Part shown: positions 1 through 64,000 of the stretch, in pieces
Layout: every line of letters starts with the position of its first letter
How positions within the stretch are numbered: position 1 is the stretch's first letter
From: Crocinitomicaceae bacterium
GTDB taxonomy: Bacteria > Bacteroidota > Bacteroidia > Flavobacteriales_D > Crocinitomicaceae
Length of the DNA: 64,000 nucleotides
Direction: 5' to 3'
NCBI GenBank assembly: GCA_030833845.1
Contig: JAURGK010000008.1
Span: 1-64,000 of the forward strand
The notes under the pieces: generated by a model
The model's input: the letters and a program-made list of their open reading frames with translations, nothing else
What the model was told of the DNA's origin: nothing
Databases searched by the model: none
Position numbers and translations under genes: made by a program

Positions 1-504
1 ATATCCCAACTGCTCGCGCTGAGCTTGCTGAGTTTTGGTTTGTTCTTTAAGCAATAAATACTTGAGCACTTGGTCGATGTCGTTGAACTTTTGGTTGTGA
101 AGTTTTTCAAGATCTGATAGTTTATCCGAAAGTTCCTGATAGGTCAACGCCCATTGACGGATCATGACAAAAGCGCGCATGATTTGAATACTGGCTTGCA
201 CCGCGCTTTGAGAATTCAATACTGCGCTGAGCATTGCAACACCTTGCTCAGTAAATGCAAACGGCAAAAATTTAGGATGCTTTCCTTTACCGACTTCTAA
301 GGTCACGATTTGTGATCTTAGAATTGACCATTCTTCTTTTGTCAACTGAAACATAAAATCTTCAGGAAAACGATCGATGTTTCTGCGAACGGCTTGCTTT
401 AAAGCTCTTGTTTCTACTTCGTAAATCTTTGCTAAATCCATATCTAGCATGATTTTCTTTCCTCGGATTTCGTGGATGCTGTTTTTGATGAGTTCGAGTT
501 CCAT
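1..504 (-). CDS. ORF6N domain protein, copy A (partial, cut by window edge)
   Basis: The frame is open from the ATG at 504 to base 1 (168 codons, no stop), so the gene runs off the left edge; by comparison with the next gene only about two residues and the stop are missing. The first ~110 residues carry ORF6N-type features: MELELIKNSIHEIRGKK, DLAKIY, NIDRFPEDFM and FAFTEQGVAML. This domain is known from phage antirepressor-like and Bacteroidota accessory proteins and is thought to bind DNA. The last ~60 residues look helical. It starts 3 bases after the stop of copy B, so the pair is probably co-transcribed. The 183 bases at the 3' end are almost identical to copy B while the rest has diverged. 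The cellular role is unknown. Confidence 0.85.
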   Translation of the reverse strand, partial: MELELIKNSIHEIRGKKIMLDMDLAKIYEVETRALKQAVRRNIDRFPEDFMFQLTKEEWSILRSQIVTLEVGKGKHPKFLPFAFTEQGVAMLSAVLNSQSAVQASIQIMRAFVMIRQWALTYQELSDKLSDLEKLHNQKFNDIDQVLKYLLLKEQTKTQQAQREQLGY

Positions 505-699
505 ATTTTACTTTTTATATCCCAACTGCTCGCGCTGAGCTTGCTGGGTTTTGGTTTGTTCTTTAAGCAATAAATACTTGAGCACTTGGTCGATGTCGTT
601 GAACTTTTGGTTGTGAAGTTTTTCAAGATCTGATAGTTTATCCGAAAGTTCCTGATAGGTCAAAGCCCATTGACGAATCATGACAAAAGCGCGCATGAT
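1..699. repeat. Near-identical direct repeat: bases 1-183 match 517-699
   Basis: Bases 1-183 align without gaps to 517-699 with three mismatches (at 31, 147 and 160 of the first copy) and the match stops abruptly at 183/699. Each copy encodes the last ~60 residues of an ORF6N protein. The repeat unit offset is 516 bases, the length of one gene plus spacer. Confidence 0.95.
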
Positions 700-1011
700 G
701 GAAATGTTCATTTGTATTGCTAAATCTGAATTGAGCAAGCCGCTTAACATGGCGACGCCTTGTTCGGTAAATGCAAAAGGTGCATAACGAGAGCCACCCC
801 AACTTGAGGTGCTAAAATTGCACCTCAAGATTTCCCACTCTTCAGGACTTAATTCTATCATAAAATCCGTTGGAAATCTTTTGAGGTTGTTTCTGACTGC
901 TCTTTTTAGATATTTTGTCTCAATTTGATACAACTTTGCTAATTCAAAATCGAGAATGACTTTCTTCCCTCTAATTTCGAGGATGCTGTTTTTGATAAGT
1001 TCGAGTTCCAT
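508..1011 (-). CDS. ORF6N domain protein, copy B
   Basis: This 167-residue protein has an N-terminal ORF6N domain (about 1-105: IRGKKVILDFELAKLYQIET, KRFPTDFMIELSPEEW, FAFTEQGVAMLSG) and a helical tail with a KLSDLEKLHNQKFNDID segment that could form a coiled coil. The family occurs in phage antirepressor-like and Bacteroidota accessory genes; DNA binding is inferred from the family, not shown here. It lies directly upstream of copy A on the same strand. No integrase, capsid or toxin gene is nearby, so there is no evidence that it belongs to a prophage. The short sequence upstream of its ATG repeats the end of an ORF6N gene (see findings). Confidence 0.85.
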   Translation of the reverse strand: MELELIKNSILEIRGKKVILDFELAKLYQIETKYLKRAVRNNLKRFPTDFMIELSPEEWEILRCNFSTSSWGGSRYAPFAFTEQGVAMLSGLLNSDLAIQMNISIMRAFVMIRQWALTYQELSDKLSDLEKLHNQKFNDIDQVLKYLLLKEQTKTQQAQREQLGYKK

Positions 1012-1048
1012 TATTTACTTTTTATAATTTGAAATTCTTCCTCAACAC

Positions 1049-1073
1049 AAAAGGCGGCCACAGGCCGCCTTTT
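1049..1073. terminator. Intrinsic terminator after ssb
   Basis: A GC-rich stem (AAAAGGCGGCC and its complement around the loop ACA) is flanked by A and T runs on both sides. It lies 25 bases beyond the ssb stop on the minus strand, where it reads as a stem followed by a short U tract. It could act in both directions. Confidence 0.75.
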
Positions 1074-1097
1074 GGATCGTTTGGTTGGATAAAGTAC

Positions 1098-1472
1098 TCA
1101 GGCGGCAGTTTCGGTGTTTGCAGCCCCGCTGCTGAGTTTTTTGGGCTGCACCATGATGAAATCATAGAGCTCAATAATGGTCGCAAAGCGCTTTTCGCCT
1201 GCTTTGTTTTCGTATTGTTGGTTGACTAACTTACCTTCAACAACGACCTCCATGCCCTTTTCGAGCTTTTCGCCCACTTTTTCGGCAATTTTTCCCCAGG
1301 CATTGATGGTATGCCACTGCGTGAAATCATGCCAATCGCCGTTTTTGTCTTTGAAATTTTCATGGGTAGCCAGGGAAAAGCGCGCCAACAAGCGCCCAGA
1401 ATCGAACTTTACTAACTCGGGCTCAGCGCCCAAACGCCCCATAAGGCTTACTTTGTTTTTAAATGCATTCAT
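1098..1472 (-). CDS. ssb: Single-stranded DNA-binding protein, short form
   Basis: This 124-residue protein is an OB-fold SSB: it opens NKVSLMGRLGAEPEL, continues with SGRLLARFSLAT, the aromatic-rich TQWHTINAWGKIAE and the VVVEGKLVNQQYE strand. It would bind ssDNA, probably as a tetramer, during replication, repair or recombination. The usual SSB ends in a disordered tail with an acidic tip (DDDIPF-like) that recruits partner proteins; here the protein stops at SSGAANTETAA with no acidic tip. It is therefore more likely a secondary SSB than the only replicative one. A terminator follows. It lies beside the ORF6N pair, but no transfer genes are visible. Confidence 0.9.
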   Translation of the reverse strand: MNAFKNKVSLMGRLGAEPELVKFDSGRLLARFSLATHENFKDKNGDWHDFTQWHTINAWGKIAEKVGEKLEKGMEVVVEGKLVNQQYENKAGEKRFATIIELYDFIMVQPKKLSSGAANTETAA

Positions 1473-1635
1473 AACATATATTTTAAAAGGTGAGCTTCAA
1501 AGTTCGGAGTGCTTTTAGGCTATAGTCGGTTGTTAAACGTTTAAAGTCGGATGCCACTTGAAATTTATTTTTTCGACTTGAGCATACCATTAATTTCAAC
1601 GATTTGTGATAGAAAACCAATATAATTGCGTCCTT

Positions 1636-1643
1636 TACGTTTG
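1636..1643 (+). promoter_or_regulatory. -7 element for creD
   Basis: TACGTTTG matches the Bacteroidota -7 consensus TAnnTTTG and ends 18 bases before the creD ATG. No -33 TTG is found at the usual 17-23 base distance, so the promoter is only partly supported. Confidence 0.5.
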
Positions 1644-1661
1644 TAGTTAAAAATAACGACC

Positions 1662-2987
1662 ATGTCTAAAATCAAAAACAACTTATACTTTAAAATTGGC
1701 GGCATTGTGCTCATTGCCTTGCTCTTACTCATCCCAACTGGCATGATCAAAAGCATTATTTATGAACGCGAACAAACCCAACGAGTCGCTATTGAGGAGG
1801 TGAGTGAAAAATGGGGCGGTGAACAAACCTTACAAGGACCCGTGCTGACTATTCCCTATACCCGCTACGCCAAAGAGATAGACAAAGCTAGCGGCAAAGA
1901 AACCCTTGTACAGATTACCGAAAGGTTACATATCTTACCGAGCAAACTCAATGTGCAGGCGAGCGTTAAACCAGATCGCCGCCACCGCGGGGTCTATGAG
2001 ATTGTGGTGTACAACTCTACCCTGCATGTAAGTGGAGAATTCAACAAATTGGACTTCAAAGACTCAGAATCAAAGGGGCATACTTTCAAATTCAATGAAG
2101 CATCCTTAAATGCTGGAATTGACGATTTACGTGGCATTGAAAAGCAAATCAACTTAAATTGGGATGGTACCAACATGCCGTTTAATCCGGGGGTGAGTAA
2201 TAAAGATATATTCTACTCTGGAATTAATTCTCAGGTTAAAATTTCGCCTGCCGACGACCATATTTACAGATTTAGCTTCGATATTGAACTCAAAGGAAGC
2301 CAACAGCTGTATTTCACCCCTGTCGGAAAGGAAACTGACATCGTACTGAATTCAGACTGGCAAACGCCAAAATTCGATGGGGCTTTTTTACCTGACCAAC
2401 ACAAGACCGACAAAACGGGATTCAAAGCGCACTGGAATGTGTTGAACTTGAACCGCAATTATCCCCAAACCTGGACGGGCTCTTCGTACAGACTCAAGGA
2501 TTCTTCCTTTGGTGTTGATCTCAAACTCCCAGTAGACAATTACCAAAAAGCACACCGCAGCATTCACTATGCTTTGCTTTTCATCGGGCTGACCTTTTTG
2601 GTATTTTTCTTCATTGAAATTTTCCAATCCTCGGGCATTCACCCAATTCAATATATCTTGGTAGGAATTGCGTTGGTGGTTTTTTATACGCTCTTGTTGT
2701 CGATTTCTGAACACATCCGTTTCAATTACGCCTTTATTCTTTCGGCGCTTGCTACTGTTGCACTCATCAGCATGTATGTGCGTGCCATACTAGGATCACT
2801 AAAAATGAGTTTATTTATTGCTGGGCTTTTGAGCATGCTCTATATCTTCATTTTTGTGATTATTCAATTGGAAGATTTAGCGCTGTTGATTGGTAGTATT
2901 GGCGTATTTATTATTCTTGGCCTCGTGATGTATTTCTCAAGAAAAATAGATTGGTACGGTATCAGCCAAAATAAAGACGCAGCCTAG
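1662..2987 (+). CDS. creD: Inner membrane protein CreD family
   Basis: This 441-residue membrane protein has a first transmembrane helix at about 12-30 (IGGIVLIALLLLIPTGMI), the CreD signature EREQTQRVAIEEVSEKWGG and QTLQGPVLTIPY, a large periplasmic domain to about residue 300, and five to six more helices at the C-terminus. CreD homologues are linked to envelope integrity and beta-lactam or colicin tolerance; the molecular function is not known. In many Bacteroidota a small transcription regulator precedes creD, but none is seen here. The ATG at 1662 follows a -7 element by 18 bases. Its stop codon overlaps that of aroE on the other strand by 4 bases. Confidence 0.9.
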   Translation: MSKIKNNLYFKIGGIVLIALLLLIPTGMIKSIIYEREQTQRVAIEEVSEKWGGEQTLQGPVLTIPYTRYAKEIDKASGKETLVQITERLHILPSKLNVQASVKPDRRHRGVYEIVVYNSTLHVSGEFNKLDFKDSESKGHTFKFNEASLNAGIDDLRGIEKQINLNWDGTNMPFNPGVSNKDIFYSGINSQVKISPADDHIYRFSFDIELKGSQQLYFTPVGKETDIVLNSDWQTPKFDGAFLPDQHKTDKTGFKAHWNVLNLNRNYPQTWTGSSYRLKDSSFGVDLKLPVDNYQKAHRSIHYALLFIGLTFLVFFFIEIFQSSGIHPIQYILVGIALVVFYTLLLSISEHIRFNYAFILSALATVALISMYVRAILGSLKMSLFIAGLLSMLYIFIFVIIQLEDLALLIGSIGVFIILGLVMYFSRKIDWYGISQNKDAA

Positions 2988-3715
2988 CGCGTCCAGATTT
3001 GGTAACTTTTTAAAGCTTGGTGCTGCAACATGGACAACCCGTTCATCACTGCAGCACCATTTTTTTTGGCACGTTTCATCAGTTCAGTTTCAGCTGGGTT
3101 GTAGACTAAATCGATCACCAAATGGGCCGAGGTGAGGTATTCAAAAGGCATGTCAATGCAATCAGAAATATTTGGAAAGGTGCCAACTGGAGTGCAATTG
3201 ACTAGTACTTTACAAGATCGAAGCATGTGACTATTGATGTCTTGGTAGGTATATATTCCAGCAGCTTCATTTCGATGTCTAGAAATATAAAACACATCAA
3301 GGCCTATTTGCTTAAAAACATGCGCTACCGCCTTTGAAGCACCACCCGTGCCGAAAATAAGCGCGCGCTCGTGCTCAAAAGTTAAAAAGGGCTTGATACT
3401 TTGTGCAAAGCCATAGGCGTCAGTGTTGTAACCTACCTTTTGGCCATTTTCAAATGCAATGACATTCACAGCTCCAATTTGCGAAGCGCTCTCGTCTAGG
3501 CGATCTAAAAAAGGAATGACGCTTTCTTTGTAAGGGAAAGTAACATTGAGGCCCGAAAGGTTTTGTTCAAAAAGCGAACTAACTTGATCAATCGTTTTTA
3601 ATTCAAAGTTGGTATAGGTGGCATTGATTTGATTTTTTTCAAAATAATCCTTGAAAAAATCGGCCGAAAAAGAATGTACTAAGGTTTTGCCAATGAGGCC
3701 GTAGTTTTTAGCCAT
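2984..3715 (-). CDS. aroE: Shikimate dehydrogenase
   Basis: The enzyme reduces 3-dehydroshikimate to shikimate with NADPH in the pathway to chorismate and aromatic amino acids. The start MAKNYGLIGKTLVHSFS contains the substrate-binding SxS motif; NVTFPYKESV carries the catalytic lysine; GTGGASKAVA is the dinucleotide-binding loop; NGLSMLQHQAL near the end is typical of AroE. The ATG at 3715 gives 243 residues and sits one base after the stop of the TonB-C gene; an ATG at 3730 would add five residues (MQSCS) and overlap that gene, so 3715 is preferred. It is probably co-transcribed with the upstream TonB-C gene. Confidence 0.93.
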   Translation of the reverse strand: MAKNYGLIGKTLVHSFSADFFKDYFEKNQINATYTNFELKTIDQVSSLFEQNLSGLNVTFPYKESVIPFLDRLDESASQIGAVNVIAFENGQKVGYNTDAYGFAQSIKPFLTFEHERALIFGTGGASKAVAHVFKQIGLDVFYISRHRNEAAGIYTYQDINSHMLRSCKVLVNCTPVGTFPNISDCIDMPFEYLTSAHLVIDLVYNPAETELMKRAKKNGAAVMNGLSMLQHQALKSYQIWTR

Positions 3716-3716
3716 G

Positions 3717-4130
3717 CTACATGATTGCAAAAATTAATGGAAGTGTAATTCGCATCGCAACAGGTTTTCCGCTGACTTTACCTGGCGTCCATTGTGGCAT
3801 ACTCGCCACCAAACGAATAGCCTCTTTGTTGCAAGGCGGGCAGTAGGCATCTGCTTTTAAGATTTTAATATCCTCTATGAGCCCTTCTGTATTCACTACA
3901 AATTGAACCAATACCTTGTTATTCATTTCCTTGCCCGAAAATTCAATGACCTCATTTAGGTTGATATTTTTACGAATAAATTTGTTCAAGGCATCATAAC
4001 CCCCAGGAAATTCAGCATCGACATCGACAACGTCATAGATTTGATTTGTATCTATGGTGGTTATAGGTTCTTGAGCGAATGCAGCTGAGAAGTAGGTCAA
4101 GAAAAAGAAGAGGGCCAGTGTTGTTTTCAT
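3717..4130 (-). CDS. Small periplasmic TonB C-terminal domain protein
   Basis: This 137-residue protein starts with a signal peptide (MKTTLALFFFLTYFSAAFA) followed by a TonB_C-type domain: AEFPGGYDALNKFIRKN, VLVQFVVNTEGLIEDIKIL, and MPQWTPGKVSGKPVAMRITL. It lacks the membrane anchor and proline-rich arm of a true TonB, so it cannot span the envelope and its role in energising outer-membrane transporters is uncertain. Such short proteins are common in Bacteroidota. The ATG at 4130 was chosen because it begins a clean signal peptide and lies exactly 4 bases after a perfect -7 element. It is divergent from rsgA. Confidence 0.82.
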   Translation of the reverse strand: MKTTLALFFFLTYFSAAFAQEPITTIDTNQIYDVVDVDAEFPGGYDALNKFIRKNINLNEVIEFSGKEMNNKVLVQFVVNTEGLIEDIKILKADAYCPPCNKEAIRLVASMPQWTPGKVSGKPVAMRITLPLIFAIM

Positions 4131-4134
4131 GCTA

Positions 4135-4142
4135 CAAACATA
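4135..4142 (-). promoter_or_regulatory. -7 element, leaderless spacing, TonB-C gene
   Basis: On the minus strand TATGTTTG-TAGC-ATG: a perfect TAnnTTTG with 4 bases to the start codon, placing the predicted transcript start at or next to the A of ATG. No -33 TTG was identified. Confidence 0.55.
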
Positions 4143-4150
4143 CAAATGTT

Positions 4151-4158
4151 TACCTTTA
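4151..4158 (+). promoter_or_regulatory. Probable -7 element, leaderless spacing, rsgA
   Basis: TACCTTTA-CGGG-ATG has one mismatch to TAnnTTTG and the same 4-base spacer seen at other genes here. It fixes the rsgA start at 4163. Confidence 0.4.
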
Positions 4159-4162
4159 CGGG

Positions 4163-5098
4163 ATGCATGGACTTGTTCTTAAATCTACGGGCAAATGGTA
4201 CCAAGTTTTACTTGACGATGGGCAAGTAGTGCAGGCAAGTATCCGTGGCAAACTGCGCCTAGAGGGGCTCAAAACCACCAACCCAATTGCCGCCGGTGAT
4301 CACGTGCTGATTGAACACGGTTCTGATGAGGGCTGGGCAATCATAAGTATCCAAGCTCGGCAGAATTATATCGTGCGCAAGGCAACGAACCTTAGCAAGC
4401 AAATGCAAATTTTAGCCGCTAATGTAGACCGTGCATATTTGGTGGTGACACTCAAATCTCCGGTGACTCAAATTGCTTTTATCGACCGCTTTTTAGTGGC
4501 AGCCGAATCATTTAGAATACCAACCACCCTGCTTTTCAATAAAATTGATCTCTATGAAAAAGACGATCAAGATTACTTTGAAGCACTGAAATTTATCTAC
4601 GAGAATCTGGGTTATCCATGCTACGGCATTACCAACGAAGACCCAAACAGCATTGCTTTTCTTAGAACTGAAATTGCTGGTAAACAAGTCATGATTTCTG
4701 GTAATTCTGGTGTAGGCAAAACCACCTTAGTGAATAGCCTCGACCCTCATTTAGAGCTCCGCACCGGCGAAATTTCAAAAGCTCATGAACAAGGCAAGCA
4801 TACCACTACCTTTGCAGAAATGCATGCGCTTTCGAGTGGGGGCTATATCATAGATACGCCAGGAATACGCGCTTTTGGATTGGTGGATTTAGAAAAAGAG
4901 CATTATGCGCATTATTTCCCCGAAATGCGAGCGCTCTTGGGCGAGTGTCGCTTTAATAATTGCAAGCACCTCAATGAACCGCACTGCGCAGTAAAAGCCG
5001 CCGTCGAAGAGGAGCAGATTGCTGCGCACCGCTATCAAACCTATTTACAACTCATGCAAGAAGATGCTACTGACCCCTACCGCAGAAGCGAATTTTAA
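4163..5098 (+). CDS. rsgA: Ribosome small subunit-dependent GTPase RsgA
   Basis: RsgA checks late maturation of the 30S subunit and leaves on GTP hydrolysis. The 311-residue protein shows the circularly permuted GTPase order: an N-terminal OB domain (1-75), NKID (126-129) ahead of the P-loop GNSGVGKTT (180-188), then DTPG (231-234). The C-terminal zinc site is visible as Cys262, Cys267, His269 and Cys275. The frame is open further upstream to 4079, but that would overlap the divergent TonB-C gene and has no homology-like content; 4163 gives the usual family length. dtd follows after 9 bases, probably in one operon. Confidence 0.95.
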   Translation: MHGLVLKSTGKWYQVLLDDGQVVQASIRGKLRLEGLKTTNPIAAGDHVLIEHGSDEGWAIISIQARQNYIVRKATNLSKQMQILAANVDRAYLVVTLKSPVTQIAFIDRFLVAAESFRIPTTLLFNKIDLYEKDDQDYFEALKFIYENLGYPCYGITNEDPNSIAFLRTEIAGKQVMISGNSGVGKTTLVNSLDPHLELRTGEISKAHEQGKHTTTFAEMHALSSGGYIIDTPGIRAFGLVDLEKEHYAHYFPEMRALLGECRFNNCKHLNEPHCAVKAAVEEEQIAAHRYQTYLQLMQEDATDPYRRSEF

Positions 5099-5107
5099 AT
5101 TGAAGCC

Positions 5108-5560
5108 ATGAGAATAGTGATTCAAAGAGTAAGTGAGGCCGCTGTGAAAATCGAGGGGGCCATTGTAGGAGAAATCAAGCAAGGACTGCTTATTTTACTA
5201 GGCATTGAACAGGAAGATTCTCAAAAGGATGCAGACTATTTAGTGCAAAAAATCTGCAATCTTCGCATTTTCTCTGATGCTGAAGGTAAAATGAACCTTA
5301 GCATTCAAGATATTGGTGGTGAATTTTTGGTCGTTAGTCAGTTCACATTGCACGCAGCAACACGCAAAGGCAATCGCCCAAGTTATATCAAAGCAGCGCG
5401 TCCAGAAGTGGCCATTCCATTGTATGAATACTTTATTGCATTGCTCCAAAAAACAAGCAGCAGCAGTATTCAAACCGGCCGTTTTGGTGCCGACATGCAA
5501 GTATCGCTCGTCAATGATGGGCCAGTGACTATCCTCATGGATTCTAAAGTTGATTTATAG
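5108..5560 (+). CDS. dtd: D-aminoacyl-tRNA deacylase
   Basis: Dtd hydrolyses D-amino acids (and glycine mischarged on tRNA-Ala) from tRNA. The 150-residue length, the start [17 protein letters not shown], the SQFTL motif (77-81) and the NDGPVT motif (136-141) with its Gly-Pro pair are diagnostic. It lies 9 bases after rsgA. Its 3' end overlaps the convergent alpha/beta hydrolase gene by 17 bases. Confidence 0.95.
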
Positions 5561-6278
5561 ATTTTTCTAAGATCTGAAGCAGAGCTGTTGGAGCTTCTAC
5601 GTGGGCCATATGCCCACTTTCAATGAAATGAATTTTCGAAAATTTCACTTTAGCCTTGATTTCTTCAACACTCACCATTCGATCAACTATTCCATGAATA
5701 AATTCAAATTTATCTGGATTATTATTAACGAATTTGCTGAAGTCTGCTCTTTCTCGCATGGCCAAAGCAGCATAAGCAATTGCTTCAGACGACATTTCAT
5801 TAGCCTCTTTGATAAGCTCTTCAATAAAAATAGGTTGGCTTTGAGAATTTGAAAACAAATTGGGTATGGCCTCTCTAATGAAATGAGATTTTGCCTTTTG
5901 TACAATGGCGGCTACTCGCAAGCGGTCTTGCTTTTTTTGTTCATTGTCTGACCAGCAATTTGAATTAAGTAAAATGAGTTTTTGAAAACCAGGTAGCTGA
6001 CTCAATTCTAAACCAACATATGCCCCCATGGAATGACCAACTACAGTAAATTTTTGGATATCAAGCTGCACAAGCACTTTTTGAACTTCAAGCGCCATGG
6101 CTTTGATAGAAGGGTTCTGGTCCAAAAGCATGGATTTTCCGTGCCCAGGCAAATCTATACGAAGCGTTGTAATTGGAAATTGTATAAGCGGAAGGGTATT
6201 CCACATAGTTGAAGATTCCAAAAAGCCATGCAAGAAAACCCAAATAGGGCCTTCTCCACTAACGTGAAAATGAAGCAT
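5544..6278 (-). CDS. Alpha/beta hydrolase
   Basis: This 244-residue soluble protein has the alpha/beta hydrolase fold: the oxyanion-type [19 protein letters not shown], the nucleophile elbow GHSMG (Ser83), an acid candidate at Asp199 (HGIVDRMVS) and a catalytic histidine at about 223 ([10 protein letters not shown]). The pattern resembles MenH/BioH-like esterases, but the substrate cannot be read from sequence. It starts 4 bases after pepP ends and is probably the last gene of a minus-strand operon. Confidence 0.85.
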
Positions 6279-6282
6279 CTAA

Positions 6283-7575
6283 TTAGGCGTTCATCAGGGT
6301 TTCAATTTCTTCAGCTTCAATTGGTATATTGGCCATCAGATTGAACGGGGCGCCACTAGGTTGCACTACAACATCGTCTTCTAAACGAATGCCCAGTCCT
6401 TCTTCAGGAATATAGATTCCTGGCTCAACGGTAAATACCATGTTTGCGGCAATAGGCTCATGCCATAAGCCAACATCATGAGTGTCGAGGCCCAAGAAAT
6501 GAGAGGTGCCGTGCATGAAATATTTTTTGTAGGCTGGCCAAGCGGGGTCTTGATTTTTGATATCTGCAGTAGAAATGAGGCCAAGATTTACCAATTGTTC
6601 TTCCATTAGTTGGCCTACTTGTTTGTGGTATTCGGCCATGATGGTGCCTGGTACCAATAATTTGGTGGCTTCATTTTTAACATGAAGCACAGCATTGTAG
6701 ACTGCCTTTTGGCGTGCAGTAAACCGACCACCGACAGGAATACAGCGCGTTAGATCCGAGCTATAATTGGCGTATTCTGCACCAACATCAAGGAGCAACA
6801 CATCGCCATCAAGGCATTGCTGATTATTTTCGATGTAGTGCAATACACAGGCATTCTTTCCCGAAGCGACAATAGGGGTGTAAGCAAAACCTTTGGAGCG
6901 CTTGCGCAAAAATTCATGGGCTAATTCCGCTTCAATTTCATATTCCCAAACTCCGGGCTTTATGAAACTAAGCAATCTACGGACACCGGCTTCAGTAATA
7001 TTACAGGCCGTCTGCATGAGCTCAAGTTCAATTTGGTGTTTGATCGAGCGGATTTTATGCATGAGTGGTGCGGACTTATAGACCTGGTGGGCTGGATAAT
7101 CTTTTTTGACTTGTTCAATAAAGCGGTCTTCACGAGTTTGAACTTCAGTATTGGCGCGTAAGTGCTCATTGGTATTCAAATAAATGCCGCTAGCTTCAGC
7201 CATCATCTGTTTGAATATAGTTGGGAACTGCCCCAACCAATATACAGTTTGAATCCCTGAGGTTTCAAAAGCAGTTTCTTTGGTGAGTTTCTCTCCTTCC
7301 CAAATGGCAATGAGTGCACTGGTTTCCTTTAGAAATAAAACTTCACGGTGCGCCGCATTGCTGGCATTTGGAAACAATACAAGTATAGACTCTTCTTGAT
7401 CAACCCCTGAAAGATGCAAAATATCGCGATGTTGGGCAAAAGGCAAGGTGCTGTCTGCCGATACAGGGTAGATATCATTGGAATTAAAAACAGCTAGGGT
7501 ACCTGCTGCCATTTGCTTAGTAAAGTTTTTACGATTGGCAATATATAGGGCCTTGTCGATGCGGTCGTATTTCAT
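6283..7575 (-). CDS. pepP: Xaa-Pro aminopeptidase (M24B family)
   Basis: The enzyme removes an N-terminal residue ahead of proline using two metal ions (usually Mn). The protein (430 residues from the ATG at 7575) has an aminopeptidase P N-terminal domain (about 1-160) and a pita-bread catalytic domain with all five ligands: Asp264 and Asp275 (DVGAEYANYSSD), His359 (HGTSHFLG), Glu384 (TVEPG) and Glu399 (RLEDD). The frame also allows a start at 7620, which would overlap the upstream gene; MKYDRIDKALYIANR at 7575 looks like the true N-terminus. It has no signal peptide and is expected to be cytoplasmic. Confidence 0.93.
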   Translation of the reverse strand: MKYDRIDKALYIANRKNFTKQMAAGTLAVFNSNDIYPVSADSTLPFAQHRDILHLSGVDQEESILVLFPNASNAAHREVLFLKETSALIAIWEGEKLTKETAFETSGIQTVYWLGQFPTIFKQMMAEASGIYLNTNEHLRANTEVQTREDRFIEQVKKDYPAHQVYKSAPLMHKIRSIKHQIELELMQTACNITEAGVRRLLSFIKPGVWEYEIEAELAHEFLRKRSKGFAYTPIVASGKNACVLHYIENNQQCLDGDVLLLDVGAEYANYSSDLTRCIPVGGRFTARQKAVYNAVLHVKNEATKLLVPGTIMAEYHKQVGQLMEEQLVNLGLISTADIKNQDPAWPAYKKYFMHGTSHFLGLDTHDVGLWHEPIAANMVFTVEPGIYIPEEGLGIRLEDDVVVQPSGAPFNLMANIPIEAEEIETLMNA

Positions 7576-7598
7576 GAAAGTAAAGTTTGAAAGTAAAT

Positions 7599-8120
7599 TT
7601 AAGGCTTCTCCTTGAACCAACTCGAATAAAGCACATAATTATTGGCAATGCGCTGCACTTCGCCGGCAAATAATTCAGGGGTCAACGTTTTGATTTTTTT
7701 GGCAGGAATGCCCGCATATATTGACCATGATTCCACACGTGTACCTTCAGTTAATACTGCACCTGCTGCAACAATACTATTGGCTTCAACATAGCAATTA
7801 TCCATAACTATTGAGCCCATACCAATCAAGACATTGTCTTCTATGGTGCAGCCATGTACCAAGGCATTGTGCCCTATTGAAACATTATTTCCAATATGCA
7901 ATTGGGTTTTTTCATAAGTACAATGCAACACAGCACCATCTTGGATATTCACCTTGTTGCCCATTCTTATGCTATTGACATCACCACGAACCACCGCGGA
8001 AAACCAAACGGAACATTGCTCGCCCATTTGAACATCACCAACAACGGTGGCGTTTTCTGCCAAAAAACAATCTGCTCCCATTTGGGGCTCAAAACCCCGA
8101 CATGCTTTAATAAGTGCCAT
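7599..8120 (-). CDS. Gamma-carbonic anhydrase-like hexapeptide-repeat protein
   Basis: This 173-residue protein is a left-handed beta-helix of the YrdA/PaaY/gamma-CA family: hexapeptide repeats run from ATVVGDVQMGE to SIVAAGAVLTEG, followed by a C-terminal helix starting IPAKKIKTL. Potential metal-binding histidines are seen at LHC and GHNALVHGC, the usual positions for the trimer-interface zinc or iron site. Family members include active carbonic anhydrases and proteins of unknown activity, so the enzymatic assignment is open. The start at 8120 follows a perfect -7 element by 4 bases. pepP follows after 23 bases. Confidence 0.88.
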   Translation of the reverse strand: MALIKACRGFEPQMGADCFLAENATVVGDVQMGEQCSVWFSAVVRGDVNSIRMGNKVNIQDGAVLHCTYEKTQLHIGNNVSIGHNALVHGCTIEDNVLIGMGSIVMDNCYVEANSIVAAGAVLTEGTRVESWSIYAGIPAKKIKTLTPELFAGEVQRIANNYVLYSSWFKEKP

Positions 8121-8124
8121 TTGG

Positions 8125-8132
8125 CAAAGGTA
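8125..8132 (-). promoter_or_regulatory. -7 element, leaderless spacing, gamma-CA-like gene
   Basis: Minus strand TACCTTTG-CCAA-ATG: perfect TAnnTTTG with a 4-base spacer to the start codon, predicting a leaderless transcript. Confidence 0.55.
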
Positions 8133-8143
8133 GTAAATTGCGT

Positions 8144-8728
8144 TTAGTCGTTTGCTAAGGATTTCCTCATGAAAAAAATAGGGAAAGTGCTTGTTTGCAT
8201 TTGCTCATAGGTTTCAAATCCATAGCGCTCATAAATTATTCTATTTCTTGCGATGCTTGTTTCTGCAACAATTGCAGCTTGTTGCTTGTTGGCCAAATGA
8301 AATAAATCTTGGAGTAAGCCTCGTGCTGTCTTGCCTCCTAGGCCCATATCTGAAACTGCATAGAACCAAACATATAAATCTCCTGCTCCTAGCACTCTTT
8401 TTGATTTAACTTTTTTTTCTATGCGCATGATTTGAAAAATATGCCGAAGTTCAAAACAACGCAGCGCCATCCAAAGTTGCTTTCGTTTCTCCTTGGCATT
8501 CAATTCGAACTGAGCGCCATCAAATACAATCAATACCCCTTGTCTGTCTGCAGACAAGTAGAGGCCATTTCTGCTCAAAGCAATATCTACGACATAGGAT
8601 GCCAATAAATTTATTCTACGATCCCAATGCTTTTCCCCTAGCAAAAATCGCATGTGCGGATTGCTTACAAAAGCCTGTTTAAAAATCTCCTGAACAAGTG
8701 CTTTATCCTCCTTTTTGGCAAGTATCAT
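8144..8728 (-). CDS. GNAT family N-acetyltransferase
   Basis: This 194-residue protein fits the GNAT fold. The C-terminal half shows GDLYVWFYAVSDMGLGGKTARGLL, which covers the beta4 strand and the acetyl-CoA pyrophosphate loop (here GLGGKT), then AAIVAETSIARNRIIYERYGF, the typical strand and helix that end with a YxxxGF motif. The acceptor substrate is unknown. The gene sits between yigZ and the gamma-CA-like gene on the same strand, 104 bases after yigZ with a hairpin in between, so it may have its own transcription. Confidence 0.8.
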   Translation of the reverse strand: MILAKKEDKALVQEIFKQAFVSNPHMRFLLGEKHWDRRINLLASYVVDIALSRNGLYLSADRQGVLIVFDGAQFELNAKEKRKQLWMALRCFELRHIFQIMRIEKKVKSKRVLGAGDLYVWFYAVSDMGLGGKTARGLLQDLFHLANKQQAAIVAETSIARNRIIYERYGFETYEQMQTSTFPIFFMRKSLAND

Positions 8729-8794
8729 ATCAAGGCCAAAATTGATGGAGCTGTACGTATTTTACAAACCGTATTTAGCAAATCCATAGCTTCA

Positions 8795-8813
8795 AGTTGC
8801 GATTTTCGCAACT
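8795..8813. repeat. Perfect inverted repeat between yigZ and GNAT gene
   Basis: An 8-bp perfect stem (AGTTGCGA and complement) around a TTT loop lies 20 bases beyond the yigZ stop on the minus strand. There is no U tract after it, so it is a weak terminator or an mRNA-end structure. Confidence 0.5.
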
Positions 8814-8832
8814 CCGCAATAAAAAGGAAAAA

Positions 8833-9411
8833 TCAATCTAGTAGTTGGTCAAGCGATGCATTTATTGTAGCAGCTTTGTTTTTAGGGATGCGCAACTTTA
8901 GTTTGCAAACTTCCGAAAGGTCTTGTTGTAATATGGTGACCTTTTCACGCTTGATCAAGTCCATTACCAAATGCATTTGATGGTAAGGAAAAGTTAAATC
9001 TAATTCGACTTCTTCTTCTTTTTCTATGATTAAGGCATTCAACAAAGCTTCTTTGGCTGCCGTTCGGTAGGCATTGATGAGGCCACCAACGCCAAGATTG
9101 GTGCCACCATAGTATCTCACCACAGCGATAAGTACATCAGTAAGCTCAAAGGCCTGAATTTGACCTAAAATGGGAGGGCCAGCAGAATTCGAAGGTTCGC
9201 CATCATCAGAGGCACGATACAGCATTAAATCAGCTCCTAAACGAAATGCCGAACATACATGAACAGCCTGGTGATGCGCTTTTCGTTTCTCAGCAATAAA
9301 TGTCTTAACCTCAGCCTCTGATTGAATTGGAATAGCAAAGGCATAAAACTTAGATCCTTTTTCTTTGTAGAAGCCTTCGCTGGGTTGTGCTATTGTTTTA
9401 AAGGTGGCCAC
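8833..9411 (-). CDS. yigZ: YigZ/IMPACT family protein (UPF0029)
   Basis: This ~192-residue protein has the IMPACT N-terminal domain: GSKFYAFAIPIQSEAEVKTF, then HHQAVHVCSAFRLG, SDDGEPSNSAGPPILGQI and VVRYYGGTNLGVGGLINAYR, all strong family signatures, followed by a short ferredoxin-like C-terminal domain. Eukaryotic IMPACT modulates GCN2; the bacterial role is unknown, with translation or proline-peptidase links proposed. There is no ATG start: GTG codons at 9414 and 9411 compete. 9411 is preferred because it stands 4 bases after a near-consensus -7 element (TAACTTCG). Confidence 0.9.
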   Translation of the reverse strand: MATFKTIAQPSEGFYKEKGSKFYAFAIPIQSEAEVKTFIAEKRKAHHQAVHVCSAFRLGADLMLYRASDDGEPSNSAGPPILGQIQAFELTDVLIAVVRYYGGTNLGVGGLINAYRTAAKEALLNALIIEKEEEVELDLTFPYHQMHLVMDLIKREKVTILQQDLSEVCKLKLRIPKNKAATINASLDQLLD

Positions 9412-9436
9412 CACACGAAGTTAGCGCCATAATCTG

Positions 9437-9444
9437 TAATTTAG
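9437..9444 (+). promoter_or_regulatory. Probable -7 element, leaderless spacing, amylase gene
   Basis: TAATTTAG-GGCA-ATG has one mismatch to TAnnTTTG and a 4-base spacer. It is weak alone but fits the pattern at other genes. Confidence 0.35.
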
Positions 9445-9448
9445 GGCA

Positions 9449-10804
9449 ATGAAATTAAAATTTGCCGGATTTTATCTGCTTCTTCTCTCAATGATATCAT
9501 GTGGTGAAGATCCAATTACACCCACGCCCACGGGGCCTCAACAATACGGTACGCCGCTCAGTAACGTTCCAAATGTCGATAAAGCCACCATCTACGAAGT
9601 CAATTTAAGGGCCCAATCTAGCGAAGGGAATCTACAAGGGGTCATTGCTAAACTAGATCACATCAAAAGCTTGGGCACAAACATTATTTGGCTGATGCCT
9701 ATTTATGAGCAAGGCCAAATAAACAGCGTGGGCTCTCCATATTGTGTAAAAAACTACGAAAAAATTAGTCCAGAATATGGCTCTCTTGCTGACTTGCGCG
9801 CCCTAACAGATCAGGCCCATGCACTGGGCATGGCAGTGATTTTAGATTGGGTAGCCAATCATACTGCTTGGGATCATCCTTGGATTACAAGCCATCCAGA
9901 ATGGTACACCCAAAACAGCAGTGGACAAATCATCATACCTCCAGGTACCAATTGGAATGATGTTGCCGATTTGAATTTTGAACAAGCAGCTATGCGAAAG
10001 GAACAAATTGCAGCGATGAAATACTGGGTTTTGGAGGCCAATGTGGATGGGTTCCGATGTGATTACGCCGATGGTGTGCCTTTTGATTTCTGGAGTGAAG
10101 CCATTACAGCACTAAAAGCCCTCCCGGACAGAGATATCTTGATGCTCGCCGAAGGAAGCCGATCAGATCATTACCAAGCAGGCTTTGATTTAACTTACGG
10201 CTGGAATTACTACACTGCACTTAAAAACGTATGGAGCGGAAGCTCTACTTCAACACTCACAAGTACCAATCAGCTGGAATATAACAATATCCCGAGTGGT
10301 AAAGCAAAGGTACGATTCACCACCAATCACGACGAATCAGCCTGGGATGCCTCGCCCATGACCCTCTTCAATGGTAAAAATGGCGCCATGGCAGCAAGTG
10401 TTGTGAATATTTTTTCGGGGGGGGTGCCCCTTTTATATACAGGACAGGAGGTAGGTAAAACCGGAACAACTCCTTTTTTCAATAATTCAAATATCAACTG
10501 GCTTGCTAATGCAGATATGCTGGCAAACTACCAAAAATTGTATTCCATTTACAATCAAAATTCTGCAGCCCGGGGTAATAACATATCCTCGTACCAATTA
10601 TCTAATGATTTAGTTTGTTGGAAGAAAACAAATGGAGCCTCGTCAGTGCTTATTTTGGTCAATGTGAGAAATTCAAGTATCAATGTGTCAATCCCACCGG
10701 CACTTACGGGTAACTTCACTAATTTAATGTCAGGTGCAAGTGAAAGCATCAATACATCTTTGACACTTACCCCCTATGCCTACCGCATTTATCAAATGAA
10801 TTAA
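9449..10804 (+). CDS. GH13 alpha-amylase family lipoprotein
   Basis: The protein begins with a lipoprotein signal (lipobox SMISC, Cys18) followed by a proline/threonine linker, so it should be anchored to a membrane and may be surface exposed. The (beta/alpha)8 catalytic domain carries the four GH13 regions: DWVANH (133-138), GFRCDYAD (201-208, nucleophile Asp205), LAEGS (acid/base Glu235) and TNHDE (292-296). A short beta domain ends the protein. It would hydrolyse alpha-1,4-glucans outside the cytoplasm. No SusC/SusD pair or other glycan genes are near, so it is not in a typical polysaccharide utilisation locus. Confidence 0.93.
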   Translation: MKLKFAGFYLLLLSMISCGEDPITPTPTGPQQYGTPLSNVPNVDKATIYEVNLRAQSSEGNLQGVIAKLDHIKSLGTNIIWLMPIYEQGQINSVGSPYCVKNYEKISPEYGSLADLRALTDQAHALGMAVILDWVANHTAWDHPWITSHPEWYTQNSSGQIIIPPGTNWNDVADLNFEQAAMRKEQIAAMKYWVLEANVDGFRCDYADGVPFDFWSEAITALKALPDRDILMLAEGSRSDHYQAGFDLTYGWNYYTALKNVWSGSSTSTLTSTNQLEYNNIPSGKAKVRFTTNHDESAWDASPMTLFNGKNGAMAASVVNIFSGGVPLLYTGQEVGKTGTTPFFNNSNINWLANADMLANYQKLYSIYNQNSAARGNNISSYQLSNDLVCWKKTNGASSVLILVNVRNSSINVSIPPALTGNFTNLMSGASESINTSLTLTPYAYRIYQMN

Positions 10805-10814
10805 ATTTTTTACA

Positions 10815-11669
10815 ATGAAATTTCTGTTTTTAGTTTTTCTATTTCCTCTTTTCACTTTAGGGCAAGTCAGCAAAAAACCCGTTGTTTATGATGTGGTGCA
10901 CCTCAAAAACGGAAAGGTGTTGTTTGGTGAAATCATAGAATTTGCTCAAAAAGACGGAGACCTTACCTTCAAAGATCAATACAATCGCATGTATTCCTTG
11001 TCCAGAGAAATGTATGACTATTTTGAAGAAGATAAAGTATATCAAAAACGTATTAAAAACGTAGATTCATTGGTGCGCCCAAGAAAAATTGATGAATTTG
11101 ACTTTCATGTCGGTCTAAGCATGCTCATGGCTGGCTATGATCAAGGTTTTATCGCGGACGCCAATTATGTGGACAATTACAGCAATGGCATGTACTATGA
11201 ACTGCCTACTTGCCTTTCTTTGGGAGCGGGTAAGTATTTTCATAGACAACACTACCTTGGCCTCGGATTAGATCTGACGGCCATTGGTTGGCCCAGTTCT
11301 ATATCGCAATTTAGCGCTAACTATCGCTTTCAATACGATGCCATGAATAGCAATGTGGCTAGGTATATTCCTATATCATTAGGGCTTCAAAACATGACCT
11401 CATTAGAATATTTTGACGTGCCCGATTTAACAATGCCTCCTTTTCCTAGTACCATTCAAAAACAATTTGAAACCAACGTTTCAAGCTTGAATCTAGGTAT
11501 TGGTCATGGTTTTTCTTTTATAGGAAAGGATTTGCATTATTTCAATTTAGAAATCATGTTATACAAAGGAATATGGAGTCGTTACTCTTTTATTACCAAT
11601 GAATTGTATTTACCTAATTTGAATTATAAAACAGCTGGTGCTCAGTTAAAATTGAGTTATCATTTCTAA
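10815..11669 (+). CDS. Uncharacterised secreted protein
   Basis: Nothing in this 284-residue protein allows a firm family call. It has a signal peptide (about 1-16, MKFLFLVFLFPLFTLG). Residues ~27-60 (VVHLKNGKVLFGEIIEF, then KDQYNRMYSL) resemble a small beta domain seen at the start of many Bacteroidota envelope proteins. The rest alternates aromatic and glycine-rich strands and ends in LKLSYHF with a terminal Phe, which suggests an outer-membrane beta-barrel. It follows the amylase gene by 10 bases and may be co-transcribed with it. Barrel topology is inference. Confidence 0.7.
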   Translation: MKFLFLVFLFPLFTLGQVSKKPVVYDVVHLKNGKVLFGEIIEFAQKDGDLTFKDQYNRMYSLSREMYDYFEEDKVYQKRIKNVDSLVRPRKIDEFDFHVGLSMLMAGYDQGFIADANYVDNYSNGMYYELPTCLSLGAGKYFHRQHYLGLGLDLTAIGWPSSISQFSANYRFQYDAMNSNVARYIPISLGLQNMTSLEYFDVPDLTMPPFPSTIQKQFETNVSSLNLGIGHGFSFIGKDLHYFNLEIMLYKGIWSRYSFITNELYLPNLNYKTAGAQLKLSYHF

Positions 11670-11689
11670 ATTAATTGTAATTTAAGTGG

Positions 11690-12160
11690 ATGGAAGTACT
11701 TTGGTCCATTCTTGGTTTTTTCTTGTTGCTTTTTGGGTTAATCGGCAGTGTTTTGCCTGTAATACCTGGCCCTCCGATAGCATTTGGAGGCATGCTGCTC
11801 ATTCATTTCCTTAGTAAACATGAATTCTCTTGGCAAGTTTTAATTGCTTTTGGTATCCTCACTTTGCTCATCACAATCCTAGACTTTTATCTCCCGATCT
11901 GGAGCACTCGTAAGTTTGGTGGAAGTAAGGCCGGTCAATGGGGGGCAACCATTGGTGTATTATTGGGCTTGTTTATTGGGCCTTGGGGAGTGGTATTCGG
12001 GCCGCTTGTTGGTGCCTACGTAGGTGAACTCGTTGTTGGAAGAAATAATCAAGAAGCATGGCGTTCAGCAAAGGGCGCATTTCTAGGTTTTTTATTGGGT
12101 ACAGGATTGAAACTGATGCTTGTTGGCGCCATGCTTTGGTTTGCACTTTCATTGTTTTAA
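11690..12160 (+). CDS. DUF456 family membrane protein
   Basis: This 156-residue protein has about four hydrophobic segments with glycine-rich turns (GLIGSVLPVIPGPPIAFGGMLL at the N-terminus, RKFGGSKAGQWGATIGVLLG, and GAFLGFLLGTGLKLMLVGAM), the pattern of the DUF456 family. Function is unknown. The conserved PVIPGPP motif sits in the first loop. It starts 20 bases after the previous gene; a poor -7-like TAATTTAA stands 4 bases before the ATG. Confidence 0.85.
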   Translation: MEVLWSILGFFLLLFGLIGSVLPVIPGPPIAFGGMLLIHFLSKHEFSWQVLIAFGILTLLITILDFYLPIWSTRKFGGSKAGQWGATIGVLLGLFIGPWGVVFGPLVGAYVGELVVGRNNQEAWRSAKGAFLGFLLGTGLKLMLVGAMLWFALSLF

Positions 12161-12170
12161 CTTACCTTAG
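12140..12170 (+). promoter_or_regulatory. Promoter for the ankyrin gene inside the DUF456 3' end
   Basis: TTTG at 12140-12143, 19 bases, then TACCTTAG at 12163-12170 (one mismatch to TAnnTTTG), 6 bases before the ATG at 12177. Spacing fits the Bacteroidota consensus. Confidence 0.45.
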
Positions 12171-12176
12171 TCAATA

Positions 12177-12704
12177 ATGAAGCAGTTACTCATATTATTT
12201 TGCCTTTGTTTGAGTAATGGTATCCTAAGTCAGAATGTATTTGACATTGCTAGGTCTGGCACAAAAAGTCAGATGGAAACCTACTTAGATTTACACCCCG
12301 CAGACCTCAATATCAAATCTGAACATGGGGCTAGTCCTTTTTTATTGGCCGCCTACAGGGGAAATAACGAAGTTGCACTCTTGCTTATTGAAAAAGGAGC
12401 AGATTTAACATACTGTTATGCTGAAGGTGCAGCCATCTATGCGCTCATTTACAAAAATAATCTGCCTTTACTTGATGAAATTCTCAAGCGTGGCGTGAAC
12501 CCAAACGATACTTGTCAATTTGAACAAATGGGCTACCCTCTACATTTTGCGCTAAGTCTTCAAAAAATTGAAGCCGTAGAACTATTGCTTAAATATAATG
12601 CACGGACAGATATTTTAGATCCGCAACAAAGAACAATTCCACAACTTTTAAAGTTATACAACAACAAGAATTTAAATGACCTCTTTGAAAAATATGAAAA
12701 ATAG
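12177..12704 (+). CDS. Secreted ankyrin-repeat protein
   Basis: The 175-residue protein has a signal peptide (about 1-18, LLILFCLCLSNGILSQ) and three to four ankyrin repeats: HGASPFLLAAYRGNNEVALLLIEKGAD, AIYALIYKNNLPLLDEILKRGV and YPLHFALSLQKIEAVELLLKYNA segments carry the typical helix-turn-helix pattern. It would be a periplasmic protein-binding module with an unknown partner. It overlaps the next gene by 11 bases, so translation of the two is likely coupled. Confidence 0.8.
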   Translation: MKQLLILFCLCLSNGILSQNVFDIARSGTKSQMETYLDLHPADLNIKSEHGASPFLLAAYRGNNEVALLLIEKGADLTYCYAEGAAIYALIYKNNLPLLDEILKRGVNPNDTCQFEQMGYPLHFALSLQKIEAVELLLKYNARTDILDPQQRTIPQLLKLYNNKNLNDLFEKYEK

Positions 12705-14385
12705 AATCTTATTCATTTGCATTATTGTATTGGGACTCCAACAAGCATTTGGGCAAATTTACACCACTGGCACCGTTAATTTAAGTTCTACCAGCGGCTT
12801 GGCTATGACCGCTAAAATTGATATTGGAACCCAGGTAAATTTAACTTTAACAGGGCCGGCAGGGCGCTGGTTTGCGCTCGGATTCAATGCAAGCTCTATG
12901 ACCAACGGAACAGATGTGGTTGGTGTTCATAGCGCCAGCACCTTATCGGCATTTGATTGTAAATTAATAGGGTTTAGCGCGCCGGTTGCAGATCCTATGC
13001 AAAATTGGACGATCAATACTGATGTTGTAAGCGGAGGGGTGCGTACCATAACGGCATCTCGCCCCCTCAATACCGGAGATGCCAACGACTTTGTTTTTCC
13101 TTCTGCACCCTCATCTATGAGTCTTATTTGGGCGAGGTCAGGCGCTGCTACCTTCAGTTATAGCAATCATGGTGGATCAAACAGGGGCGTAGTTACGGTT
13201 GGTTTTACACAGGTATCCCCGCCTGCAGCACCCACTGGAGCAGCAAACCAAACATTTTGTACAGGTGCAACCTTGGCACAAATTGTGGCTGTTGGAACCT
13301 CAATTCAATGGTATGCTACTCCAACAGGAGGTCAGCCTTTGCCCGCCAATACGCCACTCATCAACGGAAATACATATTATGCTACTCAAATCGTTAATGG
13401 ATTAGAATCAACAAACCGCTTGGCTGTGTCTATCACACTCAATACAGTGCCAGCCGCACCTTCTACCATTGCTGGTGCTCTTGATTTTTGTTATTCTTCA
13501 AGTAGCCAAGTTTATAGCATAACTAATGTTGTTGGTGCAACTAGCTATTTATGGACCTTGCCAAATGGCGCCTCTGGCACAAGTACCAGCCCATCCATTG
13601 ACCTCCAATTTAATCAGAGTTTTCAAAGTGGCTCCCTTAGTGTAGTTGCCATAAATAGTTGTGGGCAAAGTGGTCCGTCTACCATTTTGATCAATCAACA
13701 TATGGCCTCCAACACTGTTTTAAATATCAATACTTGCAATGCCTACACATTCAACGGTCAGAACTATTCACAAAGTGGCACTTATGACTTTCAAGGATCT
13801 ACAATTTGGGGATGTGATTCTATTGTTACCCTGAATCTGACAATTTCACCGGTTATCGAAACAAATTTTTCCGATAATGCTTGTGGTTCTTACCCATGGA
13901 ATGGCCAGACTTATTTCACAAGTGGAGTATATACCGACACCCTACAAACAACGTCTGGATGTGATTCTATTGTCACTTTAAATTTAAATGTTTATCCAAT
14001 TGAGGCCATTCTTATAGACAGCACTGTTCTTGATTTATTTGTCTGGAACGGAACTCAATATACCACCTCAGGTACCTATACACAGAATTTCACCTCAGTA
14101 CATGGTTGTGATAGCACTGTCACTATTGATCTCATTATTGAAGATAGTGGCTTATTGGACTTCAATAAAAAATATAGCATGAGTCCAAATCCAGTTAAAA
14201 AAACTGAAATAATTTTTATCAAAGGCCTATTTCAAAAAGTAGATTACAGCATTGTAAATTTACTTGGAGAGAAAATGCAAGAAGGATCTACAACAGGACA
14301 AATTATTTTAAACAATTCAATTCAAATGGGCTCCTACCTCATTGTTATTGAAGGTAAATCGTATCAAATTTCCATTATTGATTAA
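12694..14385 (+). CDS. DOMON-domain T9SS type A secreted protein
   Basis: A signal peptide (MKNRILFICIIVLGLQQAFG) leads into a DOMON-like domain (about 22-172: GRWFALGFNASSM, VVGVHSAS, NWTIN, ITASRPLNTGD), a fold that binds haem or sugars. Then come an Ig-like domain (177-251), a PKD-like domain (252-339), three ~42-residue repeats each ending GCDSxVTLxL (346-484) and a T9SS type A sorting domain (492-563, SPNPVKK). It should be exported and attached to the cell surface. The ATG at 12694 is chosen over 12676 because it starts the signal peptide cleanly. Its stop overlaps the crtY-blh stop by 4 bases. Confidence 0.85.
   Translation: MKNRILFICIIVLGLQQAFGQIYTTGTVNLSSTSGLAMTAKIDIGTQVNLTLTGPAGRWFALGFNASSMTNGTDVVGVHSASTLSAFDCKLIGFSAPVADPMQNWTINTDVVSGGVRTITASRPLNTGDANDFVFPSAPSSMSLIWARSGAATFSYSNHGGSNRGVVTVGFTQVSPPAAPTGAANQTFCTGATLAQIVAVGTSIQWYATPTGGQPLPANTPLINGNTYYATQIVNGLESTNRLAVSITLNTVPAAPSTIAGALDFCYSSSSQVYSITNVVGATSYLWTLPNGASGTSTSPSIDLQFNQSFQSGSLSVVAINSCGQSGPSTILINQHMASNTVLNINTCNAYTFNGQNYSQSGTYDFQGSTIWGCDSIVTLNLTISPVIETNFSDNACGSYPWNGQTYFTSGVYTDTLQTTSGCDSIVTLNLNVYPIEAILIDSTVLDLFVWNGTQYTTSGTYTQNFTSVHGCDSTVTIDLIIEDSGLLDFNKKYSMSPNPVKKTEIIFIKGLFQKVDYSIVNLLGEKMQEGSTTGQIILNNSIQMGSYLIVIEGKSYQISIID
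13729..14145 (+). repeat. Three in-frame GCDS module repeats
   Basis: Three protein-level repeats of about 42 residues share the pattern NGxxYxxSGxYxxxxxxxxGCDSxVTLxL. A related single copy stands just before the sorting domain of the LamG protein at 21358-21483. Confidence 0.8.
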
Positions 14386-16340
14386 GGCTCTTTGTGCTCA
14401 TTATAACTTTGATGCATGTACCAAACATGCGGGAAACTTAAGGCGGAAAGAAATATAAATACAAGTCCCCAATTTGGGTCAGGATTCAATGCATAGTAAA
14501 GTGCAAATAACATGAATGCACCCAAGGTAAACGGCAAAGCTTGTTTCCACATCTGCAATGTTGTCATTTCTAATTTATTTTTCAAATGACCCCAACCATA
14601 CAAGCTGTGTTGAAAAACAAAATAGACGCCAAAGGCTTGAATCAAAGGCAAGCAACTTGCCAAAAACAAAAATAAAATTGTTTTGAGCATATTGAAATGG
14701 CCTCGGTGGTCATTGTAGTACCATGCAATGATTGCCATAAGCCCAAGACCGATTGGTCCAATAAACATGAGGTCTTGATGAATAGTTAAAGGGGCATTGA
14801 TTCGCATCTGACCTAAAATTAGCGTTGTTTGATCCCAATGCGCCAACAGCACGAATCCAAGGACGAATAAGCCCCAAAAAAAACTCGCCAAACCCGTTTG
14901 TTGTTTCCATTGATCAAAATCTGCTTGGCCAAAATGCCATGCCGTATAGCCTAGAAATATGACCAACGCCAAAGGAGCTGCAAATTTCCAAAGCAATAGC
15001 ATTATGCTTCCAAGCGCGAGATATTTGAATATGAATTTCCAGAATCCTGATGAGCGAAATGTGTGATTAGGCAAGTGATCAAGGGCGCCATGTGGAATAC
15101 CAACGGTGAAAAGTCCAAGTATCAAACAAAAATAACTTAAGGCCTGTAAGTGAAAAATATTAAAAATAAGCAGAAGAAAAGTAATCAAAATGGTCCCATT
15201 TCCTTCTTTAAACTTGTAAAGTGCCTGATACAACAGATCATTGAATGCCGCCACAACAAAAGGTAATATTGGCAATGAGGACATAATGCGTAAATCTTGC
15301 AGGAGTGAACTTCTTTCATCTAAAAAGTCAAGAATATACCGGGCGTGGTTTTTTTCAAAAAGTTGGCTGAAAATCTGCTTTCCAAGCTGTGGTTTTTTGG
15401 CCAATATTTGAAGCAAAAGGCGGTCATAGAATACAAAGCGTGAAGCACTTTTGCGACGTGCAATATGCTTTGTCTTGTTTTGAATTGATGCAACAATTGA
15501 TTGGGCATCAGTTAAACTGCGAACAAATGAATACCCAGTACTTGGCTTAAGTTGCCCACTCCCAGCGCCCGTTCTAATCCAATTTGGTGGTAAATTTTCA
15601 TTTTGTAAGCGCCCACTGCACATGGGAATGCAACCCTTCTCTTCTTCCAAAACTTGGTAGCTAGTTTTATGCTCAGCCAAATAATCAGTAATGATTTTTT
15701 GTGCCTCGTGTTCAGTGATTGGCTCTTGTCCAAAACGCGTGGGTTCCAACAATGCTTGGTTCTTAGTAAAAGGCAAGACATACAAGAACTGGGTTTGCTC
15801 ATGCTGAGGGATTGCAAAATCCATCATGGTAAAGGTCTGAGGGTCAAAGATTTCCTCTTTGGTTTGTACAATGCAGCCATAAAAGCTTTGATGCAACCTT
15901 ACTTCGTTGGCTTTTAAATTTTGAAATTTCGGAGGGCGACTGTCAAAAACCCAAGTGGCTAATTGTCTATTGGCGTTATCTAGCGCTTGTGCCTTCCAAA
16001 CTACCTCATATTGCAAAAGTAGTTTCTTTACATGGGCATAAAACACATCTGCCCTGAGGTAAAAATATTTCTTATTACTTAATTCTTTCGGTGTTAAATT
16101 GTTGATTTTCAAACTATCCCAACTAAACGAAACCAAAGTATCGAGTTGATAGGCATTTAGTTTTTCTGGCTCAAGCCAAAAGCAAAAAGTACGGTCATTG
16201 GCTATTTTTTCTGAGGGCTCATAAACCAAAATGCGTTTGTTTTCAAGCAAACCAAGCCTGTGCAATTCAACAAAAACTAATGAATTGGCACAACCCATGC
16301 CAATGAAGGCAAAATCAAAAGATGGTATTGGTTCAGACAA
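14382..16340 (-). CDS. Lycopene beta-cyclase / beta-carotene 15,15'-dioxygenase fusion (CrtY-Blh)
   Basis: This 652-residue protein joins two consecutive carotenoid enzymes. Residues 1-370 are a CrtY-type lycopene beta-cyclase: FAD-binding FAFIGMGCANS (11-20), NDRTFCFW (48-55), KPSTGYSF (265-272) and a C-terminal FYDRLLLQIL. Residues ~380-652 are a Brp/Blh membrane dioxygenase with helices and the histidine motifs GIPHGALDH (414-422), WHFGQADF (468-475), FQHSLYGWGH (576-585) and FPHVWYMHQ (636-644), the likely iron ligands. The product pathway is lycopene to beta-carotene to retinal at the inner membrane. No in-frame ATG or GTG exists between an upstream stop and the body of the protein, so TTG at 16340 is the start. 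There is no internal stop or frameshift between the halves. Confidence 0.92.
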   Translation of the reverse strand: MSEPIPSFDFAFIGMGCANSLVFVELHRLGLLENKRILVYEPSEKIANDRTFCFWLEPEKLNAYQLDTLVSFSWDSLKINNLTPKELSNKKYFYLRADVFYAHVKKLLLQYEVVWKAQALDNANRQLATWVFDSRPPKFQNLKANEVRLHQSFYGCIVQTKEEIFDPQTFTMMDFAIPQHEQTQFLYVLPFTKNQALLEPTRFGQEPITEHEAQKIITDYLAEHKTSYQVLEEEKGCIPMCSGRLQNENLPPNWIRTGAGSGQLKPSTGYSFVRSLTDAQSIVASIQNKTKHIARRKSASRFVFYDRLLLQILAKKPQLGKQIFSQLFEKNHARYILDFLDERSSLLQDLRIMSSLPILPFVVAAFNDLLYQALYKFKEGNGTILITFLLLIFNIFHLQALSYFCLILGLFTVGIPHGALDHLPNHTFRSSGFWKFIFKYLALGSIMLLLWKFAAPLALVIFLGYTAWHFGQADFDQWKQQTGLASFFWGLFVLGFVLLAHWDQTTLILGQMRINAPLTIHQDLMFIGPIGLGLMAIIAWYYNDHRGHFNMLKTILFLFLASCLPLIQAFGVYFVFQHSLYGWGHLKNKLEMTTLQMWKQALPFTLGAFMLFALYYALNPDPNWGLVFIFLSALSFPHVWYMHQSYNEHKEP

Positions 16341-16352
16341 ATAGGTGTTTTA

Positions 16353-16368
16353 GGTTATAAATATAACC
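16353..16368. promoter_or_regulatory. Palindrome overlapping the crtY-blh -7 element
   Basis: A perfect 7-bp inverted repeat with a 2-bp centre (GGTTATA-AA-TATAACC). On the minus strand it contains TATATTTA (16358-16365), one mismatch from TAnnTTTG, which ends 17 bases before the TTG start. A protein bound here would cover the promoter. Confidence 0.5.
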
Positions 16369-16373
16369 TTTTG

Positions 16374-16395
16374 AAATTCAAATTGTTTTGAATTT
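16374..16395. repeat. AT-rich inverted repeat after mscS gene
   Basis: A 9-bp perfect stem (AAATTCAAA and complement) around TTGT lies 4 bases beyond the MscS gene stop on the minus strand. It is AT-rich and lacks a following U tract; it may mark an mRNA end or be an operator. Confidence 0.4.
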
Positions 16396-16398
16396 ATT

Positions 16399-17253
16399 TT
16401 AGTTTTCCTGATGAACAACCACTTGAGGATAAGGAATAACAATGCCCTGCTCGTCAAAGGCCTTTTTGAGACGTAACCTTAATTCACCAGTAACATCCCA
16501 TTGTTTCATGGCTACTGTTTCTCCTTGAATTTTAACAATGATTGCTGAGTCAGCAAAATCTTGAATGCGTACAAAAGCGGGTGTTTTTGTGATCTCTTTG
16601 GCAAACTTTTTATCCTTTTTTAATTCAATACCAACATTGTTGATAGTTTCAATTAATAAATCTAGATTGGTTTCGTAGGCTACTCCAATATCTAGATTTA
16701 CATTGGCGAAATCTTTGGCTGCATTTGAAACTAACGTGATTTCACCATGCGGTATGTAATGCACTGTTCCATCGGTATCGCGCAGTGTAGTCAAGCGAAG
16801 AGAAATCTTCTCAACCACACCCTTTACTCCATTTATATATACAAAATCACCGATTCTATATTGATTCTCCAGAATTAGAAAAAAGCCTGTAATCAAATCT
16901 CTGATCAGGTACTGGCCTCCAAAACCAAAGGCCAATCCAATGATCCCTGCACTGGCAATCAAGGGGCCAATCGGCAACCCGAATTCTTGCAAAATCATCA
17001 TGCCAATGGTAATCCAGACTAAAATTCTGGTTGCCCATGTGAAGATTTCGATAAGTGTATTTTCACGTTTAATTTCTGCTTCAGGAGATGTATACTTATC
17101 ACCTTGTACGGCTACCCGTACAATTTTGTCTATAAAACGATAAATCACTTTGTTGGCCAAAAATCCAACTATAAAGTAGACTAAAATGAGTATGCCGTGG
17201 GCCTTGAACCAAATCCAGAGGGCATCGAGACCAGAATGAATGTCTATTTCCAT
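16399..17253 (-). CDS. MscS-type mechanosensitive channel
   Basis: This 284-residue protein has three transmembrane helices (about 13-35, 63-85, 95-125), with the pore-lining third helix rich in Gly and Ala (IASAGIIGLAFGFGGQYLIRD) followed by FFLILENQYRIGDFV, then the MscS beta domain (YINGVKGVVEKISLRLT, DGTVHYIPHGE) and an alpha/beta C-terminal domain ending VIPYPQVVVHQ. It should open under membrane tension to release solutes during hypo-osmotic shock. It lies between the crtY-blh gene and an unknown gene on the same strand. Confidence 0.93.
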   Translation of the reverse strand: MEIDIHSGLDALWIWFKAHGILILVYFIVGFLANKVIYRFIDKIVRVAVQGDKYTSPEAEIKRENTLIEIFTWATRILVWITIGMMILQEFGLPIGPLIASAGIIGLAFGFGGQYLIRDLITGFFLILENQYRIGDFVYINGVKGVVEKISLRLTTLRDTDGTVHYIPHGEITLVSNAAKDFANVNLDIGVAYETNLDLLIETINNVGIELKKDKKFAKEITKTPAFVRIQDFADSAIIVKIQGETVAMKQWDVTGELRLRLKKAFDEQGIVIPYPQVVVHQEN

Positions 17254-17314
17254 ACCTAAAATTACTCAATTCTTTAAAGCAAACCTGCGCTGTATGAACT
17301 AAAGTAATACTTTT

Positions 17315-18160
17315 CTACGGGCAGATTAATTCTTTGGCTTCGGTATAGATTTGGTAATTCGTTCTGCGCTTGGCTGTATAGTTCAAATCATTCCCGTTGA
17401 AATACATTGGCGCACCCAAATCACCCAAGTTGTGAAATCTTGCTATTTCTGATCTTGCACATTTAAAGGGTTCGGCGTATCCTTCTACATGAAAATACAA
17501 CACATTATTAGACTGAAAATGGTAGGTGCTCACCGCATAAGTTAAGCCGCACTTCAATGTAATTTCCTTCTTACCCCTCGATGGTACAGGGTTGTTTGGA
17601 TTGGTTTGAATAATTTGATTCGTGTCCTTGATGACTGATTTAGTGAAGTTCTGCTCGGGTGCATTGAGGTAATAATAACAATAGCGGTCATAGGTTTTCT
17701 TTTTTTGATACCGGTATAAAAAGTATACCGGTGCAGCATAAACCCATGGCGAGAGCAATATATAAGGCCCATTAACTACAACACTGTAGCTAGTCAAACC
17801 CATAGACGTAATGGCCAAACCTAAGGGAATCAACGGAGCTCTGCGGGTTTTTTTAAGATCAATACCAGCATTCATAAAAGCATAATCCTTGCCCAAATAC
17901 ATACTTCCCGGCACAACCACATCTGCATTGGCAAGTTTATGAACTTCTTGAGATGGGAACTCTCTAAAAAAAATTGTATCCGATGAAATAAAATAAAATT
18001 TCATACAAGTGATGCTCGTGTCTGAACCTTTGACTTGAAATTGTAGCCATTTATCTTGATCAGGAAAATGTTTGCGGTAATTCCAGCTATTCATAAAAAC
18101 TTGCGAGGCAGTATGAAAAGCTAAGAAAAGGGCAATTATAGAAATACAAACTTGTTTCAT
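17315..18160 (-). CDS. Uncharacterised exported or membrane protein
   Basis: The 281-residue protein was not recognised. It has a signal peptide (MKQVCISIIALFLAFHTASQ), a soluble stretch, two hydrophobic segments at about 110-145 (PLIPLGLAITSMGLTSYSV and ILLSPWVYAAPVYFLYRY) followed by a basic KKK turn, and a soluble C-terminal half ending YTEAKELICP. The ATG at 18160 was chosen over 18196 because it starts the signal peptide and lies 15 bases after a perfect -7 element. Neighbours (mscS, xseBA) give no functional clue. Confidence 0.65.
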   Translation of the reverse strand: MKQVCISIIALFLAFHTASQVFMNSWNYRKHFPDQDKWLQFQVKGSDTSITCMKFYFISSDTIFFREFPSQEVHKLANADVVVPGSMYLGKDYAFMNAGIDLKKTRRAPLIPLGLAITSMGLTSYSVVVNGPYILLSPWVYAAPVYFLYRYQKKKTYDRYCYYYLNAPEQNFTKSVIKDTNQIIQTNPNNPVPSRGKKEITLKCGLTYAVSTYHFQSNNVLYFHVEGYAEPFKCARSEIARFHNLGDLGAPMYFNGNDLNYTAKRRTNYQIYTEAKELICP

Positions 18161-18175
18161 TTTCTTTATTTGAAA

Positions 18176-18183
18176 CAAAATTA
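18176..18183 (-). promoter_or_regulatory. -7 element for the unknown gene at 17315-18160
   Basis: Minus strand TAATTTTG matches TAnnTTTG and ends 15 bases before the ATG at 18160. Confidence 0.45.
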
Positions 18184-18260
18184 CCACGTAATTCATTAGC
18201 TACCCTACTTGATTTCACAAGTAATTGGCGGTGAGTTGCGAAAATCACAACTGTGAATTT

Positions 18261-18455
18261 TTATTCTGATTTCTTCATGATTTTTTGAATCTCAGTTTCG
18301 GTTTGCTGCAATTTATTTTGGCAGAATTCAACCAATTCATTTGCTCTTGAAACCGTTGTGGCCAGATCATCAATTTGAATTTCTTTATTTTCAAGTTTTT
18401 TAACAATGTCTTGTAATTGAGCTAAAGCTTCTTCGTAAGTTAAACTATCTTTCAT
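18261..18455 (-). CDS. xseB: Exodeoxyribonuclease VII small subunit
   Basis: The 64-residue protein is a helical hairpin with the XseB pattern: LTYEEALAQLQDIVKKLEN, then the loop EIQIDDLATTVSRANELVEF, then a second helix with a C-terminal lysine pair. Several copies surround the XseA tail in exonuclease VII, which degrades ssDNA from both ends. Its ATG overlaps the xseA stop by 4 bases (ATGA type), so translation is coupled. Confidence 0.92.
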   Translation of the reverse strand: MKDSLTYEEALAQLQDIVKKLENKEIQIDDLATTVSRANELVEFCQNKLQQTETEIQKIMKKSE

Positions 18456-19759
18456 GGCTCCTTTTGAATTTTTGTGATGGTACTATAAACAACTAAGCGA
18501 TCGGCTCTAGTCACAAGTTCTTTGCCTACATAATCGCCTTGGAATTTTGATAAATCGATATTTTCTATGCTACTCATCGTGTAGCCAGCCATGAGTAGTT
18601 TCAGCGGATTTAAAAATTCAAATTTTTCTCTGACCCCATTTAATTTTAAGCGCTCAAGATCCAATTGATTTTTAGCATTAAGTTGTACACGATCCATCAT
18701 ACCTGGCAACTCCGTGGATTGAACAATTCTAACGTAATGAAGTGCTGCAGCAACTCCAGAATTCATACTTAGCTCCAAAGTTGAGCGATAGGCTGCAACA
18801 ACCGTTTGAAAATAATGCGTCAAGAGGAGGTTGATTTTTGTCAAGGATTCGGTAGCTACTGCAAGTTGAGTGAGCACTTGGGTAACAGACCGGTCAATAT
18901 TCGTCTGGAGTTCTGAAAGAAAGGTGCCAATACGTAGATATAAAAATTTTGCAACGGCCGTTGGCGTTATTTGCCTTGTATGGGCGACTAAATCTACAAC
19001 CACCTCATCTGTTTCATGTCCTATACCGGTAAGTAAGGGCAAACGCAATTGGGCAACGCATTTACAAAGCTCATAATCATTAAATACATTTAAATCCATT
19101 TTACTGCCTCCACCTCGCAGCAAGACAATCGCATCTGCATCAAAAGTATCTGCCTCTTGAAGAGCACCAATGATTTGATTTGCCGCACGATCTCCTTGTA
19201 CACTTGTAGCTATTTCCTTTATTGTAAAATTCCGAAATATCGGATTGGTACTCATTTCACTTAAAAAATCTCTGTATCCTGAGGTATCCGGTGAACCAAT
19301 TAAAACAATGCGCTTAATGATCAAAGGCAACAAAAGCTGCCTTTGAAGATCGAATAATCCTTCTTTTTGCAGACGCTCTATGGTTTGTTTTTTTTTGAGT
19401 TCTATTTCCCCGTAGGTATAGGCTGGGTCTAGGTCATGGATCGTTAAAGAAAGTCCATAAATTTCATGAAAAACCAGTGAAACCCTGAATAGAAGTCTGT
19501 TGCCCGGCTGTAACAACTCTTTGAATTCGTTGCCTAAATTGGTTTGCAAAGCCAACACCTGACTGCGCCAAATTACTGCCTTCATTTGGGCCGTATGAAT
19601 ACCCTCTTTTGAATCGGCCAACTCTAGATAATAATGACCATTTTTGATGGTGAGTTTCAATAATTCACAACTTACCCAGTAGGCTTGTTCACCAAAATTT
19701 TGCCCAAACATGCGTCTGACACTCTCGGCGAGTTGCGTAAGGGTAAAGGTTTTCTTCAT
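18452..19759 (-). CDS. xseA: Exodeoxyribonuclease VII large subunit
   Basis: The protein (435 residues from ATG 19759) has an N-terminal OB-fold DNA-binding domain (about 1-100: AYWVSCELLKLTIKNGHYYLEL), then the catalytic exonuclease VII domain with LIGSPDTSGYRDFL, DAIVLLRGGGSKMDLNVFND and LLTGIGHETDEVVVDLVAHTR, and a long helical C-terminal region. It works with XseB on ssDNA in repair. A TTG at 19768 is possible, but that TTG belongs to a -7-like TTACTTTG lying 6 bases before the ATG at 19759, so the ATG is preferred. Confidence 0.93.
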   Translation of the reverse strand: MKKTFTLTQLAESVRRMFGQNFGEQAYWVSCELLKLTIKNGHYYLELADSKEGIHTAQMKAVIWRSQVLALQTNLGNEFKELLQPGNRLLFRVSLVFHEIYGLSLTIHDLDPAYTYGEIELKKKQTIERLQKEGLFDLQRQLLLPLIIKRIVLIGSPDTSGYRDFLSEMSTNPIFRNFTIKEIATSVQGDRAANQIIGALQEADTFDADAIVLLRGGGSKMDLNVFNDYELCKCVAQLRLPLLTGIGHETDEVVVDLVAHTRQITPTAVAKFLYLRIGTFLSELQTNIDRSVTQVLTQLAVATESLTKINLLLTHYFQTVVAAYRSTLELSMNSGVAAALHYVRIVQSTELPGMMDRVQLNAKNQLDLERLKLNGVREKFEFLNPLKLLMAGYTMSSIENIDLSKFQGDYVGKELVTRADRLVVYSTITKIQKEP

Positions 19760-19812
19760 CTGTTTCAAAGTAACGGAATATTCCCTAATTTCGATGAAAT
19801 AAAATGTTACTT

Positions 19813-21738
19813 ATGCGATTCATTTTACCTTTCTTATGCATCTTAGCCTTTACTTCAATTGCACAAATACCAAGCTATGTGCCCATCTATGGCCTACAAT
19901 GTTATTACCCATTTAATGGAAATGGCAATGATGCTAGCAGCCAAAACAATCACCTCACTAACAATGGGGCTGTGCTTACCTCAGACAGATTTGGCAACCC
20001 CAATTCAGCTTACGATTTTGATGGCATCAGTGCCTATTTAACCAAAACAAATCCGAGTTGGATATTCAATTCCACCTCTACATTTACAGTTTCTTTTTGG
20101 GCCAACCGTCAGAATACGGCAACAAATGGGATTGCCATTATGAATAGTACTGCGACAGGTGGAAATTTCATTTGGATTTGGCAAGCAAATGGAACTGATA
20201 TGAAATATGGCACCAATAAGCAAGGTGCAGCTTGGATCTGGATTACCAATCCGAGTACAAATAATATTTGGACCCACTATGTAATGGTGTATAATGCCGG
20301 AACCATGCAGCTCTATCAAGACAATGTGCTGGTAGGAACCAACACCTTCACGCATACTGGAGTCAATAGTGCAAACTTACCACTCTGGATTGGCAGGGGC
20401 CACGGCGGCAATCCATTTTATGGAAAGATTGATGATGTCGGGATTTGGAATCGGGTGCTCAGCCCCTGTGAAATTCACGACTTATATACGGCAAGCAATA
20501 CATTGACAACGGTAAGTGCTGGGCCCGATTTATATGCTTGTAATGGCGGATCAGTAACCCTCAACGGGACTGGCGCGCAAACATACCTTTGGTCTCCAAA
20601 TGTGGTGAACGGCAGTAGCTTTACCCCTACTATTAATCAAACTTATACGCTCACTGGTTTTGATATGAATAACTGTTCTGCTTGGGATCAGACTAATATA
20701 CTTTTAGAACAATTCACCATTAATGCCGGCCCCGATGTAGTAGTGTGCCAGGGAGATAGTGCGGTTTTGAGTGCCACAGGAGCTCCAAATATAATTTGGA
20801 ATAGCAATGATGTGAGCAATGGCATTCCGTTTTTCCCAATCAATAGTGGGTATATAACAGCATTTGCTACAAGTGCAAATGGCTGCCAAGCCAGTGATTC
20901 AGTATTGCTAACCATCAATCCTTCCCCTACCATTAATGCAGGTTTTGATTTAGCCTTGTGCCCTGGCGATAGTCTATTACTTGGGGCAAGTGGAGCTTCA
21001 AACATACTTTGGAATGGCAATATTGCTAACAATAGCTACATTACTCCAATGAGCAGCCAAGATTATATTGCCACGGGGACAGATAGCTTGGGGTGCAGTG
21101 GATCAGATACTATTACTGTAAGCCTTGGCGCATTTCCAGACCTCGATGCGGGTCCTGATATTTCTGTATGCTATGGAGATGAAATTACCTTGAATGGCAC
21201 AGGAGGTATTTTTATGTTCTGGGACAACAATGTTGTGGATGGCATTCCTTTTGTGCCACTGCTAAGTCAATCGTATGTGCTAACGGGGGCTTCCCCTGAA
21301 GGTTGTGTTGGAACTGACACGGTTAATGTAACAGTAAACGACAACATTGTGCTTGAGATCATTGCCGAAGCCATTGATAGCTATACGCTGAATGGCCAAA
21401 CATATACGCAGTCAGGAACTTATACCCAAATATTGACAAGCTCTACTGGTTGCGACAGCACCATCAACCTCTATCTTACCTTAGATTTCACAGGCTTGGA
21501 AGAAAACAATACCGCTATGTGGAGTATTTATCCCAATCCAGCAAAAGATGTTCTTTATTTAATGAGTCACACCGCCTTCAATGATTCAGAGATAATCATT
21601 TTTGATTCTTATGGTAGGCAAATACGGAGTGCCGTTGCTAATGAATCAACAAAGGCACTTGAGCTTTTGGAAATTCCTAACGGAATTTATTTTATTCAAA
21701 TCGGCGCCTTAACTAAACGCTTCGAAATACTCCGCTAG
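19813..21738 (+). CDS. LamG-domain T9SS type A secreted protein
   Basis: After a signal peptide (MRFILPFLCILAFTSIAQ) comes a LamG/concanavalin-like jelly-roll (about 25-225: CYYPFNGNGNDASSQNN, AYDFDG, FTVSFWANR, IDDVGIWNRVLS), a sugar- or ligand-binding domain. It is followed by four ~69-residue PKD/Ig-like repeats (each NAGPD..C.GDS....), one GCDS module and a T9SS type A sorting domain (YPNPAKD onward). It should be displayed on the cell surface or released. ATG 19804 is three codons upstream; 19813 gives a cleaner signal peptide and lies 19 bases after a one-mismatch -7 (TAATTTCG, 19786-19793). Confidence 0.83.
   Translation: MRFILPFLCILAFTSIAQIPSYVPIYGLQCYYPFNGNGNDASSQNNHLTNNGAVLTSDRFGNPNSAYDFDGISAYLTKTNPSWIFNSTSTFTVSFWANRQNTATNGIAIMNSTATGGNFIWIWQANGTDMKYGTNKQGAAWIWITNPSTNNIWTHYVMVYNAGTMQLYQDNVLVGTNTFTHTGVNSANLPLWIGRGHGGNPFYGKIDDVGIWNRVLSPCEIHDLYTASNTLTTVSAGPDLYACNGGSVTLNGTGAQTYLWSPNVVNGSSFTPTINQTYTLTGFDMNNCSAWDQTNILLEQFTINAGPDVVVCQGDSAVLSATGAPNIIWNSNDVSNGIPFFPINSGYITAFATSANGCQASDSVLLTINPSPTINAGFDLALCPGDSLLLGASGASNILWNGNIANNSYITPMSSQDYIATGTDSLGCSGSDTITVSLGAFPDLDAGPDISVCYGDEITLNGTGGIFMFWDNNVVDGIPFVPLLSQSYVLTGASPEGCVGTDTVNVTVNDNIVLEIIAEAIDSYTLNGQTYTQSGTYTQILTSSTGCDSTINLYLTLDFTGLEENNTAMWSIYPNPAKDVLYLMSHTAFNDSEIIIFDSYGRQIRSAVANESTKALELLEIPNGIYFIQIGALTKRFEILR
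20512..21345 (+). repeat. Four tandem PKD/Ig-like protein repeats
   Basis: Four consecutive repeats of 68-71 residues share the opening AGPD(or F)xxxCxGD, a central W, and a closing GCxxxD. DNA-level identity is low, so they are old duplications. Confidence 0.8.
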
Positions 21739-21739
21739 C

Positions 21740-22528
21740 TTAGCGTTTAGCTTTTACGGGGTTGCGCAAATTGGTATAGCCAACAATGTGCAATTTAATT
21801 GTGCCTACGGGTAGTTTTGCCTTTACCAATACGGGCAGCTTGTTGTCGTCGGCGGTAACGTAAAACAGGACGTCTTCTTCATTTTTAAAGTATCGACCTG
21901 TTTGAACGAGTGGCACAAACTTATGGCATTTGAATTTGCCTTTGTCGGTGCTGATGATATGATCTCCTAGGTATTTGATTTTTAATTCAAAGATCTCATT
22001 ATCCATAAAAACAGGAAAGGTGAAAGTTTTACCTACCGGTGCATTTTTCAATGGCAGCGTTCGGGCATAATAAAATGCAGAAATCATGTCTTGGGTACCC
22101 ATAGGTATGGCAAAAGACTTTCCTTTATCTGTTTCAACAGTTTTGTTTTGATGATGAAAGGTATAATCCTGACTGATTTTATAACCACCTTCATCTACGC
22201 GTCGCTTAAAAAACCATGGCATAATACTTCGCTGATCCAAATAGGTTTCATAGGTGTCGTCCACCTTAAAAACATGATCAAAGGTATTGATAGAATACCC
22301 CTTCCCAATAGCATGATATAATGACCGCCCATGCCCCTTTCGGTCGGTCCATTTGAGGTATAAGGTAACTTCACCAGCATCAATGAGGCCATAACTGAGC
22401 TTGTAGCGCAACTTTTCACCAACTGCAAATGCATCATTTTGGACAACAGGAAAAATCTCCTTAGAGGAACTAGAAATTGAGAGTAGCAAGAGAAGTAATG
22501 TTACTCCCCTAAGAAAAAAGTATTTCAT
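21740..22528 (-). CDS. DUF3108 domain periplasmic protein
   Basis: This 262-residue protein has a signal peptide (about 1-21, GVTLLLLLLSISSSS) and the DUF3108 pattern: FAVGEKLRYKLSYGLIDAGEVTL at the start of the mature protein, DDTYETYLD, QDMISAFYYARTLPL, DNEIFELKIKYLG and a VYFTADDNKLPV-like strand near the end. Family function is unknown; the fold is a beta-rich periplasmic domain. It follows tyrS on the same strand after 41 bases that contain an inverted repeat. It ends one base from the convergent LamG gene. Confidence 0.85.
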   Translation of the reverse strand: MKYFFLRGVTLLLLLLSISSSSKEIFPVVQNDAFAVGEKLRYKLSYGLIDAGEVTLYLKWTDRKGHGRSLYHAIGKGYSINTFDHVFKVDDTYETYLDQRSIMPWFFKRRVDEGGYKISQDYTFHHQNKTVETDKGKSFAIPMGTQDMISAFYYARTLPLKNAPVGKTFTFPVFMDNEIFELKIKYLGDHIISTDKGKFKCHKFVPLVQTGRYFKNEEDVLFYVTADDNKLPVLVKAKLPVGTIKLHIVGYTNLRNPVKAKR

Positions 22529-22532
22529 AGCT

Positions 22533-22548
22533 GTGCTTTTTAAAGCAC
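22533..22548. repeat. Inverted repeat upstream of the DUF3108 gene
   Basis: GTGCTTT-TT-AAAGCAC is a perfect 7-bp inverted repeat just 5 bases before the DUF3108 start, between it and tyrS. It could be an operator or a weak tyrS terminator; there is no U tract. Confidence 0.4.
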
Positions 22549-22569
22549 CTAGTCAAAGTTTGTGCCAAA

Positions 22570-23853
22570 TTAAGGAGCGACGGTAAGAATGTAGTTGTTC
22601 TTTTTGCCTTTACCAATCAGCACATAACGATTATTGATCAAATGTGCAGGGCTTAAAATAAAATCTTCGGTCACTTTTTCTTTGTTCACCGAGATAGCAT
22701 TTGCCTTGAGTTCTCGACGGGCCTCACCATTTGAACTTAAAAACCCTGTTTTGCTCGAGAGTGCTTCAATGATACTAATTCCCTGCCCAAAATCAGCTTC
22801 GGAAATACGTGCTTGTGGTACACCTTCAAAAACGGCAAAAAAGTCTTTTTCAGACAGCGAACGCAAGTCATCGGCAGTAGATTTACCAAAAAGTATATTA
22901 CTCGCAGCAATGGCAGTCTGTAGTGCTTCTGAACCATGTACTCTAGTAGTAATATCTTCAGCAATAGCTTTTTGCAAAATGCGTAAATGAGGGGCCTCGG
23001 CATGTTGCAATTCTAAGGCCTCAATTTCTTCTTTGCTGCGCAATGTGAAAATACGTATGTAGTTGCCAGCATCTGCATCAGAGGCATTGAGCCAAAACTG
23101 ATAAAAGGCATAGGGGCTGGTCTTTTCTGGGTCAAGCCAAACAGATCCGCCTTCAGTTTTGCCAAATTTGGTGCCATCGGCCTTTTTAATCAATGGCGTG
23201 GTAACCGCATATGCTTCACCTCCAGATTTGCGACGAATCAATTCAGTACCCGTAACAATATTACCCCATTGATCTGAACCCCCCAATTGTAATATGCAAT
23301 TGTGGTGCAAATTGAGGTAATAAAAATCATATCCCTGCACCAATTGATAAGAAAACTCAGTAAATGACATGCCGGTTTCTAGGCGTTTTTTAACGGAATC
23401 TTTAGCCAACATATAATTGACTGATATATGTTTTCCAACATCGCGAATGAAATCCAGGAAAGACATATTTTCAAACCAGTCATAATTATTGACCATTTCT
23501 GCCGCATTATCACCCGTATTGAAATCTAAGAAAGCCTCCAATTGCTTTTTGACACAAGCCACATTGTGCTGCAGCGTTTGGGCATCTAACAAGTTGCGCT
23601 CTTGGCTTTTGCCTGAAGGGTCACCTACCATGCCAGTTGCACCACCGACCAGGGCATAGGGTTTGTGGCCTGCTCGCTGAAAATGGACTAGTGTCATGAT
23701 TTGCACCAAATGACCAACATGCAAAGAATCGGCCGTAGGGTCAAAGCCAATGTAGCCTGCTGACATCTTTTTTAGAAGTGCTTCTTCGGTGCCGGGCATG
23801 ATATCATGAATCATGCCTCGCCATTGTAGTTCTGCGATAAAATTGCTGGGCAT
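22570..23853 (-). CDS. tyrS: Tyrosine--tRNA ligase
   Basis: The enzyme charges tRNA-Tyr. The 427-residue protein is a bacterial TyrRS: class I signature HVGH (45-48) after YIGFDPTADSL, the tyrosine-binding GGATGMVGDPSGK and YQLVQGYDFYYL, GGSDQWGN, the KMSKS loop as KFGKT (229-233), and a C-terminal S4 RNA-binding domain (about 350-427). It starts one base after gldA ends, so the two are probably one transcript. Confidence 0.97.
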   Translation of the reverse strand: MPSNFIAELQWRGMIHDIMPGTEEALLKKMSAGYIGFDPTADSLHVGHLVQIMTLVHFQRAGHKPYALVGGATGMVGDPSGKSQERNLLDAQTLQHNVACVKKQLEAFLDFNTGDNAAEMVNNYDWFENMSFLDFIRDVGKHISVNYMLAKDSVKKRLETGMSFTEFSYQLVQGYDFYYLNLHHNCILQLGGSDQWGNIVTGTELIRRKSGGEAYAVTTPLIKKADGTKFGKTEGGSVWLDPEKTSPYAFYQFWLNASDADAGNYIRIFTLRSKEEIEALELQHAEAPHLRILQKAIAEDITTRVHGSEALQTAIAASNILFGKSTADDLRSLSEKDFFAVFEGVPQARISEADFGQGISIIEALSSKTGFLSSNGEARRELKANAISVNKEKVTEDFILSPAHLINNRYVLIGKGKKNNYILTVAP

Positions 23854-23854
23854 T

Positions 23855-24754
23855 TTATTTGGTTAATTCTTTGAATACTTCTTCTAGTGATTTTTTATCC
23901 ACACGAAGTGTGAGTATGAGCCATTGCTCATTTTGAGCATGTTGGGCGATAGCTTTTCTCAAATCTAACTGGGTAACTGATTCAATAAGCCAACCATTAT
24001 CAAATGGCTCTACTTTGCTAACTCCTGAAATTTTGGAAAGTTGAGATTTCGAAACTTTTGTATCGAATTCTACATATACTGTTTGGTGTTCCTGCTCCTG
24101 CTGTAGAGTTTTGGCACTGTCGTCAGCGACAATTTGACCTTTGGATATGATGATAACTCGGTCACAGATGGCTTCCACTTCTTGCATAATGTGAGTGGAG
24201 AGTATAACTGTTTTCTCTTTTCCAATGCGCCTAATAAGGTCACGTATTTCTACCAACTGATTAGGGTCCAAACCTGTGGTGGGCTCATCTAAAATGAGCA
24301 CCTCAGGATCGTGAATGATGGCTTGCGCTAGGCCAACACGCTGGCGATAGCCCTTGGAAAGTGCACCGATTTTTTTGTGCTGCTCTACCTCTAGACCTAC
24401 GGCTGTGATCATTTCTGCTACGCGCGCTTTGAGGTTTTTTATTTTATAAATGCGTCCAACAAATTCAAGGTATTCACGCACATACATGTCTGTGTACAAG
24501 GGGTTGTTTTCAGGCAAATACCCTATTAATTTGCGGGTTTCAAGTTTATCAATGTCTACCTTAAGACCACAAATCTCTACTTCACCCTCACTTGCAGGTA
24601 TAAACCCAGTCATGATTTTCATGGTGGTAGATTTTCCAGCACCATTTGGGCCTAAAAAAGCGACGATTTCACCTTTTTTAACCGAAAAACTGACATCGCG
24701 AACTGCTGCTTGCTCGCCGTAGTATTTATATAAGTTTTTAACAACTATGGACAT
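23855..24754 (-). CDS. gldA: Gliding motility-associated ABC transporter ATPase GldA
   Basis: The 299-residue ATPase has Walker A GPNGAGKST (35-43), the LSKGYRQRVGLA signature, Walker B LILDEPTTGLDP and the switch histidine in ILSTHIMQEVE, plus a ~75-residue C-terminal domain typical of GldA. In Flavobacterium johnsoniae GldA works with GldF and GldG, and the complex supports gliding. No gldF or gldG gene is in this window. The assignment to GldA over other drug-export-type ATPases rests on length and overall resemblance. A TAACTTCG -7-like element stands 6 bases before the ATG. Confidence 0.8.
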   Translation of the reverse strand: MSIVVKNLYKYYGEQAAVRDVSFSVKKGEIVAFLGPNGAGKSTTMKIMTGFIPASEGEVEICGLKVDIDKLETRKLIGYLPENNPLYTDMYVREYLEFVGRIYKIKNLKARVAEMITAVGLEVEQHKKIGALSKGYRQRVGLAQAIIHDPEVLILDEPTTGLDPNQLVEIRDLIRRIGKEKTVILSTHIMQEVEAICDRVIIISKGQIVADDSAKTLQQEQEHQTVYVEFDTKVSKSQLSKISGVSKVEPFDNGWLIESVTQLDLRKAIAQHAQNEQWLILTLRVDKKSLEEVFKELTK

Positions 24755-24789
24755 GGTATGCGAAGTTACTCAATTTTTCAGAGAAACGT

Positions 24790-26220
24790 TTATTGGGCAA
24801 CCCTCCGAGAGTAGAACGCAAAGAAAAATGCAAAAATGGTAATTCCCATTTGTGTTTCTAAGCCATCTTCAATCATAAGGGTAAGAATCAGGCTAATACC
24901 GATGAGCAAGCCGGTTAAATTTTTATAGTGTATTTGTTGCTTCAAAAACAAAATGAGTAAGGCAACAAAGAGTATTAAGCCAAAAATTCCAACATTCAAC
25001 CAAGTGGTCAGGTAGTAATTGTGCGGGCGCAATCTTCGATCAGTGCGCAACTCAGATTGCCTTGCATCATATCGCTTGAGCATTTGATCTGAAAGGTCAC
25101 CAATTCCCACCCCCAATAACCAATGATCAGCTAATAAAGAAGTAGCATTATGCCAATATTCCAACCTTTCTAATAAGGAATGATCATTGGGATTGGTGCT
25201 GTGGTGCAATTGATAGCGCAGACCAAATAACCTTGCTGGTAAGCCCCCTTGTGCTTCTTGAACATCGGCAAACCCTAATTCAATCAGGTGAATTTCATCC
25301 TTGCTTAGTTGATTGAGCCCGGATGCAGCTGCACAGCCATTTTTACTCAATAAATAACGTTCAATGGTGGTTTGGAGCCTTTGCCCTCGTAAGTCAGCTC
25401 CTTCGATTGGCAAGTTTGATCTTTTTTGCCATGCCTTGGCCAAACCCTGTGGATTTGGCGGGCACGTTTCCATGTAATCTATGGGTTGGGCCAAATAATA
25501 GAACAAGGAAATAAATACACCGGTACAAAAAGCAATTAGCCCCATTACCCATATTGTTCTTCTATTTTTTAAGAGCAAAGTGATGGCATGTCCAATAAGT
25601 ACAACCAAAACGGTCAGTACACCAGAAAGCGCCTGACTATCAAAGGTGTAAAACAAAAACCACAGTGCGAGTATAAAATACCAGCGGTTTGTTTGTGCTC
25701 GTTTTATAGCAAAAGAAAGCCCAAATCCGATCAAAATTCCATAACGAATATGCGAGCCAAATAAGGACATTTCTCTAATGTCAATGAGCTGAAATTCTTC
25801 AGCAAAAAAATGATAAGCAATGCTGTTAATTAAAGAACTCAAAAACAAGGCCCCCAAAAAGAAACTCCAAAGACCTTCTGTTTTTCGAAAAGTCGGCAAA
25901 GGCCGCACCGAAATGATAATGGGAATCAAAAACAAGCTTGTTAACCTTCTTAGTTGATCTAGGCCTTCAATCCAATTGTTAGACCAAAGTAAACTGAGCC
26001 ACAAAAGGGAATAAAAAAGCAACAATAGGTGGACCAATCGATTTTCGGCAAGCCGCCTGTAGTAATTTTTATAATCTGCCTCAAGCAATAAATTTAGCCC
26101 GCCCAATAGCAAACCCATTGACATTAAAAATTTACTGCAGACCATGCCGATTACAAAAAGTAAAAGGGTAAGGTAATGTAGTCTATTGTGAGCCTTTGGT
26201 CCGAACCAGCGTTGTAACAT
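24790..26220 (-). CDS. O-antigen ligase/polymerase-like membrane protein
   Basis: This 476-residue protein has about ten transmembrane helices and a large extracytoplasmic loop (about 240-375) followed by LLGVGIGDLSDQMLKRYD and RPHNYYLTTWLNVGIFGLILF, the pattern of the Wzy_C family that includes O-antigen ligases (WaaL) and polymerases (Wzy). It would join or polymerise lipid-linked glycans on the periplasmic side of the inner membrane. No glycosyltransferase genes are nearby, so the glycan is unknown. It starts 14 bases after ctpA ends. Confidence 0.85.
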   Translation of the reverse strand: MLQRWFGPKAHNRLHYLTLLLFVIGMVCSKFLMSMGLLLGGLNLLLEADYKNYYRRLAENRLVHLLLLFYSLLWLSLLWSNNWIEGLDQLRRLTSLFLIPIIISVRPLPTFRKTEGLWSFFLGALFLSSLINSIAYHFFAEEFQLIDIREMSLFGSHIRYGILIGFGLSFAIKRAQTNRWYFILALWFLFYTFDSQALSGVLTVLVVLIGHAITLLLKNRRTIWVMGLIAFCTGVFISLFYYLAQPIDYMETCPPNPQGLAKAWQKRSNLPIEGADLRGQRLQTTIERYLLSKNGCAAASGLNQLSKDEIHLIELGFADVQEAQGGLPARLFGLRYQLHHSTNPNDHSLLERLEYWHNATSLLADHWLLGVGIGDLSDQMLKRYDARQSELRTDRRLRPHNYYLTTWLNVGIFGLILFVALLILFLKQQIHYKNLTGLLIGISLILTLMIEDGLETQMGITIFAFFFAFYSRRVAQ

Positions 26221-26233
26221 GCAATTAGAACGC

Positions 26234-27874
26234 TTAATTCTTTAAAATAGTATCGTATTGTTTGGAGTCTTGAAGTATTTCAATGCCCTTTTGAACCACT
26301 CGATCAGCGTAAAGTTGCTGTTTGGCACGCCCTTCTTGATAAAAATAGCGCGAAACAATTTCTTCCTCGAGAAGTAAGGTGATCTCCTTTTTAAATTTAT
26401 CCAAATCCCGATCTTTAGACGGCGTTACCTTTTCAAGCATGAGCTCATATTGGGCGGCAATATCCTGATAATAACCTTCCTTTTCAGCGGTTTCTTTCAT
26501 TTTTCGCAAAGCTTCCTCTGAAGCTGTTGTGTAGTCAAAATCTGCTTGAGCCAATACATATTGCTTGAATTGCTCATAGGCTAAATCACTTAAGTGAAAG
26601 GGGCTGTTTATTGCCACAATTTGGTTCTCACGGGCATATTGAGTGGCGTAGTTAAAAATATGATTTTTGATCAATAGCATTGCTGAGAGTCTACTCAAGT
26701 CTTCAAGTGCAACTTCCACATCTGGTTCAATACCCCTGCCGTCAATGACAGTACGACCATTTTTGGTTTGAAACGACTTGAGCAAGGAATCTGGCACCTC
26801 TGTTGGTTTTTCTCCATTTGCTTTGTCATAGTATTCCAATCTCTGCACACAGCGACCCGAAGGTGTGTAATACTTGGCGATGGTAATTTTAATTTTTGAG
26901 CCGTATTTGAGATCATAGGTGCGTTGTACAAGGCCTTTGCCAAAGCTGGTTTCTCCTACAACCACAGCCCTGTCTAGGTCTTGCAAGCTGCCAGCGAGAA
27001 TTTCCGAGGCAGAAGCCGATCCACCATCAATGAGCACAACCAATGGCATATTTGGCGCAAAGGGTTCTTCAAGTGTCTTATATGTACGGTTTTCTTCAGC
27101 AACACGGCCTTTGGTAGTGACTACCAATTGATTTTTAGGAACAAAGAAATTTACAATCTTCACTGCTTCAATAAGCAGGCCACCACCATTGCCCCTCAAA
27201 TCTAAAACAAGCTCCTTCATTCCTTGACGTTGAAGGTTTTCAATCGCTTTTTTAACATCTGCAGCCGCAGTTTGTGTGAAAGAATTAAGTTTGACATACC
27301 CCACCTGGTTTTCGAGCATACCAAAATAGGGCACGTCCGGAAGCTTAATTTCGTCTCGGGTTATTTTAAAACTTTTTGTGCCTTCATTTTGCCGTTCGAT
27401 AACTAAATCAAATGTGGTGCCCTTCGGGCCTTTGAGCGCATCAGAAACCTCTTCGGTTGATTTTTTTTCCATGCTTTTGCCATCGATACTGATGATTTTA
27501 TCACCGGCCCGCAACCCAGCAACTTGTGCTGGTTTACCTTCATAGGGCTCAGCAATAAAACTAAAATCGCCCATTTTTCGAATAAGTGCACCAATACCTC
27601 CATATTGACCAGTAGTCATGAGTCGGTAATCTTCAATATTTGATTCGTGGTAATAAACCGTATAGGGGTCGAGCTCTTTGAGCATGGCATCTATTCCTGT
27701 TTTGGCCAACTGGCCGTTTTTCGTTTCATCAACAAAATAGAGCTCCAGGTGCTCATATATTTGATCAATAATTTCTAAACTCTTAAGTGTTTCAAAGGAA
27801 TTACTTTGGGCGTATCCTAGATTAAGACTGAGAAATAATGTAACTAAAAATAAAAGTGCTTTGGGCTGTTTCAT
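26234..27874 (-). CDS. C-terminal processing protease (S41 family)
   Basis: The 546-residue protease has a signal peptide (about 1-22), a helical lead, a PDZ domain (about 90-165: GGIGALIRK, AGLRAGDKIISIDG) and an S41 catalytic domain: VGYVKLNSFT, LVLDLRGNGGG, GGSASASE (284-291) containing the catalytic Ser and GETSFGKG with catalytic Lys313. A long C-terminal helical region (about 380-546) may be regulatory. It would cleave exported proteins near their C-termini in the periplasm. Its ATG overlaps the rnpA stop by 4 bases. Confidence 0.93.
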   Translation of the reverse strand: MKQPKALLFLVTLFLSLNLGYAQSNSFETLKSLEIIDQIYEHLELYFVDETKNGQLAKTGIDAMLKELDPYTVYYHESNIEDYRLMTTGQYGGIGALIRKMGDFSFIAEPYEGKPAQVAGLRAGDKIISIDGKSMEKKSTEEVSDALKGPKGTTFDLVIERQNEGTKSFKITRDEIKLPDVPYFGMLENQVGYVKLNSFTQTAAADVKKAIENLQRQGMKELVLDLRGNGGGLLIEAVKIVNFFVPKNQLVVTTKGRVAEENRTYKTLEEPFAPNMPLVVLIDGGSASASEILAGSLQDLDRAVVVGETSFGKGLVQRTYDLKYGSKIKITIAKYYTPSGRCVQRLEYYDKANGEKPTEVPDSLLKSFQTKNGRTVIDGRGIEPDVEVALEDLSRLSAMLLIKNHIFNYATQYARENQIVAINSPFHLSDLAYEQFKQYVLAQADFDYTTASEEALRKMKETAEKEGYYQDIAAQYELMLEKVTPSKDRDLDKFKKEITLLLEEEIVSRYFYQEGRAKQQLYADRVVQKGIEILQDSKQYDTILKN

Positions 27875-28266
27875 GGGTTTATTTCTTTGATCAATTGGTC
27901 TAATGCTTTACTCAATTTTTGTTCCAAAAATGTATACGTAGGACGCTCATCGGCAACAAATGTTATCGAAAAAAGCAATTGTTTATTGATTTGCTGCAGG
28001 TGTGTCAACAGGTTGGTCTTATTTTTTCGCAACACCTCACGCAACAGTCGTTTGATATAATTGCGGTCATGGGCATGCTTGAAACGGCGTTTTGGGGCTG
28101 AAAATAATACTTGAAATGGTACCTGATCACTTTGTTGCACATCCACTGGTTCAAGTAAATATAAGATTCGCAACGGATATACTTTAATGACTTGACCACG
28201 CGTATGAAGCAATTCGATTTTTTTTAAACTGCAGAGTTTATAAGCCTTAGGCAAACTTTGGTCCAT
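27871..28266 (-). CDS. rnpA: Ribonuclease P protein component
   Basis: RnpA helps the P RNA to mature tRNA 5' ends. From the ATG at 28266 the protein has 131 residues, with KAYKLCSLKKIELLHTRG at the start, VLFSAPKRRFKHAHDRNYIKRLLRE (the conserved KRxxRE RNR motif) and a C-terminal helix. The open frame extends to 28347, but that would overlap the upstream membrane-protein gene and lengthen the protein beyond the family norm. It overlaps ctpA by 4 bases. No rpmH (L34), its neighbour in many bacteria, is present. Confidence 0.92.
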   Translation of the reverse strand: MDQSLPKAYKLCSLKKIELLHTRGQVIKVYPLRILYLLEPVDVQQSDQVPFQVLFSAPKRRFKHAHDRNYIKRLLREVLRKNKTNLLTHLQQINKQLLFSITFVADERPTYTFLEQKLSKALDQLIKEINP

Positions 28267-28279
28267 ATGTTGGTCTTCC

Positions 28280-28924
28280 TTATTCAAGATGTTGATTGGA
28301 TACGTCTTCGTATTGGGTATAGGAATCAGGGTCTTGATTGGGGCCATTAGATTTGGGCGGTTTGGGTCTAAATGCTTGAAGAAGACGCATAAAAACGCCC
28401 ACTACAAAGAAAAAACCTAGTACTTGAAAAATAAATCCGAGTAAAAAAGCCTTTTCTAAACTGCGAATATTCTTTTCAAACCAATTTACAAGTAAATTTT
28501 CTGACAAGGACGGATTGAAGAAAAGAATGATAAAAACCAGCGCGGCTATAAATAACAGCGTAATTTCCAAGCGAAGCGAATAAGGGCGGGATGGAACTGG
28601 TATTTGAAACCTTGAAAACATTTGAAATTGTTCTTGTTGTTTTTGAAACTTACCGAGTAAGTACAGCATCAAAATAAGGCCACCTGTGGCTAATTTTTGC
28701 CAATCATAAACATATGAGGGTTCATTGGGGGCATAATCTAGGCAATAGGCAAAAGTAATGCCTACTAAAAAAATATACTTAAGCGCTTTTTGGGTATAGA
28801 GGCCAGCAAGTTGTGGAGAACGCATGCCGGTGAGCATTTTAAAGATTGTTTCAATGAAAAACCAAATGAAATTAAAAATTGCAAAACGTACACCAAGCTT
28901 AAAAAGAAGCGTCACTAATATCAT
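28280..28924 (-). CDS. Uncharacterised membrane protein with five helices
   Basis: This 214-residue protein was not matched to a named family. Hydrophobic segments lie at about 1-32, 46-62, 78-95, 120-138 and 160-185, followed by a soluble tail rich in Pro, Asn, Asp and Glu. It overlaps the GH25 gene by 4 bases and precedes rnpA by 13 bases, so it is within a tight operon. A TAACTTCG -7-like sequence stands 4 bases upstream of its ATG, inside the end of the GH25 gene. Confidence 0.75.
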   Translation of the reverse strand: MILVTLLFKLGVRFAIFNFIWFFIETIFKMLTGMRSPQLAGLYTQKALKYIFLVGITFAYCLDYAPNEPSYVYDWQKLATGGLILMLYLLGKFQKQQEQFQMFSRFQIPVPSRPYSLRLEITLLFIAALVFIILFFNPSLSENLLVNWFEKNIRSLEKAFLLGFIFQVLGFFFVVGVFMRLLQAFRPKPPKSNGPNQDPDSYTQYEDVSNQHLE

Positions 28925-29787
28925 AATCCGAAGTTACGAAGTTTAGCAATGTCACCTTTAAAGAAATTACCATCCACATGACAATTGATGCCATGTACGA
29001 CCATTTTTTCTGAAAACTGATACATCGTCCAAGGCAAATGAGCCACTTTATGATGTGGCCCGTAGGACGCAATCCAAAGTGGGTAGCCTTCAATACTTCC
29101 TTTCAAATATTGCTCGTAGAAATAACGACCCGTATAAACTATTGGCTTGCAATTGTAGTGTTTACCAATTATTTTCAGCCAATTTTGAACTCCTTCACGC
29201 AAATTTTTCAATCCATAAATGGACATGCGCTCTACATCGAGCACCGGCGGTAAATCACCTTTTTCCAATTCCACATGAGTTATAAACTGTTGGGCTTGTT
29301 GTGTAGAATTTTCTGAAGGTCTGTAATAATGATAAGCTCCCCTTTTGAATCCACATTGTTTGATCGACCTCCAATTGATACCATATTGTGCATCGACACC
29401 ATCTTTGCCCATAGTAGCACGCACCAACACAAAACGCAGTGGATGTTTGGTCAAAAGCACCTCTTCCCAATGAATAGCTCCTTGATACTGCGAAATATCT
29501 ATCCCAAAGCAGTAATTATGGTCGTCAGCCAAAGCTGTCTGGGCTAAGGTTTCGGGAGTGTTATTTTTCAATACAGGTCGAAATAATTCTATGCGGTCAT
29601 AAAAACGAATGAAAGCAAAAACATAAAGTATAAAACTACCGGTGAGTACCCAAGGCCAAAAAGGTTGTTTTTTTCGCCATTTCTTTTTGGTGAAAATTAA
29701 TACGATGCCGCCAAAAGCCAAGCACCCCAAAACATATTGAGGGTGGTTGAGCAACCATAAGATTAAACTTTTAAGTAGCGTCATCAT
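28921..29787 (-). CDS. GH25 lysozyme-like membrane-anchored protein
   Basis: The 288-residue protein has two N-terminal hydrophobic segments (about 5-30 and 42-62) and then a GH25 domain: FGIDISQYQGAIHWEEV with the catalytic Asp, FVLVRATMG, GAYHYYRP, PPVLDVE with the Asp/Glu pair, IVYTGRYFY and LWIASYG. GH25 enzymes cut the N-acetylmuramic acid-N-acetylglucosamine bond of peptidoglycan, so a cell-wall remodelling role on the periplasmic face is likely. It starts 8 bases after the LRR gene ends. Confidence 0.9.
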   Translation of the reverse strand: MMTLLKSLILWLLNHPQYVLGCLAFGGIVLIFTKKKWRKKQPFWPWVLTGSFILYVFAFIRFYDRIELFRPVLKNNTPETLAQTALADDHNYCFGIDISQYQGAIHWEEVLLTKHPLRFVLVRATMGKDGVDAQYGINWRSIKQCGFKRGAYHYYRPSENSTQQAQQFITHVELEKGDLPPVLDVERMSIYGLKNLREGVQNWLKIIGKHYNCKPIVYTGRYFYEQYLKGSIEGYPLWIASYGPHHKVAHLPWTMYQFSEKMVVHGINCHVDGNFFKGDIAKLRNFGL

Positions 29788-29791
29788 TGAT

Positions 29792-29799
29792 CAAACTAA
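29792..29799 (-). promoter_or_regulatory. Possible -7 element, leaderless spacing, GH25 gene
   Basis: Minus strand TTAGTTTG-ATCA-ATG has one mismatch to TAnnTTTG and the 4-base spacer. It overlaps the end of the LRR gene. Confidence 0.3.
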
Positions 29800-30362
29800 T
29801 CCAAACACTTGCAGGGTGGATCTATCAAAATTTTGGTGTTGGGCAAGCGATCAGAAAGTTGCTTGGCAAAAATTGTCCCGTACATCACTCCTTCTATGTT
29901 GAGTAATTTTAAATTGGGCAAGCTAAAAATACCCTCTCCAAAATACTCAATACTATTGGCATACAAATCCAAGATTTCCAATGCTTTAAGTGCCTCTATT
30001 TGTTCAGGAAGTAAGGTAATTTGATTTCGATCTACATGCAATACCCTCAGCTGCTGAAGTTGACAAATTACTAAAGGGAAGTTTTCGAATTTATTACGAC
30101 CTAAATTCAGTTTATTTAATTTTTGGAGCGCGGCAAATTCTTGTGGCAACGCCTTTAATCTGTTTTTGCTCAGATCTAATTCTGTAAGTTCAGTAAATCC
30201 AAACAATTCTCTGGGAATTGATTCCCATTTTTGGGCAGAACAATCTAGCTGCTTAACCAAGAGAGGGTCCATTTTGAGGGCTTGTTCCCAAGAAACGGAT
30301 TGTGCATGTATTTGAAACACGCCAAAAAAAATGATCCAAGTAAACAGCAACCCTTTGCTCAT
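29796..30362 (-). CDS. Secreted leucine-rich repeat protein
   Basis: A signal peptide (MSKGLLFTWIIFFGVFQIHA) is followed by about five 23-residue leucine-rich repeats of the LxxLxxLxLxxNxLxxLP form (TELTELDLSKNRLKALPQEF and its successors), ending in a GVMYGTIFAKQLSDRLPNTKIL cap and a CKC motif. It would be a periplasmic or surface protein-binding module; no partner is known. The ATG at 30362 is chosen over 30398 because it starts the signal peptide and lies 4 bases after TATCTTCG, a one-mismatch -7 element. Confidence 0.83.
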   Translation of the reverse strand: MSKGLLFTWIIFFGVFQIHAQSVSWEQALKMDPLLVKQLDCSAQKWESIPRELFGFTELTELDLSKNRLKALPQEFAALQKLNKLNLGRNKFENFPLVICQLQQLRVLHVDRNQITLLPEQIEALKALEILDLYANSIEYFGEGIFSLPNLKLLNIEGVMYGTIFAKQLSDRLPNTKILIDPPCKCLD

Positions 30363-30366
30363 AAAG

Positions 30367-30374
30367 CGAAGATA
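30367..30374 (-). promoter_or_regulatory. Probable -7 element, leaderless spacing, LRR gene
   Basis: Minus strand TATCTTCG-CTTT-ATG: one mismatch to TAnnTTTG and a 4-base spacer. Confidence 0.4.
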
Positions 30375-30432
30375 AATAAAAATAAACCTCTCGTTCATTA
30401 ATTATTATTGTACTTTTAACCATATCTACTAC

Positions 30433-31770
30433 ATGACCAAACCTATGAAAAGCCTCTTTACCTCACTTTTTACGGCAGTTGCAACCATACTTTGGGGCCA
30501 AGCCGGCCCTATTGATTTTGAACCATCCGGTTACGGAGCCACCTGGACCTGGACAACTTTTGAAAACGCAAGCAACCCACCAGTGGAGATGGTATCAAAC
30601 CCTGCACCTGGAGGTATAAATATTTCTAGTACCGTCTGTAAATTCACGGCCTTGGTTGGTGGAGCACCATGGGCTGGATTTGAATCTTTACATGGGCAGG
30701 GAATTGGTTTGTTCAACTTAACTGCTGCCAATTGTCAAATAAAGATGATGGTTTATAAATCTGTGATTAGTCCGGTGGGTATCAAATTTGCCACCCCCGC
30801 AGGAGCCTCAACAGGTGAAATTCTTGTAAGCAATACCCTTGTCAATCAATGGGAAGAATTGACATTTGATTTTTCCAATGTCCTTTCTGCACCTTCTTCA
30901 ACTGGTATTGATCAAATTATTTTCTTTCCAGATTTTGCCCAACGAGCCGATAACAATATCTGTTATTTAGACAACATCAAGTTTTCTAACCAAGATGGAT
31001 CTCAGAACACTGAGCCAATGGGCCCTGCACCTACACCTACTTATCCACCAAATGCTGTCATTTCCCTGTTTAGCAATCCTTACACCAATGTTCCTGTTGA
31101 TACATGGCAGGCTCCTTGGTCAAGTGCACAATTGACAGATTTACAAATTCAAGGTAACGACACCAAGCGCTATAATTCCATGAATTTTGTGGGCATTGAA
31201 ACCCTTGGAGCCAATCAATTGAACTTAAGTGGTATGACTCATTTTAGAATTGATTACTGGACAGCCAATATGGACCCTTTCAGAGTGAAACTTGTCGATT
31301 TTGGACAGGATGGACAATATGCAGGTGGCGATGACAGCGAAAGCGAACTTAGCTTTCAACCTACCCCACAAGTTTGGAATACCTTAGAAATTCCATTGTC
31401 ACAATTTGCCAATTTAATTGGTCTCAATCACATTTCGCAACTCATTTTATCTGGTGAACCTGTGGGAACAGGTGTGGTTTACATTGACAATGTTTTGTTT
31501 TTTGATGAAAGCCAGACAGGAATGCAAGATTATTCAAAGCCTGAGAGTCGCATTTTTCCAAATCCTAGTGCAAGTAGTATTCAAGTTCAAAGTGAGCAAA
31601 TTATATTGAAATTAAAAGTTCTCAATGCTAATGGGCAAGAATTCATATGTATGCACCCCAATGAAGAGCAGGTGGTTTTAGACATTTCAAATTTGGCTGT
31701 AGGCTGTTACTTTGTTGAATTGACCCATGCAGATGGCCAAGTCCAAATGTTACGATTGCTGAAAGATTAA
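30433..31770 (+). CDS. T9SS type A secreted protein with two jelly-roll domains
   Basis: The 445-residue protein has a signal peptide (about 1-22), two galactose-binding-like jelly-roll domains (about 25-197 and 205-370) joined by a Pro/Thr linker (GPAPTPTYPPNA), and a T9SS type A sorting domain (378-445, FPNPSAS). The linker followed by VISLFSNPYTNVPVDTW is a pattern seen in carbohydrate-binding modules attached to GH16 enzymes of Flavobacteriia, but no catalytic domain is present here. It probably binds polysaccharide at the cell surface. Its stop overlaps that of ribF by 4 bases. Confidence 0.82.
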   Translation: MTKPMKSLFTSLFTAVATILWGQAGPIDFEPSGYGATWTWTTFENASNPPVEMVSNPAPGGINISSTVCKFTALVGGAPWAGFESLHGQGIGLFNLTAANCQIKMMVYKSVISPVGIKFATPAGASTGEILVSNTLVNQWEELTFDFSNVLSAPSSTGIDQIIFFPDFAQRADNNICYLDNIKFSNQDGSQNTEPMGPAPTPTYPPNAVISLFSNPYTNVPVDTWQAPWSSAQLTDLQIQGNDTKRYNSMNFVGIETLGANQLNLSGMTHFRIDYWTANMDPFRVKLVDFGQDGQYAGGDDSESELSFQPTPQVWNTLEIPLSQFANLIGLNHISQLILSGEPVGTGVVYIDNVLFFDESQTGMQDYSKPESRIFPNPSASSIQVQSEQIILKLKVLNANGQEFICMHPNEEQVVLDISNLAVGCYFVELTHADGQVQMLRLLKD

Positions 31771-32702
31771 GCTATTTTGAAATAGCCGCGTACTAGCTTT
31801 TCATCAGTGATGAGTTGATCTTTGAGCGCTGACAAATTTTCAAATTTTTGTTCTGAACGAATTCTTTGGTGAATGCAAAGTGCTAAATATGCCTCGTAGA
31901 TATCGGATTCAAAATCGAAGAAGTGTACTTCAATTTTTCTTTGTTTATTTTCTTCTCTGATTGTTGGACGCCAGCCAATATTCATCATTCCATACAGCAT
32001 ACGCCCATCCAATTCACTCGAAACGGCATAAACACCATCTGCAGGTAAAATTTTCTCTAGCTCGGTAAGTTCTACATTGGCAGTAGGGTAGCCAATACTT
32101 CGGCCATTTTGTAAGCCCCTAGACACAAATCCAGATACTTGATAAGGCTGTCCTAAATAATGGTTAGCTAAGTCGATTTGCCCTGCAGCAATGGCTTTTC
32201 TAATTTTTGAAGAGCTGATATAAACCTCATCTATTTGCTCAACGGGGATTTCCCTTACTTCAAAAAATCCGTCAGCCTCGTATTTTCTCAAAAAATCAAT
32301 GTTGCCCTGTCGATCATGGCCAAATTGGTGATCATAGCCAATAATCACGCACTTGGCATTTAAGCCTTTGATGAGTACTTGTTCAACAAATTCTGCAGCT
32401 GTTTGCCTAGCAAAATCTTCACTGAATTCTTGAATTACGACATGATCAAGCCCTAAGGCACCCAACCTCGACAGTTTTTCTTTTTGAGTTTGAATCAGGC
32501 CAAGCGCTTCATTTGGGAAAAGCACTTTGCGCGGATGCGGATGAAATGTGAGTAAAACCGAAACCAAGTTTCGCAGTTTCGCCTCCTTGCATACCGACAA
32601 TAAAATCTTTTGATGACCTAAATGCAAGCCATCAAAGGTTCCAATCGTTACTACCGATGGAAGCTGCGATTTAAAAGTACCTAGACCCCGGTGCTGCTCC
32701 AT
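31767..32702 (-). CDS. ribF: Bifunctional riboflavin kinase/FAD synthetase
   Basis: RibF phosphorylates riboflavin to FMN and adenylylates FMN to FAD. The 311-residue protein has the N-terminal adenylyltransferase domain (TIGTFDGLHLGHQKIL with the HxGH motif; VIIGYDHQFGHDRQG; SSSKIRKAI) and the C-terminal riboflavin kinase domain (GFVSRGLQNGRSIGYPTANV, GVYAV, VHFFDFESDIY). Its ATG overlaps the queA stop by one base (TAATG), so translation is coupled. Confidence 0.95.
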   Translation of the reverse strand: MEQHRGLGTFKSQLPSVVTIGTFDGLHLGHQKILLSVCKEAKLRNLVSVLLTFHPHPRKVLFPNEALGLIQTQKEKLSRLGALGLDHVVIQEFSEDFARQTAAEFVEQVLIKGLNAKCVIIGYDHQFGHDRQGNIDFLRKYEADGFFEVREIPVEQIDEVYISSSKIRKAIAAGQIDLANHYLGQPYQVSGFVSRGLQNGRSIGYPTANVELTELEKILPADGVYAVSSELDGRMLYGMMNIGWRPTIREENKQRKIEVHFFDFESDIYEAYLALCIHQRIRSEQKFENLSALKDQLITDEKLVRGYFKIA

Positions 32703-33751
32703 TAGAGGATAAGCATAGCGTCGCCGTAAGAATAAAAGCGGTACTTTTCTTTTACTGCCTCTTCATATGCTTTGTGCATGAGTTCATGCCCCATAAAGGC
32801 AGAAATCATCATCAAAAGTGTTGAAAGTGGCGTATGAAAGTTCGTAATCAAACAATCGGCAATGCTGAACTCATAAGGCGGAAAAATGAATTTATTTGTC
32901 CAGCCATCATAAGGCTTGAGTAAGCCTTCAGTAGAAACAGAAGATTCAATTGAGCGCATAGAGGTAGTGCCAATTGCACATACTTTGCGCTTGTTGCGTT
33001 TGGCATCATTAACCATTTGGACTGCAGCCTCCGGTATAATGGCCTGTTCAGAATCCATTTTGTGTTTTGTAAGATCTTCAACTTCTACGGAGCGGAATGT
33101 ACCTAAACCTACATGCAATGTGAGTTCAGCAAAATTGATTCCTTTCAATTCCAAACGTTTCAATAATTGTTTTGAAAAATGGAGGCCTGCAGTAGGGGCA
33201 GCAACTGCACCTTCTACGCTTGCAAAAACGGTTTGGTAACGCTCTTCATCCTCTGGCTCTACTTCTCTTTTGATATATTTTGGTAATGGTGTTTCACCAA
33301 GTTCTGTGATTTTAGCCTTGAAATCTTCATAGGGGCCGTCAAATAAAAAGCGCAAGGTTCTGCCTCGGGAGGTTGTGTTGTCAATCACCTCAGCTACCAA
33401 AGAATCATCTTCTCCAAAATACAATTTGTTGCCAATTCGAATTTTGCGTGCCGGATCCACCAAGACATCCCAGAGTAAACTCTCGCGGTTGAGCTCTCTA
33501 AGAAGGAAAACCTCGATTTTGGCACCCGTTTTTTCTTTGTTGCCATACATGCGTGCAGGAAAAACACGGGTATTGTTTCTAATCATGACATCGCCTTCCT
33601 CAAAATAGTCAAGCACATCTCGAAACATTTTGTGTTCTATGAGACCAGTATCACGATGCACAACCATTAGGCGGCATTCGTCACGGTTTTCTTCAGGATA
33701 GTTTGCGATTAATTCTTCCGGCAAATGGAAGTCAAAATCAGATAATTTCAT
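32702..33751 (-). CDS. queA: S-adenosylmethionine:tRNA ribosyltransferase-isomerase
   Basis: QueA transfers the ribosyl group of SAM to 7-aminomethyl-7-deazaguanine in tRNA to make epoxyqueuosine. The protein (349 residues) starts [19 protein letters not shown] and shows [41 protein letters not shown] and [19 protein letters not shown], all QueA signatures. An ATG three codons upstream (33760) is possible; MKLSDF matches the family start. It is in an operon with ribF behind a good promoter at 33796-33827. Confidence 0.96.
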
Positions 33752-33795
33752 TTTACTCATAGCACTTTATTTTATACCCAACTCAAACGGGAGCG

Positions 33796-33827
33796 CAAAG
33801 ATACAACATCGAGACCCCCTCTGTCAA
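33796..33827 (-). promoter_or_regulatory. Promoter of queA-ribF
   Basis: On the minus strand TTG, 21 bases, then TATCTTTG (perfect TAnnTTTG), about 36-45 bases before the queA start. Confidence 0.6.
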
Positions 33828-33845
33828 GTATTTGGACAAGTATTT

Positions 33846-35507
33846 CTAAAATTGGAAGTAAACAAAGGCTTTGAAAGTGTCTGAAACAGCCTGATACATG
33901 ATAAAAACAGCTAGTGCAAAGGCGAATCCCTGAAGAGGCATGGGCCATTTTGAAAAGAAGAGTACGGTCTTGTCTTTCCAACTTTGAGGCAACCAGTGGG
34001 TAATATATCCCAAAATCATTAGACAGAAAATAACCCAGAAATTATTCCATACAATCCACCATACATCGAAGGATAAATCAAATTTGGTCCCGATAATTTC
34101 GAGGAATTGCAAAGGCTGGTCAGACTCTGGCAAACGGAACCAAATGCGTGTAAAAGTGATAAAGGATAAGGTAAATAAAATTCGCCAAAAACGCACAAGC
34201 CAAGAATTGCTTTGTTCATAGGGGCTGATGCGTTTCCAATAATTGTACATGATCAGTGCTGCTCCGTTCATTGCTCCCCAAATCACAAAATTCTGGCTAG
34301 CACCATGCCACAAACCGCCGACAACCATCGTGATAAGCAAATTCAAATCGCGCACTGCAAAAGTGCGGAAGGCTTTCCAAAAACGCCAAAGCAACAAATA
34401 AAGCGTCAATAATATCCCGTAGGTATACCAAAGTTCTATCCACCCCGTGATGAAGTACAAGAACCCAAGAATCACGGCCGTAAGGATGCCTGTTCCTATG
34501 GTGCCCTTTTGATTTCCACCCAGTGGGATATAAAGATAATCCCTAAGCCATGAACTCAAAGATTTATGCCACCTGCGCCAAAATTCAGCAACTGACAACG
34601 ACTTATATGGTGAATTGAAATTCTCTAGCAAGTTGAATCCCATCAGTTTAGACACCCCAATTGCCATATCGGTATAGCCAGAAAAGTCTGCATAGATCTG
34701 CAAGGAATAACCGAACATGGCCAAAACACTTACAAACCCTGGATAAGAACCTGGAGCATCCAGGACCTTGTCTATGAATTGAACAGCGATATAATCAGCA
34801 AATACCAATTTTTTCAATAGCCCTTTTGCAATCATCCATAGCGCCCAAGAAAATTCATATTTACTCAATTGGTAGGGTTGGCCAATCTGGGGTATAAAGT
34901 CCCGAGCGCGAACAATTGGTCCGGCAATCAGGTGCGGGAAATAGGTTACATAAAAGGCATAATCAAAGAAATTCCTTGCAGCCTTAATTTCTTTACGCGA
35001 GATATCTACCAAGTAAGAAATATTATGAAATGTAAAAAATGAGACCCCTACCGGGACCAAAATTTTTTCTACAAAACTCCCTTTTCCAAACAACTCATTA
35101 CCCAGTACTGCAAACTGATTGACCACATTGAAATGGGTTCCAAATTGTGCATTAAATGCATCAGTAAAGAAGTAGGCATACTTGAAATAGAATAAACCTA
35201 GCAAGTTGATGGTGAGCCCTGTAATAAGAAAAATTTTGCCTGATTTTTGCCCTTCCTTGTTTTGAACGGCTAATCCAATCAAGTAATTGAATAGGAGCAT
35301 GAAGCCTAGTAAGAGCACAAAATTTCCGGAAGTTTTAAAATAAAAGAAAAGACTTACTCCGGTCAAAAAAATACTTCGCAGTAAAAAACGTTTGTGAATT
35401 AAAACAAAAACGGCCATCACCAAAACAAAAAATAGCCAGAAATCTAAACGTGTAAATAACAAGCTTTCTTGCTGTTGCCATGAAAATAACTCGTGTAGTC
35501 GATTCAT
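33846..35507 (-). CDS. MBOAT family O-acyltransferase (AlgI-like)
   Basis: The 553-residue polytopic protein belongs to the membrane-bound O-acyltransferase family: PHLIAGPIVRARDFIPQIG, FADFSGYTDMAIGVSKLMGF, FNSPYKSLSVAEFWRRWHKSLS, LRDYLYIPLGG and the catalytic-histidine region VVGGLWHGASQNFVIWG. Such proteins pass acetyl groups across the inner membrane to exported polysaccharides (alginate AlgI, PatA, DltB). It follows two SGNH-type genes after 7 bases; those are likely the periplasmic transferase/esterase partners. The acceptor polymer is not known. Confidence 0.93.
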   Translation of the reverse strand: MNRLHELFSWQQQESLLFTRLDFWLFFVLVMAVFVLIHKRFLLRSIFLTGVSLFFYFKTSGNFVLLLGFMLLFNYLIGLAVQNKEGQKSGKIFLITGLTINLLGLFYFKYAYFFTDAFNAQFGTHFNVVNQFAVLGNELFGKGSFVEKILVPVGVSFFTFHNISYLVDISRKEIKAARNFFDYAFYVTYFPHLIAGPIVRARDFIPQIGQPYQLSKYEFSWALWMIAKGLLKKLVFADYIAVQFIDKVLDAPGSYPGFVSVLAMFGYSLQIYADFSGYTDMAIGVSKLMGFNLLENFNSPYKSLSVAEFWRRWHKSLSSWLRDYLYIPLGGNQKGTIGTGILTAVILGFLYFITGWIELWYTYGILLTLYLLLWRFWKAFRTFAVRDLNLLITMVVGGLWHGASQNFVIWGAMNGAALIMYNYWKRISPYEQSNSWLVRFWRILFTLSFITFTRIWFRLPESDQPLQFLEIIGTKFDLSFDVWWIVWNNFWVIFCLMILGYITHWLPQSWKDKTVLFFSKWPMPLQGFAFALAVFIMYQAVSDTFKAFVYFQF

Positions 35508-35514
35508 AGATTTC

Positions 35515-36780
35515 TTAAAATTGATTTTCGTTTAATAAGGCCTTTTTAAATGCTTCTATCAATAAGTCGCCTTTTAAATGGTAGCCTGTAGAAGTAAAAT
35601 GGACATAGTCTGCTTGCATCAATCCTGCGTTCTTCCAGGTCAATGACGATCCCAATTCGCCCATGATTCCATAAAAATCCCAAACACCTGTATGATACGT
35701 TTTGGCCAACTGAAAAATCACTTCGCGCTGCCGTTCGGTATTGCGATTTGGATATTTTCGCTTATAGTAATCATCGTTGGGAACAGTAAGTAAAATAGCA
35801 CATTTTGGATTGCTTTGCAGGACCAATTGTATCATTTTTTCCAAATTTTCCTTGTAGGTTTTTGGACTAAATGCTTCATAGGAGCAATGCGCATCATTGG
35901 TGCCGACCGAGAAGATAAAAAGATCTGGGGGGCTGAGTTCTAAATCCCTACTGAAATTATTGTTTGCCAGATAAGTTGGAAGGCTCGCACCGTTGATACC
36001 TATAGCTGTATAACGAATTCCGGGTAGTTCATTGAGAAATTCAATACCATAAAGTTCCATTTCAAATGCTTCAGCTATGTTTTTGGTAAACATCAAGTCC
36101 AAAGAATCTAGGTGATCTGAAAAATTTATTTCTGTGTAACCTAATTCTGGAAAATATGCAACCTCAGTTACCAAGAGTTCTTGATCTCCAAAATTAAGGT
36201 CGTAAGGGAAAAGGCCTGTGTTGTGATATACTCTTAGGCGGTTATAAGGCGGCTTTACTGCGGTGCGCAAATGCTTGAAATAGAGCAATACTATAGAGTC
36301 TGAACAGGTAATGGCTGCTCCACTCAGGCCATAATCTAGGTCTTCGGGGCGTTGATTTACGCTTCTGTATCCTTTCCAAGAATTCGGTGAGCTGAAATTA
36401 TAATTTGAAGGGTTATTGGTATGGGCGAGATTGAATGGAAAAACCAAACCTCGTTCCCCACTCAAGCCAGGCCAATTCGATTGTAAAAAAGTACGAAAAT
36501 CGTGGGTATAAATATCGGCCTGTAAATGGGAGCCACCAATATGGTAAAAATTTAATTTGCCTGATTTAGTGGAAATCATTTCTTGCAATTCTTGCTCTAG
36601 ATGCTCCCAATTTGGGTTGACAGTATCAAAGAACTGAAATTGGTTGCACTGAATTTCAATGAAATTATATTGGTCGGCTATTTTTTTCTCTCTCGGACTT
36701 AAATAAGATTTTAATGAATCATTTTGACCTTGTCCGAAATTTAAAAAAGGAAGTAGAGCAAACCAAAAGAATATTCTCAT
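35515..36780 (-). CDS. SGNH-hydrolase-like exported protein (MBOAT partner)
   Basis: The 421-residue protein has a signal peptide (MRIFFWFALLPFLNFGQG) and SGNH elements: YHIGGSHLQADIYTHDFR (block I Ser in GGSH), IFSVGTNDAH (Asn/Asp block III) and DYVHFTSTGYHLKG (DxxH block V). With the adjacent MBOAT gene it fits the AlgJ/AlgX or PatB type of periplasmic acetyltransferase. Its ATG overlaps the stop of the preceding SGNH gene by one base and the MBOAT gene follows after 7 bases, so the three are translationally linked. Confidence 0.85.
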   Translation of the reverse strand: MRIFFWFALLPFLNFGQGQNDSLKSYLSPREKKIADQYNFIEIQCNQFQFFDTVNPNWEHLEQELQEMISTKSGKLNFYHIGGSHLQADIYTHDFRTFLQSNWPGLSGERGLVFPFNLAHTNNPSNYNFSSPNSWKGYRSVNQRPEDLDYGLSGAAITCSDSIVLLYFKHLRTAVKPPYNRLRVYHNTGLFPYDLNFGDQELLVTEVAYFPELGYTEINFSDHLDSLDLMFTKNIAEAFEMELYGIEFLNELPGIRYTAIGINGASLPTYLANNNFSRDLELSPPDLFIFSVGTNDAHCSYEAFSPKTYKENLEKMIQLVLQSNPKCAILLTVPNDDYYKRKYPNRNTERQREVIFQLAKTYHTGVWDFYGIMGELGSSLTWKNAGLMQADYVHFTSTGYHLKGDLLIEAFKKALLNENQF

Positions 36781-38231
36781 TATTGGCCTCCTTTTTTACT
36801 GAGCCAATCGCTGTATGCTGCACCGAATGCTTCATAAAAGTACTCAGAGGCAATGCTTGCACCACGTGGCGAAAAATGGATGTAATCCTTGCCTGCTAAT
36901 CCTTGCTCTACCCATGATGGCATGGAATTGTAACCGCCCATAGCTGCATATAAATTCCAAAAAGCAGCACCTGTATCGCCACACATTTTTCGCATGCAAT
37001 CAACAGTATATGGCAGCAGCGGGTAGGTCTCAAATATACCCTCGTTTAACCGCGACATATCGCTAGGGCCAATAAGTATGATTGCCGCATCAGGCACCAA
37101 CTTTTGAATGTATCCAATTCTGTTTTTCAGAGCTCCGACATAGGAGCGAACACCGCTGCTATCTTTAAAAGTATGCACAGAATTACCGCCAAATTGTAAA
37201 ATAAAAAGTTTGGTGTCCGCCTGACGGTGCATTTGTGCAAAAAGTGCTGCTTCTGAAGAACTGAGGTCATGGCCAGAGGATCCTCGCATGGCAACATTAT
37301 TCACCTGTACCCCAACATCACCTTCCAGACTAAAGCCAGAAAAGACTGGGCTCTGTGTTGAAGAAAAAACATACCTTAATTTGCCAGGTGTTTTTTCAAA
37401 ACTCAAAGGTAAAACATGCGCCGCTCCATCTGCAATGAGGGAATCTTCATGAATGAGCTTGTCATTCTCATATACTTTTACAGCACAGGGGGCCACACAA
37501 CTATTGTAATAACACTTCACTTGGGTGTAGGTCCTAGCGCGCGCATATGCTGCATTAGAGGGTGTAATTTCAATCCATGCTTCGGTGGGCGTTGCTGAAT
37601 TTGGATCAGTGATTGTAAAGGTCGCAGCCGATAACAAGGCACCGTATTTCTTACTAGTTAATTTGGGAGGCCAAAAAGCAGTCAGTCTTTTGAAATTAGA
37701 TGAAACTGTTTGTTTGTAGCTCATTGTCGGATAAACATTATAGGCTGGAATAAAGCCAGGGCCAATGCCACCAAATTGTTGTTGAATGCGCTGTCGAATA
37801 TAACCTGTCATGCGGTCTCCTTCAATTTGAGAGTCTCCGTAATGAAAAATACTGATTTTTTGACCTGTGGCCGCAGATTGAAGTGCGGCAAAAAATTTAG
37901 CCAAACGCTCCTCTGCAGACTTACTTAAATACAATGGGTTACCAGATTCTGTAGCCATATTTCCGCCATCAGGTGCTCCTGCCTGCCCTGAACTCTGGCC
38001 CGTATGTTTGATAGCCTGATTGATGTTGGTTGTATCAACGGCGCCAACAATCTTTTCAATATTTTTCTTTTCTTGTTTTTTTGCCACCCAGATCCGCTCC
38101 CAAGGTAAAAATTTCCACCTCACACCCATCCAGTCAATGCCGTCTTTAGGAATGAATGCACTTGGAATCATCAATAAAGACAACACCAGAACTAAAAAAA
38201 GCAGAACTTTGTATGGACGAATTTGTTTCAC
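36780..38231 (-). CDS. Membrane-anchored SGNH-hydrolase-like protein
   Basis: The 483-residue protein has an N-terminal membrane anchor (about 7-28, VLLFLVLVLSLLMIPSAFI), a Lys-rich and Gly/Ser linker, then an SGNH domain: IFHYGDSQIEGDRMTGYIR (block I Ser), RGSSGHDLSSSE (block II Gly), LQFGGNSVHTF (block III Asn) and DYIHFSPRGASIA (DxxH). The catalytic set appears complete. It probably works with the next SGNH protein and the MBOAT channel. No ATG is available at the N-terminus; the start is GTG at 38231, 16 bases after a perfect -7 element. Confidence 0.85.
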   Translation of the reverse strand: MKQIRPYKVLLFLVLVLSLLMIPSAFIPKDGIDWMGVRWKFLPWERIWVAKKQEKKNIEKIVGAVDTTNINQAIKHTGQSSGQAGAPDGGNMATESGNPLYLSKSAEERLAKFFAALQSAATGQKISIFHYGDSQIEGDRMTGYIRQRIQQQFGGIGPGFIPAYNVYPTMSYKQTVSSNFKRLTAFWPPKLTSKKYGALLSAATFTITDPNSATPTEAWIEITPSNAAYARARTYTQVKCYYNSCVAPCAVKVYENDKLIHEDSLIADGAAHVLPLSFEKTPGKLRYVFSSTQSPVFSGFSLEGDVGVQVNNVAMRGSSGHDLSSSEAALFAQMHRQADTKLFILQFGGNSVHTFKDSSGVRSYVGALKNRIGYIQKLVPDAAIILIGPSDMSRLNEGIFETYPLLPYTVDCMRKMCGDTGAAFWNLYAAMGGYNSMPSWVEQGLAGKDYIHFSPRGASIASEYFYEAFGAAYSDWLSKKGGQ

Positions 38232-38247
38232 GGATTACTTTTCAGAA

Positions 38248-38255
38248 CAAATATA
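38248..38255 (-). promoter_or_regulatory. -7 element of the SGNH-SGNH-MBOAT operon
   Basis: Minus strand TATATTTG matches TAnnTTTG and ends 16 bases before the GTG start at 38231. Confidence 0.5.
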
Positions 38256-38281
38256 ATTCTTCTATCAGCATTAAAAAAAAT

Positions 38282-40252
38282 ATGGCAAACCAACTCAGCA
38301 GCGAAAGTTCACCTTACTTATTGCAACATGCCAAAAATCCTGTTCATTGGGTCGCATGGTCAGAGGAGATTTTTGAACAAGCAAAGTCTCAAGACAAATT
38401 GGTGTTAATAAGCAGTGGCTATTCTGCTTGCCATTGGTGCCATGTCATGGAGCATGAGTGTTTTGAAGATAAGGAAGTGGCTGCATTGATGAACAAGCAC
38501 TTCATTAATGTCAAGGTAGATCGCGAAGAAAGACCTGATGTAGATCAAGTATATATGACTGCCGTGCAACTCATGACTCAACGTGGCGGTTGGCCACTGA
38601 ACTGCATTACATTGCCAGATGGTAGGCCAATTTATGGTGGCACCTATTTTCCTAAAGACCAATGGATGCATATCCTCAAATCATTGGTTCACACCTATGC
38701 CAACGATCGTGAGAAAGCCATAGAATATGCACGCCAACTGCACCAAGGCATTCAACAAGCAGAACTCATAGACCAACCCATACCTTTGAATGAATTTAGC
38801 AGCGAAAGGCTACATGAAATGGTCATACGCTGGGCACGGTCCTTTGATACATTGGAAGGAGGTACCCATAAAACACCAAAATTTCCACTGCCAAACAATT
38901 GGAATTTTTTACTGGCCTACGCACAGCATTTCGACGAAGATAAAATTATCAACCAAGTGAGGCTTACCCTGGATAAATTGGCACTCGGAGGAATCTACGA
39001 TCAAATTGGTGGTGGCTTTACAAGATATAGTGTCGATGGATTGTGGAAGGTACCTCATTTCGAGAAAATGCTCTATGATAATGCACAGCTCATTGGGCTC
39101 TATTCCCATGCCTATGCCGCATTTAACTTGCCGCATTATAAAGAACTTGTACTTCAAACTTTTGATTTTCTTGAACGCGAATTGCGCTCAGCCCAAGGGG
39201 CTTATTTTAGCGCTCTAGATGCCGACAGCGAAGGCGATGAAGGTAAGTACTACTGTTGGCAACCTGAGGAAATACATACGCTTTTTGGGCCAGAGGCCCC
39301 ACTTGTTATCGATTACTTCAACATTAATGAATTGGGCTACTGGGAAGAAGATAAACACATCCCTCTTCGTAAAAATTTCGATGTCGCCTTTGCCCAAAAA
39401 TCAGGGCTAGATACTACTGAATGGTTACTTAAAAAAGCAGAAATTATTCAAAAAATGCTTTACTATCGAGAGCAGCGCACAAAGCCAGGGCTCGATAACA
39501 AGCTCATAGTTAGTTGGAATGCCATGGCTGCAAAAGGACTACTTGAAGCTTATAGAATATTTGGCCATGATGCTTTTTTAGTACGCGCCATTGAAATTTT
39601 AAATTGGATCGAGCATACGCAATGGAATGGACAAATTCTTTTGAGAATTAATACCAACGGCAACAAGAAAATCAATGCATTTTTAGAAGATTATGCTCAA
39701 ACAATTGAGGCACTCAGTTTGGCATATCAGGCCACTGGGAAAATCAGCTATTTGAATTTTGCCAAACAACTTACTGAAACTGTGGAAAGGGATTTTCAAA
39801 ATGAGCAAAGTAAAATGTGCTATTTCACATCGAAAGATTCCAAATTGGTGAGCCGAAATATGGAAATTCATGACAATGTCATTCCCTCGAGCAATTCGGT
39901 GATGGCACATGCTTTTCTAACATTAGGCACCTACTTTGACAACCAAGCATGGATCAATAGTGCCAAACAAATGTTACAAAATTTATATGACGGAATGGAG
40001 ACCTACGGATCTGGCTATTCTAATTGGGGCTTATTGCTATTGAGGTTTTTAGCCGAAGAAAAACAGATGCATGTGCTCAATGAGAGCAACCCAAATTTCG
40101 TTTATAAAGCAACGGTAAAAAGCAATTGTTTACTTTCCTACCACCAACAATTGCCTTTCTCTCAATTATACCCAACAGATGCTATTTCGGTATGTGAATA
40201 CGGTGTGTGCCACAAGCCTGTTCAAAGTATAGAAGAGGCACTTAAATTTTAA
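38282..40252 (+). CDS. Thioredoxin-domain protein, YyaL/SPATA20 family (DUF255)
   Basis: The 656-residue protein starts MANQLSSESSPYLLQHAKNPVHW, the family hallmark, followed by a thioredoxin-like domain with CHWCHVM (Cys50, Cys53) and VDREERPDVD, GGWPL and GGTYFP, then a long (alpha/alpha)6-barrel-like region (KPGLDNKLIVSWNAMAAKGL). The biochemical role of this widespread family is not established. The frame extends upstream to 38156, but that part overlaps the divergent SGNH gene and lacks family sequence, so the ATG at 38282 is used. It ends in an 11-base overlap with the DUF2892 gene. Confidence 0.93.
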   Translation: MANQLSSESSPYLLQHAKNPVHWVAWSEEIFEQAKSQDKLVLISSGYSACHWCHVMEHECFEDKEVAALMNKHFINVKVDREERPDVDQVYMTAVQLMTQRGGWPLNCITLPDGRPIYGGTYFPKDQWMHILKSLVHTYANDREKAIEYARQLHQGIQQAELIDQPIPLNEFSSERLHEMVIRWARSFDTLEGGTHKTPKFPLPNNWNFLLAYAQHFDEDKIINQVRLTLDKLALGGIYDQIGGGFTRYSVDGLWKVPHFEKMLYDNAQLIGLYSHAYAAFNLPHYKELVLQTFDFLERELRSAQGAYFSALDADSEGDEGKYYCWQPEEIHTLFGPEAPLVIDYFNINELGYWEEDKHIPLRKNFDVAFAQKSGLDTTEWLLKKAEIIQKMLYYREQRTKPGLDNKLIVSWNAMAAKGLLEAYRIFGHDAFLVRAIEILNWIEHTQWNGQILLRINTNGNKKINAFLEDYAQTIEALSLAYQATGKISYLNFAKQLTETVERDFQNEQSKMCYFTSKDSKLVSRNMEIHDNVIPSSNSVMAHAFLTLGTYFDNQAWINSAKQMLQNLYDGMETYGSGYSNWGLLLLRFLAEEKQMHVLNESNPNFVYKATVKSNCLLSYHQQLPFSQLYPTDAISVCEYGVCHKPVQSIEEALKF

Positions 40253-40451
40253 CCTTCCTTATTGCTTTTTTACCAAACATGGCATAAAGAGGGCAAAAGG
40301 ATACACTTGAAGTCAGTACAAGAACGATTGCAATAATTGAAGCAAAGGTAAGTGGTAATCCTGTTAAAAGCTTAGTAATCCCACCCACCACGATTAATGC
40401 AGCAATAGCAATTCGGATCATTTTATCTATTTTTCCTACATTTTTTTTCAT
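40242..40451 (-). CDS. DUF2892 family small membrane protein (YgaP-like)
   Basis: The 69-residue protein begins MKKNVGKIDKMIRIAIAAL and has two hydrophobic segments (about 12-30 and 34-52) followed by CPLYAMFGK, the full pattern of DUF2892 proteins such as the membrane part of YgaP. Function is unknown; some members accompany rhodanese domains, absent here. It lies 39 bases after the transketolase C-half gene. A one-mismatch -7 element stands 4 bases before its ATG. Confidence 0.88.
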   Translation of the reverse strand: MKKNVGKIDKMIRIAIAALIVVGGITKLLTGLPLTFASIIAIVLVLTSSVSFCPLYAMFGKKAIRKVKI

Positions 40452-40455
40452 GTAA

Positions 40456-40463
40456 TAAAAATA
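40456..40463 (-). promoter_or_regulatory. Probable -7 element, leaderless spacing, DUF2892 gene
   Basis: Minus strand TATTTTTA-TTAC-ATG: one mismatch to TAnnTTTG with a 4-base spacer. The region is AT-rich, which weakens the call. Confidence 0.35.
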
Positions 40464-40490
40464 ACCACATTTTGAATTAAGTTTTGCAAC

Positions 40491-41453
40491 TTAGATTACA
40501 ATGGATTTTCTTGCGATTGCTCTTTTGACAGCCGCAACAACATCTGGGGTATCGATATGGTATTTGGTCATAAGTTCCATTGGCGTACCAGACTCACCAA
40601 AGGTGTCATTGACAGCTACATATTCTTGCGCAACAGGGTTATTTCTGCTCAGTACCTGAGATACAGCTTCTCCTAATCCTCCATTCATCATGTGCTCTTC
40701 TGCCGTAACTACACAACCTGTTTTTGCAACTGATTTTAAAATAGCAGCTTCGTCGAGAGGTTTGATGGTGTGCATGTTAATGAGCTCAGCAGAAATACCC
40801 ATTTCATGTAATTCTTTGAGTGCTTCGATGGATTTCCACACCATGTGGCCACAGGCAATAATGGTAACATCAGTGCCTTCGGTCAGGATATCGGCTTTTC
40901 CAATGACAAATTTTGCATCTGGCTTTACAAAAATTGGCATTACTGGGCGTCCGAAGCGAAGATATACTGGGCCTTCATGTGCTGCAATGGCAATGGTTGC
41001 TTGCTTGGTTTGATTGAAGTCTGCCGGAACAATGACTGTCATATTGGGCAGCATGCGCATCATACCTATATCTTCAAGAACTTGGTGGGTAGCACCATCT
41101 TCACCTAAGGTGAGGCCAGCATGCGATGCACAAATTTTTACATTTTTTTTGGCATAGGCCACCGACTGGCGAATTTGATCGTAAACACGGCCTGTGGAAA
41201 AATTAGCAAAAGTACCTGTGAACGGGATTTTACCAGCAATGGCCATCCCTGCGGCTAAGCCAATCATATTGGCTTCAGCAATACCCGCCTGAAAGAAACG
41301 GTCTGGATTGGCTTTCTGAAAGGCATCCATTTTAAGGGAGCCAGTAAGGTCTGCACACAAGGCAACTACATCTGGGTTGTTTTGGCCTAGTTCTGCCAAT
41401 CCTTCACCAAAACCTGAGCGTGTATCTTTATTTCCGAGTACTTCAAATTCCAT
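40491..41453 (-). CDS. Transketolase, C-terminal half
   Basis: The 320-residue protein holds the pyrimidine-binding and C-terminal domains of transketolase: GFGEGLAELGQNNPDVVALCADLTGS, FQAGIAEANMIGLAAGMA (catalytic Glu in GIAEAN), SHAGLTLGEDGATHQVLED, YLRFGRP and ITAEEHMMNGGLG. It needs the N-terminal half, encoded at 42805-43644, to form an active enzyme of the pentose phosphate pathway. The pair is interrupted by a VWA gene whose stop lies 2 bases before this ATG. Confidence 0.92.
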   Translation of the reverse strand: MEFEVLGNKDTRSGFGEGLAELGQNNPDVVALCADLTGSLKMDAFQKANPDRFFQAGIAEANMIGLAAGMAIAGKIPFTGTFANFSTGRVYDQIRQSVAYAKKNVKICASHAGLTLGEDGATHQVLEDIGMMRMLPNMTVIVPADFNQTKQATIAIAAHEGPVYLRFGRPVMPIFVKPDAKFVIGKADILTEGTDVTIIACGHMVWKSIEALKELHEMGISAELINMHTIKPLDEAAILKSVAKTGCVVTAEEHMMNGGLGEAVSQVLSRNNPVAQEYVAVNDTFGESGTPMELMTKYHIDTPDVVAAVKRAIARKSIVI

Positions 41454-41455
41454 AG

Positions 41456-42805
41456 TTATAAACTTAAATTAGTGATTTTTAGGGAAAATATATTGAACTT
41501 CTTTTCTTTGGTATATGCGCTTGAGCGCTGTTCTTTTTCGCGGTATACAACTTTATAAGCCCCGGGCTGAAGTGATATCAATCCACTTTTTTCATTGTAT
41601 TTCAAATCAATGACCCATTCCCATTGCCCTGGGGTGCGCTCATAGAATAACTGACCCACAAGGCCTTTGGGGGCATCGTATTTCACCTGCCCTGCCGCTG
41701 CAATATCTATGCTGGTAAGTTTTGATTGTGCAATTTGGATTTCCTTGTATGTGCGCGGCAAGGTCAATACTTCAAGTTGGTAGCTCCCAACAAGCAATTT
41801 CTGGATTTCTCCCAACTGCTGTACATATATCGTTTTATCTGAATTAGGTTGTGTAATTCTAGTTTCAAGCTTTGATCCTTCTGGGCTTTTCACAGAGGTG
41901 ATTTTTAATTGCCCTTGACCCGCTGGTAATTGAATGGTGTTGTGGGTATGCGGAACAATAGCAATGTTGTTTTTTTCAATTGCTGGAAGCGTTGCAACAC
42001 GTAAATCATATTTGATAGATGGGTCTAAAACAAGCGTGTCTGGTAGTCCTTTTCTATTCAAAGTATGAGTGTAGGTATACTTTAAATTGGTAGTTCCCGC
42101 TTCATAAAGGAACATACTCACATCTGTTTCGATTGGTTTTGAATCGACAGAATTGAGGTTAATTTGAACGGTAGTGTTGAGCAGGGCCTTTGATAAAATA
42201 TTATTCAATACGTTTTCAAAAGCAGCTTTGCTCTCGGCATCTGTATAGCTGCCGATGCATTCAAATTTGTCGAGATAAGACAGATCCATTCCAAGTCCAA
42301 TGACAAATGGGGTTACCTTGACACCTTTGTCGCGTAATTTACGCGCTACCAAACAGGGGTCATTGTCGCAAGATTCTAAGCCGTCGGTGATTAAAATGAT
42401 AAAATTTCTGGCAAGTGTGTCTGGGAAATCAGCTGCAGCTGCCTCCAAAGAACGCGCAATAGGCGTGGCTCCTTTGGCCTGTAAACCCCTGATTTTATTT
42501 TTAATAGCATCAATATTGCTAGCGGCAAAAGGAACTTCAAGTTTTGTGTCTTGACAGTCTTGATAGGTATTGGTAACCATAGACTGATGGCCATATACCC
42601 TAAGAGCCAATTCTAAGTCTGGCACCCCCCTAAGGTTTTCTAAACTCTTAGAAAGTACTTCTTTTGCAGCCGCCATGCGTGTTTGTTCATTCCAATCCAG
42701 ATTCATGGAATTGGAGGCATCTAGTATAAAAAGAATGCGCGTATTGGTTTGGGCCCAGCTAAAGCTGAAGAATATAGTAAATATAATGAGCCCAACTATT
42801 TTCAC
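41456..42805 (-). CDS. Secreted von Willebrand factor A domain protein
   Basis: The 449-residue protein has a signal peptide (about 1-18, IIFTIFFSFSWAQ) and a VWA domain with a full MIDAS: DASNSMN (DxSxS), a Thr in GATPIARS and Asp in LITDGLESCDND. The remainder is a series of beta-rich domains (about 205-449) of carboxypeptidase-regulatory or PEGA-like type. It is likely periplasmic or surface bound and may bind a protein through a metal ion. It begins with GTG that overlaps the upstream transketolase stop by one base (TAGTG), and ends 2 bases before the other half. No link to transketolase function is known. Confidence 0.85.
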   Translation of the reverse strand: MKIVGLIIFTIFFSFSWAQTNTRILFILDASNSMNLDWNEQTRMAAAKEVLSKSLENLRGVPDLELALRVYGHQSMVTNTYQDCQDTKLEVPFAASNIDAIKNKIRGLQAKGATPIARSLEAAAADFPDTLARNFIILITDGLESCDNDPCLVARKLRDKGVKVTPFVIGLGMDLSYLDKFECIGSYTDAESKAAFENVLNNILSKALLNTTVQINLNSVDSKPIETDVSMFLYEAGTTNLKYTYTHTLNRKGLPDTLVLDPSIKYDLRVATLPAIEKNNIAIVPHTHNTIQLPAGQGQLKITSVKSPEGSKLETRITQPNSDKTIYVQQLGEIQKLLVGSYQLEVLTLPRTYKEIQIAQSKLTSIDIAAAGQVKYDAPKGLVGQLFYERTPGQWEWVIDLKYNEKSGLISLQPGAYKVVYREKEQRSSAYTKEKKFNIFSLKITNLSL

Positions 42806-43644
42806 TAGTAATCTCCTAGGGTTTCTTCTAACTGATTGAGTGCAACGGTGAGTTGTTCTGCATTAGGCGCCACACCGTGCCATTTGTGCGACCCCATCAT
42901 GTAATCAACGCCTTGCCCCATTTCTGTTTTCATGATAATCACAATAGGCTTTCCTTTGCCTGTCAATGACTTGGCTTGTTGCATTGCAATGCGAATGCTG
43001 TCAAAATCGTGTCCATTCATGGTCAGAACCTCCCAACCAAAGGCCTGCCATTTTTGAGCCAAGTCTCCGAGCGATAATACATCCTCGACATCTCCATCAA
43101 TTTGGCGGCCATTGGCATCAATAGTGGCAATAAGGTTATCCACCTTGTTGGCAGCAGCATACATTGCCGCCTCCCAAATCTGACCTTCTTGCAATTCACC
43201 ATCGCCATGAAGGGTGTATACTAAAGATTGATCTTTATTTAATTTTTTAATTTGCGCAGCACCTACACCCACAGACAATCCTTGGCCCAAAGATCCTGAA
43301 GCCATACGGATGCCTGGCAATCCTTTGTCGGTAGAAGGATGCCCTTGTAAACGTGTGCCAAGTTTGCGAAAAGTGCCTAATTCTTCTTTTGGAAAGTAAC
43401 CAGCCCTAGACAACACACTGTACCACACGGGCGATATATGTCCGTTGGACAAGAAAAATAAATCTTCGTTGTTGCCTTGCATATCAAATGCTGGATTGTG
43501 CTGCATTTGTTCGAAATATAGAAAAGTAAGAAAATCAGCGCAACCTAAGGACCCACCAGGGTGGCCAGAGTTCACCGCTGAAACCATTCTTACGATATCT
43601 CGTCTTACTTGTGAGGCAATTGCTGCCAAGGCATTGTTTTCCAT
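42805..43644 (-). CDS. Transketolase, N-terminal half
   Basis: The 279-residue protein is the thiamine-diphosphate pyrophosphate-binding domain of transketolase: RRDIVRMVSAVNSGHPGGSLG, DLFFLSNGHISPVWYSVL, GSLGQGLSVGVGAA, GDGELQEGQIWEAAMYA with the later Asn (DANGRQIDG) forming the GDG-N metal/TPP motif, and SHKWHGVAPN. It pairs with the C-half at 40491-41453 to interconvert sugar phosphates. A perfect -7 (TAGCTTTG) stands 26 bases before the ATG. Confidence 0.93.
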   Translation of the reverse strand: MENNALAAIASQVRRDIVRMVSAVNSGHPGGSLGCADFLTFLYFEQMQHNPAFDMQGNNEDLFFLSNGHISPVWYSVLSRAGYFPKEELGTFRKLGTRLQGHPSTDKGLPGIRMASGSLGQGLSVGVGAAQIKKLNKDQSLVYTLHGDGELQEGQIWEAAMYAAANKVDNLIATIDANGRQIDGDVEDVLSLGDLAQKWQAFGWEVLTMNGHDFDSIRIAMQQAKSLTGKGKPIVIIMKTEMGQGVDYMMGSHKWHGVAPNAEQLTVALNQLEETLGDY

Positions 43645-43670
43645 AATAAAATATTGAGCTTTACAGGCTA

Positions 43671-43678
43671 CAAAGCTA
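43671..43678 (-). promoter_or_regulatory. -7 element of the transketolase-VWA operon
   Basis: Minus strand TAGCTTTG matches TAnnTTTG, 26 bases before the start at 43644. No -33 TTG was found at the expected distance. Confidence 0.45.
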
Positions 43679-43769
43679 CGTTTTATTAACTTAGTCCTTG
43701 TTTTAAAACTTTTAACATTTGATGCAACTTTTCAACGAGTGGTTGCGTCTTTTTAAGAATCCTTGTCAT

Positions 43770-44162
43770 ATGAAACTATTTTACGCCTTTACACTCTTCC
43801 TGTTAAGTTTGAATTCTTGGTCTCAAAACCTTGAAATTTCTCTTAGCAAAAGTTATTCCAAAGAAGAAATTTTACAAATAAAGGCTTCCAATGAAATGCC
43901 TCTGTATGAATATGCATTGTCGCATGCTTGTTATTTGATCGATATTCCTGAAGGAAAAGATGTTTCAAATTTTCAGACCATTGAATTGAGCTCAAATCCA
44001 AATGTTCCAATGGAAATTTCAAAAGAACCTATCTGGTTCACAGATTTTGGACTTAAAATACTAGACAGGACACAATACTTTTTAGTGGCTCAGACCAATA
44101 AAATTTTGGTTGTTAAATCAAAAAACATCATTTCGTTAGAAATGCAAAATCAGAAAAAATGA
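43770..44162 (+). CDS. Small uncharacterised secreted protein
   Basis: The 130-residue protein starts with a signal peptide (MKLFYAFTLFLLSLNSWSQ). The mature part is mixed alpha/beta with SKSYSKEEILQIKASNEMP and LYEYALSHACYLIDIPEG; no family was recognised. A TTG or ATG start further upstream (43719/43722) is possible, but 43770 starts the signal peptide. It overlaps the large T9SS type B gene by 4 bases (ATGA), so the two are co-translated and may act together. Confidence 0.7.
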   Translation: MKLFYAFTLFLLSLNSWSQNLEISLSKSYSKEEILQIKASNEMPLYEYALSHACYLIDIPEGKDVSNFQTIELSSNPNVPMEISKEPIWFTDFGLKILDRTQYFLVAQTNKILVVKSKNIISLEMQNQKK

Positions 44163-46627
44163 AAATAATACTACGCTCTCTTGTTCTTTTCTTTACGATC
44201 ATTTCTTCTATTCAAGCGCAAGTAACACTGACCCTCACCGACCCTGACTATAACCAAGCCAATCCTTTGAATTGCGCAGGGATTGTGCCTACAGGCGGTA
44301 CTAACTTTATTGATGGTGTAGGTAATTACGCCCCCAATATGGATGAAACTTTGGTGCTATGTCCGGACCTTAATCAAGGATCAAAAGTTTCGATTGCCTT
44401 TGCCACAAATATTGGATTTGAGTTTGATATTCATCCGACAGATACACTGTATATCTACGATGGACCCTCAACCGCTTCACCGCTCATTGGTGCATACAAC
44501 AGCGGAACCAACCCCGTTGGCTTTTTTGCTCAGGCGTCTTGGAATAATCCTACAGGTTGTCTTACGCTGCGCTTTCGTTCAAATGGCGCAAGTGAAGGCA
44601 CAGGTTGGGTAGCCAATGTGGCTTGTGGTAACCCTCCACAACCAATTATTCCTCATGTTGAGGCCTTCAAAAATGGCGGCGGAACAAATATCATGAACCC
44701 GCTAGATACAGGATTTGTCGATCTCTGCCCTGGTGATAGCGTATTATTGAAAGCCGTGCCAAGCTTTCCTTATTCATTAGAAAACGCAAATACGGGATAT
44801 TCCCAGACGAACAATAACTGTACTTTCACTTGGACAATCGGTGGGGTTGGGCAATTCACAGGTGATCAACTTTGGTTCACTCCAACTGCCAATACAGGTT
44901 ATTACGTAGATCTTGGTATTACTGATCAATTTCCACAAACTGTACATACCAATTTCAAAATACGCGTATCGATTCCACCTATTTTTGCCGGAACCGGACC
45001 ACTTGTAGATACCGTTTGTTTGGGGCAAAATTCCTATTTGGTTGGAGGGGTAACCCCTCAAGATACTGTCGGAATTGAAATTCCTGGAGGTACCTTTCAA
45101 ATCGGTGGAACCTTTGCTGGGCTCACCTTCTTGCCCGATGGCGCTGGGCAGCAATACCAAACAGATATTCCAATGTCGGGCTTTGATAGTACAGCCATTA
45201 TCTCGACCGCCGCAGATATTGAGCAAATTTGCTTGGATATTGAGCATTCATATATCGGAGACTTAGAAATCACTTTGACCTGTCCCAACGGCACCACCGT
45301 TTCAATCATGAATGCTTACAACGGCAACCCCGGTGGTTGGAATGCACTTGTGCCTGGAGGTTGCGGAAGTGGCATTGGCACCTTCTTAGGCAACGATACC
45401 AATATCGATGGTGGCAATCCAGGGGCTCCGGTTTGGACCTACTGCTTTTCACCAACCAACAATACATTCGGCACACTTTGTGCTGAAAACGCAGCTGGCA
45501 ATACCGTTATCAATGACTACGGATTTACCTCCATGAATCCAAATGGTGTGTACTTGCCAGACGGTGATTTCAATCAATTTGCAGGTTGCCCTGTCAATGG
45601 CAACTGGACTATTACCGTTCAAGACAACCAAGGTATTGACGACGGTTATATTTTTTCTTGGGGTATTTATTTCAACGCATCTTTATATCCTGAAAGCGAA
45701 GGCTATCAAAATTTTGTGGTTTCGGAAGGTTGGTTTGCAGACCCAACAATTATTTCTGGCCAGAATGACACCCTAATCGTCATTCAACCAAACATTGCTG
45801 GGGTAACCAATTATACCTATGGAATTACGGATAATTTTGGCTGTAATTACGATACAACTGTTTCATTTGTTGTGTTGCCGCGTCCGGCAATATTTTCAGA
45901 CACTGCTATTTGCCACTATAGCTATTTTGTAGGCAATACAACTGCCTATGACGGTGGCCAGTGGTATGCATTAGATACTGCAGTTCATTTTGCGCCTAGT
46001 AATCTTGTTGACAACCCCGAGATTTACACCTATAATATGGGAGGTGTCTTTCCTGTTTTCTATGTAGACAACGCGTGTCAGGATACTGTTGCCGCTACAA
46101 TTGAATTCTTACCCTACGTTTATACAGCGATTCTTGATTCAGCTATATGTCAAGGTGCAAGTTTGTGGATCAACCCATATGTAATCAATACAACTCCCTT
46201 GCAAAGTGGCTATAATCCGCCAATCAGTGGACAATGGTGGGATGGCAGTACCGAAGTGCCCCGCTTGGCAACTGAAGCAGGCAATTACATCTATACGGCA
46301 CAAAATGCCTGTAATACCATCAGCGACACTGCTCAAATCACTTACAAGCCTTGTGATATCACTGCGCCGAATGTAGTTGTACTCTCCTCCACAAATGGCA
46401 ATGAAGCGTTCTTTGTCAATTATGAGGGCATTGCAACATTTAACTGTACGATACTCAACCGATGGGGAAATGTGATTTATGAATACACCAATCCTGCTGA
46501 GAAATGGTATGGCAAAACCATGGCTGGAGAAATTGTTGAAGAAGGCACCTATTTCTATAGAATCGATGCTACCCTCGACGGTGGAATAGAATTGCAAAAA
46601 CACGGGTTTATTGTGCTGAAGTACTAA
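44159..46627 (+). CDS. T9SS type B secreted protein with CUB and P domains
   Basis: The 822-residue protein has a signal peptide (1-20), a CUB-like domain (about 38-157: PTDTLYIYDGPSTASPLIG, CLTLRFRSNGASEGTGW), a PKD-like region (188-272), a proprotein-convertase P domain (about 340-508: ICLDIEHSYIGDLEITLTCPNG, GNWTITVQDNQGIDDGYIFSWG), further Ig-like strands, and a CHU_C/gliding-associated type B sorting domain (733-822, ILNRWGNVIYE, GTYFYRI). It should be exported by T9SS and act at the surface, perhaps in adhesion. No protease domain accompanies the P domain. Confidence 0.85.
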   Translation: MKIILRSLVLFFTIISSIQAQVTLTLTDPDYNQANPLNCAGIVPTGGTNFIDGVGNYAPNMDETLVLCPDLNQGSKVSIAFATNIGFEFDIHPTDTLYIYDGPSTASPLIGAYNSGTNPVGFFAQASWNNPTGCLTLRFRSNGASEGTGWVANVACGNPPQPIIPHVEAFKNGGGTNIMNPLDTGFVDLCPGDSVLLKAVPSFPYSLENANTGYSQTNNNCTFTWTIGGVGQFTGDQLWFTPTANTGYYVDLGITDQFPQTVHTNFKIRVSIPPIFAGTGPLVDTVCLGQNSYLVGGVTPQDTVGIEIPGGTFQIGGTFAGLTFLPDGAGQQYQTDIPMSGFDSTAIISTAADIEQICLDIEHSYIGDLEITLTCPNGTTVSIMNAYNGNPGGWNALVPGGCGSGIGTFLGNDTNIDGGNPGAPVWTYCFSPTNNTFGTLCAENAAGNTVINDYGFTSMNPNGVYLPDGDFNQFAGCPVNGNWTITVQDNQGIDDGYIFSWGIYFNASLYPESEGYQNFVVSEGWFADPTIISGQNDTLIVIQPNIAGVTNYTYGITDNFGCNYDTTVSFVVLPRPAIFSDTAICHYSYFVGNTTAYDGGQWYALDTAVHFAPSNLVDNPEIYTYNMGGVFPVFYVDNACQDTVAATIEFLPYVYTAILDSAICQGASLWINPYVINTTPLQSGYNPPISGQWWDGSTEVPRLATEAGNYIYTAQNACNTISDTAQITYKPCDITAPNVVVLSSTNGNEAFFVNYEGIATFNCTILNRWGNVIYEYTNPAEKWYGKTMAGEIVEEGTYFYRIDATLDGGIELQKHGFIVLKY

Positions 46628-46642
46628 CATTGCTTATTTTTG
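46611..46642 (+). promoter_or_regulatory. Promoter of hutU at the end of the T9SS gene
   Basis: TTG, 21 bases, then TATTTTTG (perfect TAnnTTTG, 46635-46642) ending 17 bases before the ATG at 46660. It overlaps the last codons of the upstream gene. Confidence 0.6.
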
Positions 46643-46659
46643 TGGCAAATCCATCAACA

Positions 46660-48660
46660 ATGATCAGTTTTGCCGACGAAATAAAGCAAGGTATACCCAC
46701 TACATTACCTGCCCCAAAGCCTTGGGATCCTCAGATAAATCATGCGCCTAAGCGCAAAGAAATCCTTTCCAAGGATGAAAAACAATTGGCGATAGCCAAT
46801 GCACTTCGTTATTTCGATAAGGCGCACCACGCTGAATTGGCAAAAGAATTTGCCGATGAATTAACGCGATTCGGGCGCATTTACATGTATCGTTTTATGC
46901 CAGAAAACCCTATTTATGCCAGGGCCATTTCTGAGTATCCTGCCAAAAGTGAGCAAGCCAAAGCCCTTATGTTGATGATCCAAAATAATTTGGATCATCG
47001 GGTGGCGCAACATCCTCATGAGCTCATTACATATGGAGGCAATGGTGCGGTGTTTCAAAATTGGATACAATACCGATTGGTAATGAAATACCTTTCTGAA
47101 ATGACAGACGAGCAAACCCTCGTGATGTATTCTGGCCACCCCCTAGGGTTATTCCCTTCACACGCCAACGCCCCTAGGGTAGTGGTGACTAACGGTATGA
47201 TGATTCCCAACTACTCCAAACCTGATGATTGGGAAAAATTCAATGCCTTAGGTGTAACACAATACGGGCAAATGACCGCAGGTTCATATATGTATATTGG
47301 GCCGCAAGGCATTGTGCATGGCACAACCATTACGGTATTAAACGCAGTTCGTAGATTGGCAAAATCTCGTGATGATATCAAAGGAAAGCTCTTTTTAACG
47401 GCCGGATTGGGCGGTATGTCTGGGGCGCAACCAAAGGCAGGGAATATTGCTGGCGTTATTTCAGTAACTGCAGAAGTGAATCCCAAAGCTGTAACCACGA
47501 GGCACTCTCAGGGTTGGGTAGATGAAGTCATTAACGACCTCAATTTGTTAGTTGACCGTGTTAAAAAAGCGCAAGCCGCCAAAGAAGTAGTTTCCATCGC
47601 CTACTTAGGTAATGTGGTGGATATTTGGGAAAAATTTGATGAAGAGGGAGTGCATGTTGATTTAGGTTCGGACCAAACCTCATTGCACAATCCATGGGCT
47701 GGTGGTTACTACCCAGCAGGGTTGAGTTTTGATGAAGCCAACGAAATGATGGCTAATGATCCAGAAAAATTCAAGGAATATGTTCAAGAAAGTTTAAGAA
47801 GACATGCAGCTGCCGTTAATAAACATACCGCTCGGGGAACTTACTTTTTTGATTATGGCAATGCCTTTTTATTGGAATCCTCGAGGGCAGGAGGCGATGT
47901 ATTGGCAGCAAATCAAATAGATTTCAAATACCCGTCTTATGTGCAAGATATCTTAGGGCCAATGTGTTTTGACTTCGGTTTTGGACCTTTTAGATGGGTT
48001 TGCGCGAGCGGAAATCCCGAAGATTTGAAAAAAACGGATGCCATTGCTTGTGAAGTTCTTGAGGGCATGATGGCCGACTGCCCAGAAGAAATTCAACAGC
48101 AAATGGCCGATAACATTCAATGGATCAAAGGTGCGCAACAAAATCAATTGGTAGTTGGTTCTCAGGCAAGGATTTTATATGCCGACGCGGAGGGCAGAAT
48201 GCGCATCGCTGCGGCATTCAATGATGCCATAAAAAATGGCGAAATTGGCCCGGTAATTTTAGGCCGTGATCATCATGATGTTTCGGGAACTGATTCTCCT
48301 TACAGGGAAACATCAAATATATATGATGGTTCGCGCTTTACAGCTGATATGGCCATACATAATGTAATTGGTGACAGCTTCAGAGGAGCCACTTGGGTAA
48401 GTATTCACAATGGTGGCGGTGTTGGCTGGGGCGAAGTCATTAATGGCGGATTTGGCATGCTGCTCGACGGATCAGATCAGGCAAATCGCAACCTTAAAAG
48501 TATGCTGCATTGGGATGTCAATAATGGAATTGCTAGGCGCAACTGGGCGCGCAATGAAAACGCCATCTTTGCCATCAAAAGAGCCATGGAAGCCGAACCT
48601 TTATTAAAGGTTACGCTTCCTAATCTTGTGGATGATCAACTTCTTAAGGAGCTCTTTTAG
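46660..48660 (+). CDS. hutU: Urocanate hydratase
   Basis: Urocanase converts urocanate to imidazolonepropionate in histidine breakdown, using tightly bound NAD. The 666-residue protein begins MISFADEIKQGIPTTLPAPKPWD and shows NHAPKRKEILS, ALRYF, TYGGNGAVFQNWIQYRL, YSGHPLGLFPSH, GLGGMSGAQPKA (NAD loop), FDFGFGPFRWVCASG and SIHNGGGVGWGE. Upstream TTG codons (46630) would add a non-family extension; the ATG at 46660 is preceded by a promoter. Other hut genes (hutH, hutI, hutG) are not in the window. The stop overlaps the convergent gene by 4 bases. Confidence 0.95.
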   Translation: MISFADEIKQGIPTTLPAPKPWDPQINHAPKRKEILSKDEKQLAIANALRYFDKAHHAELAKEFADELTRFGRIYMYRFMPENPIYARAISEYPAKSEQAKALMLMIQNNLDHRVAQHPHELITYGGNGAVFQNWIQYRLVMKYLSEMTDEQTLVMYSGHPLGLFPSHANAPRVVVTNGMMIPNYSKPDDWEKFNALGVTQYGQMTAGSYMYIGPQGIVHGTTITVLNAVRRLAKSRDDIKGKLFLTAGLGGMSGAQPKAGNIAGVISVTAEVNPKAVTTRHSQGWVDEVINDLNLLVDRVKKAQAAKEVVSIAYLGNVVDIWEKFDEEGVHVDLGSDQTSLHNPWAGGYYPAGLSFDEANEMMANDPEKFKEYVQESLRRHAAAVNKHTARGTYFFDYGNAFLLESSRAGGDVLAANQIDFKYPSYVQDILGPMCFDFGFGPFRWVCASGNPEDLKKTDAIACEVLEGMMADCPEEIQQQMADNIQWIKGAQQNQLVVGSQARILYADAEGRMRIAAAFNDAIKNGEIGPVILGRDHHDVSGTDSPYRETSNIYDGSRFTADMAIHNVIGDSFRGATWVSIHNGGGVGWGEVINGGFGMLLDGSDQANRNLKSMLHWDVNNGIARRNWARNENAIFAIKRAMEAEPLLKVTLPNLVDDQLLKELF

Positions 48661-49613
48661 TTGTTTTGATAAGGCAATGAAAAGGCCTCTTTCAAGAATA
48701 TTCCCTTACTTGTTGGCATTTCGAAATGCAACACATGGGCAATTGTTTTGGATATATCAATCAGACTGGCCTCTTTTTCAATCACCTCGTTTTTAGGTGT
48801 ATCTGGGCCCAGAACCAGTAAGGAAATATGACGGCATCCTTCACAACGACAGCCATGATTTACGAATCCTGAGCGCACCCCCTCTGAGTGGCGGCCATGA
48901 TCATTGGTTATAAGTAGGGTTGTTTGGTCTTTAAGTAATTCATTTTCTTGTATCATATGCCACAATTGCGCAGCATATAAATCTGTCTGGGTGATAGATT
49001 CCAAGTATTTATCCCAATTATTGGCATGGCCATAAACATCTACAGCCAATAAATTGATCAACATGAGGTGTGGTGGATTTTCAGAATTAATTAAGGCTGC
49101 CGCCTTGGCAAAGGTCTTGTCATCGCGGCCATACCCCAAGCCATTGCCATTTGGACCGCAATAGGTACCCGCCTGAAATTGATCTTTCCATTTTTTGTGC
49201 GAAGTATTGACCAAGACATCTAGCTTGCCCTTGCTAGCTACAACGTAGGCTGAAGAGGCATCTTTTGAAGTTGCCTTGAGATAATATTGAAAAATATTTG
49301 GCTGTTTGGGAAGTGCAGTCCCTGAATTTGATATCCGCTGATAGGTGCCAGTAACAATGGCCGTATGGCCCGGAACTGTATAGGTTGGGCCATTGTTTTT
49401 GAAATTAGCGTAAAAGGCACCTTCTTTTTTTAAGGAATCACATAGTAAAGGACTGTATTTACAAGTGGGTTCGCCGTAGGTTTCAGAGTAGCGCGGGCCA
49501 TCTATTACTAGAATATAAACGTATTTGGTCTTGAATTCTTGTGCAAAAAAGTCGCCTAGATTTATAAAACCCAATAAGAGTATAAAATACAGGATACGAA
49601 CTTTCAATTTCAC
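48657..49613 (-). CDS. Alkaline phosphatase superfamily protein (type I phosphodiesterase-like)
   Basis: The 318-residue protein has a signal peptide (about 1-24, ILYFILLLGFINLGDFFA) and the metal centre of the nucleotide pyrophosphatase/alkaline phosphatase fold: VYILVIDGPRYSE (Asp), NNGPTYTVPGHTAIVTG with a Thr nucleophile candidate, LAVDVYGHANN and LLITNDHGRHSEG (Asp-His). A Cys-rich HGCRCEGCRH loop follows. It probably hydrolyses phosphate mono- or diesters in the periplasm; the substrate is unknown. The start is GTG at 49613, 4 bases after a perfect -7 element. Confidence 0.85.
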   Translation of the reverse strand: MKLKVRILYFILLLGFINLGDFFAQEFKTKYVYILVIDGPRYSETYGEPTCKYSPLLCDSLKKEGAFYANFKNNGPTYTVPGHTAIVTGTYQRISNSGTALPKQPNIFQYYLKATSKDASSAYVVASKGKLDVLVNTSHKKWKDQFQAGTYCGPNGNGLGYGRDDKTFAKAAALINSENPPHLMLINLLAVDVYGHANNWDKYLESITQTDLYAAQLWHMIQENELLKDQTTLLITNDHGRHSEGVRSGFVNHGCRCEGCRHISLLVLGPDTPKNEVIEKEASLIDISKTIAHVLHFEMPTSKGIFLKEAFSLPYQNN

Positions 49614-49617
49614 AGCT

Positions 49618-49625
49618 CAAAAATA
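49618..49625 (-). promoter_or_regulatory. -7 element, leaderless spacing, phosphatase-family gene
   Basis: Minus strand TATTTTTG-AGCT-GTG: perfect TAnnTTTG and a 4-base spacer to a GTG start. Confidence 0.55.
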
Positions 49626-49665
49626 AGATAAACCCAAACAAGCCGATAATTTCTTTGTTTATTTC

Positions 49666-49698
49666 TTTGGAGGCAATACCATAAAAGTGGTAAATTTG
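49666..49698 (+). promoter_or_regulatory. Promoter of the suf operon
   Basis: TTTG (49666-49669), 21 bases, then TAAATTTG (49691-49698), a full Bacteroidota promoter. The ATG of the first gene is 45 bases downstream, so this operon has a longer leader than its neighbours. Confidence 0.65.
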
Positions 49699-49743
49699 CA
49701 TCAAAACTTTGTTTTATTTATAATTAATCTAAATAAAAACGAA

Positions 49744-50067
49744 ATGTTAACCGTAACAGATACTGCCAAAAAACAAGCACTTCGTCTGATGGAGGATGAA
49801 GGCAAAGATGGGTTTTTCATTCGCGTTGGGGTGCAAGGCGGGGGTTGTTCAGGATTAATGTACCAACTCACCTTTGACAATCAAGAATTAGACACAGATA
49901 TGTCCTTTGAAAACAATGGCGTTCGAGTAGTCGTCGATAAGAAGAGCTATCTCTATCTCGTTGGGACCACCCTTGATTATTCCGGCGGGCTCAATGGCAA
50001 GGGCTTTGTGTTCAACAACCCAAACGCAGACCGTACTTGTGGTTGTGGTGAATCCTTTTCAGTATAA
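49744..50067 (+). CDS. Iron-sulfur cluster assembly accessory protein (IscA/SufA type)
   Basis: The 107-residue A-type carrier has the three conserved cysteines: GGGCSGLMYQL and the terminal TCGCGESF. It would hold an iron-sulfur cluster or iron and pass it to target proteins. The frame extends upstream to 49687, but the ATG at 49744 gives the usual family start (MLTVTDTAKKQALRLM). It lies 3 bases before sufB, so it is the first gene of the suf operon. Confidence 0.95.
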   Translation: MLTVTDTAKKQALRLMEDEGKDGFFIRVGVQGGGCSGLMYQLTFDNQELDTDMSFENNGVRVVVDKKSYLYLVGTTLDYSGGLNGKGFVFNNPNADRTCGCGESFSV

Positions 50068-50070
50068 GTT

Positions 50071-51519
50071 ATGGCTAATTACACCGAAAACGAACTAGCA
50101 CAAGACCTTCAAAATCAAGAATATAAATTTGGTTTTGTCACTGATATAGAATCTGAAACCGTTCCTGTTGGTCTTAACGAAGAAATCATTCGGCTTATAT
50201 CATCCAAAAAAAATGAGCCCGATTGGTTGTTGAATTACAGACTCAAATCCTTTGCACTGTGGAAAGAAATGACTGAGCCAGAATGGGCGCACGTGCATTA
50301 CGAAAAACCTGATTTTCAGGGCATCACCTATTACTCAGCGCCAAAGCAGACTAAAAAGTATGAATCTTGGGACGACGTAGATCCAGAGCTCAAAGAAACC
50401 ATGAAGAAGCTTGGTATTTCTATGGAGGAGCAGCAACGCTTGACTGGTGTTGCCGTAGATTTTGTCATGGACTCCGTTTCAGTAGCGACCTCATTCAAAG
50501 CCAAACTTAACGAATTAGGTATCATTTTTTGCTCCTTCTCAGATGCCGTTCAAGAACACCCAGAATTAGTTCAAAAATACATGGGTACAGTTGTTCCCAA
50601 TACGGATAATTTTTATGCTGCACTGAACAGTGCCGTTTTTACAGATGGTTCCTTTTGTTATATTCCAAAAGGAGTGCGTTGCCCAATGGAGCTCTCGACT
50701 TATTTTAGGATCAACGCGGGTGGTACCGGTCAGTTTGAACGCACGTTGGTGGTTGCAGATGAAGGTTCATACGTATCTTATCTAGAAGGTTGTACCGCAC
50801 CGCAACGAGACGAAAACCAACTGCATGCGGCAGTTGTTGAGCTCATTGCAATGGATGATGCCGAGATCAAATATTCTACAGTGCAAAACTGGTATCCTGG
50901 AGATAAGGCCGGAAAAGGAGGCGTGTTCAATTTTGTCACCAAAAGAGGAATTTGCCATACCAATGCTAAAATTTCTTGGACACAAGTAGAGACGGGTTCG
51001 GCAGTTACTTGGAAATATCCCTCTTGTATCTTAAAAGGTGATCATTCAATCGGAGAATTCTACTCTGTAGCTGTGACAAACAACTATCAGCAAGCCGATA
51101 CAGGTACAAAAATGGTTCACTTGGGAAAAAACACTAAATCGACGATAATTTCAAAAGGAATTTCTGCCGGAAAGTCTCAAAATTCTTATCGTGGATTGGT
51201 ACAAATTCATAAAGGCGCAAAAAATGCAAGGAATTTCTCTCAGTGTGACTCCCTTTTGATGACTGATGAATGCGGTGCTCACACCTTCCCGTATATCGAA
51301 TGTAAAAACCCCACAGCCAAAATAGAACATGAGGCTACCACTTCCAAAATTGGCGAAGACCAGCTATTCTATTGTATGCAGCGTGGGATCAGTGAAGAAA
51401 AAGCAATTAGTTTAATTGTAAATGGCTATTGCAAAGAAGTTTTGAATCAACTTCCGATGGAATTTGCTGTTGAGGCTCAAAAACTTTTAGCGATTAGCTT
51501 AGAAGGAAGTGTCGGATAA
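50071..51519 (+). CDS. sufB: Fe-S cluster assembly protein SufB
   Basis: SufB is the scaffold on which the cluster forms in the SufBC2D complex. The 482-residue protein has [60 protein letters not shown] with the key Cys, [21 protein letters not shown] and [18 protein letters not shown]. It is followed by sufC after 28 bases and sufD. Confidence 0.97.
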
Positions 51520-51547
51520 TATATTTAGAAAGTAGATACCCACCATA

Positions 51548-52294
51548 ATGATCAAGATAGAAAATTTACACGCCAGTATCAACGGCAAAGAAATACTTAA
51601 AGGGCTGAACCTTACTGTGAATGCAGGCGAAGTACATGCCATCATGGGGCCAAATGGTGCCGGAAAAAGCACACTGGCGTCCGTTTTAGCCGGTCGTGAA
51701 GACTATGAAATTACAGCAGGAAGTGTCACCTTCTTTGACAAAGACCTACTGGAGCTTTCCACTGAAGACCGTGCGCGGGAAGGCTTATTTTTGGCATTTC
51801 AATACCCTGTAGAAATTCCGGGAGTAAGCAATGTAAATTTCTTGCGAACGGCCATTAATGAAAAACGCGCTTATCATGGCCAAGAGCCTATATCGGCTAA
51901 AGATTTTATGGCAATGGTACGTGAAAAATCTGCGCTTGTAGAACTCGATTCAAAACTTTCAACAAGATCTGTTAACGAAGGATTTTCAGGCGGCGAGAAA
52001 AAACGCAATGAAATATTCCAAATGGCAATGCTAGAACCCAAACTTTCTGTCCTTGACGAAACGGATTCAGGCCTAGATATCGACGCACTTCGCATTGTTT
52101 CTCACGGTGTCAATGCACTCAAAACAGCAGAAAATGCCAGTATTGTCATTACCCACTACCAGCGACTTTTAGACTATATTGTGCCCGACGTTGTGCACGT
52201 TCTTTATGACGGTCGCATCGTAAAATCAGGTCCTAAAGAATTGGCCTTGGAACTCGAAGAACGTGGTTACGACTGGATCAAAGAAAGTTTATAA
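51548..52294 (+). CDS. sufC: Fe-S cluster assembly ATPase SufC
   Basis: SufC is the cytosolic ABC-type ATPase of the Suf scaffold. The 248-residue protein has Walker A GPNGAGKST, the signature FSGGEKKRNE and Walker B LSVLDETDSGLDID, where the aspartate after Glu-Thr is characteristic of SufC. sufD starts one base after its stop. Confidence 0.97.
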   Translation: MIKIENLHASINGKEILKGLNLTVNAGEVHAIMGPNGAGKSTLASVLAGREDYEITAGSVTFFDKDLLELSTEDRAREGLFLAFQYPVEIPGVSNVNFLRTAINEKRAYHGQEPISAKDFMAMVREKSALVELDSKLSTRSVNEGFSGGEKKRNEIFQMAMLEPKLSVLDETDSGLDIDALRIVSHGVNALKTAENASIVITHYQRLLDYIVPDVVHVLYDGRIVKSGPKELALELEERGYDWIKESL

Positions 52295-52295
52295 C

Positions 52296-53531
52296 ATGGA
52301 AACCAATACACTCAATAAGCTTTCTCTCTTCGTTGAAGATTTACACGAAGCTAGTTTGGCCCCTCAACCACTCATAGACGCAGCCAAAGAATATTTATTG
52401 GGGCAGGATTTACCTACTACCAAATCCGAAAGATTTAAATACACGCGCTTAGCAAAACTCGCAAATGCCAATTTTACTGACCCTTCAAAAACAAGCAATT
52501 CAGTAGAAAAGCCCTTAGCTCCTATTGAAGATGCGTATTTACTCATCATTAACCACGAAGAAGTTATTCTTCCTCAGGATTTACCCAAAGGTGTGGACAT
52601 ATGCCTTATCCAAGATTCTCCTGTAGCTTGGCATGAGGCCGCGTTTAAGGATGTTTTTGGCGCATTAAATACCTTGCATGCCCAAATGGGGCTTTCGATT
52701 TGCATTCGCCGCAATACTGTACTTGATAAACCCCTACAAATTGTACATGCTCATAACGGAGGGAAACAATTTTTTAGACATCATTTACAATTTGAACAAA
52801 ACTCAGAGGCACAAATTTATTTTGTCTCCCAATCTATGGAGGGTTCTGTAAGTTTTGCCCACACGCATTTCCAATTCGATATTGCTAAAGACGCTCGAAT
52901 TAAAATTTTTAAAATTCAAGATACTTCAAGCGGGCATTTCCACTTCACTGAAGACCGCGCCAAACAAGCAGAAGGGTCACATTTCCAAATCAATACCCTC
53001 ACCTTAGACGGCAGTTTTGTACGCAATGATTCACAAGTACAAATCCAAGGAGAACATGCTCAAACTTATCTGAATGGTGCCTATTGGCTCAAAGATGACC
53101 AGCATCTTGCCAATTACACCACCATTGATCATCAAGTACCCAATTGCGAATCATTCGAAACGTACAAAGGAGTAGCTGCTGATAAGGCAGTTGGGGTGTT
53201 TAACGGTAAAGTTTTTGTACGCAAAGACGCTCAGAAAACCAATGCATACCAGAGTAATGCCAATGTATTACTTTCTGAAGACGCAAGTATTAATTCCAAG
53301 CCAGAGTTGGAAATTTATGCAGACGACGTCAAGTGTTCTCATGGATCCACCACAGGCCAGCTCGATGAAAATGCCTTGTTCTACCTGCGCGCTAGAGGGC
53401 TCAGCGAATCTGCTGCTAAAAACCTACTGCTTCAGGCTTTTATGGAAGATGTTTTGACTTATATTCCCAACGAAGACTTGCTTAAATTCATACATCACAG
53501 AATTGGCCAAAGATTTAATTGGGTTTATTAA
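52296..53531 (+). CDS. sufD: Fe-S cluster assembly protein SufD
   Basis: SufD is the SufB partner in the SufBC2D scaffold. The 411-residue protein shows PTTKSERFKYTRLAKL at the N-terminus, a central beta-helix, and the C-terminal KPELEIYADDVKCSHGSTTGQLDENALFYLRARGLSE typical of SufD. The ATG at 52296 directly follows sufC; the longer open frame from 52263 overlaps sufC in another frame. No sufS or sufE follows: a terminator and the convergent atp operon come next. Confidence 0.95.
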   Translation: METNTLNKLSLFVEDLHEASLAPQPLIDAAKEYLLGQDLPTTKSERFKYTRLAKLANANFTDPSKTSNSVEKPLAPIEDAYLLIINHEEVILPQDLPKGVDICLIQDSPVAWHEAAFKDVFGALNTLHAQMGLSICIRRNTVLDKPLQIVHAHNGGKQFFRHHLQFEQNSEAQIYFVSQSMEGSVSFAHTHFQFDIAKDARIKIFKIQDTSSGHFHFTEDRAKQAEGSHFQINTLTLDGSFVRNDSQVQIQGEHAQTYLNGAYWLKDDQHLANYTTIDHQVPNCESFETYKGVAADKAVGVFNGKVFVRKDAQKTNAYQSNANVLLSEDASINSKPELEIYADDVKCSHGSTTGQLDENALFYLRARGLSESAAKNLLLQAFMEDVLTYIPNEDLLKFIHHRIGQRFNWVY

Positions 53532-53559
53532 TTTTCTTCAAATCATCATTATTTAAAAT

Positions 53560-53590
53560 AAAAAGAGCGCCTTCTGGGCGCTCTTTTTTT
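53560..53590. terminator. Bidirectional intrinsic terminator between suf and atp operons
   Basis: A GC-rich stem (AAAAAGAGCGCC with complement around TTCT) is flanked by an A run and seven T residues. It lies 28 bases after sufD on the plus strand and 18 bases after atpG on the minus strand, and can stop both convergent operons. Confidence 0.9.
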
Positions 53591-53608
53591 ATGGAGTAAT
53601 TTTTTGAA

Positions 53609-54478
53609 TTAAGCATTTAATGCCTCTGCACCTCCAACGATTTCTAAAATTTCATTGGTGATTGCAGCCTGACGTGCTTTGTTGTAACTTAATTTAAGAC
53701 TCTTTTGCAACTCAGATGCATTGTCAGTAGCCTTGTGCATGGCTGTCATGCGGGCACCATGTTCTGCAGCAAATGAATCGCGGATGGCTTTATAGAGTTG
53801 AAGCTTCATAGATTTTGGAAGCAAGTCTTCTACAATTTCCATTTTTGAAGGTTCAAAGATGTAGTCACCCGATTCTGCGCTTCCAACTGTTGGAACTATC
53901 GGTAAGAACTGTTCTGTTTCAATCTTTTGAGTTGCAGCATTTACAAAACGATTGTAAACAAATACAACTTTATCAAAAGACTGATTAATGAATTGCACCA
54001 TGATTTCTTCAGCAACTTGAGCAACTACCTCAAAACGAAGGTCTGTGTAGACATCCTCCATTTGTTCGATTTTTGCATTGTGATAGAAGTTTGGTGTGCG
54101 CTTGTAAACGTCCTTGATTTTTTTACCAATACAAAGTACAGAAACCTCTTTGCCTGCGTAATCCTCATTGATTAAAACACCAACTCGTTTAATAATGTTA
54201 TTGTTGAAACCACCACATAAACCACGATTTGATGTAATGCCAACGATAAGTACCTTATTAACATTGCGTTGCTCTGCATAAGCATTTTCAGAAAGATCAA
54301 GACTAGCGCTCAAATTTTCTAGGATTTCGCGGAGCTTACCGGCATACGGACGCATTTGGGTAACGGCGTCTTGCGCACGTTTCAACTTTGCAGCAGATAC
54401 CATTTTCATTGCTGAAGTGATCTGCATTGTTGACCCGACTGAACTGATGCGGTTACGTATTTCTTTTAAATTCGCCAT
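53609..54478 (-). CDS. atpG: F1 ATP synthase subunit gamma
   Basis: The gamma subunit is the central rotor shaft. The 289-residue protein starts MANLKEIRNRISSVGSTMQITSAMKMVSAAKLKRAQ and ends SYNKARQAAITNEILEIVGGAEAL, the conserved N- and C-terminal coiled-coil helices; SNRGLCGGFN is also typical. It is the last gene of the operon; atpD and atpC do not follow. Confidence 0.97.
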   Translation of the reverse strand: MANLKEIRNRISSVGSTMQITSAMKMVSAAKLKRAQDAVTQMRPYAGKLREILENLSASLDLSENAYAEQRNVNKVLIVGITSNRGLCGGFNNNIIKRVGVLINEDYAGKEVSVLCIGKKIKDVYKRTPNFYHNAKIEQMEDVYTDLRFEVVAQVAEEIMVQFINQSFDKVVFVYNRFVNAATQKIETEQFLPIVPTVGSAESGDYIFEPSKMEIVEDLLPKSMKLQLYKAIRDSFAAEHGARMTAMHKATDNASELQKSLKLSYNKARQAAITNEILEIVGGAEALNA

Positions 54479-54499
54479 TATAATCCTGAATTATCGCAA

Positions 54500-56077
54500 T
54501 TAAGCAAATTTAGCTGCAACTTCTTTTGCTGTTTTAGTCAATACCGCTTCGATTTCATCGGTATATTTTCCTGCCTTAAGTGCAACAAGTGTGTCAGCAT
54601 GGTTTGCTTCAAGAACAGTCAAGAAATCTTTCTCAAATTCTTTGATTTGATTTACAGGAACTGGTTGCATTAGGCCCTTAACACCAGCGTAGATAATCGC
54701 AATCTGCTTTTCTACTGGGTAGGGGTCTCCTTCGCGTTGTTTTAGGATTTCAACGTTTCGTGCACCCTTATCAAGCACTGCCTTTGTGGCCGCATCAAGG
54801 TCAGAACCAAACTTGGCAAAAGCTTCCAATTCGCGGTACTGGGCTTGATCTAACTTGAGTGTACCAGCCACTTTTTTCATTGACTTAATTTGTGCAGATC
54901 CTCCAACTCGAGATACCGAGATACCCACGTTAATTGCCGGACGAATACCTGAGTTGAATAAATCCGACTCCAGGAAAATCTGGCCATCCGTAATGGAAAT
55001 TACGTTTGTTGGAATATAAGCAGAAACGTCTCCAGCTTGAGTTTCAATGATTGGCAATGCAGTTAAAGAACCACCACCCTTTACTTTATCTTTCAATGAA
55101 GCTGGGAGGTCATTCATTTGAGAAGCAATACTATCATCTGCAATTACCTTTGCAGCACGCTCTAACAAACGTGAGTGGAGGTAGAAAACGTCACCAGGAT
55201 ATGCCTCGCGACCCGGCGGGCGACGCAAAAGAAGTGAAACCTCACGGTAAGCAACAGCTTGCTTAGAAAGGTCGTCATAAACAATAAGGGCTGGTTTTCC
55301 GCAGTCACGGAAATATTCACCAATTGCCGCTCCGGTCATTGGTGCATAAAATTGCATAGGTGCAGGGTCAGAAGCATTGGCCGCAACCACTGTTGTGTAA
55401 GCCATTGCACCCGCATCTTCTAATTTTTTAACAATTCCAGCAACCGTTGATCCTTTTTGACCAATGGCAACATATATACAAAATACAGGCTCGCCACGAT
55501 CGTAAAATTCGCGCTGATTAATGATTGTATCAATAGCAACAGTAGTTTTTCCTGTTTGGCGGTCACCAATGATGAGCTCACGTTGACCACGTCCAATTGG
55601 AATCATGGCATCAACGGCCTTGATACCAGTTTGAAGTGGCTCGTTTACTGGCTGACGGAAAATTACCCCTGGCGCTTTGCGTTCAATTGGCATTTCATAA
55701 AGATCGCCTTGAATTGGACCTTTACCATCAATTGGTTGTCCGAGGGTGTCGACAACACGGCCAACCATACCATCTCCAACATTTACAGATGCAATTTTTC
55801 CTAAACGACGTACGGTATCTCCTTCTTTTACACTTGACGAACGACCAAGCAATACCGCCCCGACGTTGTCTTCCTCTAGGTTGAGTGCAATTCCTTGCAT
55901 TCCACCGTCAAATTCAATAAGTTCACCATATTGTACGCCATTCATTCCGTAGATGCGCGCAATACCATCTCCTACCTGAAGTACTGTACCTACTTCTTGT
56001 AATTCAGCCTCAGAACGAAAACCTGAGAGTTGCTCTCTCAATATCGCGGAAACTTCTGCTGGTTTAATATCTGCCAT
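54500..56077 (-). CDS. atpA: F1 ATP synthase subunit alpha
   Basis: The 525-residue alpha subunit forms the F1 hexamer with beta. It contains the beta-barrel start ([16 protein letters not shown]), the P-loop GDRQTGKTT (171-179), [34 protein letters not shown] and the arginine-finger region [16 protein letters not shown]. It stands 30 bases after atpH and 21 before atpG. Confidence 0.98.
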
Positions 56078-56107
56078 TTGTACTTTTTTTATTTTGTCTT
56101 TTGACGA

Positions 56108-56638
56108 TTATACGAATTGTTGTTTAAGGCGCTTTAGTTGGGTTGCAACCGAAGCGTCAATTTGGTGGTCGCCCATACGGACAACAAAACCACCTATTAA
56201 AGAAGCATCTATTTCTTCTGTAATTTCAGGAGTTCCGCTTACCGCAGCAGCCACCTTTTCTAGTATTGAAGATTTTGTGCTTTCTTCGAGTTTTTGTGCA
56301 CTGATGATTGTAATTGGTACAATACCTCGGTGTGCTTTTAATTGGGCAATAAATTGCATTGCCATATCTATCATTACAGATTCTCTACCGTTATTGGTAA
56401 CTAGGGTAAGAAAATCGATAGAAGTTTGATTGAAATCTTTACATATTTGTTTGATCACAGCAACTTTTTTGTCGATATTGATCAATGGAGAATTCAAAAA
56501 GACTTGAAAATCATGAGCCTCACGGGCTAATTGAATCAACTGAAGCATATCTGCTTCAACCAATTCAACTTTATTGTGCTCGAGAGCCAACTCTAATAGA
56601 GCTTTAGCATAACGAACAGCAGATTTATTTGACTTCAT
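56108..56638 (-). CDS. atpH: ATP synthase subunit delta
   Basis: The 176-residue delta subunit links F1 to the peripheral stalk. The N-terminal helical bundle begins SAVRYAKALLELALEHN and the C-terminal part has IIGG-like DASLIGGFVVRMGDHQIDASVATQLKRLKQQ. It is spaced 3 bases from atpF. Confidence 0.95.
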   Translation of the reverse strand: MKSNKSAVRYAKALLELALEHNKVELVEADMLQLIQLAREAHDFQVFLNSPLINIDKKVAVIKQICKDFNQTSIDFLTLVTNNGRESVMIDMAMQFIAQLKAHRGIVPITIISAQKLEESTKSSILEKVAAAVSGTPEITEEIDASLIGGFVVRMGDHQIDASVATQLKRLKQQFV

Positions 56639-56641
56639 GGA

Positions 56642-57136
56642 TTAATTCATTTTGATTTCACCAGCAAGCTGAGAGGCTAGAGCCTTTTGCTTTTCATCAG
56701 CACTCAATTCTTGACGTACTACTTTTTCGGCAATCTCCAAAGAAAGGGATGCGATATGATTTTTTAGCTCAGCCATTGCTGCGGCCTTTTCACTATTGAT
56801 GTTATGACGAGCCGCCTCAACCAATTTAGCGGCCTCATCTTTGGCTTTTCCTTTGGCCTCTTCAACCATGCTGTTGGCAGCTTCTTTCGCTTCTTTCAAA
56901 ATTTGATCGCGCTCGGCACGTGCAGCTTTGAGAATTTGGTCATTCTCAGCTTTAAGTGCTTGCATTTCAGCTTTGGTTTTTTCCGCTAAGTCAAGTGCCT
57001 CTGCAATCTTTTGCTCGCGGGTATTCACGGCGCTAAGAATTGGCTTCCAAGCAAATTTGACTAGTAAAAAAAACAAGAGACAGAACACAATTCCTGTCCA
57101 AACGAGTAAACCAAAATCAGGTAAAATTAAATCCAT
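56642..57136 (-). CDS. atpF: ATP synthase subunit b
   Basis: The 164-residue b subunit has one N-terminal transmembrane helix (about 6-28, LLVWTGIVFCLLFFLLVKFAW) followed by KPILSAVNTREQKIAEALDLAEKTKAE and a long Ala/Glu/Lys-rich coiled coil that forms the stator stalk. It is separated from atpE by 64 bases containing a strong hairpin. Confidence 0.96.
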   Translation of the reverse strand: MDLILPDFGLLVWTGIVFCLLFFLLVKFAWKPILSAVNTREQKIAEALDLAEKTKAEMQALKAENDQILKAARAERDQILKEAKEAANSMVEEAKGKAKDEAAKLVEAARHNINSEKAAAMAELKNHIASLSLEIAEKVVRQELSADEKQKALASQLAGEIKMN

Positions 57137-57159
57137 TGTTGTGCTTTTTTAAATTTTAT

Positions 57160-57192
57160 AAAAGGAATCCAACCAACCGTTGGATTCCTTTT
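57160..57192 (-). terminator. Perfect stem-loop between atpE and atpF
   Basis: A 14-bp perfect stem (AAAAGGAATCCAAC and its complement) with a 5-base loop. On the minus strand it lies 9 bases after the atpE stop and is followed by TTTTATAAAATTT, a terminator-like tail, yet the downstream ATP synthase genes continue. It is likely a partial terminator or a 3'-end stabiliser for atpBE mRNA. Confidence 0.75.
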
Positions 57193-57200
57193 GATTTGAA

Positions 57201-57440
<240 letters not shown>

Positions 57441-57447
57441 TTACTAT

Positions 57448-58578
57448 TTAATGGTGTGCCTCTTCAACCGCAGCTCCAATAAACAATGCCGAGAGCATTG
57501 CAAAAAGGAAACCTTGTAAAAAAGCAACGAGGATTTCTAACACAGAAATAAACAAAGCCATCGGCACAGACAAACCTGCCCATGCTATGTTTTTGTTAAT
57601 GAAAATGATAGAAATCAAAGCTAAAACAATAATGTGGCCCGCGGTAATGTTGGCGAACAAACGAATCATGAGTGCGAAAGGCTTAGTAAGAATACCTATC
57701 AACTCAATGGGAATCATAAATATCTTCATAGGAACTGGAATGCCTGGCATCCAAAAAATGTGTCCCCAATAATTTTTATTTCCTGAAAGTACCGTAACTA
57801 ATAAAGTACACACAGCTAAAAACAAAGTAATAGTTATATTTCCTGTAAGGTTGGCACCACCTGGCAAAATTGGAATAAGCCCTAACATATTATTGATCCA
57901 AATGAAGAAAAAGATGGTCAATAAATATGGTACGTATTTGTGATACTTGTGTTGATCTATGTTTGCTTTGGCAATGTCATCACGAACCATCACAATGATA
58001 GGCTCGAAAAATTTCGCCAACCCTTTGGGAGCAACCGCACCATTTCTCTTGTAAAAACGGGCTACTGATAACATGATTATTAGGATCAACAAAGAACCAA
58101 AAATAAGAGAGGCCACATTTTTAGTGATAGATAGGTCAGTTGGCATGGCGTTGTGTGGGTGCTCACCATGAAATTTCAAATTATAAACAGGCTGTCCATT
58201 AGCAGTACCAATTTGATCCAGTTTGTAAATTTTTTCATGATATAGCGCATACCCCTTTGCAGGGCCAACACCTTCTAAATAATGATAGGCTGTACTGTCA
58301 GAAGACGGCACTTGCGACTCTTTTCCGTGATAAAAATGCTTTGAACTAAAACACTTGAATCCGTTGTCATGTAAGATTACTGGAAGGTATAAACTAATGC
58401 TTTCTTTACCCTCACCTGCAACATGCCACTCGTGGGCATCCTTGATGTGATGCATGATCATTTCGCCAACGTTGAAGGCTTCTTCCTTGGATGCATTCGC
58501 AAGTGGTTGATACACAAGGAATGACATTGCTAAAAAGAGAATTTGCAAAAGTGAAGAAAACTTACCTGCTTGTTGCAT
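57448..58578 (-). CDS. atpB: ATP synthase subunit a, with N-terminal extension
   Basis: The 376-residue a subunit provides the proton half-channels. Its C-terminal part has NNMLGLIPILPGGANLTGN, PFALMIRLFANITAGH with the essential Arg306, and LQGFLFAMLSALFIG. The first ~150 residues are an addition relative to E. coli: a signal-peptide-like segment (about 10-30) and a His-rich exported domain. This long form is usual in Bacteroidota. It is the first gene of the operon, 38 bases after a good promoter; no atpI or atpZ precedes it. Confidence 0.96.
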   Translation of the reverse strand: MQQAGKFSSLLQILFLAMSFLVYQPLANASKEEAFNVGEMIMHHIKDAHEWHVAGEGKESISLYLPVILHDNGFKCFSSKHFYHGKESQVPSSDSTAYHYLEGVGPAKGYALYHEKIYKLDQIGTANGQPVYNLKFHGEHPHNAMPTDLSITKNVASLIFGSLLILIIMLSVARFYKRNGAVAPKGLAKFFEPIIVMVRDDIAKANIDQHKYHKYVPYLLTIFFFIWINNMLGLIPILPGGANLTGNITITLFLAVCTLLVTVLSGNKNYWGHIFWMPGIPVPMKIFMIPIELIGILTKPFALMIRLFANITAGHIIVLALISIIFINKNIAWAGLSVPMALFISVLEILVAFLQGFLFAMLSALFIGAAVEEAHH

Positions 58579-58615
58579 TAGAATGTATTTAAGCGTGTTT
58601 GCGAAAAAATTTTTG

Positions 58616-58645
58616 CAAAGTTAGTCAAACTTTCTAAAGAAACAA
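58616..58645 (-). promoter_or_regulatory. Promoter of the atpBEFHAG operon
   Basis: On the minus strand TTG, 19 bases, then TAACTTTG (perfect TAnnTTTG). The -7 region overlaps an imperfect TTTGC/GCAAA inverted repeat at 58598-58619. Confidence 0.65.
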
Positions 58646-58668
58646 CTTAATTTTTCAACAATTCAGGG

Positions 58669-59214
58669 CTATTGCTTGCGCAATTTCTTGTATAATTTAA
58701 TGCCTAACATCAACAAGACCCCGACGGCAAAAAAACCGAGAGTTCCCGAGATCCAATTCAATTGATTTTTTAAAACAACGATAAATACAATGCTGACCAA
58801 AAATAAGGTCGCTATCTCATTCCAAATACGCAATTGACCTGAAGTCCAGCGTAGTGCGCCCGACTCGCAATGACGCAACATTCGCTGAGAATAAAAATGA
58901 TAAATCAAAAGCATTACCACAAAACCTAACTTGAGGTGCATCCAAGGAGCATGCAGTAAATAGTTTGGATTGAGCGCGATCATCCAAACCCCAAAAAGCA
59001 CCGTGAGCAACATGGCAGGCGTGGTAATTATCCACCACAGGCGCTGCATCATGATGACAAACTGAGGCTGAAGTATGGCTTTTTGAGCAGGAATTTTATC
59101 GTCAGCTTCTTTGAAATAGATAAACAATCGAACCATGTAGAAAAGTCCGGCAAACCAGCTCACCATAAAAATAAGGTGCAGGGCCTTGATGTAATCATAA
59201 GTAGCGTTAGCCAT
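58669..59214 (-). CDS. hemJ: HemJ-type protoporphyrinogen oxidase / CopD-like membrane protein
   Basis: The 181-residue protein has four to five membrane helices and conserved features of the HemJ (UPF0093) family: YIKALHLIFMVSWFAGLFYMVRLFIY with the key His near residue 13, QRLWWIITTPAMLLTVLFG, and a PWMHLKLGFVVMLLIYHFY helix with further histidines. HemJ oxidises protoporphyrinogen IX to protoporphyrin IX in haem synthesis. The hemA-hemC-hemD cluster 2 kb away supports the role; a CopD-like function is the alternative. The start follows a perfect -7 element by 4 bases. Confidence 0.85.
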   Translation of the reverse strand: MANATYDYIKALHLIFMVSWFAGLFYMVRLFIYFKEADDKIPAQKAILQPQFVIMMQRLWWIITTPAMLLTVLFGVWMIALNPNYLLHAPWMHLKLGFVVMLLIYHFYSQRMLRHCESGALRWTSGQLRIWNEIATLFLVSIVFIVVLKNQLNWISGTLGFFAVGVLLMLGIKLYKKLRKQ

Positions 59215-59218
59215 AATG

Positions 59219-59226
59219 CAAATTTA
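59219..59226 (-). promoter_or_regulatory. -7 element, leaderless spacing, hemJ
   Basis: Minus strand TAAATTTG-CATT-ATG: perfect TAnnTTTG with a 4-base spacer. It abuts the -33 TTG of the divergent gene at 59228. Confidence 0.6.
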
Positions 59227-59227
59227 A

Positions 59228-59256
59228 TTGAATGCACCTGATTCATGCTATATTTG
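59228..59256 (+). promoter_or_regulatory. Promoter of the secreted protein at 59273
   Basis: TTG (59228-59230), 18 bases, then TATATTTG (59249-59256), ending 16 bases before the ATG at 59273. An ATG at 59258 would lie before the predicted transcript start, so 59273 is favoured. Confidence 0.6.
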
Positions 59257-59272
59257 TATGAAAAGCTGCACC

Positions 59273-60085
59273 ATGTTGTACCGATTGATCTTTCTAATCC
59301 TTTGCTATGATTTGTCTTTGGTGTATAGTCAAACGGAATTGCTCTCTTTAGAAGGCACCTACCAAGATAAAAACTTGCTTGTCAATAACCCCCCAATGCC
59401 AGACGGTTTTGGTTTTTGCATTAGTAAAGTTACCGTGAATGGCGAAATCTTACCTGCTGTCATTCAAACGTCACACTTCGAAATAGACTTTCGGTTATTT
59501 CACCTCAAGAAAGGCGATGAAGTTTTTGTTGTACTAGAGCACGCTCCGGGATGTGAGCCTCGATTTTTAAATCCCATAGTGCTGTTGCCGAGTAGCACTT
59601 TTAACTGTACTCAAATTAGTGTCCAACAAAATGGGTTGTTAAAATGGACTACCACCAACGAGCAGGCCATACTTGATTTTAGTATTGAACAGTACAAATG
59701 GGGCCGTTGGGTGGAGGTCGGGCAGGTGAAAGGTAAGGGCACTCCTAATCAAACTACTTATCAGTTTCAACTTTCACCTCACTCTGGGAAAAATACGGTG
59801 CGGGTTTCTCAAACCGACAGCTCAGGCAAACCAAGAGTATCAAAAAGTGCAAGTTTCACTTCGAATGTTGCTGCTGTTTCATTTAGTCCGACTAAAGTGC
59901 AATCTGCCTTATATTTCAAATCCAAAGGGCAAGCCGTTCGCACGAAATTTGAAATTTATGATGCCTATGGCAATTTATTGAAAACGGGCTACAGCACCTC
60001 TGTTGATTGCCGCAATATTGTAGATGGGGTATACTTTATTAACTATGACAACAAGACCGAAAAATTCATCAAAATTGACAACTAA
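59273..60085 (+). CDS. Uncharacterised secreted protein, possible T9SS substrate
   Basis: The 270-residue protein has a signal peptide (MLYRLIFLILCYDLSLVYSQ) and beta-rich domains with two early cysteines (FGFCISKV, HAPGCEPRF). The C-terminal ~70 residues (SALYFKSKGQAVRTKFEIYDAYGNLLKTG ending in a KFIKIDN strand) resemble a T9SS type A sorting domain but lack the usual YPNP start, so this is tentative. It is followed after 2 bases by the epimerase gene, which is unlikely to be functionally related. No family was recognised for the main part. Confidence 0.72.
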   Translation: MLYRLIFLILCYDLSLVYSQTELLSLEGTYQDKNLLVNNPPMPDGFGFCISKVTVNGEILPAVIQTSHFEIDFRLFHLKKGDEVFVVLEHAPGCEPRFLNPIVLLPSSTFNCTQISVQQNGLLKWTTTNEQAILDFSIEQYKWGRWVEVGQVKGKGTPNQTTYQFQLSPHSGKNTVRVSQTDSSGKPRVSKSASFTSNVAAVSFSPTKVQSALYFKSKGQAVRTKFEIYDAYGNLLKTGYSTSVDCRNIVDGVYFINYDNKTEKFIKIDN

Positions 60086-60087
60086 CC

Positions 60088-60492
60088 ATGAAGCGCATTG
60101 AACATTTAGGTATTGCAGTTGCTGACTTAACTGAAGCTATTCCACTCTATGAAGTGCTGCTCAATACCCCTTGCTATAAACAAGAGGAGGTGGCCTCTGA
60201 AGGAGTCAAGACAGCTTTTTTTCAGGTTGGAGAATCTAAAATAGAGCTGCTCGAAGCAAGCAACTCCGAATCGCCAATCGCTAAATTTTTACAAAAAAAC
60301 GGCCCGGGTTTTCATCATGTTGCTTTTGAAGTAGCAGATATTGAATCTGAGATTCAAAGATTGCAATCTGCAGGTTTTCAGCTCATACACCTCTCACCAA
60401 AAGCAGGGGCTGATAACAAGCTCATCGCATTTTTACATCCAAAATCTAGCGGTGGACTACTCGTTGAGCTTTGTCAAGAAAAAAATCCATAA
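60088..60492 (+). CDS. mce: Methylmalonyl-CoA epimerase
   Basis: The enzyme interconverts the 2R and 2S forms of methylmalonyl-CoA, linking propionyl-CoA and succinyl-CoA. The 134-residue vicinal-oxygen-chelate protein shows both repeats: RIEHLGIAVADLTEAIPLYEVLL with metal His, and GPGFHHVAFEVADIESEI with the second His, plus SKIELLE and GGLLVELCQ with the Glu ligands. The mutase genes are not in the window. It overlaps the convergent HAD gene by 19 bases. Confidence 0.95.
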   Translation: MKRIEHLGIAVADLTEAIPLYEVLLNTPCYKQEEVASEGVKTAFFQVGESKIELLEASNSESPIAKFLQKNGPGFHHVAFEVADIESEIQRLQSAGFQLIHLSPKAGADNKLIAFLHPKSSGGLLVELCQEKNP

Positions 60493-61088
60493 AAATCTGC
60501 TGCATTTTGGTAAAAAAAAGTTTGTAGTCCTGCCTGCTTTGCGCCTTCTATGTGTTGTGGGCTATCATCTATGAATAACACATCTTTGGGTTCAAAACCC
60601 ATTTGCTCACAAACCCACAAGAAAGTTTCTTCATGGGGTTTGCGCATTTGAATCTGATGAGAAAGAAATATTTGACTAAAATATGCGGAAGTTGGTTGAG
60701 GCGTTGCTTTTTGCCATTCTCTTTGTACTTCAACCCAATGCAATGCATTGGTATTACTCAACATAAACAATGGATAATGCTTGCTAAGCTGAGACAAAAG
60801 TTCAATCTTTTGCCCAGGAAAACTCCCAATCATTTGATTCCAAGCCCCAACCACTTGATTTGGTGTTGTCCCTGCTAGGGTATTAGGCAGCAATAAATTA
60901 ACAAAATGCTGTGGCGAAATCTCGCCACACTCAAAACGATCGAAAATTTGGTTTTGAGCAAATTGTGTGTAGTAGGTTTCAAATTGAGAGACGCCTAGCT
61001 TTTTAAATGCGTTTTCCGTAGCCAAATAATCAATATCAATAAGCACTCCACCTAAATCAAAAAGGATGGTTTTAAAAGTTAACTGCAT
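60474..61088 (-). CDS. HAD-IA family hydrolase
   Basis: The 204-residue protein has the HAD motifs: ILFDLGGVLIDID (motif I, nucleophile Asp at 10), LFMLSNTNALH (motif II), a Lys near 150 (IQMRKPHEETF, motif III) and VLFIDDSPQHIEGAKQAG (motif IV). It resembles HAD-IA variant 3 sugar-phosphate or nucleotide phosphatases; the substrate is unknown. Its ATG follows a perfect -7 element by 4 bases. Confidence 0.88.
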   Translation of the reverse strand: MQLTFKTILFDLGGVLIDIDYLATENAFKKLGVSQFETYYTQFAQNQIFDRFECGEISPQHFVNLLLPNTLAGTTPNQVVGAWNQMIGSFPGQKIELLSQLSKHYPLFMLSNTNALHWVEVQREWQKATPQPTSAYFSQIFLSHQIQMRKPHEETFLWVCEQMGFEPKDVLFIDDSPQHIEGAKQAGLQTFFYQNAADFYGFFS

Positions 61089-61092
61089 GACG

Positions 61093-61100
61093 CAAAATTA
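61093..61100 (-). promoter_or_regulatory. -7 element, leaderless spacing, HAD gene
   Basis: Minus strand TAATTTTG-CGTC-ATG: perfect TAnnTTTG with a 4-base spacer to the start. Confidence 0.6.
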
Positions 61101-61141
61101 TTCCAATTTTATCTATTTGAACCCATTCTAAATAAGCCTTT

Positions 61142-61163
61142 ATGACAATTCAATGACAATTCA
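61142..61163 (+). repeat. 11-bp tandem direct repeat upstream of hemA
   Basis: Two adjacent perfect copies of ATGACAATTCA, one helical turn apart, occupy the -33 region of the hemA promoter. They could bind a regulator as a side-by-side dimer. Confidence 0.55.
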
Positions 61164-61178
61164 GCTTTAAGTAGCCCT

Positions 61179-61186
61179 TATTTTTG
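61179..61186 (+). promoter_or_regulatory. -7 element of hemACD
   Basis: TATTTTTG matches TAnnTTTG and ends 17 bases before the TTG start of hemA. No -33 TTG is present; the direct repeat lies there instead. Confidence 0.55.
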
Positions 61187-61203
61187 CATTCAAAAGCGCT
61201 ACT

Positions 61204-62436
61204 TTGTTGCAACAACTCCATATTATAGCTTTTACGCACCGAAAACTTGATGTCAACAAGATCGGTCTGCTGCATATTGAAAAGGAGGCTCAAGCACAAC
61301 AACTTTCAGAATTAAAAACAAAATTAGGGCTCAAAGAACTGATGTTTCTATCTACTTGCAATCGAGTAGAAATCACAATTGTGAATGAAAAAGAACTAGA
61401 TGCTTCCTCGCTCAGCCGCTTACTAGAATTATTGTACTCAAAACTAGTGCCCATTCAGTTAGAAGAATTTGTTCGAAGTGCTGAGGTATATTCTGGCTCA
61501 AAAGCCGTTCAACACGCGCTCTCGGTGGCTTCGTCTATAGATTCGATGATCATCGGTGAGCGTGAAATCATTACCCAAGTGCGCTTGGCCTATGAACACT
61601 GCCAACAACTCGGACTTACCGGAGACTTACTTCGTCTGATGATGAAAAAAGTAATCGAAACAGCAAAACAAGTATATACCCAGACAAGTATTGCAACCAA
61701 GCCCGTCTCAGTAGTATCACTAGCCTATCAGCACCTCAAGCAACTCAACATCCCTCTAAATGCGCGTATTTTGATCATTGGTGCAGGTGTAACCAATACC
61801 ACTATGGCCCGCTTTCTTAAAAAGCATGGTTTTAAAAATTTTGTGGTCTTCAACAGAACGCATGAAAATGCACAGAAGCTTGCAAAAGAAATTCACGGCG
61901 AGGCTTTTGCACTTGATACACTAAGAAACTATCGAAATGGTTTTGATGTGCTCATCACTTGCACAGCTGCTGAAGGTGTCATGATCAATGCCGAGCTATA
62001 TAAAAAACTAGTTGGCGGCGATTCACAAGAAAAAATAATCATTGACCTTGCCATCCCACAAGACCTCGACCCCGAGATTTTGAACCAACATTCAGTCAAG
62101 TACCTCTCTATTGAATATTTGCAGCGTATTTCCAATGAGAATGTCAAAGAGCGTTCTAAAGAATTACAACAAGTAAGAGATATTATTGCCCAAGCAGAGG
62201 CAGAATTTGGGCACTTGCTGCGCGAACGCAAGGTAGAAATAGCTATGCGAGACGTCCCTGCGAAAGTCAAAGAATTGCGCTCTACTGCTTACCAAGAAAT
62301 TTTTAAAGATGAACTCGAAAATCTTGATCCTCAGGCCAAAGAAGTGCTAGACAAGGTAGTGAGTTATCTCGAAAAAAAATATATCAGCGGGCCAATGAAG
62401 TTGGCCAAAGAAATCATTCTGAACCATGCCGACTAA
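61204..62436 (+). CDS. hemA: Glutamyl-tRNA reductase
   Basis: HemA reduces glutamyl-tRNA to glutamate-1-semialdehyde, the first step of C5-type haem synthesis. The 410-residue protein has HIIAFTHRKLDVNKIG, the catalytic STCNRVE (Cys52), GEREIITQVRLAY, the NADPH-binding ILIIGAGVTNTTMARFL and DLAIPQDLDPE, and a C-terminal dimerisation helix. There is no in-frame ATG or GTG between the stop at 61168 and the protein body, so TTG at 61204 (or the adjacent 61207) is the start, which may limit translation of this control-point enzyme. hemC overlaps it by 11 bases. Confidence 0.95.
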   Translation: MLQQLHIIAFTHRKLDVNKIGLLHIEKEAQAQQLSELKTKLGLKELMFLSTCNRVEITIVNEKELDASSLSRLLELLYSKLVPIQLEEFVRSAEVYSGSKAVQHALSVASSIDSMIIGEREIITQVRLAYEHCQQLGLTGDLLRLMMKKVIETAKQVYTQTSIATKPVSVVSLAYQHLKQLNIPLNARILIIGAGVTNTTMARFLKKHGFKNFVVFNRTHENAQKLAKEIHGEAFALDTLRNYRNGFDVLITCTAAEGVMINAELYKKLVGGDSQEKIIIDLAIPQDLDPEILNQHSVKYLSIEYLQRISNENVKERSKELQQVRDIIAQAEAEFGHLLRERKVEIAMRDVPAKVKELRSTAYQEIFKDELENLDPQAKEVLDKVVSYLEKKYISGPMKLAKEIILNHAD

Positions 62437-63301
62437 ACCCCTCATTCGTATAGGTTCACGAGGTAGTGAACTTGCACTTTGGCAAGCGCATTTTGTAAAG
62501 AAATTATTAGAAGAATTGGGTTGTGAAGTTTCGATCCAAATTATCGTCACACAAGGAGACCGCATCCAAAATTTGAGTTTCGACAAACTTGAAGGCAAAG
62601 GATTTTTCACCAAAGAAATTGAAGCTGCCTTATTGCGTAACGAAATTGATTTAGCAGTTCATTCACACAAAGACCTAGAGACAACACAACCTGAAGGCCT
62701 TTGTATTGGGGCTGTGTCTTACCGTGAAGATCCATCAGAGATATTGCTATTGAGAAAAACAGCATACGATGCTACACAAAAATGGGGGTTGAAAAAGGGC
62801 GCCACCATCGGTACCTCATCGGCGCGTAGAAAATCTATCATTAAAGCGCTGCGTTCAGACTTGCAAATTGAAGAACTTAGAGGAAATGTGCCAACCCGCA
62901 TTGACAAACTACGAGATGGCCATTATGACGCCATTTTGTTGGCAAATGCAGGAGTGAGTCGACTTAACTTAAACCTATCAGACTTGCACACTCAAATCTT
63001 AGACCCCAAAGAATTTGTTCCGGCTCCGGCTCAAGGAGTGCTTGGCTTGCAGATTCGCCAAAATGACACCACTACACACCGCATTGTTTCGCAGCTAAAT
63101 CATCAAAAGGTGGCCGAGCAAATTGCCATTGAACGAGGGGTATTGCAGGCCTTGCAAGGAGGTTGCCAATTGCCATTGGGTGTTTACTATGGTCCAGATC
63201 AAATCTATGTGGCCCATGCGCAAAATGCCGCCAATGCCGCCAAATTTTATACATTTGATCTATTGGCGAGTATCGAAAAAATTACAGCAGCGCTGCAATA
63301 A
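62426..63301 (+). CDS. hemC: Hydroxymethylbilane synthase (porphobilinogen deaminase)
   Basis: HemC joins four porphobilinogen units into hydroxymethylbilane. The 291-residue protein has RIGSRGSELALWQA, the catalytic Asp83 in HSHKDLE, TSSARRKS, LRGNVPTRIDKL and PAPAQGVLGLQIR, and the cysteine that carries the dipyrromethane cofactor, Cys247 in LQGGCQLPLG. It overlaps hemA by 11 bases and is followed one base later by hemD. Confidence 0.97.
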   Translation: MPTKPLIRIGSRGSELALWQAHFVKKLLEELGCEVSIQIIVTQGDRIQNLSFDKLEGKGFFTKEIEAALLRNEIDLAVHSHKDLETTQPEGLCIGAVSYREDPSEILLLRKTAYDATQKWGLKKGATIGTSSARRKSIIKALRSDLQIEELRGNVPTRIDKLRDGHYDAILLANAGVSRLNLNLSDLHTQILDPKEFVPAPAQGVLGLQIRQNDTTTHRIVSQLNHQKVAEQIAIERGVLQALQGGCQLPLGVYYGPDQIYVAHAQNAANAAKFYTFDLLASIEKITAALQ

Positions 63302-63302
63302 A

Positions 63303-63956
63303 ATGCAAAAAATCTTCATATCCAAAGACCCTACAGACCTCTCAGAGGAGCTATTTGCTATGCAATTGGCCGGGTCTATTGAAGCAAAATCCTTGATTGC
63401 ATTCCAAAGTGTATCGTTCGCTTGCCCACACTCCTATGACATTTTATTTATTTCAAGTATCAGGGCAGCAGACTATTTTTTTTCAAAGTGTAAAAACAAT
63501 TCACTGATTGCTTGTGCTGGCGAGCAAACCGCCCGAAAGTTATTTGACAAATACAAGCTAAACGCTGATTTTGTTGCCAAAAAATCGGGAAATCCAATCT
63601 CAGAAGCAGCACATTTTAATACTTGGCGCAATGGCCGCACGGTTTGTTTTCCAGTAAGTCAATTGTCTGTAGGAACCTACACCAAAAATATTCCTGATTC
63701 AGAAAAAATAATTTTACAGGTTTATACAACCCAACTCAATGAGGTGCGAATTGGTCCAAAAGATATTTACATTTTTACCTCTCCAAGTAATGTAGCAGCA
63801 TTTTTCAAAAACAATACCATTGCATCCCATGCCAAGGTGCTTGCATGGGGCCAGACGACAAATCAGGCCTTGTTAGAAAAAAATGTGCTCGTCACAAAAG
63901 TGCTCGATGAAAACCAACAAGAAATGCTTGTGAAATGGTTAAGTTCAACATGTTAA
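63303..63956 (+). CDS. hemD: Uroporphyrinogen-III synthase
   Basis: HemD closes and inverts hydroxymethylbilane to uroporphyrinogen III. The 217-residue protein has the loose two-lobed HemD pattern: MQKIFISKDP, LIAFQSVSFACPHSYDILFISSIRAADYFF, ACAGEQTARKL, VCFPVSQLSVGTYTKN and YIFTSPSNVAAFFKN. The family is weakly conserved, so position after hemC is part of the evidence. The open frame reaches back to 63123 inside hemC in another frame; the ATG at 63303 is one base after the hemC stop. No further gene is complete in the last 44 bases. Confidence 0.9.
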   Translation: MQKIFISKDPTDLSEELFAMQLAGSIEAKSLIAFQSVSFACPHSYDILFISSIRAADYFFSKCKNNSLIACAGEQTARKLFDKYKLNADFVAKKSGNPISEAAHFNTWRNGRTVCFPVSQLSVGTYTKNIPDSEKIILQVYTTQLNEVRIGPKDIYIFTSPSNVAAFFKNNTIASHAKVLAWGQTTNQALLEKNVLVTKVLDENQQEMLVKWLSSTC

Positions 63957-64000
63957 ATATCTACTTGGCTAATGCAATTTGAACAATCCAATGAAATAAA

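Follow-up and report, generated by a model that had tools for sequence, protein, structure and literature searches.

Many aquatic Bacteroidota genomes, most of them with a rhodopsin gene, share a fused gene for a CrtY-type lycopene cyclase and a Brp/Blh dioxygenase

One frame for two consecutive carotenoid enzymes

Rhodopsin needs retinal, and to our knowledge the way in which cells split lycopene between pigment and retinal has been little studied. A gene of a Crocinitomicaceae bacterium bears on this question. In the window (the whole stretch of DNA analyzed, positions 1 to 64,000 of contig JAURGK010000008.1, 64,000 nucleotides in length), a first-pass annotation had described one uninterrupted frame encoding a complete CrtY-type lycopene cyclase followed by a complete Brp/Blh dioxygenase with four histidine motifs. 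Is this a genuine two-domain protein, how widespread is it, and what would it do in the cell?

The description holds. The frame contains no internal stops (Table 1), and both domains give full-length Pfam matches: PF05834 over profile positions 1 to 376 of 380 (E value of 7.1e-44; 150.9 bits versus a curated cutoff of 23.4) and PF15461 over positions 2 to 263 of 267 (E value of 8.8e-32; 111.2 bits versus a cutoff of 28). The cyclase motifs NDRTFCFW and KPSTGYSF are present. Among NCBIfam models, the fused protein exceeds the cutoff of the Brp/Blh model TIGR03753 (142.4 bits; cutoff, 95.25) and scores below those of the lycopene cyclase models TIGR01790 (98.2 bits; cutoff, 209.5) and TIGR01789 (55.6 bits; cutoff, 215.2), and it is therefore filed under neither of the latter two. 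A PDB sequence search with the fused protein returned a best match of only E 0.42, and flavoprotein-like folds head the fold-search matches listed for it (the best 50 each from the PDB and from viral models).

Table 1. Positions in the window of the fused gene, its domains, and selected codons
Feature	Coordinates	Strand	Observations
CrtY-type lycopene cyclase + Brp/Blh dioxygenase, one gene	14382..16340	-	652 aa, TTG start; both domains full length; same frame in 87/399 genomes of the order
CrtY-type domain, residues 9-362	15255..16316	-	PF05834; key residues unchanged in 85/85 distinct fused proteins
Interdomain joint, residues 363-408, mostly helical (model)	15117..15254	-	Secondary structure of model; length in relatives
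Brp/Blh domain, residues 409-642, predicted membrane helices	14415..15116	-	PF15461, TIGR03753; helices in model
Glu199 codon, candidate catalytic acid of cyclase	15744..15746	-	Unchanged in 85/85
His417 codon	15090..15092	-	15/15 fused and 19/19 stand-alone rows; 85/85 fused
His469 codon	14934..14936	-	15/15 fused and 19/19 stand-alone rows; 85/85 fused
His578 codon	14607..14609	-	15/15 fused and 19/19 stand-alone rows; 85/85 fused
His638 codon	14427..14429	-	15/15 fused and 19/19 stand-alone rows; 85/85 fused

Both halves are conserved. Residues G14, G16, C53, W55, D174, E199, K265, T268, and G269 are invariant in all 85 distinct fused proteins; they include the features that mark CrtY membership, namely, the dinucleotide-binding glycines G14 and G16 and the acidic E199, the candidate catalytic acid by analogy with a Pantoea CrtY. 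In the Blh half, H417, H469, H578, and H638 are kept in the same 85 proteins and are common to all 34 aligned Blh rows. In one characterized Blh, an HxxxH pair ends in a histidine that is presumably needed there; the fused protein has Gly582 at the corresponding position, and none of the 15 fused or 19 stand-alone rows of the alignment has a histidine at this point. Because stand-alone Blh proteins are also without it, this histidine was not taken as family defining, and a loss of a catalytic histidine peculiar to the fused Blh was rejected. A stop or frameshift near residues 370 to 385, which had been feared, is not found in the relatives: the 85 distinct fused proteins, which have 47 to 55 residues between positions 361 and 414, all read continuously across the joint. 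The dN/dS ratio is 0.06 to 0.25 for the CrtY half and 0.07 to 0.25 for the Blh half (14 comparisons listed); purifying selection acts on both.

Spread of the fusion and association with rhodopsin genes

A search for other full-length fusions, proposed in the first-pass annotation, found the single-frame form in 87 of the 399 sampled genomes of the order (source genome counted) and in all 80 kept named loci, the named relatives being metagenome-assembled genomes. Many genomes of aquatic Bacteroidota have the fused form, and the majority of these also encode a light-driven rhodopsin. The earlier reading stands with respect to a real fusion and to a rhodopsin elsewhere in the genome; it is corrected in that the gene is not a single-organism oddity. 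No prokaryotic CrtY-Blh fusion was found in the open-access journal literature searched. Further matches to the fused protein occur in 9 of the 87 fusion genomes. A 958-aa frame with a Blh match in another genome (G627) was considered as an additional fusion and rejected, the frame being a long one in GC-rich DNA, where a CrtYc/d gene occupies a different frame; at the HxxxH pair, the Blh of this genome reads HALRH.

Rhodopsin matches are present in 79 of the 87 fusion genomes versus 103 of the 312 others (Fisher test, uncorrected for relatedness), leaving 8 fusion genomes without a match. Among the 71 fusion genomes with listed places, the rhodopsin gene lies 91 to 277 bp from the fusion in 37 and is nonadjacent in 34, including the source genome; in the named loci, a rhodopsin open reading frame lies within 1 kb of the fusion in 34 of 80. 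The source genome has a single rhodopsin match with a DTE motif, located on another contig, which bears out the guess that the organism carries one outside the window.

Origin of the fused halves

In domain trees, the fused halves group apart from stand-alone ones, with the exception of four stand-alone Blh proteins of g52 (L126, L127, L128, and L132), which share one clade with the fused Blh (support 100/99). Topology tests of Blh rejected neither a single clade of the 46 fused rows (P = 0.339) nor a single clade of all 25 stand-alone rows (P = 0.237). The domain trees fit a single origin of the fusion. For the four g52 proteins, the candidate readings are fission from a fusion or a sister position.

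A second, unrelated cyclase in the source genome

The source genome encodes crtI, crtB, and IPP isomerase in a row and also crtD. A look for stand-alone genes, likewise proposed earlier, yielded neither another Blh nor another full-length CrtY in this draft (94.7% complete). It also has a cruF-crtZ-crtYcd cluster, whose CrtYcd is a second cyclase, unrelated to CrtY and unforeseen in the first-pass annotation. Given the neighbors of crtYcd, namely, crtZ and a CruF-like gene, the ring-bearing pigment does not have to come from the fusion. A PF04116 search of the source genome found no CrtZ, and the conclusion that the genome is without one proved wrong: a protein search gave a match, and a CrtZ-like open reading frame is located in the C24 cluster. 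Neither Pfam nor NCBIfam matches anything in this protein, and negatives from such family searches are therefore weak.

CrtYcd is also found in 12 of 15 other fusion genomes inspected; in the remaining 3, the stretch read showed no crtZ with CrtYcd next to it. One fusion genome (G057) has an additional stand-alone crtY adjoining crtZ. CrtYcd beside crtZ occurs as well in all four inspected genomes with a separate Blh; hence, the pairing is not confined to fusion genomes and does not by itself establish a division of labor.

Proposed function and alternatives

Judged from gene content and conservation, the fusion very probably encodes a bifunctional membrane enzyme that would take lycopene through beta-carotene to retinal for proteorhodopsin, providing the retinal branch with its own cyclase and leaving CrtYcd to the pigment. 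In this scheme, lycopene would be cyclized at its two ends by the FAD-dependent CrtY domain, and the resulting beta-carotene would be cleaved by the Blh domain; the product, retinal, would serve as chromophore for the proteorhodopsin, whose gene lies elsewhere in the genome. The pigment made with CrtYcd, whose gene adjoins crtZ and a gene for a CruF-like hydratase, is probably a separate and perhaps monocyclic one. The cyclase of the retinal branch would be fixed 1:1 to the cleaving enzyme. A design of this kind, with the fusion for retinal and CrtYcd for pigment, appears likely; we infer both enzyme activities, how the cyclases split the labor, and what is gained by fusion. It is the best explanation because both domains are full length, rhodopsin genes accompany the fusion, dN/dS is low, and key residues are invariant, and because the source genome has crtI, crtB, IPP isomerase, crtD, cruF-crtZ-crtYcd, one D-T-E rhodopsin, and a single Blh. 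Counted against it are the fusion genomes without a rhodopsin (8/87), with a nonadjacent one (34/71), or with further matches to the fused protein (9/87), the cyclase scores below both NCBIfam cutoffs, the absence of one histidine presumably needed in a characterized Blh, and CrtYcd beside crtZ in the 4/4 genomes with stand-alone Blh.

Why was the fusion kept? Direct channeling, in which the CrtY half would hand beta-carotene to the Blh half and so bypass the bulk membrane pool, is a tentative answer that we consider less probable than its alternatives taken together. The steps are consecutive and the substrate is hydrophobic, the fusion has long been kept with a fairly constant joint length, and a separate cyclase, CrtYcd, is available for other products; however, fixed 1:1 dosage and joint expression account for the same facts, and relatives manage with unfused crtY-blh neighbors. 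It is similarly doubtful that labor is undivided, with the fused cyclase also feeding rings to the pigment branch and sharing one carotene pool with CrtYcd. The crtYcd-crtZ pairs of the stand-alone-Blh genomes and the three fusion genomes without such a pair in the stretch read would fit this, whereas in the source genome crtZ overlaps crtYcd and not the fusion, and G057 has its extra crtY next to crtZ. Slightly less probable still is the most far-reaching version, that a single old fusion became a dedicated retinal synthase, turning lycopene into retinal with no release of beta-carotene and insulating the rhodopsin supply from a parallel pigment branch that the cell runs with an unrelated cyclase.

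Quite improbable is a protein with a single active half, or a Blh half that cleaves another carotenoid, for instance a monocyclic one, to other products. Gly582 and the subcutoff cyclase scores speak for it; against it, stand-alone Blh proteins have no histidine at that position either, and some of them adjoin rhodopsin genes (e.g., G131), and purifying selection acts on the two halves alike. An artifact of assembly or sequencing that merged two adjacent genes, conceivable in a draft of 44 contigs whose relatives include unfused crtY-blh neighbors, is rejected as next to impossible, since the same single-frame joint occurs in the other fusion genomes and in every kept named locus.

With two unrelated cyclases in one genome, one of them joined to the cleaving enzyme, the division of lycopene becomes open to testing, and the fused protein may serve as a one-gene retinal module in laboratory hosts. 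Annotation that gives one name per protein would overlook crtY or blh in genomes such as the 87 with the fusion.

Comparison with known systems

The closest counterparts come from rhodopsin-bearing Bacteroidota in which crtY and blh are separate genes; in six loci read (L123, L133, L142, L143, L146, and L154), the two lie side by side on one strand. They represent the same two domain families and, presumably, the same two steps; here, in contrast, one protein holds both, and its halves stand apart in the trees save for the four stand-alone Blh proteins. In eukaryotes, the protist Thecamonas trahens has a four-domain CrtI-CrtB-CrtYc/d-Blh protein (PMC10016063). Like the bacterial fusion, it places a lycopene cyclase and a C-terminal Blh in one polypeptide; unlike it, its cyclase is of the CrtYc/d type, unrelated to CrtY. 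The fused cyclase matches PF05834 instead, and CrtYc/d is a separate gene in the source genome. Thraustochytrid CrtIBY (PMC10016063) also joins consecutive carotenoid enzymes in one polypeptide but has no Blh and uses a CrtYc/d cyclase.

For the pigment branch, the flexixanthin pathway of Algoriphagus uses CrtYcd, CruF, CrtD, and CrtZ (PMC10784355). The comparable genes of the source genome are crtI, crtB, crtD, and cruF-crtZ-crtYcd.

A predicted lycopene cyclase and a predicted Blh dioxygenase in one reading frame

The first-pass annotation had described a full CrtY and a full Blh in one frame, and domain searches bear this out: the stop-free ORF of 652 codons carries a lycopene cyclase domain (PF05834, residues 9 to 362) and a dioxygenase domain (PF15461, BCD, residues 409 to 642), both full-length and above the Pfam cut-offs. 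NCBIfam likewise assigns the C-terminal half to the Brp/Blh family above cut-off, and both of its lycopene-cyclase models match the N-terminal half, each below its own cut-off. The structure model of the fused protein has a mean pLDDT of 86.2 (20 related sequences used); geranylgeranyl reductases are its best PDB fold matches, and its top match among viral models is the Mimiviridae sp. ChoanoV1 lycopene cyclase, the part of the protein aligned being unspecified in both cases. A PDB sequence search returned no chain better than E 0.42.

Searches of an open-access library turned up no prokaryotic CrtY-Blh fusion. The nearest published case found is a four-domain protein of Thecamonas trahens (PMC10016063), which shares with the fusion a Blh at its end, but its cyclase part is of the CrtYc/d type, unrelated to the CrtY of the bacterial fusion. 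On these two grounds, CrtY-Blh appears to be a combination new to the known carotenoid fusion enzymes; it is widespread and conserved, and its proposed role is plausible.

Carotenoid and rhodopsin genes of the genome carrying the fusion
Feature	Location	Strand	Size	Remarks
Fused crtY-blh	window 14382-16340	-	652 codons	uninterrupted ORF, TTG start
Rhodopsin	contig C20		249 aa	only one matched
CrtID-equivalog protein, phytoene synthase (PF00494), isopentenyl-diphosphate isomerase	contig C23			consecutive; NCBIfam equivalog for CrtID
CrtD	contig C20			passes NCBIfam equivalog CrtD
CruF-like, CrtZ-like and CrtYc/d genes	contig C24, L164:7935-9711			three overlapping genes

Distribution of the fusion

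The fused protein finds matches in 171 of the 399 genomes of the order sample, which includes the window genome, and 87 encode a strict fusion, defined as a single place starting at residue 9 or earlier and ending at residue 615 or later, with no stop. Outside this count fall genes cut or split at contig ends (e.g., in genomes G072, G321, and G376), those of G328 (beginning at residue 49, with a stop) and G237 (beginning at residue 119), and that of G359, which lies in two frames. The frames of this last locus (L135) overlap, reflecting either a true frameshift or an assembly error. The best 80 of 390 confirmed relative stretches in the named collection are also all single-frame fusions, at least two of them clipped by contig ends. 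These loci are titled as metagenome-assembled genomes of Crocinitomicaceae, Cryomorphaceae, Chitinophagaceae, Saprospiraceae, and others. Some record titles given to fusion-bearing metagenome bins (L041, L052, L113, and others) seem to be misnomers, among them Chryseobacterium gleum, Chitinophaga pinensis, and Streptomyces griseus, the last an implausible source of this gene.

In the phylum sample, PF15461 matches occur in 59 of 395 genomes, six of them with a frame of at least 600 aa (G000, G008, G600, G616, G714, and G627, the last rejected as a fusion on reading of its locus). Both of the loci read in G600 and G714 are fusions, and these genomes have only the phylum in common with the window genome, so the fusion extends beyond its class.

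Origin of the fusion

For domain trees, 46 fused proteins were picked greedily at 57% identity from 110 fused loci, seven loci (duplicate, cut, broken, or unfused) having been removed before the pick; 25 stand-alone Blh and 13 stand-alone CrtY served as comparison rows in the respective trees. In the CrtY tree a single branch (support 98/96) sets the fused domains apart, and in the Blh tree the clade that unites the fused domains (100/99) also takes in four stand-alone members of group g52 (L126, L127, L128, and L132). Both domain sets contain several long branches, and the trees are compatible with a single fusion event. The g52 proteins either lost the CrtY half or split off before the fusion; no CrtY matches are listed for their four genomes in the fused-protein search. 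Unfused crtY and blh are adjacent on the same strand in six relatives (L123, L133, L142, L143, L146, and L154), an arrangement that would be a natural starting point for the fusion.

Association with rhodopsin

A rhodopsin elsewhere in the genome, earlier raised as a possibility, was found (see table), and its segment RYVDWMLTVPLMCVEF has the D-T-E pattern of proton pumps. Across the order, 182 of 399 genomes have a PF01036 rhodopsin match: 79 of the 87 fusion genomes versus 103 of the 312 others (Fisher p 2.6e-23, relatedness ignored). The eight fusion genomes without such a match are G069, G078, G090, G117, G145, G258, G323, and G392. Split by PF15461, rhodopsin occurs in 151 of 170 genomes with a match versus 31 of 229 without, indicating that the link is a property of Blh generally and not of the fusion alone.

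Among the 71 fusion genomes with a listed rhodopsin place (eight further have none listed), rhodopsin lies 91 to 277 bp from the fusion in 37 and not at this distance in 34, including the window genome. Of the best 80 of 390 named loci, 34 have a rhodopsin ORF no more than 1 kb away: on the strand of the fusion, 22 are upstream and 6 downstream, and the remaining 6 lie on the opposite strand. The other 46 loci have none within 1 kb, partly because of short flanks.

A second cyclase and a possible division of labor

Searches of the window genome found no Blh and no full-length CrtY besides the fused protein. The fused protein is still not the sole cyclase, because contig C24 encodes a CrtYc/d-type enzyme (PF18916 and TIGR03462, both above cut-off). 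Its neighbors are a CruF-like protein, which matches PF04240 and stays under the NCBIfam CruF cut-offs, and a CrtZ-like protein, which neither Pfam nor NCBIfam names and which is labeled by similarity to an FA_hydroxylase protein adjoining stand-alone crtY in G014. The three genes likely form a pigment cluster with a second lycopene cyclase.

A CrtYc/d gene adjoins crtZ in 12 of 15 other fusion genomes, hand-picked from listed crtZ places; none was found near crtZ in G037, G042 (clipped by a contig end), or G050. The same arrangement occurs in all four of the stand-alone-Blh genomes inspected (G056, G059, G068, and G180), which weakens any special tie of CrtYc/d to the fusion; G157, with CrtY and no Blh, has no CrtYc/d beside crtZ. 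The CrtZ-like frames of these four g52 genomes measure 227 to 250 aa, against roughly 150 to 180 aa in many others. Additional matches to the fused protein occur in 9 of the 87 fusion genomes; in seven the further listed match is a CrtY without Blh, which in G057 adjoins crtZ.

We infer a division of labor between the two cyclases, in which lycopene would split into two routes. One route, through CrtYc/d, CrtD, CrtZ, and the CruF-like protein, would lead to a pigment that may carry a single ring. In the other, the flavoprotein half of the fused enzyme would convert lycopene to beta-carotene and the membrane half would cleave this to retinal for rhodopsin. Fusion may fix dosage, with both active sites always paired, or may allow direct hand-over of beta-carotene between the halves; the data fit both, and fixed dosage seems somewhat more likely.

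Conserved residues and selection

Among the positions inspected in 85 distinct fused proteins (<99% identity), G14, G16, C53, W55, D174, E199, T201, K265, T268, G269, and D306 of the CrtY half and H417, D421, H469, H501, H578, S579, and H638 of the Blh half are invariant, and H422 is present in 82. H501 is found in few stand-alone Blh, in contrast to all 85 fused proteins. Residue 582 (Gly; - strand, ~14595-14597) stands at the position of a metal-binding histidine in a characterized Blh; none of the 34 aligned Blh rows has histidine there. dN/dS was 0.06 to 0.25 for the CrtY half and 0.07 to 0.25 for the Blh half in the 14 comparisons listed from a set of 81 pairs (72 to 97% identity), several of the 14 being one genome under two locus identifiers.

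Elsewhere in the window, the large ORFs 12676-14385 and 19804-21738 carry repeats such as CDSIVTLNL or CDSTINLYL and have similar C-terminal ends; they are perhaps secreted cell-surface proteins.
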